Shown piece by piece: positions 1 to 64,000 of a stretch of 64,000 nucleotides of DNA. Under the pieces are notes generated by a model, which made no database searches, was not told the DNA's origin, and was given only the letters and a program-made list of their open reading frames with translations. The stretch lies in the NCBI RefSeq assembly GCF_035751725.1, contig NZ_CP142104.1:5704001-5768000 (forward strand), given 5' to 3'. The stretch is from Pseudomonas frederiksbergensis (GTDB taxonomy: Bacteria; Pseudomonadota; Gammaproteobacteria; Pseudomonadales; Pseudomonadaceae). Each line of letters opens with the position of its first letter. The stretch's first letter is position 1. Made by a program: the position numbers and the translations under genes.

Positions 1-25
1 GCGGTCTCTCGGTAATGAACGGAGC

Positions 26-44
26 GCAAATGATAAGGACTCAC
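26..44. promoter_or_regulatory. possible Fur box at the window edge
   Basis: GCAAATGATAAGGACTCAC matches 12 of 19 positions of the classic GATAATGATAATCATTATC Fur box. The longer element is bounded by AAATG and CATTT arms. No gene in the window is obviously served by it. It would fit a minus-strand iron-regulated gene lying just left of base 1, such as a FecI-type sigma factor, but that is inference. Confidence 0.3.
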
Positions 45-145
45 ATTTAGCACCACAATCGGACAGCGGGCAGACACGTTTCCAAATGTTGCACGGGTGA
101 CGTTGCGGTGGCTGCTCGCGATAGGCCATAAGCCCAAAACACCGT

Positions 146-1369
146 TCAGGCCTTGGCCAAATCCGGCAGATCCCCCATCAACCCGAGCGCCTCGCGCACA
201 AACAGCGCCTTGGCCTCAGGCAGGCGGTCCACCAGTTTCAACCCGGTGTTGCGCAACCAGCGAACCGGCAGCGGATCGGCCTGGAACAAGCGCTCGAACC
301 CCTCCATCGCCGCCATCAACGCCAGGTTGTGGGGCATGCGTCGCCGCTCGTAGCGGCTCAATACCTTCACATCCGCCAAGCGCTCGCCGCGTGCGGCCGC
401 TTGCAGCAGCACTTCGGCCAGCACGGCGGCGTCGAGGAAACCCAGGTTCACCCCCTGCCCCGCCAATGGATGGATGGTATGGGCCGCATCGCCGATCAGT
501 GCCAGTCCTTCTGCCACGTAGCGCTTGGCATGGCGCTGGCGCAGCGGCACGCACAGCCGCGGATCGGCGCTCAGTACCGTGCCGAGCTGGCCTTCGAAGG
601 CGCGCTCCAATTCGTTGCAGAACGCGCTGTCATCGAGCGCCATCAAGCGCTGCGCTTCATCGGGAGTGGTGGACCAGACGATCGAGCACCAATCGTGCTG
701 GCCGTCACGCTCGAGCGGCAGGAACGCCAGCGGGCCGTTATCGGTGAAGCGCTGCCATGCCGTCATTCGATGCGCCCGGGCAGTGCGCACGCTGGTGACG
801 ATGGCGTGATGCAGGTAATCCCATTCGCGCGTTGCCACGCCGGTCAGGCGGCGCACCGCGGAATTCGCGCCGTCGGCGGCAATGACCAGCGGTGCGCGCA
901 AGGTGCGGCCATCGGCCAGGGTCAACAGCCAGTCGTCGCCGGAACGACGCATCTGCTCCAGCCGGGCATTGGCCAGCAGGCCCAGGTCGCAGTCGTGCAG
1001 GCGATCCAGCAGGGCGTCCTGCACCACGCGATTCTCGACGATGTGCCCAAGCGCCTCGGCATGCAGGCTGGCGGCCGAAAAATGAATCTGCCCGGTGCCG
1101 CTGCCATCCCAGACGTGCATGTCGGTATAAGGGCTGGCACGCCGGGCGGTGATGCCCTCCCAGACGCCCAGGCGCTCGAGGATCCGCTGGCTGGCCGTCG
1201 ACAAGGCACTGACCCGGGGCTCGAATGCGGCTTGGGCATCGAAGGGCTTGACGCTCATCGGGCTGCCGTCGAGCAGCAGCACTTGCAAGCCACTGCCCTG
1301 CAAGGCCAGCGCCAGGGCGCTGCCGACCATACCGGCACCGACGATAAGCAGATCTGCACGCAATTCCAT
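146..1369 (-). CDS. ubiI: FAD-dependent ubiquinone-biosynthesis hydroxylase, UbiI/VisC type
   Basis: A 407-residue flavin monooxygenase of the UbiH/UbiI/COQ6 family. These enzymes hydroxylate the benzoquinone ring during aerobic ubiquinone synthesis, within the soluble Ubi complex. The N-terminal dinucleotide fold has GxGxxG at residues 11-16, a DG motif at 166-167, and the second FAD motif GDAAH at 293-297 followed by HPLAGQG. It is the last gene of a minus-strand ygfB-pepP-ubiH-ubiI cluster, 55 bp after ubiH. Family membership is certain. The choice of UbiI over UbiF-like position specificity rests on gene order only. Confidence 0.88.
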   Translation of the reverse strand: MELRADLLIVGAGMVGSALALALQGSGLQVLLLDGSPMSVKPFDAQAAFEPRVSALSTASQRILERLGVWEGITARRASPYTDMHVWDGSGTGQIHFSAASLHAEALGHIVENRVVQDALLDRLHDCDLGLLANARLEQMRRSGDDWLLTLADGRTLRAPLVIAADGANSAVRRLTGVATREWDYLHHAIVTSVRTARAHRMTAWQRFTDNGPLAFLPLERDGQHDWCSIVWSTTPDEAQRLMALDDSAFCNELERAFEGQLGTVLSADPRLCVPLRQRHAKRYVAEGLALIGDAAHTIHPLAGQGVNLGFLDAAVLAEVLLQAAARGERLADVKVLSRYERRRMPHNLALMAAMEGFERLFQADPLPVRWLRNTGLKLVDRLPEAKALFVREALGLMGDLPDLAKA

Positions 1370-1424
1370 GCTTTAAGCCTGTGTTGCTGGCGACATCAGC
1401 CGCCGTTGGAAGGAATGATCGGGA

Positions 1425-2612
1425 TCAAGCATCAGGGCGTGTTCCCAATCCCATCGCTTGGCGGGCGAACCAGCGCTTGGCGGGTGGCAGCAGGTCCAGG
1501 CCCAGCAGGCCGAGATTGCGGCCCAGGGACACCAGCGGCAGGTCGCTGCTGAAAAGCCGCGTCACCTGGTCGGAGAAACCCACGGTCAGGGCCTGGTCCA
1601 TCCGCTGGCGCTCGCGATAGGCTTGCAACACCGCGAAATCACCAGGCGTGCTGTCGCTCTCGAGCAACGCATCGGCCAAGGCCTGGGCATCGCGCAAGGA
1701 CAGGTTGAAGCCTTGCCCGGCAATCGGATGCAAGCTGTGGGCGGCATTGCCCAGGATGGCCAGGTGCGGACGCACCTGTTCCTCGGCCTCCACCAGCGCC
1801 AACGGATAAAGATGCCGCGCGCCGACTTGCTTCAAGGTGCCCAGGCGATAGCCGAACACATTCTGCAGCTCACTGAGGAAACTGCGCTCATCGAGCGCTG
1901 CCAGCCGTTGCGCATCCATGCCCTGGCGCGTCCAGACCAATGCACAGCGATTTTCCGGCAGCGGCAGCAAGGCCATCGGGCCTTCGTCGGTGAAGCGTTC
2001 GAAAGCCATGCCATTGTGCGCTTCGCTGGGCGTTATATTGGCGATCAAGGCACTCTGGTCATAGGGACGGTTGCGGACCCCGACGCCAAGCTGTTCCCGC
2101 AGGCCCGAGCGCCCGCCGTCGGCCAGTACCGCGAGGTCGCATTCCAGCACTGTTTCATCGTCCAGGGTCAAGCGATAGCCCGCGACTTTCGGCTCCATGC
2201 GGGTCACCTGCGCAGGGCAGCGCCAACTGACGACTTCCTTGTCCAGGCCTTGCCACAGGCACTGGCCGAGCCAGGCGTTTTCAACCACATAGCCGAGGGC
2301 CGGCACGCCCTCCTCCATGGCGGACAGCCGCGCCGTGGAAAACCGCCCTCGGTCGGACACATGGATCTGCTTGATCGGCTCGGCCCGGCGGGAAATTTCC
2401 TGCCACAAGCCCAAGCGTTGATAAATCTGCCGCGCGCCGAACGAAAGCGCCGATGAACGCGCATCGTAGCTTGGTTGCCAGGCGTCACCGGGGGCGAAGG
2501 GCTCGATCAGCATGATCTTCCAGCCCCTGGCCTTGGCACCGGCCTGCATGGCCAACGCCAGGCTCGCGCCGACCAGGCCACCACCGATGATCGCTACGTT
2601 GACCCGGTTCAT
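1425..2612 (-). CDS. ubiH: 2-octaprenyl-6-methoxyphenol hydroxylase UbiH
   Basis: A 395-residue paralogue of the neighbouring hydroxylase, expected to act on another ring carbon in ubiquinone synthesis. It has GGGLVG at residues 10-15, an ADGG motif near 164-167, and GNAAHSLHPIAGQGFN at about 289-303 as the second FAD-binding motif. The start codon overlaps the pepP stop in an ATGA arrangement, so the two are translationally coupled. The pepP-ubiH pair is conserved across gammaproteobacteria, which supports the UbiH label. Confidence 0.92.
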   Translation of the reverse strand: MNRVNVAIIGGGLVGASLALAMQAGAKARGWKIMLIEPFAPGDAWQPSYDARSSALSFGARQIYQRLGLWQEISRRAEPIKQIHVSDRGRFSTARLSAMEEGVPALGYVVENAWLGQCLWQGLDKEVVSWRCPAQVTRMEPKVAGYRLTLDDETVLECDLAVLADGGRSGLREQLGVGVRNRPYDQSALIANITPSEAHNGMAFERFTDEGPMALLPLPENRCALVWTRQGMDAQRLAALDERSFLSELQNVFGYRLGTLKQVGARHLYPLALVEAEEQVRPHLAILGNAAHSLHPIAGQGFNLSLRDAQALADALLESDSTPGDFAVLQAYRERQRMDQALTVGFSDQVTRLFSSDLPLVSLGRNLGLLGLDLLPPAKRWFARQAMGLGTRPDA

Positions 2613-3943
2613 GCGGCTTGAGCCCGTGCGGCGGCCATCAAGGCCTCGATTTCGGCGACCGTTTTCGGCACGCCGCGAGTCAGGATTTCACAACCGGTCT
2701 TGGTCACTACCACGTCATCCTCGATGCGCACGCCAATGCCGCGCCATTTTTTCGCTACGTTGCGATTGTCCGGCGCGATGTAAATGCCCGGTTCAACGGT
2801 CAAGGTCATTCCAACCTCCAACACTCGCCACTCGCCACCCACCCGGTATTCCCCCACGTCGTGCACATCCATACCCAGCCAATGGCCGGCGCGGTGCATG
2901 TAGAATGCCCGGTGGGCTTCGCTGGCGATCAATTCATCGACCTCGCCTTCCAGCAGCCCAAGGCGGACCAGTCCCTCGGTAATGACCCGGACCGTCGCTT
3001 CATGGGCCTGGTTCCAGTGCTTGTCCGGCGCAATTTCAGCAAACGCGGCTTCCTGGGCGGCCAGCACCACTTCGTATATCGCCTTCTGCTCGGCAGAAAA
3101 CTTGCCGCTGACCGGCCAGGTGCGGGTGATATCGCTGGCATAGCAATCGATCTCGCACCCGGCGTCGATCAACACCAGGTCGCCCTCCTTGAGCAGCGCG
3201 TCATTTTGCTGGTAATGCAAAATGCAGCTGTTGCGCCCCGCCGCGACAATGGAACCGTAGGCCGGCATTTTTGCCCCGCCCTTGCGAAATTCATAATCGA
3301 GCTCGGCTTCCAGGCTGTATTCGTACAGCCCCGGCCGCGCCGCCTGCATGGCCCGGATATGCGCCTGGGCGGAAATCCGCGCCGCTTCGCGCATCACTTT
3401 CACTTCCGCCGCCGATTTATACAGGCGCATGTCGTGCAGCAGATGATCCAGGGCAACGAATTCGTTCGGCGGCTGGGCACCGAGGTGGGCCTTGGAGCGG
3501 ATCACGTTGATCCACTCCATCAGGTGCCGGTCGAACTCAGGGTTGCTGCCCATCGCCGAGTACACCCGGTCGCGGCCTTCGATCAGGCCCGGCAGGATGT
3601 CATCGATATCGGTGATGGGGAATGCGTCGTCGGCGCCGTAGTCGCGGATCGCCCCCTCCTGGCCGGCGCGCAGGCCATCCCACATTTCACGCTCGGCGTT
3701 GCGCTCGCGGCAGAAGAGGATGTACTCGCCATGGGCCCGGCCGGGCATCAGCACGATGACCGCCTGCGGTTCGGGAAAGCCGCTGAGATACTGGAAATCG
3801 CTGTCCTGGCGATAGACGTGCTCGACGTCGCGGTTGCGGATCGCAACGGCGGCGGCGGGCAGGATTGCGATGCTGTTGGGTTCCATCTGCGCCATCAAGG
3901 CCTTGCGGCGACGGCCGTATTCCGACTTCGGGATATGAATCAT
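2609..3943 (-). CDS. pepP: Xaa-Pro aminopeptidase (aminopeptidase P, M24 family)
   Basis: A 444-residue cytosolic metallopeptidase that removes N-terminal residues preceding proline. An N-terminal creatinase-like domain (about 1-170) precedes the pita-bread catalytic domain. The five expected dinuclear-metal ligands are visible at D260, D271, H354, E384 and E408, with an additional conserved H361. Length matches E. coli PepP. It lies 27 bp downstream of ygfB and overlaps ubiH by 4 bp, forming one minus-strand operon. The start chosen is the ATG at 3943. Confidence 0.95.
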   Translation of the reverse strand: MIHIPKSEYGRRRKALMAQMEPNSIAILPAAAVAIRNRDVEHVYRQDSDFQYLSGFPEPQAVIVLMPGRAHGEYILFCRERNAEREMWDGLRAGQEGAIRDYGADDAFPITDIDDILPGLIEGRDRVYSAMGSNPEFDRHLMEWINVIRSKAHLGAQPPNEFVALDHLLHDMRLYKSAAEVKVMREAARISAQAHIRAMQAARPGLYEYSLEAELDYEFRKGGAKMPAYGSIVAAGRNSCILHYQQNDALLKEGDLVLIDAGCEIDCYASDITRTWPVSGKFSAEQKAIYEVVLAAQEAAFAEIAPDKHWNQAHEATVRVITEGLVRLGLLEGEVDELIASEAHRAFYMHRAGHWLGMDVHDVGEYRVGGEWRVLEVGMTLTVEPGIYIAPDNRNVAKKWRGIGVRIEDDVVVTKTGCEILTRGVPKTVAEIEALMAAARAQAA

Positions 3944-3970
3944 GGGCAGACGGTGTTCCCTTTCAAGCGA

Positions 3971-4525
3971 TCAGTGCAGGGACGGCTTGGTGGCCGGCTC
4001 AGCGGTTTTCTTGGTCTCTGTGAACAGTAGCAGTGGCGCGACCCGCAGGTACTCCATGACTTCCATATAGTCGCTTTCGCCATCGTCGGACTCTTCCAGG
4101 GCATCCTGCACTTGGGAGATTGCTGCCAGGTCTTGAAGGACTTCTTTCGCTTCGTCGCTCAGGGCGTATTCGCGGCGGGTCAGGCCAAAACCGGCGAGGA
4201 AGCCCTGGCACCACTGGCCGAGCGCAGCGGCGCGTTCGCTCAGCGGCGCATCGTCGGTCGGCAGCAGCAAGACGACGGTCATGTCGTCGCTGGTCAACTC
4301 ACCCTTGACCATTTCCTGCAGGCCGATGAGCGCATTGCGCACATTGTCTGCCGGCTCGCCTTCGAGCAGCTCGGCGGCGTCGGCCAGCCAGCCATCGGCG
4401 TCGAAACCGGCGCCGGCGCAGCTGCGGCCGAGCAACAGGCCGTGCAGTTCGGCAGGCGAGACAGGATGGCCGCTGGCGCTCAGCAGGGTGGCGAATGCTT
4501 GATACGGGGAATTCTGAATGGGCAT
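3971..4525 (-). CDS. ygfB: UPF0149 family protein YgfB
   Basis: A 184-residue all-alpha protein of the UPF0149/YgfB (YecA-like) family, with the typical opening YQAFATLL and HGLLLGR around residues 8-33 and an acidic middle. No catalytic residues are recognisable. YgfB is the first gene of the ygfB-pepP-ubiH group in many gammaproteobacteria, and in P. aeruginosa the homologue has been described as a modulator of gene expression. It is divergent from the zapA pair, with the promoters inside the 129-bp gap at 4526-4654. Confidence 0.88.
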
Positions 4526-4654
4526 GGGCAGCTAGGCGCCAGACGGCGCTATGTCTAGAATGGAGGCCTTGTATCCTACATCGACAGACTCGCCAAGACC
4601 ATTAAAGGCTGTGCGACCCTTATTCCCCATCAGACACAATCTTCAGTGGACACA

Positions 4655-4864
4655 ATGGAAGACACCGACCTGCAAGCGCTGATGGCCAGACTCGAGCTGC
4701 TAATTGAACGGGTCGAGCAACTTAAGAGCCAAAACGGACTCCTATTAGCTCAGGAAAAAACCTGGCGCGAGGAACGCGCGCACCTCATTGAAAAAAACGA
4801 AATCGCCCGGCGTAAGGTCGAATCGATGATTTCGCGCCTCAAGGCCCTGGAGCAAGACTCATGA
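4655..4864 (+). CDS. TIGR02449 small coiled-coil protein
   Basis: A 69-residue, strongly helical, charged protein with leucines spaced in heptads (residues about 6-60), so an almost continuous coiled coil. It belongs to the TIGR02449 family found beside zapA in gammaproteobacteria, and a ZapB-like role at the division septum is plausible but unproven. I take the ATG at 4655. An in-frame GTG lies three codons upstream at 4646, and neither has a strong Shine-Dalgarno. Its stop overlaps the zapA start by 4 bp (ATGA). Confidence 0.82.
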   Translation: MEDTDLQALMARLELLIERVEQLKSQNGLLLAQEKTWREERAHLIEKNEIARRKVESMISRLKALEQDS

Positions 4865-5178
4865 GTTCAAGCAATAGCGTAACCGTGCAGATCCTCGACA
4901 AAGAGTATTCGATCATCTGCCCCCAGGAAGAGCGCAGCAACCTGGTGAGCGCCGCCCGTTACCTGGACGGCAAGATGCGGGAGATCCGCAGCAGCGGCAA
5001 AGTCATCGGTGCCGATCGCATCGCCGTGATGGCCGCCTTGAACATCACCCACGACCTGCTGCACCGCCAGGATACGCCCGACGTACAGGTCAGCGGCTCG
5101 ACCCGTGAACAGGTTCGCGACTTGCTGGATCGGGTGGATCTGGTGCTCGCCACCGATCCGGACGTCAGCAAGGGCTGA
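4861..5178 (+). CDS. zapA: cell division protein ZapA
   Basis: A 105-residue FtsZ-ring accessory protein that crosslinks FtsZ filaments. The N-terminal beta-rich globular head (about 1-45) contains the family motif around QILDKEYSIICP and the following EERSNLVSAARYLDGKM. The C-terminal half is a dimerising coiled coil. It is translationally coupled to the upstream coiled-coil gene. The 6S RNA gene and 5-formyl-THF cyclo-ligase follow on the same strand, the classic zapA-ssrS-ygfA order. Confidence 0.95.
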   Translation: MSSSNSVTVQILDKEYSIICPQEERSNLVSAARYLDGKMREIRSSGKVIGADRIAVMAALNITHDLLHRQDTPDVQVSGSTREQVRDLLDRVDLVLATDPDVSKG

Positions 5179-5197
5179 TTCACGAAGCTGCCTGGGG

Positions 5198-5203
5198 TAT
5201 ACT
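5198..5203 (+). promoter_or_regulatory. -10 hexamer of the 6S RNA promoter
   Basis: TATACT lies six bases before the predicted 5' end of 6S RNA, close to the sigma-70 consensus TATAAT. I see no good -35 box at 17-bp spacing. Confidence 0.55.
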
Positions 5204-5209
5204 TGCGTC

Positions 5210-5388
5210 ACTCCCTGGGGTGCTTGCCAGTTGGTGATGTCCCTGAGCCGATACGCACAACCACGGGGGTTGCACGTTGGGGCCGGTGTGCATGTCCGCT
5301 TGACGGAAAGCCTTAACGCCTCCTGCAACTTCCACCTTGAACTTTCGGGTTCAAGGGCTAAGCCGACAGCGGTTCATCCGGGGAGCCT
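5210..5388 (+). ncRNA. ssrS: 6S RNA
   Basis: A roughly 180-nt RNA that binds sigma-70 RNA polymerase holoenzyme and damps transcription in stationary phase. The 5' part (ctccctggggtgcttgcc) pairs with the 3' part (ccggggagcc) to close the long hairpin around a large central bubble. Internal segments such as gatgtccctgagccgatacg and the ttcgggttcaagggctaag stretch look like the known P. aeruginosa 6S sequence as I remember it. Position between zapA and the cyclo-ligase gene is diagnostic. Ends are approximate, set from the -10 box and the closing stem. Confidence 0.88.
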
Positions 5389-5399
5389 GATTCTCGACG

Positions 5400-5432
5400 C
5401 AATGCCAGTCATCATGACTGGCATTGTCGTTT
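5400..5432 (+). terminator. stem-loop terminator after 6S RNA
   Basis: A 13-bp perfect inverted repeat (CAATGCCAGTCAT / ATGACTGGCATTG, 5400-5412 and 5414-5426) with one central base, followed by TCGTTT. It sits just past the 6S 3' end and before the ygfA start. The T-run is poor, so it may act partly as a processing or attenuation hairpin. Confidence 0.6.
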
Positions 5433-5506
5433 CTGGCGTTTGGCATTTCTGCTCCCCTCGTTTGCGGTTACGCTGTCTCGGTGTCCCCGTCTCGTGAAGC
5501 CTCGAT

Positions 5507-6112
5507 ATGACCGAACCTGCGTTGCCGACCCGCCCGCAACTTCGCCGCCTGCTGCGCCAGGCCCGTCGCGCCCTGACGCCGGCCCAGCAACGGGACGCCG
5601 CCCGAGGCCTTTACAGGCAACTGGCCCAGCACCCGCTTTTTCGTCGCGCACGACACATCGCCCTGTACCTGCCCAACGACGGCGAGATCGATCCACGCCT
5701 GCTGCTGCGCGCAGCCCAACGCAGGGGCAAGGCGACTTACCTGCCGGTGCTCAGCCCATGGCCGCAGACCAAAATGGTCTTCCAGCGAATCCATCCCGGC
5801 GAGAAGATGCAACCCAATCGCTTTCGCATCCCCGAGCCGCGCAAGAATATCGCCCGCCAGCGCAAGGTCTGGACGCTGGATCTGGTGCTGTTGCCGCTGG
5901 TCGGGTTTGATGATGCCGGAGGTCGGCTGGGCATGGGCGGGGGATTCTACGATCGCAGCCTGGCGTACCTGTCCCGCCGCAAACAATGGCGCAAGCCGAC
6001 CTTGCTGGGACTGGCGCACGAATGCCAAAGAGTCGAGCGATTGGCGCAGGCAAGCTGGGATGTGCCGCTGCAAGGAACGGTCAGCGACAGGCGTTGGTAC
6101 ATTGCGCGATAG
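5507..6112 (+). CDS. ygfA: 5-formyltetrahydrofolate cyclo-ligase
   Basis: A 201-residue enzyme converting 5-formyl-THF to 5,10-methenyl-THF with ATP hydrolysis, recycling the inhibitory folate made by serine hydroxymethyltransferase. The family signature with the substrate/nucleotide loop, GRLGMGGGFYDR, is at residues 139-150. Basic helices open the protein. It follows zapA and 6S RNA, and in E. coli the 6S transcript is processed from a ygfA-containing precursor. The start is the ATG at 5507. Confidence 0.93.
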   Translation: MTEPALPTRPQLRRLLRQARRALTPAQQRDAARGLYRQLAQHPLFRRARHIALYLPNDGEIDPRLLLRAAQRRGKATYLPVLSPWPQTKMVFQRIHPGEKMQPNRFRIPEPRKNIARQRKVWTLDLVLLPLVGFDDAGGRLGMGGGFYDRSLAYLSRRKQWRKPTLLGLAHECQRVERLAQASWDVPLQGTVSDRRWYIAR

Positions 6113-6147
6113 ACGCCGCGCAAATCAGCGGCGCCTGGGAGATGAGC

Positions 6148-6294
6148 TCAGCGCTTGAGCGATGGCGCAGGCTGGGTGATGTCCATCGGAACATCGTTCT
6201 TGCTGCTCCACAAGCTCTGGGCGTAACCCGTGGTCACGACACCCAGGCCGAACAGAATGACCAGTATCCACAACAAATCCGGTTTGCGTTTCAT
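6148..6294 (-). CDS. 48-residue single-pass membrane or secreted peptide
   Basis: A short frame whose translation starts MKRKPDLLWILVILFGLGVV and ends with a polar tail rich in Pro, Ser and Lys. Basic residues 2-4 followed by a hydrophobic segment at about 8-22 look like a signal anchor, or a signal peptide with possible cleavage after the TGYA near residue 25. A strong Shine-Dalgarno (GAGGGGGG) lies about 6 bases before the ATG. Codon third positions are GC-rich, as in neighbouring genes. No function is recognised. It lies antisense between ygfA and the EVE gene. Confidence 0.7.
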   Translation of the reverse strand: MKRKPDLLWILVILFGLGVVTTGYAQSLWSSKNDVPMDITQPAPSLKR

Positions 6295-6489
6295 CGATTG
6301 CCCCCCTCAAGGCATATCACACACGATGACAGCAGCGGTTTTCTTATTGGCCGTGCAGCAGCGTCAAGCTTGGAAGGCCGGCATTTTGCGGCAACCCGGA
6401 CCCACACGCAAACTCTGACGTCAACCGACTGTCGGTTTGTCATAAAATCGCTGAACTATTTTCGTGTACATCGCCCAGAAGTAGAAATC

Positions 6490-6942
6490 ATGGCCTATTG
6501 GCTGATGAAATCCGAGCCCGACGAATTGTCCATCCAGGGCCTGGAAAAGCTCGGCCACGCGCGCTGGGACGGGGTTCGCAACTATCAGGCGCGCAATTTC
6601 CTGCGGGCCATGGCGGTTGGCGACACGTTCTTTTTCTACCATTCCAGTTGCCCGGAGCCAGGCATCGCCGGGATTGGCAAAATCATCAAGGCAGCCTATC
6701 CCGATCCCACGGCCCTGGAGCCTGACAGCCACTACTTCGACGCCAAGGCCAGTGCGGAAAAAAATCCCTGGACCGCCATCGATGTCGCCCACGTAGAGAC
6801 GTTCGCTCGTGTGCTCAAGCTCGACTACCTCAAACAGCAGGCCGCCCTGGCCGAAATGCCGCTGGTGCAGAAAGGCTCGCGGCTGTCGGTGATGCCGGTG
6901 ACGGCCGAGCAGTGGGCGACGGTGATCGGCTTGAAACCTTGA
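6490..6942 (+). CDS. EVE domain-containing protein
   Basis: A 150-residue protein consisting of a single EVE domain (PUA-like fold), related to eukaryotic THYN1 and to modified-base readers. Visible marks are the opening AYWLMKSEPDE, WDGVRNYQARNF at about 27-38, and the FFYHSS and GIAGIGKI segments. EVE domains are thought to bind modified cytosines or RNA bases, but the physiological role in bacteria is unclear. The ATG at 6490 is chosen because homology begins there; the open frame upstream is non-homologous. Confidence 0.9.
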   Translation: MAYWLMKSEPDELSIQGLEKLGHARWDGVRNYQARNFLRAMAVGDTFFFYHSSCPEPGIAGIGKIIKAAYPDPTALEPDSHYFDAKASAEKNPWTAIDVAHVETFARVLKLDYLKQQAALAEMPLVQKGSRLSVMPVTAEQWATVIGLKP

Positions 6943-7000
6943 GCAATGCAGCGACTAGTCAACCGTCTTCGCAAAAGGGCCCGCCTGGCCACCACAAGAC

Positions 7001-7417
7001 TTATTGAATGATCAGGTTGTTGAACAACAGATCATCGACCATCGGCTTGCCGGTCTCGTCATTCATCACTTGCTGGGTCTGCTTCAACGCTTCCTGACGC
7101 AGTTTTTCCTTGGCTTCAAGGTTGTTCATGGTCTCGGTCGTCTGCTGGGCGAACAGCGCAACCAACTGGTTGCGAATCAACGGCTCGTTCGCTTTCACCG
7201 CCGCAGCAGCGGCATCGCCGGTCACGCGCAGGGCCACGTCAGCCTTGTAGACTTTAAGCCTGGTCGTACCGTCCAGCCCATAGTTGCCCACGAACGGTGG
7301 GCTCAAGGTGATGTAGCTGACTTTCGGCGCCTCGCCTTCCTTGGCTTCCTTGCTCTCTTCGGCCATCGCTGCCACAGGCAACGACAGGGCCAGCATCAAC
7401 ATGATCCACGCTTTCAC
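7001..7417 (-). CDS. FliL-like exported protein
   Basis: A 138-residue protein with a signal peptide (about 1-19, ending in AMA) and a FliL-type C-terminal domain. A YITLSPPFVGNY segment near 35-46 resembles the FliL linker, followed by a helix with LIRNQLVALFAQQ. True FliL anchors flagellar stators at the inner membrane. This copy is away from flagellar operons and has a cleavable leader rather than a transmembrane anchor, so a periplasmic paralogue is more likely. The start is a GTG at 7417 with AGGAG about 7 bases upstream. Confidence 0.8.
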   Translation of the reverse strand: MKAWIMLMLALSLPVAAMAEESKEAKEGEAPKVSYITLSPPFVGNYGLDGTTRLKVYKADVALRVTGDAAAAAVKANEPLIRNQLVALFAQQTTETMNNLEAKEKLRQEALKQTQQVMNDETGKPMVDDLLFNNLIIQ

Positions 7418-7567
7418 ATTTCACTCCTCATCCGGTTTGCGGCCCAGCATACCGACCCGTCGTCCAAGCACAAGCTTATGGCCGGCTATCAGGGCGGGGC
7501 ATGCTCGTTGACCCATTGACTCCCACACCTACACTTATCGGCCATCACTCCCAAAGGAATAGCCCTG

Positions 7568-8545
7568 ATGAAAGCCGTGCTGTGCAAAGAATTCGGCCCT
7601 GCCGAATCGCTGGTGCTGGAAGACGTCGCCAGCCCTGTCGTGAAGAAGAATGAAGTGTTGCTGGATGTGCACGCCGCCGGGGTGAATTTTCCTGACACGC
7701 TGATCATCGAGGGCAAATACCAGTTCAAGCCGCCCTTCCCGTTCTCGCCGGGCGGCGAAGCGGCAGGGGTCATCAGCGAGGTAGGGGAGAAGATCAGCCA
7801 CCTGAAGGTCGGTGACCGGGTCATGGCCCTGACCGGCTGGGGCAGTTTCGCCGAACAAGTGGCGGTGCCGGGCTACAACGTGTTGCCGATTCCCTCCTCC
7901 ATGGATTTCAACACGGCGGCCGCCTTCAGCATGACCTACGGCACATCGATGCACGCTCTCAAGCAGCGAGCCAACCTCCAGCCCGGAGAAACCCTGCTGG
8001 TACTCGGCGCCTCCGGCGGCGTCGGCCTGGCGGCAGTGGAAATCGGCAAGGCCATGGGCGCCCGCGTCATCGCTGCCGCCAGTAGCGCGGAAAAACTCGC
8101 CGTGGCCAAGGCCGCCGGCGCCGACGAACTGATCAACTACAACGAAACCAGCCTCAAGGACGAAATCAAGCGCCTCACCGACGGCCAAGGCGCCGACGTT
8201 ATCTACGACCCGGTGGGTGGCGATCTTTTCGACCAGGCCGTGCGCGCCATTGCTTGGAACGGCCGGTTGCTGGTGGTCGGGTTTGCCAGCGGACGCATTC
8301 CCGAACTGCCGGTGAACCTGGCCCTGCTCAAGGGCGCCTCGGTGGTCGGCGTGTTCTGGGGCTCCTTCGCCCAGCGCCAACCCCAGGACAATGCCGCCAA
8401 CTTCCAGCAATTGTTCGGCTGGTTCGCCGAAGGCAAGCTCAAGCCGCTGGTGTCGCAGGTGTACCCGCTTTCCAATGCCGCCCAGGCGATCAACGATCTG
8501 GGCCAGCGCAAGGCTGTGGGAAAAGTGGTGGTGCAGGTTCGCTGA
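7568..8545 (+). CDS. NADPH:quinone oxidoreductase, zinc-independent MDR family
   Basis: A 325-residue medium-chain dehydrogenase/reductase of the quinone oxidoreductase branch. The N-terminal GroES-like domain (about 1-120) lacks catalytic zinc cysteines. The NADPH-binding fold has GASGGVG at 147-153. The protein ends in the usual QRKAVGKVVVQ segment. It probably reduces quinones or enones with NADPH. It is monocistronic, ahead of glpT and separated from it by a hairpin and GlpR-like operators. Confidence 0.88.
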   Translation: MKAVLCKEFGPAESLVLEDVASPVVKKNEVLLDVHAAGVNFPDTLIIEGKYQFKPPFPFSPGGEAAGVISEVGEKISHLKVGDRVMALTGWGSFAEQVAVPGYNVLPIPSSMDFNTAAAFSMTYGTSMHALKQRANLQPGETLLVLGASGGVGLAAVEIGKAMGARVIAAASSAEKLAVAKAAGADELINYNETSLKDEIKRLTDGQGADVIYDPVGGDLFDQAVRAIAWNGRLLVVGFASGRIPELPVNLALLKGASVVGVFWGSFAQRQPQDNAANFQQLFGWFAEGKLKPLVSQVYPLSNAAQAINDLGQRKAVGKVVVQVR

Positions 8546-8573
8546 TTGCGTGCCTCACCGTTTTATGACCTGT

Positions 8574-8599
8574 ACCGGGTCGAAGCCCTGCGACCCGGT
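8574..8599 (+). terminator. hairpin downstream of the quinone oxidoreductase gene
   Basis: Perfect 9-bp arms ACCGGGTCG and CGACCCGGT enclose an 8-nt loop, starting 29 bases after the stop codon. No clear T-run follows, so it may be a weak terminator or a transcript-stabilising hairpin. Confidence 0.5.
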
Positions 8600-8639
8600 T
8601 CCGCCATTCCCATAACGTCTTTCATTTATATCTGAGCGA

Positions 8640-8659
8640 CATGTTCATAAAAGAACATG
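8640..8659. promoter_or_regulatory. GlpR-like operator 1 upstream of glpT
   Basis: CATGTTCATAAAAGAACATG is a perfect 7-bp inverted repeat with six central bases. It matches 15 of 20 positions of the E. coli GlpR consensus WATGTTCGWTAWCGAACATW. It lies 109 bp before the glpT start codon. GlpR represses glycerol-3-phosphate genes until glycerol-3-phosphate binds it. Confidence 0.6.
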
Positions 8660-8702
8660 CGATATCCAGAATTTCCGCTGTTTGGCCGATGCGAACCGAT
8701 GC

Positions 8703-8722
8703 TATTTTCGGTAACGAAACTG
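8703..8722. promoter_or_regulatory. GlpR-like operator 2 upstream of glpT
   Basis: The core TTCGGTAACGAA matches the GlpR core TTCGWTAWCGAA at all but one position, and the 20-mer matches 15 of 20 positions. Its centre is 63 bp from operator 1, about six helical turns, which would suit cooperative or looped binding. Confidence 0.55.
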
Positions 8723-8767
8723 TAACATTCGCATCCGCAGTCAAAACAAGAATTCTGGAGCTCTTGA

Positions 8768-10117
8768 ATGTTTGCTTTCTTTCGACCTGCCGCACATCAG
8801 GCAGCCCTGCCTGAAGAAAAAATAGACAGCACCTACCGACGCCTGCGCTGGCAGATCTTCGCCGGGATTTTCATCGGCTATGCCGGTTATTACCTGCTGC
8901 GCAAGAACTTCTCGCTGGCGATGCCGTATCTCATCGACGAGGGCTACACTCGTGGCCAGCTTGGCCTGGCCATGTCGGCCATCGCCATTGCCTATGGCTT
9001 GTCGAAATTCCTGATGGGCCTGGTGTCCGACCGCTCCAACCCGCGCTATTTCCTACCGTTCGGCTTGCTGGTATCAGCCGGGGTGATGTTCATTTTCGGT
9101 TTCGCGCCCTGGGCAACCTCCAGTGTGACGATCATGTTCATTCTGCTGTTCATCAACGGCTGGGCCCAAGGCATGGGCTGGCCGCCAAGCGGACGGACCA
9201 TGGTGCACTGGTGGTCGCAGAAGGAGCGCGGCGGCGTGGTATCGGTCTGGAACGTGGCGCACAACGTCGGAGGTGGCCTGATCGGTCCGCTGTTCCTGCT
9301 GGGGATGGCCTGGTTCAATGACTGGCACGCGGCATTCTATGTGCCCGCTACCGTGGCGCTCGCCGTTGCGGTGTTTGCCTTTGCGACCATGCGCGACACC
9401 CCGCAGTCGGTGGGCCTGCCACCGATCGAGAAATACAAGGACGACTATCCGGAAGGCTACGACGCCAGTCACGAGAACGAATTCAGCGCCAAGGAAATCT
9501 TCGTCAAGTACGTGCTGCGCAACAAAATGCTCTGGTACATCGCCATGGCCAACGTCTTCGTCTACCTGCTGCGCTACGGCGTGCTGGACTGGGCCCCGAC
9601 CTACCTCAAGGAAGCCAAGGGCTTCACGGTGGATAAAAGCTCCTGGGCCTACTTCTTCTACGAATGGGCGGGTATTCCGGGGACGCTGTTGTGCGGCTGG
9701 ATGTCCGACAAGATCTTCCGTGGCAACCGTGGCCTGACCGGCATGGTGTTCATGGCCCTGGTGACCGTGGCGACCTTGGTTTACTGGCTGAACCCGGCCG
9801 GCAACCCGACCGTCGACATGATTGCCCTGGTGTCCATCGGCTTCCTGATTTATGGCCCGGTGATGCTGATCGGCTTGCAGGCTCTGGAATTGGCGCCGAA
9901 AAAAGCCGCCGGTACCGCCGCAGGCTTCACCGGCCTGTTCGGGTACCTGGGTGGCTCGGTCGCGGCCAGCGCCGCCATGGGCTACACCGTGGACCATTTT
10001 GGCTGGGACGGCGGTTTTGTGCTGCTGGTCGGTGCTTGCCTGCTGGCGATGGCGTTCCTTGCGCCAACGCTGTGGCACAAGCAGATCGCCAGTCAGAGCC
10101 GCGAAGCAGTCGCCTGA
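8768..10117 (+). CDS. glpT: glycerol-3-phosphate transporter GlpT
   Basis: A 449-residue major facilitator superfamily antiporter taking up glycerol-3-phosphate in exchange for inorganic phosphate. About twelve hydrophobic segments are visible. The organophosphate:Pi antiporter signature surrounds [19 protein letters not shown] (about residues 38-56), containing one of the substrate arginines. Loop 6-7 is charged ([19 protein letters not shown]). GlpT is also the entry route of fosfomycin. Two GlpR-like operators precede it. Its 3' end overlaps the convergent cyclotransferase gene by 25 bp. Confidence 0.95.
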
Positions 10118-10761
10118 TCCCCTATTGATCGGCAGCGCTTGAGCCGCGCCTCCAGATTCCGGTCTGGCATGGCGTGGCTGCGCAGGGCGTGGATGGTCTG
10201 CTCGACATAATCGCGAGTCGTGCCATAACGCCCGCAAGCGCTTTCGAACACCTGGCTCAGCACATGGTCCGGCAAGTTGCCGGCATAGCTGGGCAGGTGT
10301 CGCTCCAGCACGAAGCCCAGGGCCTGCACCCGATTGCCATCCTCGAGACGGCAACTGAGCCAGTGCGGGCGATAGGACGGGACCGGCATTTCGCGTTGCC
10401 ACAGGGCAAACAGCGAGTCCTCGAGATTTTCCTCCGGCAACCGGTAGGCGAAACCGCTGCACGAACCGCCACGGTCCAATCCGAACACCAACCCGGGCAG
10501 CTCCGGAGTGCCGCGATGCTCATGGGACCACAGGTACAAGCCGCGATGGTAACCATGGACCCGGCCTCGCACCCGCTCCACCGCCGTGCATTCCGGACGC
10601 CAGATCAACGAACCATAGGCGAACAGCCAGACCGGTCCGCCCTGATGAAGGCTCATGGTCGATCGCATCGAGGCGAGCAATTGTTCGCGGGTCAGCTGCG
10701 CACCCAGCTCGAGCCGGGGCGGGTACAGGGCGCAGGTTATGGCGGATTCGATAGCGGTCAT
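10093..10761 (-). CDS. gamma-glutamylcyclotransferase, ChaC-like
   Basis: A 222-residue protein of the ChaC family, which cleaves the gamma-glutamyl bond of glutathione to 5-oxoproline and Cys-Gly. The substrate-binding loop is visible as [13 protein letters not shown] at about residues 44-56, followed by [21 protein letters not shown] and a [10 protein letters not shown] strand. The ATG at 10761 is preferred over an in-frame TTG eight codons upstream. The gene ends inside glpT (25-bp convergent overlap), so the two transcripts are antisense at their 3' ends. Confidence 0.82.
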
Positions 10762-10931
10762 GGCCGTTAGCGGTTGGCTTCTCAAAAATATGGGGACGCC
10801 AGGGTGTTGACGTTCGTGTGGAGCGAGGCAAGTTAAATGCCATCCCGACGCTATATACGTTATCGGTATCTGCCCGGCCGACTAAATACCGAAACGCAAT
10901 ATATGAAGTTATATCGAGGGGACATGGCCTT

Positions 10932-10964
10932 TTGTCGCGAGGGGAGCTTGCGCCCTCGCCACAA
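10932..10964. repeat. REP-like palindrome
   Basis: An imperfect inverted repeat, TTGTCGCGAGGGGAGCTTG facing CGCCCTCGCCACAA, of the type scattered through fluorescent Pseudomonas genomes. It is located between the convergent ends of upstream and downstream transcription units. Confidence 0.6.
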
Positions 10965-10988
10965 GGCATAACTCAAGGCTAGGTTGGC

Positions 10989-11957
10989 TCAAGCCCTTGG
11001 CGCATACGCAAACACGTCCGCGCGCATTTGATGGGCGTCCATGCCAGCTTCCACCAGCGCATCGAGTGTGGCGTAGATCATCGCCGGCGAGCCGCTGGCG
11101 TAGACGTGTACGCCGGAAAGATCGCTGAGGTCCTCGCATACCGCTTCGTGGAGCATCCCGCAACGCCCTTTCCAACCGCACAGGTCGCTGACGACCTTAT
11201 GCAGGTACAGGTTCGGGAGTTCCTTCCACTCGTCCCAATGCTCGATCTCATAGAAATCTTCGGGACGCCGCACGCCCCAATACAGATGCACCGGGTGCTT
11301 GAACCCCTGGGCGCGGCAGTGCTCGATCAGGCTGTGCATCTGGGCCATGCCGGTTCCGGCAGCGATGAGCACGAGCGGACCGTCGGGAAGCTCGGAAAGG
11401 TGAGTGTCGCCGAAGGGCATCTCGATGCGCACATTGGGGTTGCGCTGCAGTTGCTCCAGCAGTTTCTGTGCACTGCTTTCGCGCACCAAGACATGCAATT
11501 GCAGCTCGCGTCCGGAATGCGGCGCCGAAGCCAGGGAAAAAGCCGATTTCTCGCCGTTTTCCCGTTCGATCATCAGGTACTGCCCGGCGTGATAGCGCGG
11601 TGGCTTTCCCGCTGGCGCCCGCAGGCGCACTCGCCAGACATCGCCACCCACGTCGGCGCACTCGATGACCTGGCATGCCAGGTTGCGTACCGGCAGTTCG
11701 CCCGGCGCCAGCACGCCATCCCACAACACCACGCAGTCCTCCAGCGGCTCGGCGATGCACGTAAAAATCTCGCCATGATCACGTATTTCACCGGCCTGCT
11801 CCACGCGACCTTCCACCAGCAACGCGCCACACACGTGGCAGTTGCCGTTGCGACAGCTCTGCGGGCAGTCGTAGCCCAGGCGCCGCGCGCCGTCGAGAAT
11901 CCGCTCGGCCGGCTGTATCTCCAGCACCGCGCCGGAAGGCTGCAAGGTTACACGCAT
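10989..11957 (-). CDS. 2Fe-2S ferredoxin/flavin reductase (CDP-6-deoxyglucoseen reductase-like)
   Basis: A 322-residue NAD(P)H-dependent reductase. The N-terminal plant-type ferredoxin domain (about 1-90) has the cluster motif CPQSCRNGNCHVCG at residues 31-44 and a fourth cysteine near 68. An FAD-binding barrel follows (RYHAGQYLMIE near 122-132), then an NAD domain with LIAAGTGMAQMHS. The family name comes from AscD, but here it is coupled to ubiD, suggesting electron supply to a decarboxylation or hydroxylation step or a general Fre/LuxG-like flavin reductase. The ATG at 11957 overlaps the ubiD stop by one base (TGATG). Confidence 0.85.
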   Translation of the reverse strand: MRVTLQPSGAVLEIQPAERILDGARRLGYDCPQSCRNGNCHVCGALLVEGRVEQAGEIRDHGEIFTCIAEPLEDCVVLWDGVLAPGELPVRNLACQVIECADVGGDVWRVRLRAPAGKPPRYHAGQYLMIERENGEKSAFSLASAPHSGRELQLHVLVRESSAQKLLEQLQRNPNVRIEMPFGDTHLSELPDGPLVLIAAGTGMAQMHSLIEHCRAQGFKHPVHLYWGVRRPEDFYEIEHWDEWKELPNLYLHKVVSDLCGWKGRCGMLHEAVCEDLSDLSGVHVYASGSPAMIYATLDALVEAGMDAHQMRADVFAYAPRA

Positions 11958-13423
11958 CAATCTATTCCTAACTGATTCCAGATGGCATCGATCCGTTGGG
12001 TAACGGCTTCATCCTTGACGATAACCCGGCCCCACTCACGGGTGGTCTCACCGGGCCACTTATGCGTGGCATCGAGCCCCATCTTCGACCCCAGGCCGGA
12101 CACCGGCGAGGCGAAGTCGAGGTAGTCGATCGGCGTATTCTCGATCATTACCGTGTCACGCTTGGGGTCCATGCGCGTGGTGATGGCCCAGATCACGTCG
12201 TTCCAATCCCGTGCGTTGATATCGTCGTCAGTGACAATAACGAACTTGGTGTACATGAATTGTCGTAAAAACGACCAGACGCCCAGCATGACCCGCTTGG
12301 CATGCCCCGGATACGACTTCTTCATGGTCACCACGGCCATGCGATAGGAGCAGCCTTCGGGTGGCAGATAGAAATCGGTGATCTCCGGAAACTGCTTTTG
12401 CAGGATCGGCACGAACACTTCGTTCAGCGCCACGCCGAGAATCGCCGGCTCATCAGGCGGACGACCGGTGTAGGTGCTGTGGTAGATCGGCTTGATCCGA
12501 TGGGTGATGCGCTCGACGGTAAACACCGGGAAGCTGTCCACTTCGTTGTAGTAACCGGTGTGGTCACCGTACGGCCCTTCGTCGGCCATTTCGCCGGGGT
12601 GGATCACGCCTTCAAGGATGATCTCGGCGGTGGCCGGCACTTGCAGGTCGTTGCCGCGGCATTTCACCAGCTCGGTGCGATTGCCCCGCAGCAGGCCGGC
12701 GAAGGCATATTCGGAGAGGCTGTCGGGCACGGGCGTGACAGCACCGAGGATGGTCGCCGGGTCCGCGCCCAGGGCCACCGACACCGGGAATGGCTGGCCG
12801 GGATGTTTCTCACACCACTCACGGTAATCCAGCGCGCCGCCGCGATGGCTCAGCCAGCGCATGATGACCTTGTTGCGACCAATCACCTGCTGGCGATAGA
12901 TGCCCAGGTTCTGGCGGTCCTTGTTCGGCCCCTTGGTGACGGTCAGGCCCCAAGTGATCAGCGGCCCCACATCGCCCGGCCAGCAGGTCTGCACCGGAAG
13001 CATGGCCAGGTCGACATCGTCGCCCTCGATCACCACTTCCTGGCAGATAGCGTCCTTGACGACTTTCGGCGCCATGGAAATGATCTTGCGGAAAATCGGC
13101 AGCTTGGACCAGGCGTCCTTCAGGCCTTTCGGCGGCTCGGGTTCCTTGAGGAACGCCAGCAGCTTGCCGATCTCGCGCAGTTCGCTGACGGCCTCGGCGC
13201 CCATGCCCAGGGCCACGCGCTCCGGTGTGCCGAACAGGTTGCCCAGCACCGGAATGTCATAACCCGTGGGGTTTTCGAACAACAGCGCCGGGCCTTTTGC
13301 GCGCAGGGTGCGGTCGCAGACCTCGGTCATTTCCAGGACGGGTGACACTGGCACCTGGATGCGCTTGAGTTCGCCGCGCTGTTCCAGCCCGCTGATAAAG
13401 TCGCGCAAGTCGCGATACTGCAT
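11957..13423 (-). CDS. ubiD: 4-hydroxy-3-polyprenylbenzoate decarboxylase UbiD
   Basis: A 488-residue prenylated-FMN-dependent decarboxylase of ubiquinone synthesis, needing the UbiX-made cofactor. Characteristic stretches are the N-terminal [20 protein letters not shown], the LGIYRQQV and [12 protein letters not shown] motifs of the prFMN/metal site, and an acidic [14 protein letters not shown] loop carrying a conserved Glu. Length equals that of E. coli UbiD when the ATG at 13423 is used; the 27 codons upstream are non-homologous. It is cotranscribed with the downstream reductase. Confidence 0.95.
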
Positions 13424-13501
13424 GCAAAGCCTCATGGTGTCCGTGGCGTTCGGGGGCCCGAGTTTAACGCCGCCCGTTCGCAATAGTGAATGCACGGACA
13501 G

Positions 13502-13529
13502 CAAAAAGCCGGGTTTCCCCGGCTCTTGC
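13502..13529 (-). terminator. rho-independent terminator after rho
   Basis: On the minus strand a GAGCCGGGG / CCCCGGCTT-type stem with an AAA loop is followed by a run of T (TTTTTGC), starting about 14 bases past the rho stop codon. Confidence 0.75.
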
Positions 13530-13542
13530 TGGCCTGCTCGAT

Positions 13543-14802
<1,260 letters not shown>

Positions 14803-14837
14803 ATAGGAATGACGTAATCATTTATGGAGGGGGGAAA

Positions 14838-14854
14838 TTAAGCTTTTGGCTTAA
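14838..14854 (-). promoter_or_regulatory. small hairpin in the rho leader
   Basis: TTAAGC and GCTTAA arms with a 5-nt loop lie about 36 bases before the rho start codon. Rho represses its own expression through its leader in E. coli. Whether this hairpin takes part here is inference. Confidence 0.3.
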
Positions 14855-14998
14855 TGAGGCCGCGCCGCGGAGAAGGCGACAGGATCGCGTACTTATTCGA
14901 AAGGAGAGCGTCGGCGACGGCTTGCAGGGGGCAATGGAGAAACCAGTGCGGGGCCGAATGTAACACCTCGATTTGCGAGCGTCTAGCCCCGAACAACG

Positions 14999-15026
14999 AA
15001 AAAGCCCCGCGATTTGCGGGGCTTTT
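14999..15026 (-). terminator. rho-independent terminator of trxA
   Basis: An 8-bp GC stem, GCCCCGCG..TGCGGGGC, is flanked by AAAAA and TTTT. Orientation relative to the trxA stop (18 bases away) makes it the trxA terminator. The A-run gives the T-run on the minus strand. Confidence 0.85.
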
Positions 15027-15043
15027 GGCAGGACATTCGACGC

Positions 15044-15373
15044 TTAGATGTTGGCGTCGAGGAATGCCGCCAGTTGCGATTTCGACAGCGCGCCGACCTT
15101 GGTGGCTTCGACGTTGCCGTTCTTGAACAGCATCAGCGTAGGAATACCGCGCACGCCGTGCTTGGCCGGGGTTTCCTGATTTTCGTCGATGTTCAGCTTG
15201 GCAACGGTCAGCTTGCCCTTGTAGGTCTCGGCAATCTCGTCCAGGACCGGAGCGATCATTTTGCATGGACCGCACCACTCAGCCCAATAGTCGACCAGTA
15301 CCGCGCCTTCGGCCTTGAGTACGTCAGCTTCGAAGCTAGCGTCGCTAACGTGTTTGATCAGATCGCTGCTCAT
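15044..15373 (-). CDS. trxA: thioredoxin 1
   Basis: A 109-residue disulfide reductant for ribonucleotide reductase and many cytosolic proteins. The redox motif WCGPCK occupies residues 33-38, and the cis-proline segment [11 protein letters not shown] is near 74-84. The start is the ATG at 15373; an in-frame ATG upstream would add a non-homologous 14-residue extension. The trxA-rho arrangement is conserved in gammaproteobacteria. Confidence 0.97.
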
Positions 15374-15494
15374 GGAAATCTCCGGGGTAATCAGCAAAAA
15401 AACGTGGCCCATCATAACGACCCTTCCCGGGTTCAGGAAGCCGCAGTTGATTGAGTCTCGCTATGGCTGCCGACGGGTTTGCGTATGGCTCGGA

Positions 15495-16202
15495 TCACGA
15501 AGCGGTCGGAGCAATAAACGAAATACCCGTGCGCAACGCAGCATTACGTACATGTTCCTGCATGGTTTTTTGCGCTGAAACCGATGCACGACGGGCCAGG
15601 GCGCGAAGAATCTTGCGGTGTTCCTGCCAGGTTTCCATTGCCCGCTCCGCCCTGATGAACGGTAGTTTCTGGCTCTCGAGGAAGATCTCGGCGCTGGCGG
15701 TGAGGATGCTCAGCATCGCCTGGTTGCCGCTGGCCAGCAGGATGCGCCGATGGAATTCGAAATCCAGTTGCGCCGCAGCGTCGAAATCCCCGGCCTTCAA
15801 TTCCCGGCGCATGGCCTCGACGTTGTCCTCCAGCGCATCGAGCTCATCGGCACTCAACGTCACGGCTGCCAATCCGGCTGCGAAACCTTCGAGGGCATAG
15901 CGCAGCTGAAAGATATCCACAGGCGAGGCCTTGGCGGCGAAAGGCCAACCCGGTGTCGAGTCGTGACCTGCGGCTTGCGCCGGGGCCTGCACAAAAACGC
16001 CCCGGCCCGGCTGTACGCTGATCATTCCCAGGGCGCTCAACGACGAAAGCGCTTCGCGCAGGGACGCCCGGCTAACCCCCAGTTGCAAGGCCAGGTCCCG
16101 TTGCGAGGGCAGTGCATCGCCCGGGCCGAAGCCTTCGTCAGCGATCAGTTTGCGGATGGCTTGCAGCGCCACCTCAGGAACGGCACGAGCGATGGAATTC
16201 AT
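15495..16202 (-). CDS. FadR-type GntR family transcriptional regulator (FCD domain)
   Basis: A 235-residue repressor. The N-terminal winged helix (about 10-75) has the GntR signature LPSQRDLALQLGVSRASLREAL and an RGVFVQ wing. The C-terminal all-helical FCD effector domain contains likely metal-binding histidines in FEFHRRILLASGN and near the C-terminal EHRKILRAL. It is divergent from the ABC importer operon that starts at 16458, so local control of amino-acid uptake is likely. The ATG at 16202 is chosen because the 21 codons before it look non-homologous. Confidence 0.88.
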   Translation of the reverse strand: MNSIARAVPEVALQAIRKLIADEGFGPGDALPSQRDLALQLGVSRASLREALSSLSALGMISVQPGRGVFVQAPAQAAGHDSTPGWPFAAKASPVDIFQLRYALEGFAAGLAAVTLSADELDALEDNVEAMRRELKAGDFDAAAQLDFEFHRRILLASGNQAMLSILTASAEIFLESQKLPFIRAERAMETWQEHRKILRALARRASVSAQKTMQEHVRNAALRTGISFIAPTAS

Positions 16203-16457
16203 GATTTTCCAGACAAACCGGGCAAATGAGCGGCTAGTTGTAAAGCTATTCGCCGCGCCCGGCAAGTCGTGCCCCAGCAGGGTTCGGCGCCCAATGCCGA
16301 CGCTCGATAAAGGTGCGAAACGCTGCGCAACTGTTCAGACCAGTCAGACCGAACGGCGCCTGCAAAACCGTGGCTTTGGCGGATCAAGCGGGAGTTTGGC
16401 ATGCCCTGTGCTCTGCGCAATTGCAGAAACCTCACCATCGACCGCGGAGATTCACCC

Positions 16458-17243
16458 ATGATCCAGCGTTGCAGCGTCCTGCTCACTGCCCTGTTTGCCA
16501 GTTTGATGCTTTGGCAATTGCCCGCCCACGCCGATGGCCTGGAGGATGTGGTCAAGCGCGGCACGCTCAAGGTCGCCGTGCCCCAGGATTTCCCGCCCTT
16601 CGGTTCGGTCGGCCCGGACATGAAGCCCCGCGGCCTGGACATCGACACCGCGAAACTGCTGGCCGACCAGCTCAAGGTCAAGCTTGAACTGACCCCGGTC
16701 AACAGCACCAACCGCATTCCGTTCCTGACCACCGGCAAGGTCGACCTGGTGATTTCCAGCCTGGGCAAGAACCCGGAGCGGGAAAAGGTCATCGACTTCT
16801 CCAGCGCCTACGCGCCGTTCTACCTGGCCGTATTCGGCCCGCCCGATGCCGCCATCAACAACCTGGACGACCTCAAGGGCAAGACCATCAGTGTCACTCG
16901 TGGCGCCATCGAAGACATCGAGCTGACCAAGGTCGCCCCCGAAGGCACCACCATCAAGCGCTTCGAAGACAACAACTCGACCATCGCCGCCTACCTGGCC
17001 GGCCAGGTCGACCTGATCGCCAGCGGCAACGTGGTGATGGTCGCCATCAGCGAACGCAACCCCAAGCGCGTCCCGGCATTGAAAGTGAAACTCAAGGATT
17101 CGCCGGTGTACGTGGGCGTCAACAAGAACGAGCCGGCATTGCTGGACAAGGTCAACCAGATCCTTGCCACCGCCAAGACCGATGGCAGCCTGGAGAAAAA
17201 CTCCCAGACCTGGCTCAAGCAACCGCTGCCGGCCGATCTCTGA
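16458..17243 (+). CDS. polar amino-acid ABC transporter, periplasmic binding protein
   Basis: A 261-residue class II solute-binding protein (SBP_bac_3 family). A signal peptide occupies about residues 1-25, ending PAHA. The mature part opens GLEDVVKRGTLKVAVPQDFPP and contains GLDIDTAKLLADQL and the LVISSLGKNPEREKVIDFS segment typical of the family. The ligand cannot be told from sequence; polar or cationic amino acids are the usual substrates. It is first of four genes, with the two permeases and the ATPase following. Confidence 0.9.
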   Translation: MIQRCSVLLTALFASLMLWQLPAHADGLEDVVKRGTLKVAVPQDFPPFGSVGPDMKPRGLDIDTAKLLADQLKVKLELTPVNSTNRIPFLTTGKVDLVISSLGKNPEREKVIDFSSAYAPFYLAVFGPPDAAINNLDDLKGKTISVTRGAIEDIELTKVAPEGTTIKRFEDNNSTIAAYLAGQVDLIASGNVVMVAISERNPKRVPALKVKLKDSPVYVGVNKNEPALLDKVNQILATAKTDGSLEKNSQTWLKQPLPADL

Positions 17244-17264
17244 CCGTCGCTTGAGAGGCTGAGC

Positions 17265-17933
17265 ATGGCTTATCAGTTCGATTTCCTGCCGGTGGTGCAA
17301 AACACCGAGCTGCTGTTGCGCGGTGCACTGTTCACCTTGGAACTGACAGCCATCGGTGCGTTGCTCGGGGTTGGCCTGGGCATCGTCGGGGCGGTGGTGC
17401 GGGCTTGGAATATCCGTCCGTTCGCCCCGATTTTTGGCGTGTATGTGGAATTGATCCGCAATACGCCGTTCCTGGTGCAGTTGTTCTTCATCTTCTTCGG
17501 CTTGCCGTCCCTGGGCCTGCAGATTTCCGAGTGGCAGGCGGCGGTGCTGGCCATGGTGATCAACCTCGGCGCCTATTCCACCGAGATCATCCGCGCCGGC
17601 ATCCAGGCGATCCCGCGAGGGCAACTGGAAGCCGCCGCGGCCTTGGCGATGAGCCGCTTCGAGGCCTTCCGCCATGTGGTGCTGCTACCGGCGCTGGGCA
17701 AGGTCTGGCCGGCCTTGAGCAGCCAGATCATCATCGTGATGCTCGGCTCGGCGGTCTGCTCCCAGATCGCCACCGAAGAGCTGAGCTTCGCAGCCAACTT
17801 CATCCAATCGCGCAACTTCCGCGCCTTTGAAACCTACGCACTGACGACGCTGATCTACCTGTGCATGGCGCTGTTGATCCGCCAGTTCCTGAATTGGATC
17901 GGGCGTCGCTACATTGCCAGGAGCAGCCAATGA
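17265..17933 (+). CDS. amino-acid ABC transporter permease 1 (HisM/GlnP type)
   Basis: A 222-residue inner-membrane permease with about five hydrophobic helices. The HisQM family stretch VYVELIRNTPFLVQLFFIFFG is near residues 60-80, and the EAA loop, which contacts the ATPase, lies around residues 122-150 (the AAAALAMSRFEAFRHVVLLPAL stretch). It lies 21 bp after the binding protein gene and overlaps the next permease by 4 bp (ATGA). Confidence 0.92.
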   Translation: MAYQFDFLPVVQNTELLLRGALFTLELTAIGALLGVGLGIVGAVVRAWNIRPFAPIFGVYVELIRNTPFLVQLFFIFFGLPSLGLQISEWQAAVLAMVINLGAYSTEIIRAGIQAIPRGQLEAAAALAMSRFEAFRHVVLLPALGKVWPALSSQIIIVMLGSAVCSQIATEELSFAANFIQSRNFRAFETYALTTLIYLCMALLIRQFLNWIGRRYIARSSQ

Positions 17934-18580
17934 GCGATTTCACTTTCTGGGACGTGGTGCGCAACCTGCTCACCGGCCTGCAATGGACCCTGGTGCTGTC
18001 GCTGGTGGCGTTTATCGGCGGCGGTGTGATCGGCTTGCTGGTGATGGTCCTGCGCATTTCCAAAAACGCCCTGCCCCGCAACATCGCCCGCACCTACATC
18101 GAACTGTTCCAAGGCACGCCGCTGTTGATGCAACTGTTCCTGGTGTTTTTCGGCGTGGCCCTGGCCGGGATTGAGATCTCACCCTGGATGGCGGCGGCGA
18201 TTGCCCTGACGCTGTTCACCAGCGCCTACCTCGCGGAGATCTGGCGCGGTTGTGTCGACTCGATTTCCAATGGCCAGTGGGAGGCCTCCGCGAGCCTGGC
18301 CCTCAACCCCCTGGAACAATTGCGCTACGTGATCCTGCCCCAGGCCCTTCGCATTGCCGTGGCGCCGACGGTTGGCTTCTCCGTGCAGGTGGTCAAGGGC
18401 ACGGCCGTCACGTCGATCATCGGCTTTACCGAACTGACCAAGACCGGCGGCATGCTCGCAAACGCCACGTTCGAGCCGTTCATGGTCTATGGCCTGGTCG
18501 CCCTCGGCTACTTCCTGCTCTGCTACCCCTTGTCCCTCAGTGCGCGCTACCTGGAAAGGAGACTGCATGCCTCTGCTTAG
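17930..18580 (+). CDS. amino-acid ABC transporter permease 2 (HisQ/GlnP type)
   Basis: A 216-residue permease, partner of the preceding one. It contains ARTYIELFQGTPLLMQLFLVF (the family motif near residues 45-65) and an EAA loop, WEASASLALNPLEQLRYVILPQAL. The ATG at 17930 gives a 4-bp overlap with permease 1 and removes a 23-residue non-homologous extension. The stop lies 14 bp inside the ATPase gene, indicating tight translational coupling. Confidence 0.92.
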   Translation: MSDFTFWDVVRNLLTGLQWTLVLSLVAFIGGGVIGLLVMVLRISKNALPRNIARTYIELFQGTPLLMQLFLVFFGVALAGIEISPWMAAAIALTLFTSAYLAEIWRGCVDSISNGQWEASASLALNPLEQLRYVILPQALRIAVAPTVGFSVQVVKGTAVTSIIGFTELTKTGGMLANATFEPFMVYGLVALGYFLLCYPLSLSARYLERRLHASA

Positions 18581-19301
18581 AATTACCGCCCTGCATAAAT
18601 ACTATGGCGATCATCATGTGCTCAAAGGCATCGACCTGAGCGTCGAGGAAGGCCAAGTGGTGGCGATCATCGGCCGCAGCGGCTCGGGCAAATCCACCTT
18701 GCTGCGCACCCTCAACGGCCTGGAATCGATCAACGATGGCGTGATCGAAGTCGACGGCGAATACCTCGACGCCGCCCGCGCCGACCTGCGCAGCCTGCGG
18801 CAGAAAGTCGGGATGGTGTTCCAGCAGTTCAACCTGTTCCCACACCTGACGGTGGGCGAGAACGTGATGCTCGCGCCGCAGGTGGTACAAAAAGTCCCCA
18901 AGGCCAAGGCGGCCGAACTGGCGCGGCAGATGTTGGAGCGGGTTGGGCTTGGCGAAAAATTCGACGCCTTCCCTGACCGTCTGTCCGGTGGTCAACAGCA
19001 ACGGGTGGCGATTGCCCGCGCCTTGGCGATGTCGCCCAAAGTGCTGCTGTGCGATGAAATCACCTCGGCGCTGGACCCGGAGCTGGTCAACGAAGTGCTC
19101 AGCGTAGTGCGGCAACTGGCCAAGGAAGGCATGACACTGATCATGGTCACCCACGAAATGCGTTTCGCCCGGGAAGTGGGCGACAAACTGGTGTTCATGC
19201 ACCAGGGCAAGGTGCACGAGGTGGGTGATCCGAAGGTGCTGTTTGCCGATCCGCAGACAGCGGAGCTGGCCAACTTCATCGGTACGGTCGAGCCTGCCTG
19301 A
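18567..19301 (+). CDS. amino-acid ABC transporter ATP-binding protein
   Basis: A 244-residue GlnQ/HisP-type ATPase. Walker A is GRSGSGKST at about residues 35-43. The Q-loop lies in VFQQFNLFPH, the signature is LSGGQQQRVAIARAL, Walker B is VLLCDEITSALDPE, and the switch His is in MVTHEM. It overlaps the preceding permease by 14 bp. It is the last gene of the importer operon, followed by a perfect REP-like palindrome. Confidence 0.95.
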   Translation: MPLLRITALHKYYGDHHVLKGIDLSVEEGQVVAIIGRSGSGKSTLLRTLNGLESINDGVIEVDGEYLDAARADLRSLRQKVGMVFQQFNLFPHLTVGENVMLAPQVVQKVPKAKAAELARQMLERVGLGEKFDAFPDRLSGGQQQRVAIARALAMSPKVLLCDEITSALDPELVNEVLSVVRQLAKEGMTLIMVTHEMRFAREVGDKLVFMHQGKVHEVGDPKVLFADPQTAELANFIGTVEPA

Positions 19302-19324
19302 TTTTTGCTGCTGGAGAAAAACCC

Positions 19325-19354
19325 TGTGTCGAGGGGATTTATCCCCTCGACACA
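19325..19354. repeat. perfect REP-like palindrome
   Basis: Arms TGTGTCGAGGGGAT and ATCCCCTCGACACA pair perfectly over 14 bp around TT, 23 bases after the importer ATPase. It could act as a transcript 3' end as well as being a REP element. Confidence 0.75.
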
Positions 19355-19460
19355 AAGGCACCCTGCAGACTGCTCTGGCTCAAGGGTTTGGTTCAGGTGC
19401 GTTGGCGTAAGCGGTCGATCGTGGCAGGATGGCAAGGTTATCGACCGAGACTTTCTGACC

Positions 19461-20963
19461 ATGCCGCCATCCCAAGCCAAGAATCTGTCCCTGATCGCCG
19501 CCATTGACCTGGGCTCCAACAGTTTCCATATGGTCGTCGCCAAGGCCCAGAACGGGGAAATCCGCATTCTTGAGCGGCTCGGCGAGAAGGTCCAGCTGGC
19601 CGCCGGGATCGACGAAGAGCGCCAGTTGAGCGAGGAGTCCATCCAGCGCGGACTCGATTGCCTCAAGCGTTTTGCCCAGCTGATCAACGGCATGCCCCTG
19701 GGCGCTGTGCGGATCGTGGGTACCAACGCCCTGCGCGAGGCGCGCAACCGTGGCGAATTCATCCACCGCGCCGAAGCGATCCTCGGCCATCCGGTGGAGG
19801 TCATTTCCGGACGTGAAGAGGCTCGCCTGATCTACCTCGGCGTCTCCCACACCTTGGCCGACACCCCCGGTAAACGCCTGGTGGCGGACATCGGCGGCGG
19901 CAGTACCGAATTCATCATTGGCCAGCGCTTCGAGCCTCTGCTGCGCGAAAGCCTGCAGATGGGTTGCGTGAGCTACACCCAGCGTTATTTCCGCGACGGC
20001 AAGATCACCCCGGCCCGCTACGCCCAGGCGTATACGGCGGCGCGCCTGGAAATCATGAGCATCGAACATGCCCTGCACCGGCTGACCTGGGACGAAGCCA
20101 TCGGCTCCTCGGGAACCATCCGAGCCATCGGTCTGGCGCTCAAGGCCGGCGGCCATGGCAGCGGCGAAGTCAATGCCGAGGGCCTGGCGTGGCTCAAGCG
20201 CAAGGTGTTCAAGCTCGGCGATTCGGACAAGATCGATTTCGAAGGCATCAAGCCCGACCGACGAGCGATCTTCCCGGCGGGCCTGGCAATTCTCGAAGCC
20301 ATCTTCGATGCCCTCGAACTGCAGCGCATGGACCATTGCGAAGGTGCCCTGCGCGAAGGCGTGCTCTATGACTTGCTCGGGCGTCATCATCACGAAGACG
20401 TGCGCGAGCGTACCCTGGGCTCGCTCATGGAGCGCTACCACGTCGATCAGGAACAAGCGACACGGGTCGAGCGCAAGGCGCTGCATGCCTTCGACCAGGT
20501 GGCCGACGATTGGGACCTGAACGACGGCGTCTGGCGCGAACTGCTCGGTTGGGCCGCCAAGGTGCACGAGGTGGGCCTGGACATCGCCCACTACCATTAC
20601 CACAAGCACGGCGCCTACCTCATCGAGCATTCGGACCTCGCGGGTTTCTCCCGCGAAGACCAGCAGATGCTCGCACTATTGGTACGCGGTCATCGCCGCA
20701 ATATTCCAAAAGACAAATTCGCCGAGTTCGGCGACGACGGCATTAAGCTGATTCGCCTGTGCGTGCTGCTACGCTTCGCGATCCTGTTCCACCACATCCG
20801 CGGCACCCAGCAAATGCCCCAAGTGGCGCTGCATGCCGACGGCGATCAACTGGATGTGATGTTTCCCGAAGGCTGGCTGGAAGAGAACCAACTGACCCAG
20901 GCTGACTTTGCCCAGGAAGCCGAATGGCTGACTCGGGTGGGGATTTTGCTGAACATTCACTGA
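19461..20963 (+). CDS. ppx: exopolyphosphatase
   Basis: A 500-residue Ppx/GppA phosphatase that processively releases orthophosphate from polyphosphate. The ASKHA-fold phosphate loops are visible as [15 protein letters not shown] (near residues 13-27) and [13 protein letters not shown] (about 140-152). The C-terminal part is an HD-like helical domain containing [14 protein letters not shown]. The ATG at 19461 matches family starts; the frame extends 52 codons upstream through the REP palindrome without homology. It is convergent with ppk, the polyphosphate synthase. Confidence 0.96.
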
Positions 20964-20978
20964 GTCCAGCGACACGAA

Positions 20979-21097
20979 CCTTTGTGGCGAGGAAGCTTGC
21001 TCCCGCTGGAGGGCGAAGCCCTCCCAAGGCGTTGGGCTGCTGCGCAGCCCAACGGGGATAAATCCCCTCGCCATAGCAAGCTCCCTCGCCACAAAGG
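20979..21097. repeat. REP doublet (REPIN-like) between ppx and ppk
   Basis: Outer arms CCTTTGTGGCGAGG and CCTCGCCACAAAGG face each other about 90 bp apart. Between them are two perfect hairpins, GGAGGGC gaa GCCCTCC (21008-21024) and GTTGGGCTG ctgcg CAGCCCAAC (21031-21053), plus an inner GGGGATAAATCCCC. It lies between convergent genes and may also terminate both transcripts. Confidence 0.8.
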
Positions 21098-21117
21098 CCA
21101 AGCTCGCCCCGGGACGT

Positions 21118-23334
21118 TTAACTAACCGCCAGCACCGGGCTGCTCAAGCGCTCCAGCAACGTCGCCTGGGCGCTGCGCGGGTTCTGGTTGCCGGTCGGCG
21201 TGTTGCGGATGTAACGACCATCCGACTGCAGGCTCCAGCTGTGGGTGTTGTCGGTGAGGTAGCTTTCCAGCTCCTTCTTGACCCGCAGGATCAGCTTCTT
21301 GCCCTCCACCGGGAAGCAGGTCTCGACACGCTTGTCGAGGTTGCGCTCCATCCAGTCGGCGCTCGAAAGGAACATCTGCTCCTCCCCGCCATTGAGGAAA
21401 TAGAACACCCGGGTGTGCTCCAGGAAACGCCCGATGATCGAGCGCACATGGATGTTGTGGGACACCCCCGGAATGCCCGGTCGCAAGCAGCACATGCCGC
21501 GCACCACCAGGTCGATGCGCACGCCCGACTGGCTGGCCTTGTACAGCGCACGGATGACTTTAGGATCGGTCAACGAGTTGAACTTGGCGATGATGTGCGC
21601 GGGCTTGCCGTCCAAAGCGAACTGGGTTTCCCGGGCAATCATGTCGAGCATGCCTTTTTTCAGGGTGAACGGCGCATGCAGCAGTTTCTTCATGCGCAGG
21701 GTCTTGCCCATGCCGATCAACTGGCTGAACAATTTGCCGACGTCTTCACACAGGGCGTCATCGGACGTCAGCAAGCTGTAGTCGGTATACAGACGGGCGT
21801 TGGCCGCATGGTAGTTACCGGTGCCCAAGTGGGCGTAGCGCACGATCTCGCCGGCCTCACGGCGCAGGATGAGCATCATCTTGGCGTGGGTCTTGAAGCC
21901 CACCACGCCGTAGATCACCACCGCACCGGCCGCTTGCAGGCGGCTGGCCAGCTGCAAGTTGGACTCTTCATCGAAGCGTGCGCGCAATTCGATCACCGCC
22001 GTGACTTCCTTGCCGTTTCGCGCCGCGTCCACCAGTGCATCGACGATTTCCGAGTTGGCACCACTGCGGTACAGCGTCTGGCGCACTGCCAGGACGTGAG
22101 GATCCTTGGCGGCCTGGCGCAGCAAATCGACCACCGGGGTGAACGACTCGAAGGGGTGCAGCAGCAAGATGTCCTGCTTGCTGACGACACTGAAAATGTT
22201 TTCGCTGTTTTGCAGCAATTTCGGAATTTGCGGCGTAAACGGCGAGTATTGCAGCTCCGGATGGCTATCCAGGCCAGTGATGCTGAACAGACGTGTCAGG
22301 TTGACCGGGCCATTGACCTGGTACAACTCGGTCTCATGCAGGTTGAACTGCTTGAGCAGATAGTCGGACAGGTGTTTCGGGCAGGTGTCGGCCACCTCCA
22401 GGCGCACCGCATCGCCATAACGACGGGAGAACAGCTCGCCGCGCAGGGCGCGGGCCAGGTCTTCGACGTCCTCCGTGTCCACCGACAGGTCGGCGTTGCG
22501 GGTCAGGCGGAACTGATAGCAGCCCTTCACCTTCATGCCCTGGAACAGGTCATCGGCGTGGGCGTGGATCATCGACGACAGGAATACATAGTTGTCGCCC
22601 GGGCCGCCGACGTCTTCCGGCACGCGGATGATGCGCGGCAGCAGGCGCGGCGCCGGAATGATCGCCAGACCGGAATCGCGACCGAAGGCGTCGATGCCTT
22701 CCAGCTCGACGATGAAGTTCAGGCTCTTGTTGACCAGCAGCGGGAACGGGTGCGTCGGATCGAGGCCGATCGGCGTGATGATCGGTGCAATCTCGTCGCG
22801 GAAATAGCGGCGCACCCAGGTCTTGATCTTGGTGTTCCAGTTGCGCCGGCGGATGAAGCGCACCTGGTGCTTTTCCAGCTCCGGCAGCAGGATGTCGTTG
22901 AGGATCGCATACTGGCGGTCCACATGGCCGTGGACCAGCTCGCTGATGCGCGCCAACGCCTGGTGCGGTTGCAGGCCGTCGGCGCCGGCCTGTTCACGGG
23001 CGAAGGTGATCTGCTTCTTCAGGCCGGCGACGCGAATCTCGAAGAACTCGTCCAGGTTGCTGGAAAAGATCAGCAGGAATTTCAGCCGTTCCAACAACGG
23101 ATAGGACTCGTCCAGCGCCTGCTCCAGCACGCGGATGTTGAACTGCAGTTGCGACAGCTCGCGATGGATGTACAGGCTGCTGTCATCCAGGTTGGGGATC
23201 GCAATCGCCGGTGCCGGCGCCGGCTCGGGCGCGGCCGCAGGGGCTGGCTCCAGCTCCGCTGGCGTTTCGGCGACTGGCTCGGCCACGGGCTGAGCGTCTT
23301 TTACGGCAACTTCTGTGAGTCCTTCGGTATTCAT
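21118..23334 (-). CDS. ppk: polyphosphate kinase 1
   Basis: A 738-residue enzyme that polymerises the ATP gamma-phosphate into polyphosphate. After an extension rich in Pro, Ala and Glu (residues about 1-47) come the N-terminal helical domain, the head domain, and two phospholipase D-like C-terminal domains. The autophosphorylated histidine is in the [10 protein letters not shown] segment (H483), followed by LGTGNYH. The extension makes it longer than E. coli Ppk (688 residues). It is 17 bp downstream of hemB and presumably shares its Pho-box promoter. Confidence 0.97.
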
Positions 23335-23351
23335 CGCAAGTTCCTGGGAGG

Positions 23352-24416
<1,065 letters not shown>

Positions 24417-24418
24417 TT

Positions 24419-24436
24419 ATGACGAACACATGACAG
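24419..24436 (-). promoter_or_regulatory. Pho box upstream of hemB-ppk
   Basis: On the minus strand, CTGTCATGTGTTCGTCAT contains two direct heptamers, CTGTCAT and TCGTCAT, 4 bp apart, matching 12 of 14 heptamer positions of the PhoB consensus. Phosphate-starvation control of polyphosphate kinase, with hemB carried along, is the inference. Confidence 0.65.
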
Positions 24437-24569
24437 TTGTGCTAAAGCGCGACCGGTAGTCGCAGTCATTGTCTTCTGTAGGAAATGTTCACGTCGAGAC
24501 ACATTTCGATACTTTCCTGAATGTGCCTGAAGGGTTAGGCTGCGCGTTCATTTCGCCAGCACCCAGACA

Positions 24570-25190
24570 ATGCTCCAACAATTTCTGCACGACTTCGGCT
24601 ACCTGGCCCTGTTCATCGGCACGTTCTTCGAAGGCGAAACTATCCTCGTGCTCGCAGGCTTCCTGGCGTTCCGTGGCTACATGGACATCAACCTGGTGGT
24701 GGTCGTGGCATTTTGCGGCAGCTACGCCGGCGATCAGCTGTGGTATTTCCTCGGGCGCAAGCACGGTCGCAAGCTCTTGGCACGCAAACCGCGCTGGCAG
24801 TTGATGGGTGACCGGGCACTGGAGCACATTCGCCGACATCCGGACATCTGGGTCCTGAGCTTTCGTTTCGTCTACGGCCTGCGCACCGTAATGCCGGTGG
24901 CCATCGGCTTGTCGGGCTATCCGCCGGGCCGCTACCTGTTGCTCAACGGTATCGGCGCGGCGATCTGGGCCACGGCGCTGGCCGCCGCCGCGTATCACTT
25001 TGGCGCGGTGCTCGAAGGCATGCTGGGCAGTATCAAGAAATACGAATTGTGGGTCCTCGGCGCCCTGCTGGTGCTGGGCTTGGGCCTGTGGCTGCGCCGT
25101 CGCATCAAGAATGCGCGGCTGGCCAGGAAGACCCTCGAGGCCGAGCGACAGGAACAAGCCAGGGCCAGCGAATCTACGCCAGGCGAGTGA
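24570..25190 (+). CDS. DedA family membrane protein
   Basis: A 206-residue inner-membrane protein of the DedA/SNARE-associated (VTT domain) family, several of which flip polyprenyl- or phospholipids and support the proton motive force. Family marks are FIGTFFEGETILVLAGFLA near residues 16-34, the GDQLWYFLGRKHGR loop, and FRFVYGLRTVMPVAIGLSG with its conserved arginines. The C-terminus is basic with a cytosolic tail. It overlaps the 3' end of the convergent desaturase-like gene by 17 bp. Confidence 0.88.
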   Translation: MLQQFLHDFGYLALFIGTFFEGETILVLAGFLAFRGYMDINLVVVVAFCGSYAGDQLWYFLGRKHGRKLLARKPRWQLMGDRALEHIRRHPDIWVLSFRFVYGLRTVMPVAIGLSGYPPGRYLLLNGIGAAIWATALAAAAYHFGAVLEGMLGSIKKYELWVLGALLVLGLGLWLRRRIKNARLARKTLEAERQEQARASESTPGE

Positions 25191-26406
25191 GTCGGGTGCG
25201 ACAGCAGTAAAGCCCGATGCCACTGATCAGGCTGTAGCTCAGCAGCCCGACCCAAGCCATCGGGCTGGCCGGCCACAACCCGGCCACCGGTGCCAGCCAT
25301 GCCAACGGTACGTTCGCCGCCAGCCGCAACAACTCCATCTTCAGCGCCCACGGGCGATTCTCCAGGGCCACGCCCAAGGCAAACACCCCCAACGCAATAA
25401 CTCCCCAGCCCAGTATCAAGGCGGCGGCCGACAGACTGTCTTCAAGGTTCATCAGGTAGCTGCCCAGGGCGATATAGACACAGAACTGCAGCGCGACATA
25501 CCACTGCTGTCGTCCGTCCAGCGGCACTTCGAATTTGCGGAACTGGCTCAGGTCTGGCTTGTTCAGCGGATATCGGGCAGCCACGTCAGCCGGGCGCCAA
25601 CCGGTGGGCATGAACCAGATCCGCAATTTGTCCCACCAGCGCCCGGCCCGCCGGGCATCGGCCCAAAGCTGCCCATAGAACTGCAGATTCGCCCACAGCG
25701 GATTCCAACTGGCCAGCGGCGTAGTCACGCCAAAAACCACCGGCTCGTTCTCGTCCTCTTCCTGGAACGTGCCAAACAGACGGTCCCAAATAATGAACAC
25801 CCCGCCGTAGTTGCGATCCATGTAGAGAGGGTTCTGCGCATGGTGGGCACGATGATTGGACGGCGTGACGAAGCACCATTCCAGCCAGCCGAGCTTTGGA
25901 ATGTGTTGGGTGTGTACCCAGAATTGGTACAGCAGGTTCAGCGCCGCGACGCTGACGAACACCACCAGCGGCACGCCCAGGACCGCCAGCGGCAAATAGA
26001 AAATCCAGCTCAGCAAGAAGCCGGTACTGGTCTGGCGCAACGCGGTGGAGAGGTTGTAGTCCTCGCTCTGGTGATGCACGGAATGGGCGGCCCAGAGGAT
26101 GTTGCGCTCATGGCCCATGCGGTGCAGCCAGTAATAGCAGAAGTCATAGCACACAAAAGCAACCACCCAGGCCCAGACCTGGTCGGCCGGCAGCTGGAAG
26201 ATCGCCAGGTGCTCCAAGGCAACGGCATAGGTGACCAAGCCGACGCCCTTGGTCAGCAGCCCGGTAGTGGTCGACAGCACGCCGGTACTCAAGCTGTTGA
26301 TGGCGTCCGCCAGGCGATAGTGGCTCACGCCACGCCAGCGATCGGCCAGCAACTCGACGGCAATCAACACGAAGAAAAACGGCACGGCATACAGAATGAA
26401 ATTCAT
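25174..26406 (-). CDS. sterol desaturase / fatty acid hydroxylase family protein
   Basis: A 410-residue integral membrane di-iron oxygenase. The histidine boxes are visible as YYWLHRMGHERNILWAAHSVHHQSE-type clusters (HRMGH and HSVHH, about residues 114-133) and HRAHH near 190-194. Hydrophobic helices surround them, and a C-terminal extension of several more helices follows the domain. The substrate is unknown; membrane lipids or hopanoid/alkylglycerol-type molecules are candidates. It overlaps the dedA-family gene at the 3' ends. Confidence 0.85.
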   Translation of the reverse strand: MNFILYAVPFFFVLIAVELLADRWRGVSHYRLADAINSLSTGVLSTTTGLLTKGVGLVTYAVALEHLAIFQLPADQVWAWVVAFVCYDFCYYWLHRMGHERNILWAAHSVHHQSEDYNLSTALRQTSTGFLLSWIFYLPLAVLGVPLVVFVSVAALNLLYQFWVHTQHIPKLGWLEWCFVTPSNHRAHHAQNPLYMDRNYGGVFIIWDRLFGTFQEEDENEPVVFGVTTPLASWNPLWANLQFYGQLWADARRAGRWWDKLRIWFMPTGWRPADVAARYPLNKPDLSQFRKFEVPLDGRQQWYVALQFCVYIALGSYLMNLEDSLSAAALILGWGVIALGVFALGVALENRPWALKMELLRLAANVPLAWLAPVAGLWPASPMAWVGLLSYSLISGIGLYCCRTRLTRLA

Positions 26407-26530
26407 GATGCGACCCGGACAGGCAAGGCAGGGAAGATAATCGGCAGGTTAGGTGTAGCTGCCCGATACCCCTATGGCAACGAGTGACAAATTAGTAGAC
26501 ATTTAACGCCATGAATCTGGAGAAAAGCCC

Positions 26531-27199
26531 ATGAGCAAAAAAGTTGCAGTGATCCTTTCCGGCTGTGGCGTGTATGACGGCGCAGAGATCCACGAAAGCG
26601 TGATCACCTTGCTGCGTCTCGACCAGCGCGGTGCGCAGGTCCAATGTTTCGCCCCGAACATTGCCCAACTGCATGTCATCAACCATCTGACTGGCGAGGA
26701 AATGCCCGAAAGCCGCAACGTGCTGGTGGAATCGGCGCGCATTGCCCGAGGCGACGTGAAGGACCTGCGCGAAGCCAAGGCCGAGGACTTTGATGCGCTG
26801 ATCGTGCCCGGCGGCTTCGGCTCGGCGAAAAACCTGTCCAACTTCGCCGTGGAGGGTGCCGGCTGCACTGTCCAGCCCGAAGTCCTGGCGTTGACCGAAG
26901 CCTTTGCCGAGGCGGGAAAACCGGTGGGGCTGATGTGCATCTCACCCGCCCTCGCGGCGAAAATCTACGGTCCGGGCGTGAATTGCACCATCGGCACAGA
27001 TGCCGACACGGCGGCGGCCGTGACCAAGATGGGCGGGAATCATGAAGAGTGCCTGGTCACCGATATCGTCGAGGACACGGCGCGTAAACTGGTCAGCACA
27101 CCCGCCTACATGCTGGCCAAGAACATCAGCGAAGCGGCTTCGGGCATCAACAAGCTAGTCGACCGGGTGTTGGAGCTGACGCACGAGAACGACGCCTGA
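26531..27199 (+). CDS. elbB: isoprenoid biosynthesis glyoxalase ElbB
   Basis: A 222-residue DJ-1/PfpI-like class I glutamine-amidotransferase-fold protein. It starts with KVAVILSGCGVYDGAEIHES and carries the nucleophile-elbow segment KPVGLMCISPA near residues 136-146 (Cys about 140). Glyoxalase activity and an effect on isoprenoid yield are reported for the E. coli protein. A good Shine-Dalgarno (GGAG) is ahead of the ATG at 26531. It is convergent with the yaiI-family gene. Confidence 0.92.
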   Translation: MSKKVAVILSGCGVYDGAEIHESVITLLRLDQRGAQVQCFAPNIAQLHVINHLTGEEMPESRNVLVESARIARGDVKDLREAKAEDFDALIVPGGFGSAKNLSNFAVEGAGCTVQPEVLALTEAFAEAGKPVGLMCISPALAAKIYGPGVNCTIGTDADTAAAVTKMGGNHEECLVTDIVEDTARKLVSTPAYMLAKNISEAASGINKLVDRVLELTHENDA

Positions 27200-27224
27200 C
27201 CCCACAAAGGGCTCCAGGCCAGGC

Positions 27225-27680
27225 TCAAGAATTTCGAGCCAAGCGCGTCAATATCCGATCCAGCGCATTGGCAAACCCCTGCTTGTCCCGCTCGCTGTAA
27301 GCCGCCGGGCCGCCGCCCATATGGCCTTGCTCGCGCAAGTCGGTGAACAGGTTGCGCACCGCCAGGCGATCGCCCATGTTCTGCGCGTCGAATTCCTTGC
27401 CCCTGGGGTCCAGGGCGGCGACGCCCTTCTTCACGAGGCGGTCTGCCAGCGGCACGTCGGAGCAGATGACCAACTCACCCGGGACAGCGTGTTCCACCAG
27501 GTAGTCATCCGCCGCATCAGGACCGCTTGGGACCACGATCAGCTTGACCAAGGCAAGGCCCGGCTTGATTTGCGGTTGCCCCGCAACCAGCACCACTTCG
27601 AACTGGCGCTTCAAGGCGAACTTGACCACCAGTTCCTTCGCGGCCTTGGGGCAGGCGTCGGCGTCTATCCATACGCGCAT
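27225..27680 (-). CDS. YaiI/YqxD family (DUF188, UPF0178) protein
   Basis: A 151-residue PIN-like fold protein. It opens with MRVWIDADACPKAAKE, whose paired aspartates and cysteine are the family hallmark, and includes VICSDVPLADRLVKKG near 92-107 and a DPRGKEFDAQNMGDRLAVRNL stretch near 114-134. A nuclease-like role is suggested by fold only. The upstream gap carries a REP pair. Confidence 0.9.
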   Translation of the reverse strand: MRVWIDADACPKAAKELVVKFALKRQFEVVLVAGQPQIKPGLALVKLIVVPSGPDAADDYLVEHAVPGELVICSDVPLADRLVKKGVAALDPRGKEFDAQNMGDRLAVRNLFTDLREQGHMGGGPAAYSERDKQGFANALDRILTRLARNS

Positions 27681-27701
27681 TCGGTCAATCCTCTTTCAAA
27701 A

Positions 27702-27770
27702 GCTTCGCGAGCGGGCTCGCTCCGACAATGGATAGCGTACATCCTGTGGGAGGGAGCCTGCTCGCGGAAA
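27702..27770. repeat. REP-like inverted pair
   Basis: CTTCGCGAGCGGGCTCGCTCC and, 24 bp on, GTGGGAGGGAGCCTGCTCGCGG are facing GC-rich palindromic units in the gap between the DUF188 gene and the iron permease. Confidence 0.6.
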
Positions 27771-27774
27771 GACC

Positions 27775-29673
27775 TCAGGAAACCGGCACGCGACGTTTTT
27801 CTGCGACCCAACTGCGCCCGTACAGCACCACGATCGCCAGGATAGCCACCACTTGTGCGGCCAGCGAGTAAGCATCGGCATGAATGCCCAGCCAATCGAA
27901 CTCGAAGAACGCCACCGGCCGCGTGCCAAAGATCCCGGCCTCCTGCAATGCTTTCACGCCATGGCCGGCGAACACCACCGACAGCGCACAGAGCAACGCG
28001 GCATTGATGCTGAAGAACAGCGCCAACGGCAGTTTCGCCGAACCACGCAAGATCACCCAGGCCAACCCGACCAGCAACACCAACGCCGTCGCGCCGCCAG
28101 CCAACACGGCGTCATGGCCGGCGGGTCCCGCTTGCAGCCACAAGGTCTCGTAGAACAGGATCACTTCGAACAATTCGCGATAGACCGAGAAAAACGCCAG
28201 GATCGCGAATCCGAACCGGCCACCGCCGCCCACCAGGCTGCTCTTGATGTAGTCCTGCCAGGCCGCTGCGTGGCGCCGGTCGTGCATCCAGACACCCAGC
28301 CACAACACCATCACGCTGGCGAACAGTGCCGTGGCGCCTTCAAGCAATTCCCGCTGGGCGCCGCTGACATCGATCACATACGCCGCCAATCCCCACGTCG
28401 CCAGGCCGGCAAGCAATGCCAATCCCCAACCGATGTTGACGCTGCGAACCGCCGACTGTTGGCCGGTGTTGCGCAAGAACGCCAGGATCGCCGCCAGCAC
28501 CAAGATCGCTTCCAGGCCTTCGCGCAACAGAATCAGCAAGCCGGAGATGTAGCTCAACGACCAACTCAAGCCATCGCCACCCAACAGGCCGGCGGACTCC
28601 TTCAACTTGGCCTTGGCCGCGTCCAGGCGCTGCTGGGCCTGGTCCACGGGCAAGCCATCCTGCAAGGACTGACGGAAAGCCATCAAGGCCTTTTCAGTGT
28701 CTTTGCGCACCGTGGCGTCGACGTTATCGAGGGAGCTTTCCACCAGTTCGAAGCCTTCCAGATAAGCCGCGACGGACAGATCGTAGGCCTGGTCATGATC
28801 ACCCGCACGATACGCCGCGATGCTTTTATCCAACGTCGTGGCGGTGTAGTCGAGCAATTGGGCCGGGCCGCGCTGTACTTGCGGCGGCTGGGCACGTTGG
28901 GCGCGGAATGTCGCCGCTGCCGCAGGCCCTTGGGCTGCGAGGACTTCGGCTGGGGTCTGGCGGGCAAGGTCGGCGAGGTTGTAGGTCAGCTCGCTTTTGG
29001 CCGCAGCCGGGTCGGCGCTGAAGCTGGCAATGTAAGTCGCCAGGTCCCAGCGTTGGCGATCGTCGAGCTGATCGGCGAAGGCCGGCATGTCCGTGCCCTC
29101 GACGCCCATGCCCAGGGTGTTGTAGATCGCATAGAGGCTCAGCCGATCCAGGCGCTGGCCGTCACGCAGGTTCGAGGGCGGCGGCTCCAGGCCGACGCCG
29201 GCCGGACCATCGCCAGCACCGGCGTCTCCATGGCAAACCGAGCAATTCTGGGCATACAGCGGCGCGCCGCGTGCCGGGTCCGGGGTAATGATCGGCGCCT
29301 GGCTGACTTCATACGCCACCGCCAGCCTTGCCCCCAATTGCCGTGCCAGGCGGGCGACGTCGTTGCCGTCCCGGCGGTCGCTGATAGCACCGCGCAGAGT
29401 ACCAATACCCTGGGTCAATTCAGCCTTTTCCGGCTTGTTCGGCAGCGCAGCGATCAGCCCTTCCAGTACCTGGGTGAACTCCATTTGCTCGCGGTATTCG
29501 GAGTCGTCGATGACGTTTCCCGCCTCGACAGTCGCCGGGTAATCCGCCCCGATGTAATCCAACAAATGCAGGGCCTGAGGGGCGCCTTCGGCAGTGTCAG
29601 CCAGCAGATCGGCGCTGCATAACGCCAGCAACGGCAGCGCTAGCCAGGCGAGGAAACGAAACGGGGCAGCCAT
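27775..29673 (-). CDS. cytochrome c-FTR1 iron permease fusion protein
   Basis: A 632-residue protein. A signal peptide occupies about residues 1-25. A c-type cytochrome domain has CSVCH at 144-148 and a likely Met ligand at M196 (DMPAF). A helical linker spans about 270-365, and a C-terminal seven-helix FTR1 permease carries REGLE at 384-388 and RELFE at 499-503, the REXXE iron-translocation motifs, plus RELLE at 441-445. FTR1 permeases import ferric iron after ferrous oxidation, so the haem domain may carry the electron. The ATG at 29673 begins the leader. No partner genes are adjacent. Confidence 0.92.
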   Translation of the reverse strand: MAAPFRFLAWLALPLLALCSADLLADTAEGAPQALHLLDYIGADYPATVEAGNVIDDSEYREQMEFTQVLEGLIAALPNKPEKAELTQGIGTLRGAISDRRDGNDVARLARQLGARLAVAYEVSQAPIITPDPARGAPLYAQNCSVCHGDAGAGDGPAGVGLEPPPSNLRDGQRLDRLSLYAIYNTLGMGVEGTDMPAFADQLDDRQRWDLATYIASFSADPAAAKSELTYNLADLARQTPAEVLAAQGPAAAATFRAQRAQPPQVQRGPAQLLDYTATTLDKSIAAYRAGDHDQAYDLSVAAYLEGFELVESSLDNVDATVRKDTEKALMAFRQSLQDGLPVDQAQQRLDAAKAKLKESAGLLGGDGLSWSLSYISGLLILLREGLEAILVLAAILAFLRNTGQQSAVRSVNIGWGLALLAGLATWGLAAYVIDVSGAQRELLEGATALFASVMVLWLGVWMHDRRHAAAWQDYIKSSLVGGGGRFGFAILAFFSVYRELFEVILFYETLWLQAGPAGHDAVLAGGATALVLLVGLAWVILRGSAKLPLALFFSINAALLCALSVVFAGHGVKALQEAGIFGTRPVAFFEFDWLGIHADAYSLAAQVVAILAIVVLYGRSWVAEKRRVPVS

Positions 29674-29984
29674 GAATGACTCTCGATTGGAAATAAGAAG
29701 TAACACATTGTTCACTTCCAATGCGCTTGGCTCAAGCACCGATGTGTTTCCCCCGCACATTTTCATCGGATCTTCATGCTTTGCAGGTGACATCACAAAA
29801 ACATCATTTAGAGATTAAAAAGCCACTACTGCTTCAAACCTCCTGTTTATAATGCGCCGCCCTCTTATTTGTTGAAGGCATAAGAGCTCCTCTGGTCATG
29901 AGGAACCGACGGCGCCAATGCCCCGTTCGTGGATCGCCCCAGCCCGACCCGCACAACAGGCTGATACTCAGGGAAGAAGTGTTC
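29674..29984. other. 311-bp divergent intergenic region
   Basis: It holds the promoters for the iron permease (minus) and the lipoprotein operon (plus). A TATAAT -10 sequence is at 29848-29853 on the plus strand, without a convincing -35. No clear Fur box was found despite the iron permease. No other gene or repeat is seen. Confidence 0.6.
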
Positions 29985-31379
29985 ATGGCAACCCGTGCCT
30001 ATTTCTCGGTCGCCCTCTGCGCGACCACGCTGCTGTCCGGCTGTTCGGCCTTTCGCAACTACGACAGTGAGCTGGCCCAGACCAATCAACAGCTGGCCTC
30101 TGGCAACGTCGACGCCGCATTGACCCTGCTCGAAAAGAACAACAGCAGCCAGGACAAAGACCTGCTTTATTTCTTCGAAAAGGGTGAGCTGCTGCGCGCC
30201 AAGGGCGACTTGTCCGGCAGCCAGACGGCCTGGACCAATGCCGACCAACAGGTCGGCCAGTGGGAAGACGCGGTCAAGCTCGACACAGCCAAATATCTCG
30301 CGCAGTTCGGCAGTTTCCTGGTCAACGACAAGGTTCGGCGCTACGAGGGATATGACTATGAAAAGGTCATGCTCACCACGCAGATGGCCCTGAACCTGCT
30401 GGCCGTGAATGACTTCGACGGCGCTCGGTTGCAGATCAAGAAGACCCACGAGCGCGAGGCGGTGATCGCCGACCTGCGGGACAAGGAATACCTCAAGCGC
30501 GAGGAAGATGCCGAGAAACAAGGGGTCAAGACCGAGTACAAGGACCTCAAGGGTTACCCGGTCGCCAGCCTGGACGCGCCGGAAGTGGTCAGCCTGAAAA
30601 ACAGTTACCAGAGCGCGTTCAGCCATTACCTGGCAGGCTTCGTCTACGAGGCGCTGGGTGAAAAAGACCTGGCCGCGCCGGGTTACCGCAAAGCCGCCGA
30701 ACTGCGGCCCAACACCCCGCTGCTGGAACAGGCACTGCTCAACCTCGACAAGCCTGCCGCCAAGGGCGACGACAGCGACATCCTGATCGTGGTGCAGAGC
30801 GGTCTCGCGCCGTCCCGGGATTCGATCCGTATCCCGCTGCCCCTGCCCATCAGCGGCAACGTTGTCATCACACCGCTGTCGTTCCCGCTGATCAAGCCGG
30901 ACACCTCCACCGCCACGTTCGCCCAGATCGGCGTCGACGGTCGGCAACTGGACCTGACCCAACTCAACAGCACCACGGCCATGTCGCGCAGGGCCCTGCG
31001 TGATGACATGCCGGGGATCATCCTGCGCACCACCGTGCGCGCGGTGACTCGTGGCGTGGCGCAAAAGCAGATCAACGAAACCAACCCCCTGGCCGGCCTG
31101 GCCGTGGGCATTACCTCGGCCGTGCTTGAAGGCGCGGATACCAGGACCTGGCGCACCCTCCCGGACTACACCCAGGTGGTGCGCCTGCGCCTGAAGAAAG
31201 GCGAGCACCAGGTCACCTTGCCAAGCGCGGTAGGCGGCTCGGTCGTCAAGGTCAAGGTCGATCAGCGATACCAGGTCATCAGCCTGCGGGCGGTGGGTAA
31301 CCAGGTATTCGCCGGCGGCCTGGCGGCCCAGGTCATCCCGAGCGCCAATCCCACCGCCATCGCACTCAAGCAACCTTAA
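29985..31379 (+). CDS. COG3014-family outer-membrane lipoprotein
   Basis: A 464-residue lipoprotein with lipobox LLSGC (acylated Cys at residue 20). The N-terminal half has TPR-like helical pairs (ALTLLEKNNSSQDKDLLYFFEKGELL and later KAAELRPNTPLLEQALLNL). The C-terminal half is beta-rich. No catalytic motif is recognised. The ATG at 29985 places the signal sequence correctly; the frame begins 29 codons earlier. It is first of four genes for exported proteins. The COG3014-YcfL-LpoB combination suggests a cell-envelope assembly function, unproven. Confidence 0.82.
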   Translation: MATRAYFSVALCATTLLSGCSAFRNYDSELAQTNQQLASGNVDAALTLLEKNNSSQDKDLLYFFEKGELLRAKGDLSGSQTAWTNADQQVGQWEDAVKLDTAKYLAQFGSFLVNDKVRRYEGYDYEKVMLTTQMALNLLAVNDFDGARLQIKKTHEREAVIADLRDKEYLKREEDAEKQGVKTEYKDLKGYPVASLDAPEVVSLKNSYQSAFSHYLAGFVYEALGEKDLAAPGYRKAAELRPNTPLLEQALLNLDKPAAKGDDSDILIVVQSGLAPSRDSIRIPLPLPISGNVVITPLSFPLIKPDTSTATFAQIGVDGRQLDLTQLNSTTAMSRRALRDDMPGIILRTTVRAVTRGVAQKQINETNPLAGLAVGITSAVLEGADTRTWRTLPDYTQVVRLRLKKGEHQVTLPSAVGGSVVKVKVDQRYQVISLRAVGNQVFAGGLAAQVIPSANPTAIALKQP

Positions 31380-31397
31380 GAACGGAGTCTTGTTCAC

Positions 31398-31769
31398 ATG
31401 CGTTTTAAACTGATCGCCGTTGGCGCCCTGGCCTTGCTGGCCGGTTGCGCCACCCCACCGCCACCGGAGCCGGGCAGCGCCGCCAGCAAGGTCGTGGCGA
31501 TGGGCAAGACCAAGAACATCGTGGTCGGCGCCATGCGCGTCGCCCGGGAAAACGGCTACATGACCGTCAGCGTGCAGCTGAGCAATACCAGCTTCAACAA
31601 CAAGAACATGTACTACCGCTTCGCCTGGCTGGGGCCGGAAGGCTTCCCCATTGCGGAGGAGGAAAGCTGGAAAAGCCTGACGCTTTACGGCGAACAGACC
31701 CGCTTCCTGCCGGCCATCGCACCGACGCCCAAGGCTGTGGATTTCCGCTTGGAAATCAACACGCCGTAA
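31398..31769 (+). CDS. YcfL family (DUF1425) lipoprotein
   Basis: A 123-residue lipoprotein with lipobox LLAGC (Cys17). The mature domain contains LSNTSFNNKNMYYRFAWLGPEGF near residues 58-80, the family's most conserved part, in an immunoglobulin-like beta fold. In E. coli ycfL is directly upstream of lpoB, as here. It lies 18 bp after the COG3014 gene. The function is not established. Confidence 0.85.
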   Translation: MRFKLIAVGALALLAGCATPPPPEPGSAASKVVAMGKTKNIVVGAMRVARENGYMTVSVQLSNTSFNNKNMYYRFAWLGPEGFPIAEEESWKSLTLYGEQTRFLPAIAPTPKAVDFRLEINTP

Positions 31770-31785
31770 GACAGATACACGTTCC

Positions 31786-31815
31786 TGTGGCGAAGGGATT
31801 TATCCCCTCGCCACA
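31786..31815. repeat. REP-like palindrome inside the lipoprotein operon
   Basis: TGTGGCGAAGGGAT and ATCCCCTCGCCACA pair around TT with one mismatch. Because it lies between ycfL and lpoB genes of the same operon, it may lower expression of the downstream genes or protect the upstream message. Confidence 0.7.
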
Positions 31816-31842
31816 AAAACAAACTTTAGTTGAGAGCACCCA

Positions 31843-32430
31843 ATGTTCCTACGCATTTCCTTCCTCGCCCTCGCCGCCCTGCTCGTCAGCGGCTGCGCCA
31901 ACAACTCGCCGGTGCTGGGCAACAAGAACATCAGCTATGGCGATACCAAGGCCGTGGAAACCGTCACCAACGAATTCGGCTCCACCGATCTGCAAATGAT
32001 CGCCGAATCCATGACCCGCTCCCTCGCCCAGTCCGGCGTGCTGCAGGGCCGTCCGGTGGTCCAGGTCTATGACGTGAAGAACAAGACCAGCGAGTACATC
32101 GATACCCGGGAAATCACCACCAGCATCAAGACCCAACTGATGAAGACCGGCGCCGCGCGCTTCGCCAGCGACAACAACGCCATGGACAGCCAGGTCGACC
32201 AGCTGAAGTTGCAGAACCAGAGCGGCTTGTACAAAAAGAGCACCGTGGCCAAGACCGGCAACATGATCGCCGCCAAATATCGCATCGAGGGCTCCATCAG
32301 CTCGATCGTCAAGCGCAGCGAAGACTACAAGGACGTGTTCTACAAATTCAGCCTGCAACTGATCGACGTCGAAAGTGGCCTGGCCGAATGGATGGACGAA
32401 AAAGAAATCCGCAAGACCACGGAGCGTTAA
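31843..32430 (+). CDS. LpoB-like lipoprotein (PBP activator family)
   Basis: A 195-residue lipoprotein with lipobox LVSGC (Cys18). The globular domain is of the LpoB/CsgG-N type (a TolB-N-like alpha/beta fold), beginning after YGDTKAVETV and including PVVQVYDVKNKTSEYIDTRE. E. coli LpoB activates PBP1b through the outer membrane. In P. aeruginosa the unrelated lipoprotein LpoP is reported to do that job, so the target here is uncertain. It lacks the long Pro-rich linker of E. coli LpoB. Confidence 0.83.
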   Translation: MFLRISFLALAALLVSGCANNSPVLGNKNISYGDTKAVETVTNEFGSTDLQMIAESMTRSLAQSGVLQGRPVVQVYDVKNKTSEYIDTREITTSIKTQLMKTGAARFASDNNAMDSQVDQLKLQNQSGLYKKSTVAKTGNMIAAKYRIEGSISSIVKRSEDYKDVFYKFSLQLIDVESGLAEWMDEKEIRKTTER

Positions 32431-32433
32431 GCC

Positions 32434-33177
32434 ATGCGCACATGGATCGGCATGATGGCCCTGGCTTGCGCATTCACTGCGCAAGCGGCCCCAAAAGTCG
32501 CGGTGACGGACTTGGCGTATCAAGAGCGCGTCGAGGAATACATCCACACCGTTTCGGCCCAGAGCAACTTCCAGGCGAGCCCGTACAGTGCCAGCGCTTC
32601 GTCGAGCTACGACGAAATGGAGGCCACCAGCAGTTACATCGAGCAGGGTGAGCTGCGCAAGTTCACCGGCGATATCAAGGGCGAGATCCTGCGCAGCGCA
32701 ATGTTCCAGCTGGTTCAAGGCACGCCTTATACCGCCTCGTCCAAGGGCGACGTGTACGACGTGATCAAGCGCATCAAGGCGGGGAATTTCAAGGGCGCCG
32801 ACTACGTGCTGTTCGGCACCGTGTCGGACATCGATTTCACCCGCGACATCAATGAGCTGGGCACTGCCGACAGCTACTCGGCGGTGCTTGCCCTGACGTT
32901 GGTGGCGGATTTCAGCTTGATCAATACCAAGACCTTCGAAATCACCTCGGCCTTCACCGCCATGGGTGAAGGCCAGGACACCAAGCTGCTGAACCACCGG
33001 GACGTGCGCATCAGCCTCAATCGGCCACGGGTCGTACGTGAAGTGTCCAAGGCGCTGGGGGAAGATGTGGCGCGGCAGTTGAGCGAACAGCTCGGCGGGC
33101 CAGTCCATGAACAAGCCGGCGAACCCGCGCAACGCAACAACCTGCCGAGGGATACGGCGCCGGTGATCCTGCGCTGA
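32434..33177 (+). CDS. CsgG/LpoB-like periplasmic protein
   Basis: A 247-residue exported protein. A signal peptide occupies about residues 1-19, ending AQAA, with no lipobox cysteine. The domain is again CsgG-N/LpoB-like (PKVAVTDLAYQERVEEY at the start, GADYVLFGTVSDIDF and a FSLINTKTFEITSAFTAMGEG strand pair further on). A tail of about 35 residues follows. It begins 3 bp after the LpoB-like gene, so the two paralogous folds are coupled and may interact. The target is unknown. Confidence 0.75.
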   Translation: MRTWIGMMALACAFTAQAAPKVAVTDLAYQERVEEYIHTVSAQSNFQASPYSASASSSYDEMEATSSYIEQGELRKFTGDIKGEILRSAMFQLVQGTPYTASSKGDVYDVIKRIKAGNFKGADYVLFGTVSDIDFTRDINELGTADSYSAVLALTLVADFSLINTKTFEITSAFTAMGEGQDTKLLNHRDVRISLNRPRVVREVSKALGEDVARQLSEQLGGPVHEQAGEPAQRNNLPRDTAPVILR

Positions 33178-33190
33178 TCAATATCGGGAG

Positions 33191-33234
33191 GGCATTCTGT
33201 GGCGAGTAAGCTTGCTACCTCGCCACAGAATGCC
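33191..33234. repeat. perfect 16-bp REP-like hairpin
   Basis: GGCATTCTGTGGCGAG and CTCGCCACAGAATGCC pair perfectly around a 12-nt AGCTT-containing loop, in the 73-bp gap between convergent genes. It is probably both a REP element and a bidirectional transcript end. Confidence 0.8.
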
Positions 33235-33250
33235 TCCGTACAGACTTTAG

Positions 33251-33883
33251 CTACACCGCAGCCTTGCGGATCGTCGCCAGCAAGCCCGCCGCACCAATGA
33301 ACAATCCGGCAAAGGTCCGGTTCATCCGCCGTTGCTGCTTGGGAGTACGCAACAGGCGCAGTACCTTGGACGCCAATCCGGTATACCCGGCCATGACAAT
33401 CAGATCGACACAAACCATGGTCACGCCCAGGATCAGGTATTGCTTGACCAGGGGTGCGTGAGGATCGATGAACTGCGGCAGCACCGCGAGCATGAACACC
33501 AGGGCCTTGGGGTTGCTGATGTTCACCAGGAAACCGCGAAACACCAACGCCAGGGGCTTGCCGATGGGCCGAACAGCCGCGTCGTCGCTGAGGTCGCCGG
33601 GAATCGCCCGCCATTGCTTGACGCCCAGGTAGACCAGATAGGCCACGCCGAACCATTTGATGGCGTAGAACGCGGTGGACGATGCGGTAAGGATTGCGCC
33701 GACGCCTGCCGCGACGATCGCGATTTGCAGTGCCAGGCCCAATTGCAGGCCCAAGGCATTCCAGTAGCCACGCCAGAAGCCGTACTGAAGACCACTGGAC
33801 ATCGAGGCAATGGCACCGGCGCCCGGTGACAGACTGATAACCCAACAAGCGGCAAAAAACGCCAGCCACGTTTCTAGCAACAT
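33251..33883 (-). CDS. LysE/RhtB family amino-acid exporter
   Basis: A 210-residue inner-membrane protein with about six hydrophobic helices. The family signature, ISLSPGAGAIASMSSGLQYG, is near residues 17-36. GFLVNISNPKALVFMLAVLPQF follows at about 107-128. RhtB-type proteins export homoserine, threonine, lysine or related amino acids; the substrate cannot be read from sequence. It is monocistronic and convergent with the lipoprotein operon. Confidence 0.9.
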   Translation of the reverse strand: MLLETWLAFFAACWVISLSPGAGAIASMSSGLQYGFWRGYWNALGLQLGLALQIAIVAAGVGAILTASSTAFYAIKWFGVAYLVYLGVKQWRAIPGDLSDDAAVRPIGKPLALVFRGFLVNISNPKALVFMLAVLPQFIDPHAPLVKQYLILGVTMVCVDLIVMAGYTGLASKVLRLLRTPKQQRRMNRTFAGLFIGAAGLLATIRKAAV

Positions 33884-33974
33884 TGCACACCTCGGCTCGG
33901 ATCCGTCGAAACGAATAAGCTAATGCGCCGCCTTGCGGATAACCACTGTTTTCTTCATGCGCCGGCAAATAAGG

Positions 33975-34556
33975 CTATTCGACGAAACCGCCAACCGGGA
34001 ACGCCTCGCTGCCGCGCCAGCGCCGCACCGACCGCTGGAAGAACAGGCTATTGGGCACCTGCACCATGGAGCTGCCGGTGCCGAGTTCCTCGGGCTCGAT
34101 CAACGTGGTGTAGAGCAGATTGATCGCCACCACCCGCCCCTTGATGCCAGGCTTGTCGGTCGCCTCCACCAGCTCGACCACGTCGCCGAGACGGAACGGC
34201 CCGACGGTGTAGATCAGGATCGCGCAAAGCAGGTTCGACAACACGCTCCAGATGGCGAAGAACGCGACCGCCGCAACGGCAACGAAGCCCGACAGCGCAG
34301 TCCACAGCACCGTGGCCGAGACACCGAGGCGTTCCAGCGCCACCAGCACGGCACTGCCCATGATCAACCAGCGCAGCACGCCACGCAGAATGATCACCAG
34401 TTGGGTCGGCAATGGATAGCGCTCGCCGAGCCCCGTGAGGAAACGCGCGACGAAACGCTGGGCAACATAACCTACCAACAGGATCAGCAGGATTTGCACA
34501 CCGAGCCAGATCGGTTCGATCCACATGACAGGTATGGGCAAGGACAACGCTTCCAT
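33975..34556 (-). CDS. small MscS-family mechanosensitive channel
   Basis: A 193-residue protein with three predicted membrane helices. The third is pore-like (FVAVAAVAFFAIWSVLSNLLCAIL), followed by a short beta domain with FRLGDVVEL and GRVVAINLLYTTLI, as in MscS. It lacks the large C-terminal cage of E. coli MscS (286 residues). The ATG at 34556 overlaps the ABC-F stop by one base (TGATG), so the pair is translationally coupled. The upstream frame gives a 20-residue non-homologous extension. Confidence 0.85.
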   Translation of the reverse strand: MEALSLPIPVMWIEPIWLGVQILLILLVGYVAQRFVARFLTGLGERYPLPTQLVIILRGVLRWLIMGSAVLVALERLGVSATVLWTALSGFVAVAAVAFFAIWSVLSNLLCAILIYTVGPFRLGDVVELVEATDKPGIKGRVVAINLLYTTLIEPEELGTGSSMVQVPNSLFFQRSVRRWRGSEAFPVGGFVE

Positions 34557-36466
34557 CAGGACAACGCCTCCAGCTCCGCTTGCAGGTTTTCCAGCAACTC
34601 CAGGGCTTGCATCCACGCCTCCTCAAGTTCCGCTTCCCGAACCTTCAGCTTGGCCTGTTCGGCCAGCAGGTCACGCAGCTCATCCTTGCGTGCTGCCTCG
34701 TAGAGACCACTGTCACCGAGGCTGGTTTCGATTTTTTGCAGCTTTTCATGCAGCTTGCCCAGCTCGGCTTCGAGCTTGTCGGCCTCGCGCTTGTGCGGCG
34801 CTAGTTGCTGACGCAACGCCGCGGCGGCCTGGCGCTGTGCTTTCTTGTCGGTCTTGTCCGGGTTTACCGGCGTGCTGCTGACCGGTGCGTTGCGTTGGCG
34901 ATAATCCACCAGCCAGCGCGCATAGTCCTCCAGATCACCGTCGAACTCTTCGACCTTGCCGTCTGCAACCAGATAGAAATTGTCCGTCGTGCTCTTGAGC
35001 AAGTGCCGGTCGTGGGAGACCACCAGCACCGCGCCACTGAACTCCTGCAAGGCCATGGTCAGGGCCAGGCGCATCTCCAGGTCCAGATGGTTGGTCGGTT
35101 CGTCGAGCAGCAGCAGATTCGGCCGTCCCCAGGCGATCAACGCCAGCGCCAGACGCGCCTTCTCGCCACCGGAGAAATTCAACACCGGTTCGTCGATGCG
35201 CGCCCCGCGAAAATCGAAACCGCCGAGGAAATCCCTGAGTGTCTGCTCGCGCTCGGTTGGCGCCAGGCGCTGCAAGTGCAGCAGTGGGCTGGCCTTGGCA
35301 TCGAGGGAGTCCAACTGATGCTGGGCGAAGTAGCCAACGACGGTGTTTTCACCCCGCGTCAGGCGCCCGGCCAAAGGCTCGAGCTCACCGGACAGGTTTT
35401 TGATCAGGGTCGACTTACCGGCACCGTTAGGCCCCAACAGACCGATCCGCGCACCAGGAGTCAGTTGCAGCTTGACCTTTTCCAGCACGGTTTTATCGCC
35501 ATAGCCCAGTCGCGCATCGGACAAGTCGATCAGTGGGCTGGAAATCTTCGACGACTCGCGGAAAACAAAATCGAATGGCGAATCGACGTGGGCCGCCGAC
35601 AGCTCTTCCATCCGCTCCAGCGCCTTGATCCGGCTCTGCGCCTGGCGGGCCTTCGTGGCCTGGGCCTTGAAGCGGGCGATGTAGCTTTCCATGTGCGCCC
35701 GCTGGGCCTGCTGCTTCTCGTAGGCTTGCTGTTGCTGTGCCAGGCGTTCGGCGCGGGCGCGCTCGAAGGCGCTGTAGCCGCCACGGTACAAGGTGAGCTT
35801 GCGCTGGTCGACATGGGCGACGTGATCCACGACGGCGTCGAGGAAATCCCGGTCATGGGAGATCAGCAGCAGCGTGCCGGGATAACTCTTGAGCCAGTCT
35901 TCGAGCCAGATGATCGCGTCGAGGTCCAAGTGGTTGGTCGGTTCGTCGAGCAACAACAGGTCCGACGGGCACATAAGGGCCTGCGCCAGGTTCAGGCGCA
36001 TCCGCCAGCCGCCGGAGAAATCGCCGACCTGACGGTCCATCTGCTCATTGGTGAAGCCCAGGCCGGCGAGCAATTTACGCGCGCGGGCATCGGCGGTGTA
36101 GCCATCGGCACTGTCGAGTTCCGAATGCAGTCGGGCCTGTGCGGCACCATCGTGGGCCGCTTCGGCCGCCGCCAGGTCACTTTGCACCTGACGCAGGCGC
36201 AGGTCGCCATCGAGTACGTAGTCCACCGCCAGGCGTTCGAGAGTATCGACCTCCTGGCGCATGTGGGCGATGCGCCAGTCCGCAGGCAGGAAGCAGTCGC
36301 CGGAATCCGGGTGCAACTCGCCGCGCAACAAGGCGAACAGGCTCGATTTGCCGGCGCCGTTGGCACCGATGAGGCCAGCTTTGTGGCCGGCGTGCAGGGT
36401 CAGCTCGGCGTCTTCTAGCAGACGTTGCGGGCCACGCTGTAAAGTCAGGTTCTGAAGTCGAATCAT
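34556..36466 (-). CDS. ABC-F family ATPase (YheS-like)
   Basis: A 636-residue soluble protein with two ABC domains and no membrane segment. Walker A motifs are GANGAGKS (about 34-41) and GPNGAGKST (about 340-348). Signatures are FSGGWRMRLNLAQAL and FSGGEKARLALALI. A charged interdomain linker and a C-terminal coiled coil (about 530-636) follow the family pattern. ABC-F proteins bind ribosomes and relieve stalling. The ATG at 36466 gives the family N-terminus MIRLQNLTL. The position beside algP matches P. aeruginosa. Confidence 0.94.
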   Translation of the reverse strand: MIRLQNLTLQRGPQRLLEDAELTLHAGHKAGLIGANGAGKSSLFALLRGELHPDSGDCFLPADWRIAHMRQEVDTLERLAVDYVLDGDLRLRQVQSDLAAAEAAHDGAAQARLHSELDSADGYTADARARKLLAGLGFTNEQMDRQVGDFSGGWRMRLNLAQALMCPSDLLLLDEPTNHLDLDAIIWLEDWLKSYPGTLLLISHDRDFLDAVVDHVAHVDQRKLTLYRGGYSAFERARAERLAQQQQAYEKQQAQRAHMESYIARFKAQATKARQAQSRIKALERMEELSAAHVDSPFDFVFRESSKISSPLIDLSDARLGYGDKTVLEKVKLQLTPGARIGLLGPNGAGKSTLIKNLSGELEPLAGRLTRGENTVVGYFAQHQLDSLDAKASPLLHLQRLAPTEREQTLRDFLGGFDFRGARIDEPVLNFSGGEKARLALALIAWGRPNLLLLDEPTNHLDLEMRLALTMALQEFSGAVLVVSHDRHLLKSTTDNFYLVADGKVEEFDGDLEDYARWLVDYRQRNAPVSSTPVNPDKTDKKAQRQAAAALRQQLAPHKREADKLEAELGKLHEKLQKIETSLGDSGLYEAARKDELRDLLAEQAKLKVREAELEEAWMQALELLENLQAELEALS

Positions 36467-36516
36467 AATGGCGGCGGAGTCTACCAGCTTCGCTCGCAAC
36501 TGGCGCGAGTAGCACG

Positions 36517-36972
36517 ATGTCCTCTGATCTGTGGAGCTTTTCAATCAACCTCTATGCCAAGCCCGGCGTGGAATCTGCGTGCCTGGCCTTGCAAGCGGAT
36601 GGCGCGAATGTCTGCCTGGTGCTCTGTGGGTTGTGGTTGGAGCAACGCGGTGTGAGCTGTGATGAGCAAAAGCTCCAGCAGCTTCAGCATCTGGCCGCCC
36701 CCTGGGACACCAGCGTCGTGCAGCCATTGCGGGCATTGCGCACCCAATGGAAAAAACCCGCGCTAGAAGATCCGAGACTGGGTGGATTGCGAGAACAGAT
36801 CAAGAAACTGGAACTGGAAGCCGAACGGCTATTGCTTGAGCGGCTGGAGGCAACCGCCAAGGACTGGCCGACGGGACAAGCTGCGGATTCAGCGCAATGG
36901 TTGCGAAAGCTTGCCGGCCCAGCCAACCGCGACGCGCTGCAGCAGCTGCGCGTCGCGGTCTCCGGCGCTTAG
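36517..36972 (+). CDS. TIGR02444 family protein
   Basis: A 151-residue helical protein of the TIGR02444 family, which is limited to gammaproteobacteria. It opens LWSFSINLYAKPGVESACLALQ and has GANVCLVLCGLWLEQRG near residues 29-45. Its function is unknown. It is divergent from the ABC-F gene across a 50-bp gap and its 3' end overlaps algP by 4 bp on the opposite strand. Confidence 0.85.
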   Translation: MSSDLWSFSINLYAKPGVESACLALQADGANVCLVLCGLWLEQRGVSCDEQKLQQLQHLAAPWDTSVVQPLRALRTQWKKPALEDPRLGGLREQIKKLELEAERLLLERLEATAKDWPTGQAADSAQWLRKLAGPANRDALQQLRVAVSGA

Positions 36973-38081
36973 GAAGCGCGGGTTGGAGTGGTGCTTGGGG
37001 CGGTGGCTACGCTCGGGTTCAGCGCCGGTGCTGGCGTGCCGGTCGTGGGCGCAGGGGTCGCCGCTGGGGCTGGCGCGGCAGGTTTGGCAACCGGAGCAGT
37101 TGCCGGTTTTGCAGCGGCAGGCTTGGCAGCGGCCGGCTTTTTCACGGCTGGCTTCGCAGCGGGCTTGGCTGCAGGTTTGGCAGCGGCCGGCTTGGTCGCC
37201 GCAGGCTTGGCCGCAGCCGGTTTAGCCGCAGGCTTAGCCACAACTTTGGCAGGCGCCTTGGCAGCAGCGGGTTTGGCCGGCGATTTCGCAGCAGGCTTGG
37301 CAGCGACAGGTTTTGCAGCAGCGGCCTTGGTCGCCGCTGGCTTGGCAGCCGGCTTCGCAGCGGGTTTGGCGGCCGCTTTGACAGCCGGTTTGGCAGCGGT
37401 GGCTTTCGTTGCAGCGGGCTTGGCAGCGGCGGTTTTAGCGGCGGGCTTGGCGGCCACTTTTGCAGCAGGCTTGGCGGCGACAGGTTTGGCTGCTGCTTTC
37501 ACGACAGGCTTGGCGGCAGCCTTGGCGGCTGGCTTTTTCGCAACGGGTTTCACTGCGCTGGCAGCGACCGGTTTCTTCACGGCAGGTTTAGTGACTGGCT
37601 TGGCCGCCACCTTGGTTGCGGTTTTTGCCGCGACAGGTTTAGCCGCCGGCTTCTTGGCCGATACAACGGCAGGTTTGGCCGCGCGAAGAGACAGCGCCTT
37701 GCCTGCGGCTTCCTGGACGCGGCCGACACCTTGGGCCAGCTTCAGGCTTTCCTGGGCGTCACGCTTGAGTTGCAGGATGTAGGAACGGGTTTCGGACTGA
37801 CGATCCTTCAGGGCATCGAGCAGGTCCTCGAGCTCTTTCATGGCGTCCTTGGCCTTGGCTTGTGCCTTGGCCTTGCCGGCAGTTGCTGCGTCTTGCAGCT
37901 TGGTGCGCGACTTGTGCAGTTTTTCCTGCGCCTTGCCGCGTTGTTTTTCCAGCTTGGCGAGCAATTTTTCAGCATCAGCCAGGGCTTGGGAGCAGGCATT
38001 TTCCAGATGCTCGAGCAAGCTGCCCGACAGTTGTTGGAGCAAGTGCAACGGAGTGTTTACAGGCTTCTTGGTGGCCGACAT
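36969..38081 (-). CDS. algP: histone H1-like Lys/Ala/Pro-repeat protein AlgP
   Basis: A 370-residue protein. The N-terminal coiled-coil domain (about 1-135) is followed by a long, highly basic tail of KPAA-type repeats (about 135-330) and an Ala/Pro/Thr-rich end. It resembles eukaryotic histone H1 tails. In P. aeruginosa AlgP (AlgR3) influences alginate gene transcription and its repeats are length-variable. Composition and place between the ABC-F gene and the FKBP/algQ pair identify it. The antisense strand also stays open over the repeats, but that is a by-product of the biased codons. Confidence 0.92.
   Translation of the reverse strand: MSATKKPVNTPLHLLQQLSGSLLEHLENACSQALADAEKLLAKLEKQRGKAQEKLHKSRTKLQDAATAGKAKAQAKAKDAMKELEDLLDALKDRQSETRSYILQLKRDAQESLKLAQGVGRVQEAAGKALSLRAAKPAVVSAKKPAAKPVAAKTATKVAAKPVTKPAVKKPVAASAVKPVAKKPAAKAAAKPVVKAAAKPVAAKPAAKVAAKPAAKTAAAKPAATKATAAKPAVKAAAKPAAKPAAKPAATKAAAAKPVAAKPAAKSPAKPAAAKAPAKVVAKPAAKPAAAKPAATKPAAAKPAAKPAAKPAVKKPAAAKPAAAKPATAPVAKPAAPAPAATPAPTTGTPAPALNPSVATAPSTTPTRAS
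37070..37670 (-). repeat. in-gene KPAA codon repeats of algP
   Basis: Tandem degenerate 12-bp units encode Lys-Pro-Ala-Ala and variants such as KTAA and KVAA. Such arrays are prone to slipped-strand length change; the exact unit number here was not counted. Confidence 0.8.
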
Positions 38082-38274
38082 GGTTTACCTCCTGACTGAC
38101 GTGAGTGCGGCTCATACTAGACCTCTGCTGCAACCGCCGCTAGGGCATGTTGACACTACACAAGGCGTTGCGTTGCACGGGACAAAAAATCTTCTGCGCC
38201 ATCGCCTGGGCAAATCACTTTTACTGTCAGCGGCACTGGCATAATCCCTCGAATCGAGGCCGGAGCAAGTACAC

Positions 38275-38940
38275 ATGTCGCGTCACCTTTTTTTACTTCT
38301 TTGCATGGTTTTCCCCGTGGCCCAGGCCACCGAAAAAACCAACGCAAACGACGCCCGGGACCTGGCCTACAGTCTGGGCGCGAGCCTGGGGGAACGCCTG
38401 CGCCAAGACGTGCCCGACCTGGAGATCCAAGCCTTGGTCGAGGGCCTGCAACAGGCTTACCTGGGCAAGCCGCTTGCGTTGGAGGATGAACGCATCGAAC
38501 GCATCCTGGCCGAACACCAGGCGCAGTTGACGGCGCAAGCGGCACCCGCCCAGGACGTAGCGGCGCTAAAGACCGAGCAGAAATTTCTCAGCGATGAGAA
38601 AGGCCGGCCTGGTGTCCAGCAGTTGCCGGACGGCATCCTGCTGACCGAACTAAAGCCAGGCAGTGGCGCGAAAGCCGGCCCCCACGGCAAAGTCCAAGTG
38701 TTGTATGTCGGTCGGTTGCCGGACGGCACCGTGTTCGATTCCAACCATCAGGCGCAGTGGTTCAACCTTGATAGCGTGATCGATGGCTGGCGCAGCGCAC
38801 TGCCGCAGATGCCGGTAGGCGCGAAGTGGCGACTGGTGATTCCTTCAGCCCTGGCCTATGGCGCCGAAGGTGCCGGAGACGTGATCCCGCCTTTCACGCC
38901 CCTGGTCTTTGAAATCGAACTGCTGGGCGCGGCGACCTGA
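38275..38940 (+). CDS. FKBP-type peptidyl-prolyl isomerase, exported
   Basis: A 221-residue Mip/FkpA-like isomerase. A signal peptide occupies about residues 1-18 (ending AQA). A helical dimerisation domain follows (about 25-110), then the FKBP domain (about 120-220) with VQVLYVGRLPDGTVFDSNHQ, and WRLVIPSALAYGAEGAGDVIPPFTPLVFEIELL at the C-terminal part. It helps proline-limited folding in the periplasm. It is divergent from algP and convergent with algQ across a shared terminator. Confidence 0.93.
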   Translation: MSRHLFLLLCMVFPVAQATEKTNANDARDLAYSLGASLGERLRQDVPDLEIQALVEGLQQAYLGKPLALEDERIERILAEHQAQLTAQAAPAQDVAALKTEQKFLSDEKGRPGVQQLPDGILLTELKPGSGAKAGPHGKVQVLYVGRLPDGTVFDSNHQAQWFNLDSVIDGWRSALPQMPVGAKWRLVIPSALAYGAEGAGDVIPPFTPLVFEIELLGAAT

Positions 38941-38953
38941 CGGGCACAAACGA

Positions 38954-38980
38954 AAAACGGCGCGCAATGCGCACCGTTTT
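38954..38980. terminator. bidirectional terminator between the FKBP gene and algQ
   Basis: AAAACGGCGCGC and GCGCACCGTTTT form an 11-bp stem with one mismatch, AAT loop, and A and T runs on both sides, so it can end transcription from either direction. Confidence 0.8.
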
Positions 38981-38997
38981 CTGTCGAGAAAGTTGGC

Positions 38998-39456
38998 TCA
39001 GGCCTGGACCGCAGCTTCTTCCTTGTGAGCGTTGTGCAGGACTTCGATCAGGCAATCTTCCAGTTCGAAACGTTCGTGCAACAAGCCGCCCAACTCCTTG
39101 AATTTTTCCGCTACGCATTTGCCCTCATCGCACAGGTCATTGAAGGCCAGCAGCTTCTCGGTGATGACATCGATGCGCGGATAAATCGTGTCGGCCAGTT
39201 CCAGGCCGCGCTTGTCGTTGAAGGCCTTGGCCTCGCCCGTCAGTTGCTCGTAGATCTCGAAATGACCGGCGGATACATAGTCCACCAGCACACCGCAAAA
39301 CTCCTGCAGGGGCTTGCGGCTTTCACTCAGTGCCTCAGGCTTGTCGCCAAGCGCATCATAGGCTCGAACCAGTTCATGACGCTCCTGCAACCAGCGGTCG
39401 ATCAGCAGATGCACCCCACCCCAGCGTTCCTGAGCATTCTGACAACTTTCGAGCAT
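38998..39456 (-). CDS. algQ: AlgQ / Rsd-family sigma-70 antagonist
   Basis: A 152-residue helical-bundle protein of the Rsd/AlgQ family, which binds sigma-70 region 4 and frees core polymerase for alternative sigma factors. The N-terminus [26 protein letters not shown] and the [20 protein letters not shown] stretch are typical. In pseudomonads it affects alginate, siderophore and virulence genes. The start is the ATG at 39456 behind an AGGGAAG Shine-Dalgarno. It is monocistronic, between dsbB and the FKBP gene. Confidence 0.94.
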
Positions 39457-39634
39457 GGTGATTTCTTCCCTTCTGAGTCACGCCCCTCGCCGTCTGAAAC
39501 ATACGCCTGAATGATCAGGAGCAAGGCAGACACAACATGATCGAGTGGCATGATTCCAATGATACGTGCGGGCCAGATTATGCCCGCGCGACAACTGCTT
39601 CAAGGTACGCAGGAGATAAAGTTCATACAAGTGT

Positions 39635-40177
39635 TTAATCCAGCGCCCGGACAAACTGCGACGTCTTGCCGCTGAATGGCCCTACCAGGGCATCCCAGGC
39701 CAGGCGCAGCAGCAGGTAAGTCATCGAAACAGCAACAGCCAGAAAAAACAGCAGGCTCCATTCGGGAATGCTCAGATCAAACAGGGTCCAGGTCACTGTC
39801 GCGCAATCGATCAAGCCATTGGCAACATGACGCATGGCGTGCCACCACGAGTCCGCGCCTCTCAGGTGAGTGACGCAGTCAGGTAGAAGCTCCACCGAAT
39901 CGGTTTGCGCCAGGACATTGCGCCACGCCAGCACCAACCCGCCCGAAGCAAAAGCCCCACCCATCGCAGCATATATAACGCTGCCTTTTTGACCAGGGCC
40001 ATGCACGCAGGCCGCCAGGCAGCTCATAAAGAACAGCATCAGGCACAACCGCTGCAAGATGCACAGACTGCAGGGGGAAAGGCCGACCACATATTCCAGG
40101 TAACTGGCAATGCCAATAGCCAGGGCTGCGGCGATGGAAGCCATGAGAAACAAGAAGCGTGAGCTGGCCAAAGACAT
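39635..40177 (-). CDS. dsbB: disulfide bond formation protein DsbB (DsbH type)
   Basis: A 180-residue four-helix inner-membrane oxidase that reoxidises DsbA and passes electrons to ubiquinone. The first redox pair is CSLC (about residues 36-39), next to QRLCLMLFF. The second pair is C in LLPDC and C in LIDCATV on the second periplasmic loop. Pseudomonads have two DsbB paralogues; position next to algQ and hemY corresponds to P. aeruginosa DsbH. Confidence 0.93.
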   Translation of the reverse strand: MSLASSRFLFLMASIAAALAIGIASYLEYVVGLSPCSLCILQRLCLMLFFMSCLAACVHGPGQKGSVIYAAMGGAFASGGLVLAWRNVLAQTDSVELLPDCVTHLRGADSWWHAMRHVANGLIDCATVTWTLFDLSIPEWSLLFFLAVAVSMTYLLLRLAWDALVGPFSGKTSQFVRALD

Positions 40178-40442
40178 GGCGAATCCGTAACAGAAGAGAC
40201 AGGCTGTAACGGTAGAGGAAAGCCCTCGGGCCTTTCAAGGCAGCCCCACGCAGACACTTCACCTGGGATGTAGCGAATTCCCGACAGGCATAAGGGGATT
40301 TAGCTCAGTCCGCTGTAGGACTTTACTGAAGGAATAATCAAAACCCCAAAACCGGGCCGGGATCCACAACCGTTTGCCTCAAGAATATCCGGCCGCTGCG
40401 GCGAAGGACCCACACCGACCTCAACACTTGCTGATCACTGTC

Positions 40443-41690
40443 TCAAGTCGTCAGGACCTGTGGCGAAACCGGTAAGGGCGCGGCCAGAAGACGTTCATCC
40501 AGCAACCCCAACCCCTCCTGGAACAGTTGGTTACTACGCTCGGCATCCCCCAATTGCGCCAGCAGCCGCGCCAGTTCGGCGCAAGCCTCAGGGTTGCGCT
40601 GCATGCGCAAGCTGCTTTCCAGATAATCCCTCGCCTTGCCCCACAGGCTGTTTTGCAGGCACAGGCGTCCCAGCGTCAAGAGCAGGCCAGGATCATCCGG
40701 ATGTTCCTTGAGCCAGCCCTCAGCCACTTGCAATTGCCGGATCGGATCAGCACCGCGGACCAGGCCATACAAGCGCGCCAAGTGGCTATCGTAATTTCGC
40801 TTGAGCGCGGCGCGCAGCGCCTCTTCGGCCTCGACCTGGGCGCCCAACTGCCGAAGCTGCTCGGCATAAGCCAATACCAGTGCCGGCTCCTGGCGCTGGG
40901 CGGAGGTCAATTGCTGCCATGCGCGGTTGAGCGATTGCAAACCGACGCTGCCATCGGCTTCGCGGTGAGCTACCAGGGTGAGGTTTTCACCCCAGGCGCG
41001 ACGCTCCAGCTCTGCCAGTTCAGCGGCAGGCAGGACCTTGTCCTTGCGCAACTCGGGCAACAGTCGGATCACCGCGGACCAATCCCCACGCTGCTGATGC
41101 AAACGTTGCAGCTGGCGCAAGGCCTGGGCGTTATGAGGGTGGCGTTCATGCATGGCTTGCAGCGTACTCAACGCACCGTCGGTATCGCCCCGGTCCATTT
41201 GCAACTGCGCGTGCGTCAGCGCGATCGCAAGCTCCGCCTGGGGCTGACGCTCCAAGGCGCGCTCCAGCAAACTATCGCTCTGGTCGTACAGGCCCTGCTC
41301 ATTGGCCGCGCGGGCGGCTCCAAGGTAATACAGCAACGGCTGGCGTTCGGCTTCGGCGGCGCGGTGCAAATGCCGCTGGGCACTGGCCCACCGTCCTTCG
41401 GCCAGGTCCAACTGGCCGTGCTCGATCGCGACCTGGACACGACGACTGCGGTTGCGCCGCGACCATGGGTTGACGACGCCGGTGGAAGTGGTCACCAGTC
41501 GGATCAACGCGCTTATGCCCCGCCACAGCAGCCAGAGCACTGCAATCAATGCCAGCGTAACCCATAGCCCGGCCTCGTAGCGGAAGTTCTTGTACGCCAC
41601 CAACACGTAACCCGAATGCTCGGCGATCGCCACGCCCAGCACGGCGGCGACGGCGATGACCACGAATAGAATCACGTAGAGGCGCTTCAT
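40443..41690 (-). CDS. hemY: HemY-like TPR membrane protein
   Basis: A 415-residue protein. Two N-terminal transmembrane helices (about 5-25 and 40-62) are followed by a periplasmic or cytosolic TPR solenoid (repeats around 95-400). It is the third gene of the hemC-hemD/X-hemY operon, overlapping hemX by 4 bp. The enterobacterial HemY name is by gene position; it is not the Bacillus protoporphyrinogen oxidase of the same name. A role in haem biosynthesis or its assembly at the membrane is suspected. Confidence 0.93.
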   Translation of the reverse strand: MKRLYVILFVVIAVAAVLGVAIAEHSGYVLVAYKNFRYEAGLWVTLALIAVLWLLWRGISALIRLVTTSTGVVNPWSRRNRSRRVQVAIEHGQLDLAEGRWASAQRHLHRAAEAERQPLLYYLGAARAANEQGLYDQSDSLLERALERQPQAELAIALTHAQLQMDRGDTDGALSTLQAMHERHPHNAQALRQLQRLHQQRGDWSAVIRLLPELRKDKVLPAAELAELERRAWGENLTLVAHREADGSVGLQSLNRAWQQLTSAQRQEPALVLAYAEQLRQLGAQVEAEEALRAALKRNYDSHLARLYGLVRGADPIRQLQVAEGWLKEHPDDPGLLLTLGRLCLQNSLWGKARDYLESSLRMQRNPEACAELARLLAQLGDAERSNQLFQEGLGLLDERLLAAPLPVSPQVLTT

Positions 41691-43606
41691 GGCGTGGCCT
41701 CCTGCTCGCCTGCCTTGGGCATTGGCTTGACCGATTCTTCGGCATTCACGTTGCGGCGCTCAAGGTAGGCCTGGACGGCGCTGAGACTGCCTGCCAGGTC
41801 CGGCGTGACCACGGTCACCGGCATCTTGCCCAGCTCAACGACTCGTTCCAGCATGATCTTGCTTTGGGGGTTGTCCTGGTTGAAGTTGTTCTTGAGGACA
41901 TCCCGGGCTTCGGCCAGTGCCTGGGTGTATACCGGAGCCTGGCCGTTGAGGGCAGCCCATTGCGCCTGCTCCAGTGCCAGGCTCAGCGCCAGGCGCACCT
42001 GCATCAAGCTCTGGCCGGCCAGGAGCGGACGGACATTTTCATCGGCATTGAAATCGATGCGGATGTAGCGCGAGATCTGATCCCACCACTGCGCCCACCG
42101 GCTTGCCCCATCGCCATCGGCGGTCAGCCCGAGCAGGGATTCACCACGATCCTTGTATTCGGGAGCGATCTCCGACAACTGCAGGACCTGGTCACGCAGG
42201 GCGCCCAACTGGAGGAACAGGCCGGTGCGATCCGGCTGCTCCGTGCTGCGCAACGCAGCGAGAGTCTTGGCCAGTTGTTCGCGGGCAGCGAAGGAACCGG
42301 GATCGTTTTGCTCGCGCAGGATTTCATCCGCGCCCTGCACCAGTGCCTGGGCACTGCTGATGTCCTGCAGGGCAGACAGTCGCAGACTGGCCAGGCGCAG
42401 CAAGTGCTCGGCTTCGGCCAGGCGCCAGTCCTTGCGGCTGGCACCGAGCACGGTTTCCAGGCGCTGGTTCAGGCGCTGCTGGTCACCTTGCAGTTGAGCG
42501 ACCTGACGCCGCCGCTCTTCCAGCTCTTGAGCCGGAGGCAGTTGTTCCAGGCGTTCACTCAGGCGCTGCTCGTTGAGCTTGAGGTTCTGCGCCTGGTCAT
42601 TGAGTGCCTGGACCTGGGTGGCCTGCTGCTGGGTGTTGGCTTGCAGATGACGCAATTGCCAAACGCCCCACCCACCCACGGCCACGCCGGCAGCGCCCAA
42701 CAATAAAGCGACAATCGCCAGTCCGTTTCCGCGACGCGGCGCGACCGGGGCCGAGGCCGAGGCGTCTACCGGAACATCGATCGCTGGCTGGTCTTGATCT
42801 TTTGGCAAGGCTGTTTCGCTCACGTATCCATCCTTTGCATTAGAAAACGGCACGGATTGTTCCCGTAAAGCCGCCAGCAAAGCCGCGGCACTGGCGCCAC
42901 GGCAATCCACAACTGTCAGGGCCCCGGCGGCACGCGCCATCTCGGCGACCCTGGGGCTTGGCACAAACAAGGGTAGCCGCGCCAGGGCGGCCCACGCATC
43001 ACCGGCCAGCCGGTGCAGATGCTCGAAGCTCTGCCCACTGCTGACCACCAGCGCGTTCAAGCGTTCCGCTTCGACCTTCGCCGGTAATTCACCTTCGGCA
43101 TAGTTCGGCAAGCCGCGACGGTACAGCTCCAGGTAATCGACACTAGCACCTTGCTCACGCAAACGCTCTGCCAGCAAACCGCGACCACCCTCTCCACGCA
43201 CAATCAAGACACGTGGCTCAGGCCGGTCGATAGCCTGGCGCAACGTTGCCAGCTCAAGCAAGGCTTCGCTGTCATCGCCGTCATCAGGGTAAGAAACGCG
43301 GAGGCCGGCGTCGGCAAGAATCTGCCCGGTCGCAGCGCCCACGCTGAACCATGGCTGGTCAGGAAGACGCGGCCAATATTGGCGCAGCAACTCCACGCAC
43401 AAGCGTGCCGCAGGCTTGCTCACCACGATCACCGCGCAGTACTGATCCACGGCCTTGAGCTTGGCTCGCTCGGATTCAGGCAGGGGGATCGGCGTGATAT
43501 CCAGCAGCGGCAGGCTGCTGCCATATACCCCCGCCTCTGCCAGGACAGCCGCCAGCGCAGACGACTCTTGCGCCGGCCGGGTCAGCAGCAGGCGCCATCC
43601 CGTCAC
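41687..43606 (-). CDS. hemD: HemD-HemX: uroporphyrinogen-III synthase fused in frame to HemX
   Basis: A single 639-residue frame. Residues about 1-250 are uroporphyrinogen-III synthase ([11 protein letters not shown] start, [43 protein letters not shown]). It closes hydroxymethylbilane into uroporphyrinogen III. Residues about 262-639 are HemX: a cytosolic stub, one transmembrane helix (about 294-317), then a periplasmic coiled coil. No stop separates them. A GTG at 42823 (V262), preceded by AGGATGG, begins the usual HemX N-terminus, so HemX may also be made separately. The start is GTG, overlapping the hemC stop (GTGA). Confidence 0.87.
42821..42831 (-). promoter_or_regulatory. internal ribosome binding site and GTG start of hemX
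   Basis: On the minus strand GGATGG lies 3 bases before GTG AGC GAA, which begins the VSETALPKD stretch seen at the start of HemX. It suggests initiation inside the hemD-hemX frame. The spacing is short, so a longer AAGGA pairing may be used instead. Confidence 0.45.
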
Positions 43607-44544
43607 GCGTGGCCTGCCTCGCCGTAGACCTTCTTGAGGATGTCGTCGGCCCCTTGGCCCAGCAGATCCTCGGCGACGCGCACACCCAATGCCTCGGCAT
43701 CGCGACGCGGCGCCCGCGCCTCGGCGCTGAGCAGTTTTCCACCACTCGGGTCGCCCACCAGGCCGCGCAACCAGACTTGCTCACCTTCAAGGACGGCGTA
43801 GCAGGCAATCGGCACCTGGCAGCCTCCGTTCAAATGCTTGTTGAGGGCGCGCTCGGCGAAGACTCGAGTGGCCGTGTCTTCGTGGTGCAGCGGCGCCAGC
43901 AGGGCATGGATCTCGCTGTCAGCGCTACGGCACTCGATGCCCACCGCCCCCTGTCCGCCGGCGGGCAGGCTGTCGTCGACGCTGATGGCCGAGGTGATGC
44001 GATCTTCGAAACCCAGGCGGATCAAGCCCGCGGCGGCGAGGATAATAGCGTCGTATTCGCCGGCATCGAGCTTGGCCAGGCGCGTATTGACGTTGCCACG
44101 CAGGAAACGGATCTGCAGATCGGGACGACGAGTCAGCAGCTGCGCCTGGCGGCGCAGGCTCGACGTGCCCACCACGCTCCGGGCAGGCAGCGCGTCAAGG
44201 CTGGAGAATGTATTGGAGACGAATGCATCGCGCGGGTCTTCCCGCTCACAGATGCAAAAAAGGCCCAGGCCTTCGGGGAAGTCCATGGGCACGTCTTTCA
44301 TCGAATGCACGGCGATGTCGGCTTCGTTGTCCAGCAAGGCTGTCTCCAGCTCCTTGACGAACAAGCCCTTGCCACCGATTTTCGACAGTGGCGAGTCCAG
44401 CAGCTTGTCGCCGCGACTGACCATGGGCACCAGCGTCACGACCAGGCCCGGATGGGCCGTTTCGAGGCGGGCTTTGACGTATTCGGCCTGCCAGAGGGCC
44501 AAGGCACTTTTACGGGTGGCGATGCGGATCTCGCGAGGGGACAT
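43603..44544 (-). CDS. hemC: hydroxymethylbilane synthase (porphobilinogen deaminase)
   Basis: A 313-residue enzyme that polymerises four porphobilinogens. The dipyrromethane cofactor cysteine is C242, in [12 protein letters not shown]. Arginines of the active site lie in [12 protein letters not shown] and SSLRRQAQL. It is first of hemC-hemD/X-hemY on the minus strand, 126 bp downstream of algR, an arrangement conserved in Pseudomonas. The ATG at 44544 is preceded by a -10-like TATTAT about 30 bases upstream. Confidence 0.97.
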
Positions 44545-44670
44545 GGATCAATCCGTACTTAAAAGATACGGCAGATAATAACAGCTCAGCCAAATCCGCT
44601 TTGACTTGAATCACGACCCCGCGGCCTCCCTGGCCCCCAACCCTGGAAATGGAACGCCTGATGGCGGGCG

Positions 44671-45417
44671 CTAGAGCTGCTGCATCATCTTGCGGACGCC
44701 CGCTACATGCCGTCGGCTGACGATCAGCGCATCACCATTGAGCCCCTTGAGGTACAGCTGGAAATGTCCAAGGGGCGTACGTTGCAAGCGCTCGATACGC
44801 TCGCGGGCCACCAGGGCATTGCGGTGGATGCGCACGAACCGCTCGCCGAATTCGTCTTCCAGGGCCTTGAGTGGCTCGTCCAGCAACACTTCGCCACTTT
44901 CGTGGCGCAAGGTCACGTACTTGTGGTCGGCAATGAAATAGACGACCTGGTTCAGGGGTATCAGCTCGATGCCCTTGCGGGTCCGCGCGCTGATATGGCT
45001 GCGCGGGCCGCTGCCGCTTTCGGCGGCCGGACGGGTGAGCGCCGCCAATTGCGTGCGATTCGGCCGCTCAGCCTTGCGCAGTGCCTCTTCCAGCGCCTCG
45101 ACCGCGACGGGCTTGAGCAAATAGCCCACGGCACCGGCCTGCAGGACCTCGGGGGGAAAGTCATCCCGAGTGGTACAAAACACCACCGCTGGAGGTGACT
45201 CGCGCTCGCAGAGCCTTGCCGCGACTTGCAACCCGTCGAGGCCGGGCATGCGAATGTCGAGCAGCACGATATCCGGCTTGTGGCTGTCGATAAGGGCCAA
45301 TGCCTCTTCGCCATTGGTGGCGCTCGGCTCCAGGACACTGTAACCCTCGAGTTCGCCGAGCAGTCGGCTCAGGCGCTCGCGGGCCAGTGGTTCGTCATCA
45401 ACGATCAGGACATTCAT
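44671..45417 (-). CDS. algR: LytTR response regulator AlgR
   Basis: A 248-residue two-component regulator. The receiver domain (1-120) has D7/D8 acidic pocket residues, the phosphorylatable D54 in LLDIRMPG, and K at LLKP. The C-terminal LytTR DNA-binding domain (about 145-245) contains FVRIHRNALVARERIERL. In P. aeruginosa it controls alginate, twitching and cyclic-di-GMP genes. The ATG at 45417 gives the family length; the frame starts 20 codons earlier. Its kinase gene algZ is missing from the expected upstream place. Confidence 0.93.
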   Translation of the reverse strand: MNVLIVDDEPLARERLSRLLGELEGYSVLEPSATNGEEALALIDSHKPDIVLLDIRMPGLDGLQVAARLCERESPPAVVFCTTRDDFPPEVLQAGAVGYLLKPVAVEALEEALRKAERPNRTQLAALTRPAAESGSGPRSHISARTRKGIELIPLNQVVYFIADHKYVTLRHESGEVLLDEPLKALEDEFGERFVRIHRNALVARERIERLQRTPLGHFQLYLKGLNGDALIVSRRHVAGVRKMMQQL

Positions 45418-45880
45418 ATTGCGCTGGATTCCTGCGTGAGTCTCGCACAAGGATAGCGTAGACAGGGGAAGTGACATCCGTCACCGCGATCCACGCTAAG
45501 ACTGGTCCGAGGGCCAAAAAGTGCCGCGAGGCGGTTGTCTATCTTTACCAGCGCTTGCCGACCGATGCTCGAGGCCTGTTGTCGCACAGCGTCGCCACAG
45601 GGTTTGTTAAGACTCGATCTGACCAATATGAGCACCCCCCTTTATTTGGTGCGTCCGATGCGTCCAGGATGAAAAACCAAAGCCCTACCGTCCACTGTAG
45701 ACGGTTGCCACGACGATATTGCTCAATCGAAAAATATCGTTGCGCGAAAAAGCCTTCTGGATCCCTGGCATTTGCGGCAAAAAACCTGCCGACCAGTGCC
45801 AGCGCCAGCCCCGGCAACCCTGTTATCATCCGGGGCAGCCTTTAACCGCTACCTTTTTCCAGCCGATCACGAGCGAATTC
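45418..45880. other. 463-bp algR-argH intergenic region without algZ
   Basis: In P. aeruginosa this interval is filled by algZ/fimS (about 1.1 kb). Here no frame resembles a kinase. It contains an inverted repeat ACGATATT/AATATCGT (45713-45740) and a GCCCCGG/CCGGGGC pair around a TTATCAT (about 45811-45839) just before argH. Both probably belong to argH or algR promoters. Confidence 0.65.
45713..45740. promoter_or_regulatory. inverted repeat upstream of argH
   Basis: 8-bp arms ACGATATT and AATATCGT with a 12-bp spacer. AT-rich, symmetrical and in a divergent promoter region, so a regulator site or a leader hairpin is possible. No family assignment. Confidence 0.35.
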
Positions 45881-47275
<1,395 letters not shown>

Positions 47276-47284
47276 AGCCTGAAG

Positions 47285-47383
47285 CATCGCGAGCAAGCTC
47301 GCCCCACATCGGTTCTTCGTGCTCACCCCATCGTGGGCTGACTCAAGATCTGAAATGGGAGCGCGCCTGCTCGCGAAGGCGCC
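47285..47383. repeat. REP-like pair downstream of argH
   Basis: GCGAGCAAGCTCGC at about 47289-47302 and, further on, GGGAGCGCGCCTGCTCGCGA at 47358-47377 are facing REP-type units in the gap between convergent argH and the GST gene. Confidence 0.55.
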
Positions 47384-47401
47384 CCCAAAAGCGCAAGAAA
47401 T

Positions 47402-48061
47402 CTACTTCCTGGCGGAAATCTTAGCCAAAAACGCCGGCATCTCTGCCTCCCTGTCCGCCGCTATCCGTTGCACATGCGGATTCTGCCCCAGCAGTTCCAT
47501 CAAGGCCTTCGCCTTCGGCATATCAGCCAGCAAATCGATATCGAACACCTTCTTGCCCACCTGCAAGGCCAGCGAAAGGCTGTAGTAGAAATACAGGTCA
47601 GCGAGACTCAGGCTGTCGCCCGCCACGTAAGGCGAAAACTTGCCATGCCGATCGAGCGAAGCGAACCCCAACAGCAATTCGGCCTTGGATTTTTCCTTGA
47701 TGGCATCAGCCACAGGCATGCCGAAAAACGCTTCCGGGTAACAGGCACGCCCAGGCAGCTCGATGTACAGCTCGATTTCCCGGCACAAGGCCAATACCTG
47801 GGCACGCTCGAACGGGTCCGCAGGCAACAGGGCCTTGCCCGGCTGGGTTTGCTCGATGTATTCGAGAATCACGCTGGTCTCGTTGATGAAACCCTGCTCG
47901 GTCTTCAGCACCGGCACCTTGCCGCGCGGGCTGATGGCCAACGCTTCCGGAGTCTGGGCGCCGAAGAACTGGACCTCTTCGAAAGGCACCCCTTTCTCCA
48001 GCAGCGCCAGCTTGACCATGTTGTAATAATTGCTGACAGAAAAACCATAAAGCTTGAGCAT
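47402..48061 (-). CDS. glutathione S-transferase family protein
   Basis: A 219-residue protein with an N-terminal thioredoxin-like domain (about 1-78), starting LKLYGFSVSNYYNMVKLALLEKG and containing the cis-Pro segment GKVPVLKTEQGFINETSVILEYIE. A C-terminal all-helical domain follows. Glutathione conjugation or a reductase-type activity is possible; the substrate is unknown. It is monocistronic, convergent with argH. Confidence 0.9.
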   Translation of the reverse strand: MLKLYGFSVSNYYNMVKLALLEKGVPFEEVQFFGAQTPEALAISPRGKVPVLKTEQGFINETSVILEYIEQTQPGKALLPADPFERAQVLALCREIELYIELPGRACYPEAFFGMPVADAIKEKSKAELLLGFASLDRHGKFSPYVAGDSLSLADLYFYYSLSLALQVGKKVFDIDLLADMPKAKALMELLGQNPHVQRIAADREAEMPAFLAKISARK

Positions 48062-48185
48062 TCCATAGCCTCCAGGCCGTGCGGGGTTGGCAGCCTTGGG
48101 TTATAGACCGCCAAGGTGTTTCGCGCCAGGCGCATCACGCCCCTGAATGCAGGTAAACTGGCGCCCTTTCCTACAGGAGCCTGCC

Positions 48186-48470
48186 ATGAGCGAGCCCATC
48201 GACATCGACAACGACGAAGAGGAATTCGTCGAGAACACGCTGATCCAGGCCATCGAGAACCAGATCGAAAGCGATAATCCACCAGCGGCCAAGGCCACGT
48301 TCAACAAATTGACCCTGGTGGGGTATGAGCGTGAAGAAATCCTCAACCTGATGGCCCACGTGCTGGCGGTGGAAATCGACGCGATCCTGGAAGAAGACCG
48401 TCCGTTCAATACCGAATGGTACGAAGGTGCGCTGCGCGCCCTGCCCGAGTTGCCACCGGAAATGAACTGA
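48186..48470 (+). CDS. conserved hypothetical protein, 94 residues
   Basis: A small acidic protein (IDIDNDEEEFVENTL at the N-terminus) with predicted helices at about 10-30, 34-46 and 50-68. It has no cysteine, signal or membrane segment. I do not recognise a named domain. A Shine-Dalgarno-like AGGAG lies 7 bases before the ATG at 48186. It is divergent from the GST gene and upstream of a TIGR02647 gene. Confidence 0.75.
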   Translation: MSEPIDIDNDEEEFVENTLIQAIENQIESDNPPAAKATFNKLTLVGYEREEILNLMAHVLAVEIDAILEEDRPFNTEWYEGALRALPELPPEMN

Positions 48471-48477
48471 ACCGCTC

Positions 48478-48574
48478 TTGTGGCGAGGGCGCTTAATCCG
48501 GCTGGACCGCGACGCGCTCCCGAAATGCTCACGGCTGCCGCGCACTCGGGCGGGAGCAAGCTCCCTCGCCACGG
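48478..48574. repeat. REP-like doublet
   Basis: TTGTGGCGAGGGCGCTT at the left and GAGCAAGCTCCCTCGCCAC at the right face each other. It lies just after the 94-residue hypothetical gene and probably also marks its transcript end. Confidence 0.65.
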
Positions 48575-48681
48575 AGCATCGTCCTAAACAAAAAAGCATG
48601 ACATTGAGACTGGACAGCTCGGCCAAGTGCGCTCACCTTAGTGACGCTGTCGTCCAAATTCCTAGAAAGTCTGGAGTCCTT

Positions 48682-48927
48682 ATGTCGCTTACCCCTGAGC
48701 TGGTTGCCGAACTGGAAATCCTTGCACTCTTCAACCTGGACAGTTCCCAGGAAGGCCTGAAAATCCATCAGACCGCTGCCCCCAAAGCCATCGCCGCTGC
48801 CCAACGCCTGTTTGACAAAGAACTCATCACCCAACCCGATGGCGGTTACCTGACCAGCCTGGGCCGTGATGCCGCACAGAATGTGCAAACCGTCCTGACG
48901 ATCCTCAGCGTGCAAGAAGCCGCCTGA
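48682..48927 (+). CDS. TIGR02647 family small protein
   Basis: An 81-residue protein of the TIGR02647 family, mainly pseudomonad. It is mostly helical, with PELVAELEILALFNLDSSQEGLKIH near residues 4-28 and a winged-helix-like RLFDKELITQPDGGYLTSLGRDAA. The fold hints at a small DNA-binding or dimerisation domain, unproven. The ATG at 48682 has GGAG upstream; the open frame before it crosses REP DNA and is not coding. Confidence 0.82.
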   Translation: MSLTPELVAELEILALFNLDSSQEGLKIHQTAAPKAIAAAQRLFDKELITQPDGGYLTSLGRDAAQNVQTVLTILSVQEAA

Positions 48928-48943
48928 TTCTCTCCTCGCCCAC

Positions 48944-48972
48944 GGAAGTCCCTGCATCGGGATTTCCGCAGG
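48944..48972 (+). terminator. hairpin after the TIGR02647 gene
   Basis: CGGAAGTCCC and GGGATTTCCG form a 10-bp stem (one G-T pair) with a TGCATC loop, about 18 bases past the stop. No T-run follows, so termination is uncertain. Confidence 0.4.
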
Positions 48973-49102
48973 CGCACAGGCTCTTTCGTAAAAAATCCTG
49001 ACGTCACCATCATTTTCAGCTTAAGAATTCCACGACTCGGGCGCTAACCTGCCATCACTTGTGCTTTCCCACGTTCGACGCCGCGAGCCGGTTTGAGCTG
49101 AC

Positions 49103-51946
49103 ATGACCCGCAACCACGAAATACGCCCCGATCTGGACGAGGGAATCGACCGCAAGGTCCTGAGCCAGTTGCGCGCGCGTTTCCTCAAGCTCAATACCGG
49201 ACGCATGGAGCGCGCCCTCGAAGGGTTGTCGACCCGCCAACAGGGCGTGTTGACGTTGCTTCCGCTGTTTTTCCACGTCAACCATCCGCTGCTGCCCGGC
49301 TATGTCTCGGGCAGCACGCCCGCCGGGTTGTCGAATTACGAGCCCGACACAAACGTCCTCGCCGAGGCCCAACGGCTGACCCGCTCGTTCTCCTATAAAG
49401 CACGACATGGCAGCAACCCACCGCGACCGATCCTCGGCCTGTTCCTGATGGGCAGCCTCGGCACGCTCGCCCAGGCCGACCAGAGCGACATGGATGTGTG
49501 GGTTTGCCATGGGCCGGACCTGAGCGACGATGAGCTGGCCGAGCTGCGGAAAAAATGCCAACTGCTGGAAACCTGGGCCGCGACCCAAGGCGCCGAAGCG
49601 CACTTTTTCCTCATCGACCCGGCGCGATTCGTCCGCGGCGAGCGGGACAACCAACTCAGCTCCGATGACTGCGGCACCACCCAGCATTATCTGCTGCTGG
49701 ACGAGTTCTACCGCACCGCCATCTGGCTGGCCGGGCGCACGCCAATCTGGTGGCTGGTGCCGGTGTATGAAGAAGAAAACTACGAGCAATACACCCATAC
49801 GCTGATTTCCAAGCGTTTCATTCGTGCCGACGAAACCCTGGACCTGGGGCATTTGGCCTACATCCCGCCGGGGGAGTTCGTCGGCGCCGGGCTCTGGCAG
49901 TTGTTCAAGGGCATCGAATCGCCTTACAAGTCGGTGCTCAAGCTATTGCTGACCGAGGTCTACGCCAGCGAGCACCCGGACGTCCGCTGCCTGAGCCTGC
50001 GCTTCAAACAGGCGGTGTTCGCCAATCGCCTGGATCTGGATGAGCTGGACCCGTACATGGTCGTTTATCGCCGCCTCGAGGAATATCTGATCGCCCGCGG
50101 CGAGCCGGAACGCCTGGAGCTGATCCGGCGCGCGTTGTACCTAAAGGTCAATCGCAAGCTTACCGGCCACGCTCGCAGCAGTGGCTGGCAGCGCAACCTG
50201 CTGGAGCGCCTGGCTCGGGAGTGGGCCTGGGACCAGCGTCAACTGGCCCTGCTCGATAGCCGTAGCCAGTGGAAAGTCCGCCAGGTGAGCAATGAGCGGC
50301 GGGCACTGGTCAACGAGCTGACCTACAGCTATCGCTTCTTGACCGAGTTCGCCCGCACCGAGAAAACCGTCAGCCTGATCAACAAGCGCGACCTCAATGT
50401 TCTCGGTCGGCGGCTGTATGCGGCCTTCGAGCGCAAGGCCGACAAAATCGAATTCATCAACCCTGGCATTGCTCCGGACTTGGCGGAGGACACCCTGACA
50501 CTGGTCCAGTCGCCAAACAAGAAAGAGCCTGGGCAGAACCAGTGGGGCTTGTACAACGGCAGCCTGAATGCCTTGGAATGGGAAAACTTCGCGCCCATCA
50601 AACGCAGCCGAGAGCTCCTTGAATTGCTCACCTGGTGCCATCGCAACGGTGTGATCGACAGCAGCACGCGCTTGGCGCTGCACCCTGGCGAAAGCGACCT
50701 GAGCGAGTTCGAGCTGTTCAACCTGCTGGGCAGCCTGCAACAGGCCATCGCCTTGCCCCTGGCCACGGTCGATGAAGTCCAGTTGCTGCACGCCAGCGTA
50801 CCCAGCGAAGTGCTGATCCTGGTGAACGTCGGCGTCGACCCGCTCAAGCATCACCGCGACCTGAACATCCTGATGACCACCGAGCGCACCGATTCCCTGA
50901 GCTACGCCGGGGTTCGGGAAAACCTGGTGCTCACCCTCGACCAGGTCACACTCAATAGCTGGAATGAGGTACTGGTCAACCGCTTCGATGGCGAGCATGC
51001 CCTGCTCGATTGCCTGCGCGACTACCTCAACGCCTTGCCCACGGCACAACGCCAACCGCGCGTGCAGGTCCGGTGCTTCTGTCATAACCGCGCGCAATTC
51101 ATTGCGCGCCGGGTCGAAGAAGTCATCGAGACCACCCAGGCCTTGCTACTGAGCAAACTCAACTACCGGTATCTGCTGCAAGTCCAGCAGCACTATCACG
51201 TACTGGAATTGGTGCCGGGCCAAGTCAACCACGTGGCGCTGGGCAGCCTGTCGGCGCTGATGGATTATCTCGCAGAAGAGCTGACCGCCTACAGCCCGCT
51301 GCACCTGGATTCAATGGCGCTGGAAGACCACGACGTGGCGCTGATCCTGCCCATGGGTCAACCCGAGTGCATCCAGGTGTTCTACAGGGTCTACGAAGAC
51401 GAAGCCGAGCTGTATGTGCTCGATGAACTCAATGCGTTGTGGCAACAGCGCTTGCCATATCACGATGAACAAAGCCTGCTGGTACCGCTGCAACGTTTCC
51501 TGCAATCGGTGCTGTACCGCCGCGATGCCCTGCTGCCGATGGACGTTGCCCAGCCGCTGGCGCTGGAAATCCTGTATTACCAGCTCCTGCCTTCGGGTAA
51601 CGGGCGGGCTCGGCGGGTCGAGTCACGGCCGGCACCGCAGACGCCCATCAACAAGCCCTTTTATGACGTGCAAGGGATCATCGGCAAAGCAGCGCATGGG
51701 CAGGTGCACGTCACCCTGTATTGCGACCAGCGGGAATTTTCGGAATTGGAGCATGGCGACCAACTGTTCCAGGTGGTCGCCAGGGAAATCGTCGGGCAGC
51801 GCCGCGAAGCCGAACGCTATCGCTGCTATATCACCGACCTCGACCTCTCCGGCCTGGTGGGCGACGGCGCGTGCTCAAGCATTCTGTACCTGCGCTACAA
51901 GGCCGACCTGGAGCGCGCACTGAACGAGGCACTGATTCAGGTCTGA
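49103..51946 (+). CDS. cyaA: class I adenylate cyclase CyaA
   Basis: A 947-residue enterobacterial-type (class I) adenylate cyclase producing cAMP for Vfr/CRP-type control. The N-terminal catalytic half (about 1-530) has the nucleotidyltransferase-like LFLMGSLGTLAQADQSDMDVWV stretch (about 112-133), whose GS and DxD residues bind ATP/Mg. The C-terminal regulatory part is longer than needed for catalysis. The start is the ATG at 49103. It is convergent with rnk across a 6-bp gap. Confidence 0.96.
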   Translation: MTRNHEIRPDLDEGIDRKVLSQLRARFLKLNTGRMERALEGLSTRQQGVLTLLPLFFHVNHPLLPGYVSGSTPAGLSNYEPDTNVLAEAQRLTRSFSYKARHGSNPPRPILGLFLMGSLGTLAQADQSDMDVWVCHGPDLSDDELAELRKKCQLLETWAATQGAEAHFFLIDPARFVRGERDNQLSSDDCGTTQHYLLLDEFYRTAIWLAGRTPIWWLVPVYEEENYEQYTHTLISKRFIRADETLDLGHLAYIPPGEFVGAGLWQLFKGIESPYKSVLKLLLTEVYASEHPDVRCLSLRFKQAVFANRLDLDELDPYMVVYRRLEEYLIARGEPERLELIRRALYLKVNRKLTGHARSSGWQRNLLERLAREWAWDQRQLALLDSRSQWKVRQVSNERRALVNELTYSYRFLTEFARTEKTVSLINKRDLNVLGRRLYAAFERKADKIEFINPGIAPDLAEDTLTLVQSPNKKEPGQNQWGLYNGSLNALEWENFAPIKRSRELLELLTWCHRNGVIDSSTRLALHPGESDLSEFELFNLLGSLQQAIALPLATVDEVQLLHASVPSEVLILVNVGVDPLKHHRDLNILMTTERTDSLSYAGVRENLVLTLDQVTLNSWNEVLVNRFDGEHALLDCLRDYLNALPTAQRQPRVQVRCFCHNRAQFIARRVEEVIETTQALLLSKLNYRYLLQVQQHYHVLELVPGQVNHVALGSLSALMDYLAEELTAYSPLHLDSMALEDHDVALILPMGQPECIQVFYRVYEDEAELYVLDELNALWQQRLPYHDEQSLLVPLQRFLQSVLYRRDALLPMDVAQPLALEILYYQLLPSGNGRARRVESRPAPQTPINKPFYDVQGIIGKAAHGQVHVTLYCDQREFSELEHGDQLFQVVAREIVGQRREAERYRCYITDLDLSGLVGDGACSSILYLRYKADLERALNEALIQV

Positions 51947-51952
51947 CAGGAT

Positions 51953-52363
51953 TCAGAACGCGCAATCACCGCCATTGACCGGCTGCGACTCGACTTCCAG
52001 CAACGTCAGTTTCAGGGTCTTGCCACCCGGGGCAGGCCAGTCGATGTGCTGGCCTACCTTCAAGCCCAGCAAGGCACTGCCAACCGGTGCCAGGATCGAA
52101 ATCTTGCCCTCGTCGGCGTTGGCATCCTGGGGATAAACCAGCGTCAGATGGTAATCCTTGCCGCTGCTTTCCTCTCGGCAATGCACTCGCGAATTCATGG
52201 TCACGACGTCGGCGGGCACTTCATCGTGGCCCACCAGGGTCTCGGCGCGATCCAGTTCGGTTTGCAAGGCGATCACGCCAGGGAGTGTTTCATCCAGGCT
52301 ATCGATCAGGCGCTCCAGACGCTGCACGTCCAGGCGAGTAAGGGTGATTGAAGGTGCGGTCAT
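51953..52363 (-). CDS. rnk: nucleoside diphosphate kinase regulator Rnk
   Basis: A 136-residue GreA/GreB-like protein. The short N-terminal coiled coil (about 10-45; RLDVQRLERLIDSLDE) and the C-terminal FKBP-like domain, with LVYPQDANADEGKISILAPVGSALLG near residues 83-108, define Rnk. It binds RNA polymerase and affects Ndk and alginate levels in P. aeruginosa. The ATG at 52363 is chosen; the upstream extension crosses a terminator hairpin. Confidence 0.93.
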   Translation of the reverse strand: MTAPSITLTRLDVQRLERLIDSLDETLPGVIALQTELDRAETLVGHDEVPADVVTMNSRVHCREESSGKDYHLTLVYPQDANADEGKISILAPVGSALLGLKVGQHIDWPAPGGKTLKLTLLEVESQPVNGGDCAF

Positions 52364-52392
52364 GATCCAGGCAGACTCCTTTCTTCTGCACG

Positions 52393-52429
52393 AAAAAAGC
52401 AAAACCCCGCCACATAAAGGCGGGGTTTT
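52393..52429 (-). terminator. rho-independent terminator upstream of rnk
   Basis: AAAACCCCGCC and GGCGGGGTTTT make an 11-bp stem with a CACATAAA-type loop. The minus-strand T-run (TTTTGCTTTTTT) shows it ends the cyaY-DUF1289 transcript. Confidence 0.85.
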
Positions 52430-52516
52430 CACTCGCCTCGATGAGTTGAGGCGTTGCTGGACACTACCACAGCTCAAAAAATATACAACCCGGGCGCTTG
52501 TCCATCCAATAAGTGG

Positions 52517-52735
52517 CTACTTCAGGGATCGGCGCTTGAGCGCCTCGGCACAAATAACCCGCCGACGCTCATCATCAGCCGAGCGCCACTCGCGAATATC
52601 CTCCACATGCCGGAAACAACCCAGGCAGACCTTTCGCTCGTCGAGCTTGCACACACTGGTACAAGGCGACGGCACGGCCGGGCTGACATTGCTGTAGAGC
52701 GGCTTGGGCGGCCGCGCCGGGACGGTCTGGCTCAC
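52517..52735 (-). CDS. DUF1289 domain small cysteine-rich protein
   Basis: A 72-residue protein with the DUF1289 motif CTSVCKLDERKVCLGCFRH, four cysteines that probably bind zinc or a metal cluster, then EDIREWRSADDERRR. I place the start at a GTG (52735), 4 bp after the cyaY stop, because homology begins close to it and the longer frame would run antiparallel-free through cyaY in another frame. The Shine-Dalgarno GAAGGG lies inside the cyaY end. The function is unknown. Confidence 0.75.
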   Translation of the reverse strand: MSQTVPARPPKPLYSNVSPAVPSPCTSVCKLDERKVCLGCFRHVEDIREWRSADDERRRVICAEALKRRSLK

Positions 52736-52739
52736 CGAG

Positions 52740-53072
52740 TCACAGCCCTTCGAAATCGAATTCGACGTCAGCCTGCTGCTTGACGATGCGTTCGAGCATC
52801 TCGCCCAACTGCTCTTCGCTCTTGTCGCACATCCAGCGCTCGCTTTCCTCGTCGTAATCGAAGTGGAAGCCACCGGACACCGCCGCCAGCCACAACTGCC
52901 GCAACGGCTCCTGGCGGCTGAAAATCAACTGGCTGCCGTTCTCGAACTTGACGGTAAGTACACCGGCGGAAATTTCCAGGTCGATGTCCATGTCGCTGTC
53001 ATCGAAGATATCCTCCAGTTTTTCCTGGGTTTCATCGACCAGATCGTGGAAACGGGCTTCGGACAAACTCAT
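52740..53072 (-). CDS. cyaY: frataxin homologue CyaY
   Basis: A 110-residue iron-binding regulator of Fe-S cluster assembly. The acidic first helix (EARFHDLVDETQEKLEDIFDD) is the iron-binding ridge, and the strands include LTVKFENGSQLIFSRQEPLRQLWLAA with the conserved Gln/Trp surface that contacts IscS/IscU. It is divergent from lptM-lysA, the same arrangement as in E. coli. Confidence 0.95.
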   Translation of the reverse strand: MSLSEARFHDLVDETQEKLEDIFDDSDMDIDLEISAGVLTVKFENGSQLIFSRQEPLRQLWLAAVSGGFHFDYDEESERWMCDKSEEQLGEMLERIVKQQADVEFDFEGL

Positions 53073-53258
53073 TGCGGCAACCTCAAAAATGTCTGATCGG
53101 GCTCAAGCGCCGCAAGATACGGACGCGCCCGGCTGAATGCAAAGGATAACGACCAAGGGCCCGTGGGCGCTGAACATTGTCCACCGAACGCGCCCACCTG
53201 GAGTGCAAGGCCCGCCGGACGGGCGCCCCGTTGCATAGGCAAGCTGACGGGTGGCCGG

Positions 53259-53264
53259 TATACT
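53259..53264 (+). promoter_or_regulatory. -10 box upstream of lptM
   Basis: TATACT lies 35 bp before the lptM start. No convincing -35 at standard spacing (a TTGCAT is 22 bp upstream). Likely promoter of the lptM-lysA-dapF operon. Confidence 0.4.
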
Positions 53265-53298
53265 CCGGCGCAATTAACGCATTTTCAAGGATTTCGCC

Positions 53299-53469
53299 AT
53301 GAAGCGCCTGATCTCTTCCCTTGCTGCGCTCGTCGCGGTTGCCTGCCTTGTGACAGCCTGTGGTCAAAAAGGTCCGCTGTACCTGCCTGATGACAGCAAG
53401 TCCCCTGAAGAGCAGGCCAAGTCGTCGCAATCCAAATCCCACGCGCACGACACCCAGACCACTTACTAA
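53299..53469 (+). CDS. lptM: small lipoprotein LptM (LppL/YifL)
   Basis: A 56-residue lipoprotein. A signal peptide with lipobox VTAC (Cys21) is followed by the invariant GQKGPLYLP motif and a polar tail. LptM helps the LptD-LptE lipopolysaccharide translocon mature in E. coli. In P. aeruginosa it was named LppL. The order cyaY-lptM-lysA/dapF is conserved. The ATG at 53299 has AAGGA upstream. Confidence 0.9.
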   Translation: MKRLISSLAALVAVACLVTACGQKGPLYLPDDSKSPEEQAKSSQSKSHAHDTQTTY

Positions 53470-53478
53470 GGGACCGCC

Positions 53479-54726
53479 ATGGACGCTTTTAACTACCGTG
53501 GCGGGGAGCTGTTCGCGGAAGGGGTTGCCCTGTCCGCGATCGCCGAACGTTTCGGCACGCCGACCTACGTCTACTCCCGTGCCCACATCGAAGCCCAATA
53601 CCGGACATTCGCCGATGCCCTCGAAGGCATGCCGCACCTGGTGTGCTTCGCTGTAAAAGCCAACTCGAACCTGGGCGTGCTCAACGTCCTCGCGCGCCTG
53701 GGCGCTGGCTTCGACATCGTGTCCGGCGGCGAGCTTGAGCGCGTGCTGGCCGCTGGCGGCAGCCCCGACAAAATCGTGTTCTCCGGCGTCGGCAAGACCC
53801 GCGAAGACATGCGTCGCGCCCTGGAAGTCGGCGTGCATTGCTTCAACATCGAATCCACCGACGAGCTGGAGCGCCTGCAGGTGGTCGCCGCCGAGCTGGG
53901 CGTTCGTGCGCCGGTCTCGCTGCGCGTGAACCCGGACGTCGACGCCGGCACCCACCCGTACATTTCCACCGGCCTCAAGGAAAACAAGTTCGGCATCGCC
54001 ATTGCCGACGCCGAGGATGTGTACGTACGCGCCGCCCAACTGCCGAACCTGGAAGTGCTGGGTGTCGATTGCCACATCGGCTCGCAACTGACCACCCTCG
54101 AACCGTTCATCGACGCCCTCGACCGCCTGCTGGCGCTGGTGGATCGCCTCGGCGACTGCGGCATCTACCTGCGTCACATCGACCTGGGTGGCGGTGTCGG
54201 CGTGCGTTATCGCGATGAAGAGCCGCCACTGGTGGCCGACTACATCAAGACCGTGCGCGAACGCCTTGAAGGCCGTGACCTGGCGCTGATGTTCGAGCCA
54301 GGCCGCTACATCGTCGCCAACGCCGGCGTGCTGCTGACACAGGTCGAATACCTCAAGCACACCGAGCACAAGGACTTCGCCATCGTCGACGCGGCCATGA
54401 ACGACCTGATCCGCCCGGCGCTGTACCAGGCCTGGATGGACGTCACCGCCGTGCGCCCGCGCGATACCGCGGCCCGCGACTACGACATCGTCGGGCCGAT
54501 CTGCGAAACCGGCGATTTCCTTGCCAAAGGCCGTGCGCTGGCACTGGAAGAAGGCGATCTGCTGGCCGTGCATTCGGCGGGCGCCTACGGGTTTGTCATG
54601 AGTTCCAACTACAACACCCGCGGCCGCTGCGCCGAGGTGCTGGTGGACGGTGATCAGGCATTCGAAGTACGCCGCCGCGAGACGGTAGCCGAACTGTTTG
54701 CCGGCGAAAGCCTGCTGCCGGAGTAA
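53479..54726 (+). CDS. lysA: diaminopimelate decarboxylase
   Basis: A 415-residue PLP enzyme (fold type III) making lysine from meso-diaminopimelate. The PLP lysine is K60 in [17 protein letters not shown] binds the PLP phosphate, [11 protein letters not shown] and [11 protein letters not shown] hold the substrate, and the latter supplies the active-site Cys. It lies 9 bp after lptM and 4 bp ahead of dapF, so the same operon makes and consumes meso-diaminopimelate. Confidence 0.97.
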
Positions 54727-54730
54727 TACC

Positions 54731-55561
54731 ATGCTGCTGCGTTTTACCAAGATGCACGGCCTGGGCAATGATTTCATGGTCCTCGACCTGGTCAGCCAGC
54801 ACGCGCACATCCTGCCCAAGCATGCCAAGCAATGGGGCGACCGGCACACCGGCATCGGTTTCGACCAGTTGCTGATTGTCGAGGCACCGAACAACCCGGA
54901 CGTGGATTTCCGCTACCGGATCTTCAACGCCGACGGTTCGGAGGTGGAGCAGTGTGGCAACGGCGCGCGCTGCTTCGCCCGTTTCGTGCTGGACAAGCGC
55001 CTGACCGCCAAGCGGCAGATTCGCGTCGAGACCAAAAGCGGCATCATCGAACTGGATGTGCGCAGCGACGGCCAGATCGGCGTCAACATGGGCGCCCCGC
55101 GCCTGGTGCCGGCGGATATCCCATTCCAGGCACCGGCCCAGGCCCTGAGCTATACCGTTGACGTCGACGGTACCCCGGTGGAACTGGCGGCGGTCTCCAT
55201 GGGCAATCCCCATGCGGTGCTGCGCGTGGACGACATCAACAGCGCACCGGTACACACCCTGGGGCCGAAGATCGAAAATCATCCGCGCTTCCCGGCACGC
55301 GTCAACGTCGGTTTCCTGCAGGTCATCGATCGCCACCGCGCCCAACTGCGTGTCTGGGAACGTGGCGCCGGGGAAACCCAGGCCTGTGGCACAGGCGCTT
55401 GCGCCGCCGCGGTCGCCGCGATCAGCCAGGGCTGGATGGATTCGCCATTGTTGATCGACCTGCCCGGCGGACGCCTGTCCATCGAATGGGCAGGCCCAGG
55501 CCAACCGGTGATGATGACCGGCCCGGCCGTACGCGTATACGAAGGACAAGTTCGTCTTTGA
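54731..55561 (+). CDS. dapF: diaminopimelate epimerase
   Basis: A 276-residue cofactor-free racemase interconverting LL- and meso-diaminopimelate for peptidoglycan and lysine. The two catalytic cysteines are in EQCGNGARC (about residue 75) and QACGTGAC (about 219). The N-terminus [19 protein letters not shown] is typical. The ATG at 54731 lies 4 bp after the lysA stop. DUF484 and xerC follow closely. Confidence 0.97.
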
Positions 55562-55574
55562 GTGAGCCAAAGCC

Positions 55575-56297
55575 ATGACCGACAAGCCAAAGGTTCCAGC
55601 ACCGCAGCCCGACGAATCCCCGAGCCTTCCAGACGCTGCGGCCGTGGCCGCGTATCTGGAGGCGCATCCGGACTTTTTCGTCGAGCACGAAGACCTGCTT
55701 GCAACGATGCGGATCCCCCATCGGCGCGGCGATACCGTGTCGCTGGTCGAACACCAGATGAAAATCCTGCGTGAGCGCAACATCGAAATGCGCCATCGCC
55801 TCTCGCACCTGATGGACGTCGCCCGGGACAACGACCGGCTCTTCGACAAGACCCGTCGGCTGATTCTCGCACTGATGGACGCGAGCACCCTGGAAGACCT
55901 GGTGATGAGTGTCGAAGACAGCCTGCGCCAAGACTTCCAGGTGCCCTTCGTCAGCCTGATCCTGTTTGGCGATAACGCCATGCCAGTGGGACGCTGGGTT
56001 ACCCACGCCGACGCGCAGACGGCCATCGGCGGCCTGCTCACGGAAAACAAAAGCGTCAGCGGCAGCCTGCGCGAGCATGAGCTGGACTTCCTGTTCGGTG
56101 AAGAACAGCGCAAGCAGATCGGCTCCACCGCCGTCGTCGCAATTGCCCACCAGGGCGTGCATGGCGTGTTGGCCATCGCCAGTCGCGATCCGCAGCACTA
56201 CAAGAGTTCGGTGGGCACGCTGTTCCTGAGCTACATCGCCGAAGTCACCGGCCGGGTGCTGCCACGGGTTGCCGGTTCGCTGCGTTCGGTACGCTGA
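55575..56297 (+). CDS. DUF484 family protein
   Basis: A 240-residue protein of the DUF484 family (E. coli YigA). The N-terminal helices contain the segment [24 protein letters not shown] (about 18-41). A coiled-coil stretch precedes a C-terminal GAF-like domain. It lies 13 bp after dapF and 2 bp before xerC in the dapF-DUF484-xerC-HAD operon. No biochemical role is established; the context suggests chromosome or cell-wall housekeeping. Confidence 0.9.
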
Positions 56298-56299
56298 GG

Positions 56300-57199
56300 A
56301 TGGAGCGGCAACTGGACGCCTACTGCGAACACCTGCGCAGTGAGCGCCAGGTGTCGCCTCACACCTTGTCGGCCTATCGCCGCGACCTCGAAAAGGTACT
56401 GGGCTGGTGCCAGAAGCAGAACATCGAGAGCTGGGCGGCCCTGGACATCCAGCGCCTGCGCAGCCTCGTTGCGCGTCTGCATCAACAGGGACAATCCTCC
56501 CGCAGCCTTGCGCGATTGTTGTCGGCGGTGCGTGGCCTGTATCACTACCTGAACCGCGAAGGCCTGTGCGATCACGACCCGGCCACCGGCCTGGCACCGC
56601 CCAAAGGCGAACGCCGGCTGCCCAAGACCCTCGACACCGACCGTGCCTTGCAATTGCTCGATGGCGCCGTCGAGGATGACTTCATGGCGCGCCGGGACCA
56701 GGCGATCCTTGAGCTCTTCTATTCCTCCGGTCTGCGGCTTTCCGAACTGACGGGGCTGGACCTGGACCAACTGGACCTGGCTGACGGCATGGTCCAGGTA
56801 CTCGGCAAAGGCAGCAAGACCCGCCTGCTGCCCATCGGCCGCAAGGCCCGGGAAGCCCTGGAACTGTGGTTGCCGCTGCGAGCGATGACCAATCCGGTCG
56901 ATGACGCGGTATTCGTCAGCCTGCAAGGCCGCCGGCTAGGCCCGCGGACCATCCAATTGCGGGTCAAGGCCGCCGGCGAACGTGAACTCGGGCAGAACCT
57001 GCACCCGCACATGCTCAGGCATTCGTTCGCCAGCCATCTGCTGGAGTCTTCCCAGGACCTGCGCGCCGTCCAGGAACTGCTCGGCCACTCGGACATCAAG
57101 ACCACCCAGATCTATACCCATCTGGATTTCCAACACCTGGCGACGGTCTATGACAGTGCCCACCCCAGGGCCAAACGCATCAAGGGCGACGAATCATGA
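56300..57199 (+). CDS. xerC: tyrosine recombinase XerC
   Basis: A 299-residue site-specific recombinase that with XerD resolves chromosome dimers at dif. The N-terminal SAM-like domain (about 1-95) precedes the catalytic domain with R146, K170, H237, R240, H263 and nucleophile Y272, all present. In pseudomonads the gene was described as sss, required for root colonisation. Its stop overlaps the following HAD gene by 4 bp. Confidence 0.96.
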
Positions 57200-57900
57200 C
57201 CATCGAGCTCATCACTTTCGACCTGGACGACACGCTATGGGACACCGCTCCGGTGATCGCCAGCGCTGAAGCCGTCTTGCGCCAATGGCTGGCCGACAAC
57301 GCACCCGACCTGGGTGATTTTCCGGTGGAGCGCCTGTGGACGATCCGCACCCAAGTGCTCAGCGAAGAACCCAACCTCAAGCACCGCATCAGTGCACTGC
57401 GCCGGCGCGTGCTGTTCCGGGCGCTGCAAGATGCCGGCTACGACCAGTGGCGGGCCTCGGAACTGGCGGACCAGGGATTCGAGGCGTTCCTGCATGCGCG
57501 TCATCAACTGGAAATTTTTCCCGAAGTCGAGCCGACCCTGGAAATCCTCGCCAATCATTTCGCCCTTGGCGTCGTCACCAACGGCAATGCCGATGTGAGT
57601 CGCCTGGGGCTGGCGGATTACTTCAAGTTCGCCTTGTGCGCCGAAGACATCGGTATTGCCAAGCCTGATGCAAGGTTGTTCCAGGAAGCCCTGCAAAGGG
57701 GCGGCGCCACGGCGCAAACCGCCGTGCATGTGGGCGATCACCCGGGCGACGACATCGCCGGCGCCCAGCAGGCCGGCCTGCGCGCTGTCTGGTTCAACCC
57801 GGCGGGCAAGGCATGGGATGCCGATCATGCACCGGACGCGCAAATCCGCAGCCTGACCGAACTGCCGGGATTATTGGCAGGATGGCATAGCCAGCGCTGA
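57196..57900 (+). CDS. HAD family phosphatase (YigB-like)
   Basis: A 234-residue haloacid dehalogenase superfamily hydrolase. Motif I is [11 protein letters not shown] (nucleophile D9, acid/base D11), motif [13 protein letters not shown] near 115-125, motif III lysine in IAKPDARLF, and motif [16 protein letters not shown]. coli YigB, encoded at the same place after xerC, dephosphorylates FMN and riboflavin precursors. The substrate here is inferred from that synteny. Confidence 0.9.
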
Positions 57901-57982
57901 GCCCTGGAGAAGCGGTGTACTGCGTGCTATGCCAGGCGCAAATCCCACTGGGAACGCACCGGGCTTAAAAGCTGCATCCATG

Positions 57983-58011
57983 AAAAAGCCCGCAGCGACG
58001 GCGGGCTTTTT
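57983..58011 (-). terminator. rho-independent terminator of sutA
   Basis: AAAAAGCCCGC and GCGGGCTTTTT pair perfectly over 11 bp with an AGCGACG loop. It lies 21 bases after the sutA stop on the minus strand and could also serve the HAD gene from the other side. Confidence 0.88.
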
Positions 58012-58031
58012 CAGCGAGCAAGGGCAGATAC

Positions 58032-58355
58032 TCAGATAGGGCGGCTGCCGTACTTGTTGTCAGGCTTCTTGGGCGGATCGGCGACCACGTTGGCCTCCAC
58101 TTCCTGCACCTTTCCGCCCCTGGCCAGGAATTCCTCCATGGCCTTGGCGAGCGCATCACGCTCCTTGTTCTTGGCCTCTACGCTTGGCAGCTCGTCGACC
58201 GATACCGCGGCCTTGGCCTTGCCTTTGGCAGTCGGGACCGGAACATCGGCACCGTCGTCGTCAGCAACATCTTCAGCCGCCGCTTCCAGGCCTTCTTCGG
58301 TCTCGTCCTCGTCACCTACTTCGAGGTCGTCGTTTTCCAGATCATCGTCGCTCAT
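58032..58355 (-). CDS. sutA: SutA RNA polymerase-binding slow-growth regulator
   Basis: A 107-residue acidic protein. A disordered Asp/Glu-rich N-terminus (1-50) precedes a conserved amphipathic helix, ELPSVEAKNKERDALAKAMEEFLARGG, and an ADPPKKPDNKYGSRPI C-terminus. In P. aeruginosa SutA binds RNA polymerase and raises transcription of housekeeping genes in slow-growing cells. Both the helix and tail are nearly identical to the published protein as I recall it. Confidence 0.92.
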   Translation of the reverse strand: MSDDDLENDDLEVGDEDETEEGLEAAAEDVADDDGADVPVPTAKGKAKAAVSVDELPSVEAKNKERDALAKAMEEFLARGGKVQEVEANVVADPPKKPDNKYGSRPI

Positions 58356-58456
58356 GTTCTACCTCATGACTTGCGAAAAGCAGATTAGTTATAGCCCAGC
58401 TTCGCCATCTGTCGAAGGCTGCCAGAAAAAATTCAAGATCCGCCGGCAATCAGCGG

Positions 58457-58882
58457 TCATGCCCCTTCACCGTGCAAGGTGGCGAGGACTTTGCGAGCAC
58501 CGCCATGATCACGGTGCTCGCCCAGATAAACGCCTTGCCAGGTACCCAACGCCAACTGTCCCGCCGTTACCGGAAGGCTGAGCTGACATCCCAGCACACT
58601 GGCCTTGAAGTGCGCCGGGAGGTCGTCCAGGCCTTCGTCGTTGTGCTCATAGCCGGCGGTTCCTTGTGGGATCAGCCGATTGAAAAATCGTTCGAAGTCT
58701 CGACGTACCGCCGGATCGGCGTTCTCGTTGATGGTCAACGAGGCCGAGGTATGCTGCAGCCACAGATGCAACAGACCGACCCGACAGGCCTTGAGTTCAG
58801 GCAGGCCGGCGAGCAACTCGTCCGTCACCAGATGAAAGCCCCGGGGCCTCGCCCGCAGGGTTATCAGCGTCTGTTGCCACAT
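58457..58882 (-). CDS. YjbQ family (UPF0047) protein
   Basis: A 141-residue protein of the YjbQ family, with weak thiamine-phosphate synthase activity reported for E. coli YjbQ. Family marks are the [13 protein letters not shown] segment (about 43-55), FFNRLIP and the C-terminal [12 protein letters not shown] with conserved histidines likely binding metal. The ATG at 58882 gives [15 protein letters not shown], the family start. It is minus strand, downstream of sutA. Confidence 0.9.
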
Positions 58883-59053
58883 ACAGATCTCCGCACGTTC
58901 GGCGCGCATTCTAGCGCGCTCTGGAAAAAAACAAAGGGCCTAATATTCCTGCCTCGATGTAAGTCTTTGGCGGTAGAAAAACCCATGTCGCATACACAAC
59001 AAAAGGCGTCGGAAAAAACCAGCCCGCCTTGTGAGCAATGACAAATTCCAGGC

Positions 59054-59088
59054 AAAAAAATGCCCGGCGAACCGGGCATTTTTTTTTG
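59054..59088. terminator. strong bidirectional terminator after amtB
   Basis: AAAAAAATGCCCGG and CCGGGCATTTTTTTT form a 14-bp stem with a CGAA tetraloop. It lies 9 bases past the amtB stop and ends the glnK-amtB transcript. Confidence 0.92.
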
Positions 59089-59096
59089 CGCGTTGC

Positions 59097-60431
59097 TTAC
59101 AGGTTGTAGCCACGCTCGTTGTGCTGGGCCAAGTCCAGGCCTACAGCTTCTTCTTCCTCGGAGACACGCAGGCCCATGACGGCGTCCAGTACCTTGAGGA
59201 TGATGAAGGTCACGACCGCGGTATAGATCACGGTGAAGCCGACACCTTTGAATTGAATCCACACTTGCGCGCCGATATCGGTCACGGTGCCGAAGCCACC
59301 CAGTGCCGGAGCAGCGAACACGCCGGTCAGGATCGCACCGAGGATACCGCCGATGCCGTGCACGCCGAAGGCATCCAGGGAGTCGTCATAACCGAGTTTG
59401 CGCTTGAGGGTGGTGGCGCAGAAGAAACACACCACACCGGCTGCCAGGCCGATGACCAGTGCGCCCATCGGGCCCACGGTACCAGCGGCGGGGGTGATGG
59501 CGACCAGGCCAGCCACGACACCCGAGGCGATGCCCAGTGCGCTTGGCTTGCCGTGGGTGATCCACTCGGCAAACATCCAGCCCAGCGCCGCCGCAGCGGT
59601 AGCGATCTGGGTCACCAGCATCGCCATGCCGGCGGTGCCGTTGGCGGCGACAGCGGAACCAGCGTTGAAACCGAACCAGCCCACCCACAGCATGGCCGCG
59701 CCCATCAGGGTGTAGCCGAGGTTATGTGGCGCCATCGGAGTGGTCGGGAAGCCTTTGCGCTTGCCCAGCACCAGGCAGGCTACCAGGCCGGCGATACCGG
59801 CGTTGATGTGCACCACGGTGCCGCCCGCGAAGTCCAAAACGCCCCAGTCCCACATCAGGCCGCCGTTGCCGGACCAGACCATGTGCGCAATCGGCGCATA
59901 CACCAGGGTGAACCACACGCCCATGAAGATCAGCATGGCGGAGAACTTCATCCGCTCAGCGAACGCACCGACGATCAGCGCCGGAGTGATGATGGCGAAG
60001 GTCATCTGGAAGGTGATGAATACTGCTTCAGGGAACAACGCCGCCGGGCCGGTCAGGCTGGCCGGCGTGACGCCCGCGAGGAACGCCTTGCCCAGGCCGC
60101 CCACGAAGGAATTGAAGTTGACGACGCCCTGCTCCATGCCGGTGGTGTCGAACGCGATACTGTAGCCATAGATGACCCACAGGACACTGATCAGACCAGT
60201 AATGGCGAAGCACTGCATCATCACGGAAAGAATGTTTTTCGACCGAACCATGCCGCCGTAGAACAGCGCAAGGCCAGGGATGGTCATGAACAGGACAAGA
60301 ATCGTGGCAGTCAACATCCAGGCGGTGTCGCCGGAGTTGAGGACTGGGGCTGCCGCTTCTTCCGCCATGGCCAGGCCAGGCATTACGAAGGACAACAGGG
60401 CTCCTAGCCCTGCGAATTTACGCAGAGTCAT
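59097..60431 (-). CDS. amtB: ammonium transporter AmtB
   Basis: A 444-residue inner-membrane ammonium channel with a signal peptide (about 1-24) and eleven helices. The signature ALFYGGMVRSKN (about 58-69), the vestibule and twin-histidine segments (NFNSFV region, HINAG, and GVHGIGG) are intact. GlnK plugs the cytosolic exit when nitrogen is plentiful. It follows glnK by 33 bp and shares its sigma-54 promoter. A strong terminator follows. Confidence 0.97.
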   Translation of the reverse strand: MTLRKFAGLGALLSFVMPGLAMAEEAAAPVLNSGDTAWMLTATILVLFMTIPGLALFYGGMVRSKNILSVMMQCFAITGLISVLWVIYGYSIAFDTTGMEQGVVNFNSFVGGLGKAFLAGVTPASLTGPAALFPEAVFITFQMTFAIITPALIVGAFAERMKFSAMLIFMGVWFTLVYAPIAHMVWSGNGGLMWDWGVLDFAGGTVVHINAGIAGLVACLVLGKRKGFPTTPMAPHNLGYTLMGAAMLWVGWFGFNAGSAVAANGTAGMAMLVTQIATAAAALGWMFAEWITHGKPSALGIASGVVAGLVAITPAAGTVGPMGALVIGLAAGVVCFFCATTLKRKLGYDDSLDAFGVHGIGGILGAILTGVFAAPALGGFGTVTDIGAQVWIQFKGVGFTVIYTAVVTFIILKVLDAVMGLRVSEEEEAVGLDLAQHNERGYNL

Positions 60432-60464
60432 ATTGTTTTCTCCTGGGGCGTTGGGTTTGACGGC

Positions 60465-61052
<588 letters not shown>

Positions 61053-61097
61053 TTACCCGTTGCGCCGGCCTGCGCCGCGCCAGGAACCGGAGCGATA

Positions 61098-61114
61098 CGC
61101 ACAACAACGGTGCG
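61098..61114. promoter_or_regulatory. NtrC binding site 1
   Basis: CGCACAACAACGGTGCG has the GCAC-N7-GTGC dyad of the NtrC consensus TGCACYANNNTGGTGCA (10 of 14 fixed positions). The centre is about 110 bp upstream of the predicted sigma-54 start. Confidence 0.65.
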
Positions 61115-61130
61115 ACGGTGCCCGGGGTCG

Positions 61131-61147
61131 TGCGCGAAAAGCGTGCA
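61131..61147. promoter_or_regulatory. NtrC binding site 2
   Basis: TGCGCGAAAAGCGTGCA matches 10 of 14 fixed NtrC positions, mainly in the outer half-sites. Its centre is 33 bp, about three helical turns, beyond site 1. The same spacing and distances are known for the E. coli glnA enhancer. Confidence 0.55.
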
Positions 61148-61216
61148 ACCCGACCCGCGAATTGACTATAGACACTGCGTGATACACTGGCCGCCATTGT
61201 TTCCAGGACACCTGAC

Positions 61217-61483
61217 ATGCTCGCGCCCAAAGATCTACTCGACGCCCTGAGCGGCCACGCCTCCCGCCTGTTGAGCGGCGACACGCCACTCCCCAGGAAT
61301 GAAATCGAAAGCCAGTTCAAGGCCTTGCTGCAAAGCGGGTTCAGCAAGCTGGACCTGGTCAGCCGGGAAGAATTCGACAGCCAGATGGTCGTGCTGGCCC
61401 GCACTCGGGCGCGGCTGGAGAGCCTGGAAGCGAAGGTGGCCGAGCTGGAAGAGCGCCTGGCTCCGGCTCCGGCCCAGGATTAA
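61217..61483 (+). CDS. ubiK: ubiquinone biosynthesis accessory factor UbiK
   Basis: An 88-residue BMFP-type protein. An N-terminal amphipathic region (LLDALSGHASRLLSGD, about 7-22) and a C-terminal trimeric coiled coil (LARTRARLESLEAKVAELEERL, about 59-80) flank a short middle. With UbiJ it serves the aerobic ubiquinone-making complex that includes UbiH and UbiI, encoded at the other end of this window. It is divergent from glnK, which shares its upstream region. Confidence 0.92.
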   Translation: MLAPKDLLDALSGHASRLLSGDTPLPRNEIESQFKALLQSGFSKLDLVSREEFDSQMVVLARTRARLESLEAKVAELEERLAPAPAQD

Positions 61484-61518
61484 CCCCCCGGCTCACGTGA
61501 CGGGCTTTGGCGGGGCAC

Positions 61519-62796
61519 TCAAGCACTCGCCACCCGCTGAGCCTGGTCCGGAGTGAGTGCCAGCGGCAGCTCCAGGATAAACAGCGCGCCGCTGCCCGGC
61601 CCGGCGCTCCGGACAGTCAGATCGCCGCCCAACTCGTGCGCTGCCAGGATGCAACTGTGCAAACCAAAGCCGTGGCCGTCGACACGCGTGGTGAAGCCGT
61701 GCTCGAACACCCGCGCGAGATTGTCTTGCGCAATTCCCTCGCCATTGTCCTCGACCTCGACCCGTACGCGCCCATCGTCAATGACCCTCAGGCGCAGGAT
61801 GATCTGCGGCGACCGGTTCGCACCCGCCTCCAGCGCTTGCTTGGCGTTGTTGATCAGATTGACCAGGATCTGCAGCACTCGATGCTTGTCCAGCGGCATT
61901 TGCGGGACATCACTGAACTCCTTGATCAGTGTGATGTGGTGGCGGGCCAGGGACACATCGCAAATGCGCACGACATCCTCGACCAGCTCTCGTAGCGAAC
62001 CCGACTCCAGGACGCTGGCATTGCCGGCGTAGGACTGCTGGGTGGCGACGATTTCCTTGATGTGATCGATTCGGCGGGTCAACTGCGCCAACTCGGCGAT
62101 CATGACCTGCTGCTCGATTGCCAGCGCATCGGCCAGCTTGTCCAGATAGTCCGGTAGCGCGCGCCCTTTCGGATCGCTGCTGATGAAATCGCCAAGATCG
62201 TCGGGGTGCTCTTTCATCAGTTGGGCAACCTTGGCCACGCCCGGCCCCTTCGACGTGTGCACCTTCTCGTAGAGAACCTGGGCGGAAACGTTGACGCTGT
62301 TGAGCACATTGCCTACGTTGTGCAGCACATTGGTGGCAATTTCCGCCATGCCGGCCCGGCGAGCCGTGGTAACCAGCTCAGCCTGCGCCTCGCGCAACTC
62401 GTCGTTGACCCTGGCCAACTGCTGCGGGCTGGGGATTTTCAAGGCCGCGGGTATCAGGCGGATCAACAGGATGGCAGTGATCACCGAAGCAATGGCGGTG
62501 ATCACCTTGACCAGCGCCGACAGCCAATAATAAGGGTGCCAGATGGTCAGGATTTCCATTATGTGGCTGGTTCCGCAGGCCAGGATAAACACCCCGAACG
62601 CCGCGATCATCCAGTCGAACGGGACGTCCTTGCGCTTGTTGATGAAGTAGATGAGCGTGAACGGAATCGAGATATAGCTGAGGGTGATCAGGCTATCGGC
62701 GATCACGTTGGTCCACAACAGATCGGGACGCCACATATAGCAATGCCCGTGGGGCATGAAGCGCTTGTCGGTCAACAGCGCCAACAGATCGTTCAT
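61519..62796 (-). CDS. orphan histidine kinase with ethylene-receptor-like membrane domain
   Basis: A 425-residue sensor kinase. Three hydrophobic helices (about 28-53, 62-83 and 90-117) carry D34, Y41, C74 and H78. The spacing equals D25, Y32, C65 and H69 of plant ETR1, where Cys and His hold copper and ethylene binds. The kinase part has H159 (NVLHNVGNVLNSV), an N-box near 313-317, DNGEGIA near 350 and GHGFGLH. No response regulator gene is adjacent. The ATG at 62796 has GAGGA 7 bases upstream; a GTG two codons earlier is weaker. Ligand assignment is inference. Confidence 0.88.
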   Translation of the reverse strand: MNDLLALLTDKRFMPHGHCYMWRPDLLWTNVIADSLITLSYISIPFTLIYFINKRKDVPFDWMIAAFGVFILACGTSHIMEILTIWHPYYWLSALVKVITAIASVITAILLIRLIPAALKIPSPQQLARVNDELREAQAELVTTARRAGMAEIATNVLHNVGNVLNSVNVSAQVLYEKVHTSKGPGVAKVAQLMKEHPDDLGDFISSDPKGRALPDYLDKLADALAIEQQVMIAELAQLTRRIDHIKEIVATQQSYAGNASVLESGSLRELVEDVVRICDVSLARHHITLIKEFSDVPQMPLDKHRVLQILVNLINNAKQALEAGANRSPQIILRLRVIDDGRVRVEVEDNGEGIAQDNLARVFEHGFTTRVDGHGFGLHSCILAAHELGGDLTVRSAGPGSGALFILELPLALTPDQAQRVASA

Positions 62797-63012
62797 TTTC
62801 ACTTCCTCGTTGTGCCGGTGATCCCGCCAAGTGCCGTGCGGACAAATCCAGCGTAGCAGAGCCCTCCTCCGTACTGTTTGCCCCAGGATGACGCCATCGC
62901 CCCGGTAATATCCTGCGAAGATTTCGCCGTGAAACCAGCTCCCGGCTCAGTTTCGCCGGACTAATCTTCAAGGGCCGCAGGACGCGGCCCTCCAACAGTC
63001 AAGGAACGCTAC

Positions 63013-64000
63013 ATGTCGCTCGCCATCGTCCATAGCCGCGCCCAAGTGGGGGTCGAAGCCCCTGCCGTTACCGTTGAAGTTCATCTCGCAAATGGCTTGC
63101 CGTCGCTGACGATGGTCGGCTTGCCGGAAGCGGCGGTGAAGGAAAGCAAGGACCGGGTGCGCAGCGCGATCATCAATTCGGGACTCAATTTCCCAGCGCG
63201 GCGCATCACCCTGAACCTCGCGCCGGCAGATCTTCCCAAGGACGGCGGCCGGTTCGACCTGGCGATTGCCCTGGGGATCCTGTCGGCCAGCGTGCAGGTG
63301 CCGACCTTGATGCTGGACGACGTGGAGTGCCTCGGCGAACTGGCCTTGTCCGGTGCCGTACGACCAGTGCGCGGCGTGCTCCCCGCAGCGCTGGCGGCGC
63401 GCAAGGCTGGACGCATGCTGATGGTGCCCCGGGCCAATGCCGAGGAAGCGTGCCTGGCGTCGGGGCTGAAAGTGATTGCCGTGGACCACCTGCTCGAAGC
63501 GGTGGCGCACTTCAACGGCCACACCCCCGTCGAGCCCTTCGTGTCCAACGGGCTGCTCTCGGCCAGCAAACCCTATCCCGACCTCAGCGAAGTGCAAGGC
63601 CAGGCTGGGGCCAAGCGCGCATTGCTGATCGCGGCGGCGGGGGCTCACAACTTGTTGTTCAGCGGCCCGCCGGGCACAGGCAAGACATTGCTGGCGAGCC
63701 GTTTACCGGGATTGTTGCCGCCGCTGGTCGAAAGCGAAGCCCTGGAAGTCGCGGCGATACAGTCCGTCGCCAGTGGCGTGCCGCTAAGCCATTGGCCGCA
63801 ACGGCCGTTTCGCCAGCCACATCATTCGGCATCCGGCCCGGCGCTGGTGGGTGGCGGGTCGAAGCCGCAACCGGGGGAGATCACCCTCGCCCACCACGGC
63901 GTACTGTTCCTGGATGAGTTACCGGAATTCGACCGAAAGGTCTTGGAAGTCTTGAGGGAGCCCCTCGAGTCGGGACACATCGTGGTGTCGCGTGCCCGGG
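63013..64000 (+). CDS. comM: ComM/YifB family AAA+ ATPase (3' end beyond window)
   Basis: The first 329 codons of a Mg-chelatase-like AAA+ protein. The N-terminal Lon-like (ChlI) domain starts [15 protein letters not shown] and contains [18 protein letters not shown]. Walker A is [10 protein letters not shown] (about residues 216-225) and Walker [12 protein letters not shown] (about 297-307). ComM helicases drive branch migration during natural transformation. The gene is cut by the window end and is intact as far as seen. It is divergent from the histidine kinase across a 216-bp gap. Confidence 0.93.

Follow-up and report, generated by a model that had tools for sequence, protein, structure and literature searches.

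The gene under study lies on the minus strand at positions 61519–62796 of the window, the whole 64,000-nucleotide stretch of the Pseudomonas frederiksbergensis contig NZ_CP142104.1 that was analyzed. Its ATG start codon is at the 62796 end and its product, identified from the open reading frame, the translation and the Pfam families ETR1_N and HATPase_c, is an ETR1-type sensor histidine kinase of 425 amino acids. An earlier inspection of the letters alone, here the sequence-only reading, had given the open reading frame exactly this place. Residues 26–121 (62434–62721, minus strand) form a membrane domain of the ethylene/Cu(I)-binding type, which matches ETR1_N (PF25487) with 129.1 bits against a cut-off of 27 (E 7.7e-38). 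Given this score and the lack of PF25487 matches in the 14 control genomes, the match is not due to chance; the genome itself contains exactly one. The HMM comparison that the sequence-only reading had proposed as a check thus places the domain in the ETR1 family with the Cys/His pair conserved, rather than in a different family without it, the outcome named there as a refutation.

The membrane domain is followed by a dimerization and phosphoacceptor region (residues 124–257; 62026–62427, minus strand) and by a catalytic ATP-binding domain (residues 303–413; 61558–61890, minus strand). The latter is the HATPase_c domain of the GHKL-ATPase histidine kinases (PF02518, 2.1e-18), so that an ethylene-binding domain and a histidine kinase are found by Pfam on one chain, as in SynEtr1 and AzoEtr1. 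HisKA, PAS and GAF gave no Pfam match in the kinase up to E 0.1. A search of NCBIfam returned 71 families with E up to 0.1 and none of the 25 displayed reaches its cut-off, which rules out a named equivalog among the matches listed. Likewise, a solved structure for the membrane domain was sought and rejected, since none of the 41 matched PDB sequences (E up to 1) spans it. The predicted structure has medium confidence (mean pLDDT 72, pTM 0.46). It places three N-terminal helices at residues 24–54, 61–86 and 90–119, overlapped by the hydropathy peaks and in agreement with the three helices proposed earlier. In the cytoplasmic part the model shows a long helix carrying H159 (residues 124–181), a second long helix (209–257) and an alpha/beta ATP-binding domain.

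The residues of the putative ethylene site are D34 (62695–62697), Y41 (62674–62676), C74 (62575–62577), H78 (62563–62565) and K97 (62506–62508), all on the minus strand, which by sequence comparison are equivalent to D25, Y32, C65, H69 and K91 of ETR1. The numbering of the first four, and their intervals of 7, 40 and 44 from the Asp, are exactly as the sequence-only reading gave them. Together with I44, P45 and I71 they make up a complete set of eight residues, all the same in Arabidopsis ETR1, whose N-terminus is identical at 37 of the 105 aligned residues. The Cys and His are described as the Cu(I) ligands, and the Lys as the proposed partner of the Asp in a polar bond (PMC11819568). The corresponding residues are D25, C65, H69 and K91 in ETR1 and D35, C75, H79 and K98 in AzoEtr1, and ethylene binding in ETR1 is reported to need seven residues (PMC11819568). 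The spacing of D34, C74, H78 and K97 (40, 44 and 63) is exactly that of AzoEtr1. All eight site residues, as well as C19, H159, N160 and N163, are invariant in the 23 intact Pseudomonas copies (23/23). This set includes the equivalents of all seven ETR1 ethylene-binding residues, which we take to be D25, Y32, I35, P36, I62, C65 and H69.

The conservation of the site was followed in relatives from the class and phylum samples. From 40 places 34 were used; L059, L060, L061, L062, L079 and L087 were left out (below threshold, interrupted, truncated or not extracted), and L090 was used for reading L053. The Cys is present in 31 of the 34, the His in 31 and both in 29, the pair being missing in L056, L057, L081, L082 and L084. 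Membership of the ETR1_N family is therefore in itself no guarantee of a Cys/His site, and the window protein has the site. Because some members of the family have lost the pair, the retention of all eight residues is informative. On this basis we infer from the sequence that the ETR1_N domain of the kinase would bind ethylene.

Just N-terminal of the first helix is a PHGHC motif (residues 15–19; 62740–62754, minus strand), where the model is poorly defined (pLDDT under 50 at residues 13–19). The pattern PHGxC occurs in 26 of the 34 HMM-sampled relatives, and every one of these 26 keeps the Cys/His pair. Among the eight relatives without it, three have the Cys and His and lack the D/Y pair, and five lack the Cys/His pair. 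All 23 relatives in which D, Y, C and H are present have PHGxC (23/23). The association between motif and site has a Fisher probability of 2e-4, uncorrected for relatedness, and the Pfam-based sampling is unbiased towards the motif because the PF25487 model begins after it. Arabidopsis ETR1 presumably lacks PHGxC. The motif may serve in copper loading and is a candidate motif of bacterial ethylene-binding domains; the words PHGHC and PHGxC were absent among the matches listed in a literature search.

The same Cys/His site could instead sense copper or the redox state and not ethylene. The site has the residues expected for Cu(I), and a motif that accompanies the site would suit periplasmic copper uptake. 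On the other hand, D34, Y41, I44, P45 and I71 are kept as well, and their ETR1 equivalents count among the residues that ethylene binding requires. Ethylene binding is reported for the AzoEtr1 domain, which shares the D, C, H and K spacing (PMC11819568), and no copper gene was noticed by eye beside the kinase gene. Since the ethylene site is conserved beyond its ligands, a copper or redox regulator is disfavored as the main reading and is considered improbable.

The kinase half of the receptor belongs to a class defined by an H-N-[VI]-G-N box. The predicted phosphoacceptor, H159 in LHNVGNVLNSVNVS (62320–62322, minus strand; invariant in the 23 intact copies), is followed by an Asn, and there is no match to PF00512 up to E 0.1. 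The residue after the phosphoacceptor His is usually acidic in HisKA kinases and Asn is unusual, so that the autokinase activity is uncertain. The boxes of all 17 class members that were read have the form L-H-N-[VI]-G-N, and HisKA matched none of the nine class kinases scanned, the receptor from Duganella included. This points to a kinase/receiver class that is missed by the HisKA model of Pfam. One reading of these features is that the protein acts as a pseudokinase or a phosphatase and modulates other class kinases. It would agree with the missing HisKA match, with the Asn in 17 of 17 members and with one public record titled ‘putative incomplete histidine kinase’. Set against it are the PF02518 match of the ATP-binding domain (2.1e-18), the invariance of H159 and the fact that no other class kinase that could be tuned was found in G149, a second Pseudomonas genome, or in Duganella. 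A tuning role of this kind is therefore given little credence.

Kinases of this class are combined with several inputs: in eight of them PAS, CHASE8, MASE3, MHYT, HAMP-PAS, receiver, PilJ and MASE1 were found. A search with the kinase half of the receptor returned three paralogous modules in its own genome, 53–56% identical to it. The phosphoacceptor regions of the DAHL-domain kinases of this genome (L125 and L127) are 58–60% identical to that of the receptor and have the same H-N-V-G-N box, whereas their sensor half is DAHL (PF19443) and not ETR1_N. Another protein of the genome is a 1262-residue hybrid kinase (L126:4222–8010) with HAMP, HisKA, HATPase and receiver domains and a terminal module of the H-N-V-G-N class. 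Resolution of the kinase tree is poor, with 6 of its 10 inner branches open; within it, the receptor kinase from locus L025 groups with the hybrid kinase of the own genome. Consequently, ETR1_N may have joined this kinase chassis more than once.

An ETR1_N match is present in 24 of the 398 genomes of the genus sample, the own genome included. One copy (L047, genome G124) is split into two reading frames and is either a decayed copy or the result of a sequencing error. Copy locations were judged by the position of comM, and glnK and ubiK, for which the reference sequences were out of frame, were disregarded: 20 of the 24 copies (the own one and 19 of the 23 fetched) are no more than about 2 kb from comM, labeled by eye, and four (L025–L028) are at other sites. 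In L025, L026 and L027 the receptor is near gyrB/recF-like genes (by eye); chemotaxis-type genes are near it in L025 and L026, a GGDEF-EAL regulator in L027, and in L028 a phytochrome-type kinase found by Pfam (L028:2641–5163). The names of close relatives include P. brassicacearum, P. kilonensis, P. thivervalensis, P. corrugata, P. ogarae and P. gingeri.

Beyond the genus, a scan of named genomes gave at least 585 relatives of the ETR1_N domain. Among the best 80 of these, picked by patterns that include PHGxC, only seven are joined to the H-N-[VI]-G-N kinase type, namely six from Pseudomonas and one from Duganella sp. BJB480. The fusion was found in none of the 48 loci L048–L095, which represent 40 places, some of them twice, mostly with 1.5 kb of flank. 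In these samples the ETR1_N domain is widespread and its fusion to the H-N-[VI]-G-N kinase is narrow.

Neighboring genes were considered as a source of functional hints. The genes next to the kinase gene in the window are labeled by eye as glnK-amtB. A link to nitrogen through them, and through the repression of amtB and glnB by ethylene reported for Azospirillum, was rejected, with amtB in 14 of the 23 fetched stretches and four of the 24 copies at other sites. Upstream of the kinase gene (62797–63012) no sigma-54-like match was found; the whole window has 33 such matches versus 46 expected. ACC deaminase (TIGR01274 over its cut-off) is present in 13 of 24 carriers of the receptor versus 3 of 24 non-carriers (Fisher 0.005, phylogeny uncorrected). 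This link was also set aside, as the own genome scores below the TIGR01274 cut-off (235 vs 392 bits) and phylogeny is uncorrected.

The sequence-only reading described the kinase as an orphan, and at the locus this holds: when the window was searched with the receiver of the partner class introduced below, only a short and weak match emerged (45148–45324, 40% identity over 65 residues). In the same way, no class receiver was found in 22 of the 23 fetched Pseudomonas receptor loci, in stretches of 12–14 kb. The output, left open by that reading, can be narrowed by the genome comparison to a class of receivers with mostly GGDEF/EAL outputs.

The class-wide sample comprised 229 genomes, the own one included, with thresholds of E <= 1e-10 for the kinase and E <= 1e-15 for the receiver. 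Of these genomes, 11 contain the kinase class and 15 the receiver class, and every kinase-positive genome is also receiver-positive (hypergeometric 7.7e-16, phylogeny uncorrected). In nine of the ten kinase-positive genomes other than the own one, the receiver is 474–551 bp downstream of the phosphoacceptor match and on the same strand; in the tenth (G615) it is 2.3 kb away on the opposite strand. Counted per kinase, 10 of the 16 modules outside the own genome have a receiver within 551 bp and four have none within 15 kb, and in the own genome one of the four class modules has a close receiver partner. Several of the kinase-receiver gene pairs overlap by 4 bp.

A panel of 48 Pseudomonas genomes, 24 carriers of the receptor and the 24 lowest-numbered non-carriers, gives the same picture at E <= 1e-40 for the receiver and E <= 1e-15 for the kinase. 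The receiver class is found in 24/24 carriers and 9/24 non-carriers, and the kinase class in 24/24 and 8/24. Both are present in 32 genomes, the receiver alone in one, neither in 15 and the kinase alone in none. Ten of the 11 partner regulators in L208–L218 were scanned (a 195-residue one in L210 was left out): six have GGDEF-EAL outputs, three are REC-HATPase proteins and one is a receiver only. It can be predicted from these sequences that H-N-[VI]-G-N kinases go with one receiver class, the outputs of which are mostly GGDEF/EAL.

With the G149 receiver as the query, three strong matches were obtained in the own genome, 60–65% identical and all within 1258278–1265777. They belong to a regulator cluster at about 1.257–1.266 Mb of G000:C1 (L125), unlinked to the kinase gene. 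The cluster encodes RR1 (REC-PAS-GGDEF-EAL), RR2 (REC-GGDEF-EAL), RR3 (REC-HisKA-HATPase), a di-heme peroxidase-type protein and a DAHL-domain kinase with the same kinase module, which is one of the three paralogs of the receptor's kinase half. The genes of the DAHL kinase and RR3 overlap by 4 bp. The stretch L125:3409–13382 can be described as a c-di-GMP signaling cluster, and a divergent REC-HD regulator is beside it. The G149 regulator shares 65% identity with RR1 over 742 residues and 40% with RR2 over 442. RR1 keeps GGDEF and has GMGVQVRW in place of the EAL signature, which makes it a probable cyclase. In RR2, with GSDEF and a kept EAL signature, a phosphodiesterase is the probable activity. 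As a consequence of these two opposite probable activities, an ethylene effect on c-di-GMP could have either sign.

Two genomes have no class kinase other than the receptor and bear on the pairing. G149 has one class kinase, the receptor (E <= 1e-15), and one class receiver (E <= 1e-40), and the two are adjacent. The receptor gene (L027, 6187–7431, plus strand) and the gene of a REC-PAS-GGDEF-EAL protein (7418–9661, minus strand) overlap tail-to-tail by 14 bp; under uniform placement, a lone pair would fall within 3 kb with a chance of about 0.0009. In Duganella sp. BJB480 the single class kinase (E <= 1e-10) is also the receptor. Its gene (L132, 4001–5272) overlaps by 4 bp, on the same strand, the gene of a REC-PAS-GGDEF-EAL-REC protein (5269–7971), and the next gene (L220, 8008–9417) encodes a REC-HATPase protein that has a class receiver and is 60% identical to RR3 over 463 residues. 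At least two class receivers are thus linked to the Duganella receptor, and of the three regulators that stand beside a DAHL kinase in the own genome, two have relatives in this gene run.

The pairing of the kinase with RR1, RR2 and RR3 is predicted from the co-occurrence, the gene order and the neighbors of the receptor in these two genomes. The main reading, to which a probability of about 0.6 is given, is that the window protein is an ethylene receptor kinase which depends on copper and acts on c-di-GMP via regulators encoded elsewhere in the genome. In such a pathway the three membrane helices would hold Cu(I) via C74 and H78 and bind ethylene, and D34 and K97 may, as their homologs suggest, couple the ethylene site to the kinase. 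The signal would then pass to the helix pair with H159 and to the ATP-binding domain, both predicted from sequence, and the phosphate to the dedicated receivers of RR1, RR2 and RR3 at 1.257–1.266 Mb. The outcome would be the control of c-di-GMP by ethylene. By analogy with what the authors of the AzoEtr1 study predicted, ethylene may switch the kinase off.

Several observations count against the wiring to c-di-GMP, among them the receptor loci and kinase modules described above that have no class receiver nearby. The own genome has three further class modules, which may be the main users of the regulators, and the receiver class is not devoted to c-di-GMP only, one of the two linked Duganella receivers being a REC-kinase. 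The protein could be an ethylene receptor kinase whose main partner here is not a GGDEF/EAL protein and is instead the RR3 phosphorelay, a receiver of the CheY type or some orphan regulator unrelated to the class. In line with a phosphorelay, three of the ten scanned partner regulators are receivers fused to a kinase, RR3 is in the own cluster with its gene overlapping that of the DAHL kinase, and its relative in Duganella, two genes after the receptor, is as well linked to it as the GGDEF-EAL protein. For a CheY-like partner speaks L025, where the receptor is near a chemoreceptor (Pfam) and CheY-like and CheA-like genes (by eye). On the other hand, the adjoining gene in both G149 and Duganella encodes a REC-PAS-GGDEF-EAL protein, and chemotaxis-type neighbors are seen only in L025 and L026. 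A main partner without GGDEF or EAL is considered unlikely.

Ethylene receptors with an ETR1-type domain have been described in cyanobacteria (Synechocystis) and Azospirillum, with further putative members in many proteobacteria (PMC11819568, PMC7700396). The idea is therefore less novel than the title of the sequence-only reading suggests. AzoEtr1 of Azospirillum brasilense, like the window protein, is described with an N-terminal ethylene-binding domain, a C-terminal histidine kinase and the D/C/H/K spacing given above (PMC11819568); this comparison was made through the published description and residue numbers. It also carries a PAS domain, and its gene is directly followed by that of a stand-alone receiver (PMC11819568), whereas the window protein has no PAS, no linked receiver and another phosphoacceptor class. 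SynEtr1 (Slr1212) of Synechocystis also combines an ETR1-type domain with a histidine kinase and signals through a response regulator (PMC11819568, PMC7700396). It is further described as a light sensor, by virtue of a GAF domain, with a regulator and a small RNA as its targets; in the window protein GAF gave no match. ETR1 itself contains GAF and receiver domains, and its signal runs mainly through CTR1 (PMC13012798).

In Azospirillum, ethylene is reported to lower c-di-GMP and change biofilm formation through AzoEtr1, and to repress glnB and amtB (PMC11819568). By analogy, the drop in c-di-GMP hints independently at the output proposed here. For the chemotaxis of Pseudomonas to ethylene, chemoreceptors are reported to be involved, which is a different route (PMC4686702 on Kim et al. 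2007). Within the titles and abstract openings searched, from which subscription journals are largely absent, neither an ETR1-type receptor in Pseudomonas nor an ETR1-type kinase wired to GGDEF/EAL regulators was found, which is weak evidence of absence. The input half of the system is known in kind, and what is new is its predicted connection to c-di-GMP by way of unlinked regulators specific to the class.

In a wider picture, offered tentatively and at slightly less than even odds, Pseudomonas and Duganella would have plugged an ethylene receptor into the H-N-[VI]-G-N two-component class and would read ethylene directly into c-di-GMP. In Pseudomonas the receptor would compete with DAHL-sensor kinases for the same unlinked regulators, and PHGxC, conserved with the copper site, would load periplasmic Cu(I). 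c-di-GMP generally helps bacteria to choose between swimming and biofilm formation. If the proposal is true, plant-associated Pseudomonas could convert a plant hormone, ethylene, directly into a change of the messenger by which attachment and motility are governed.
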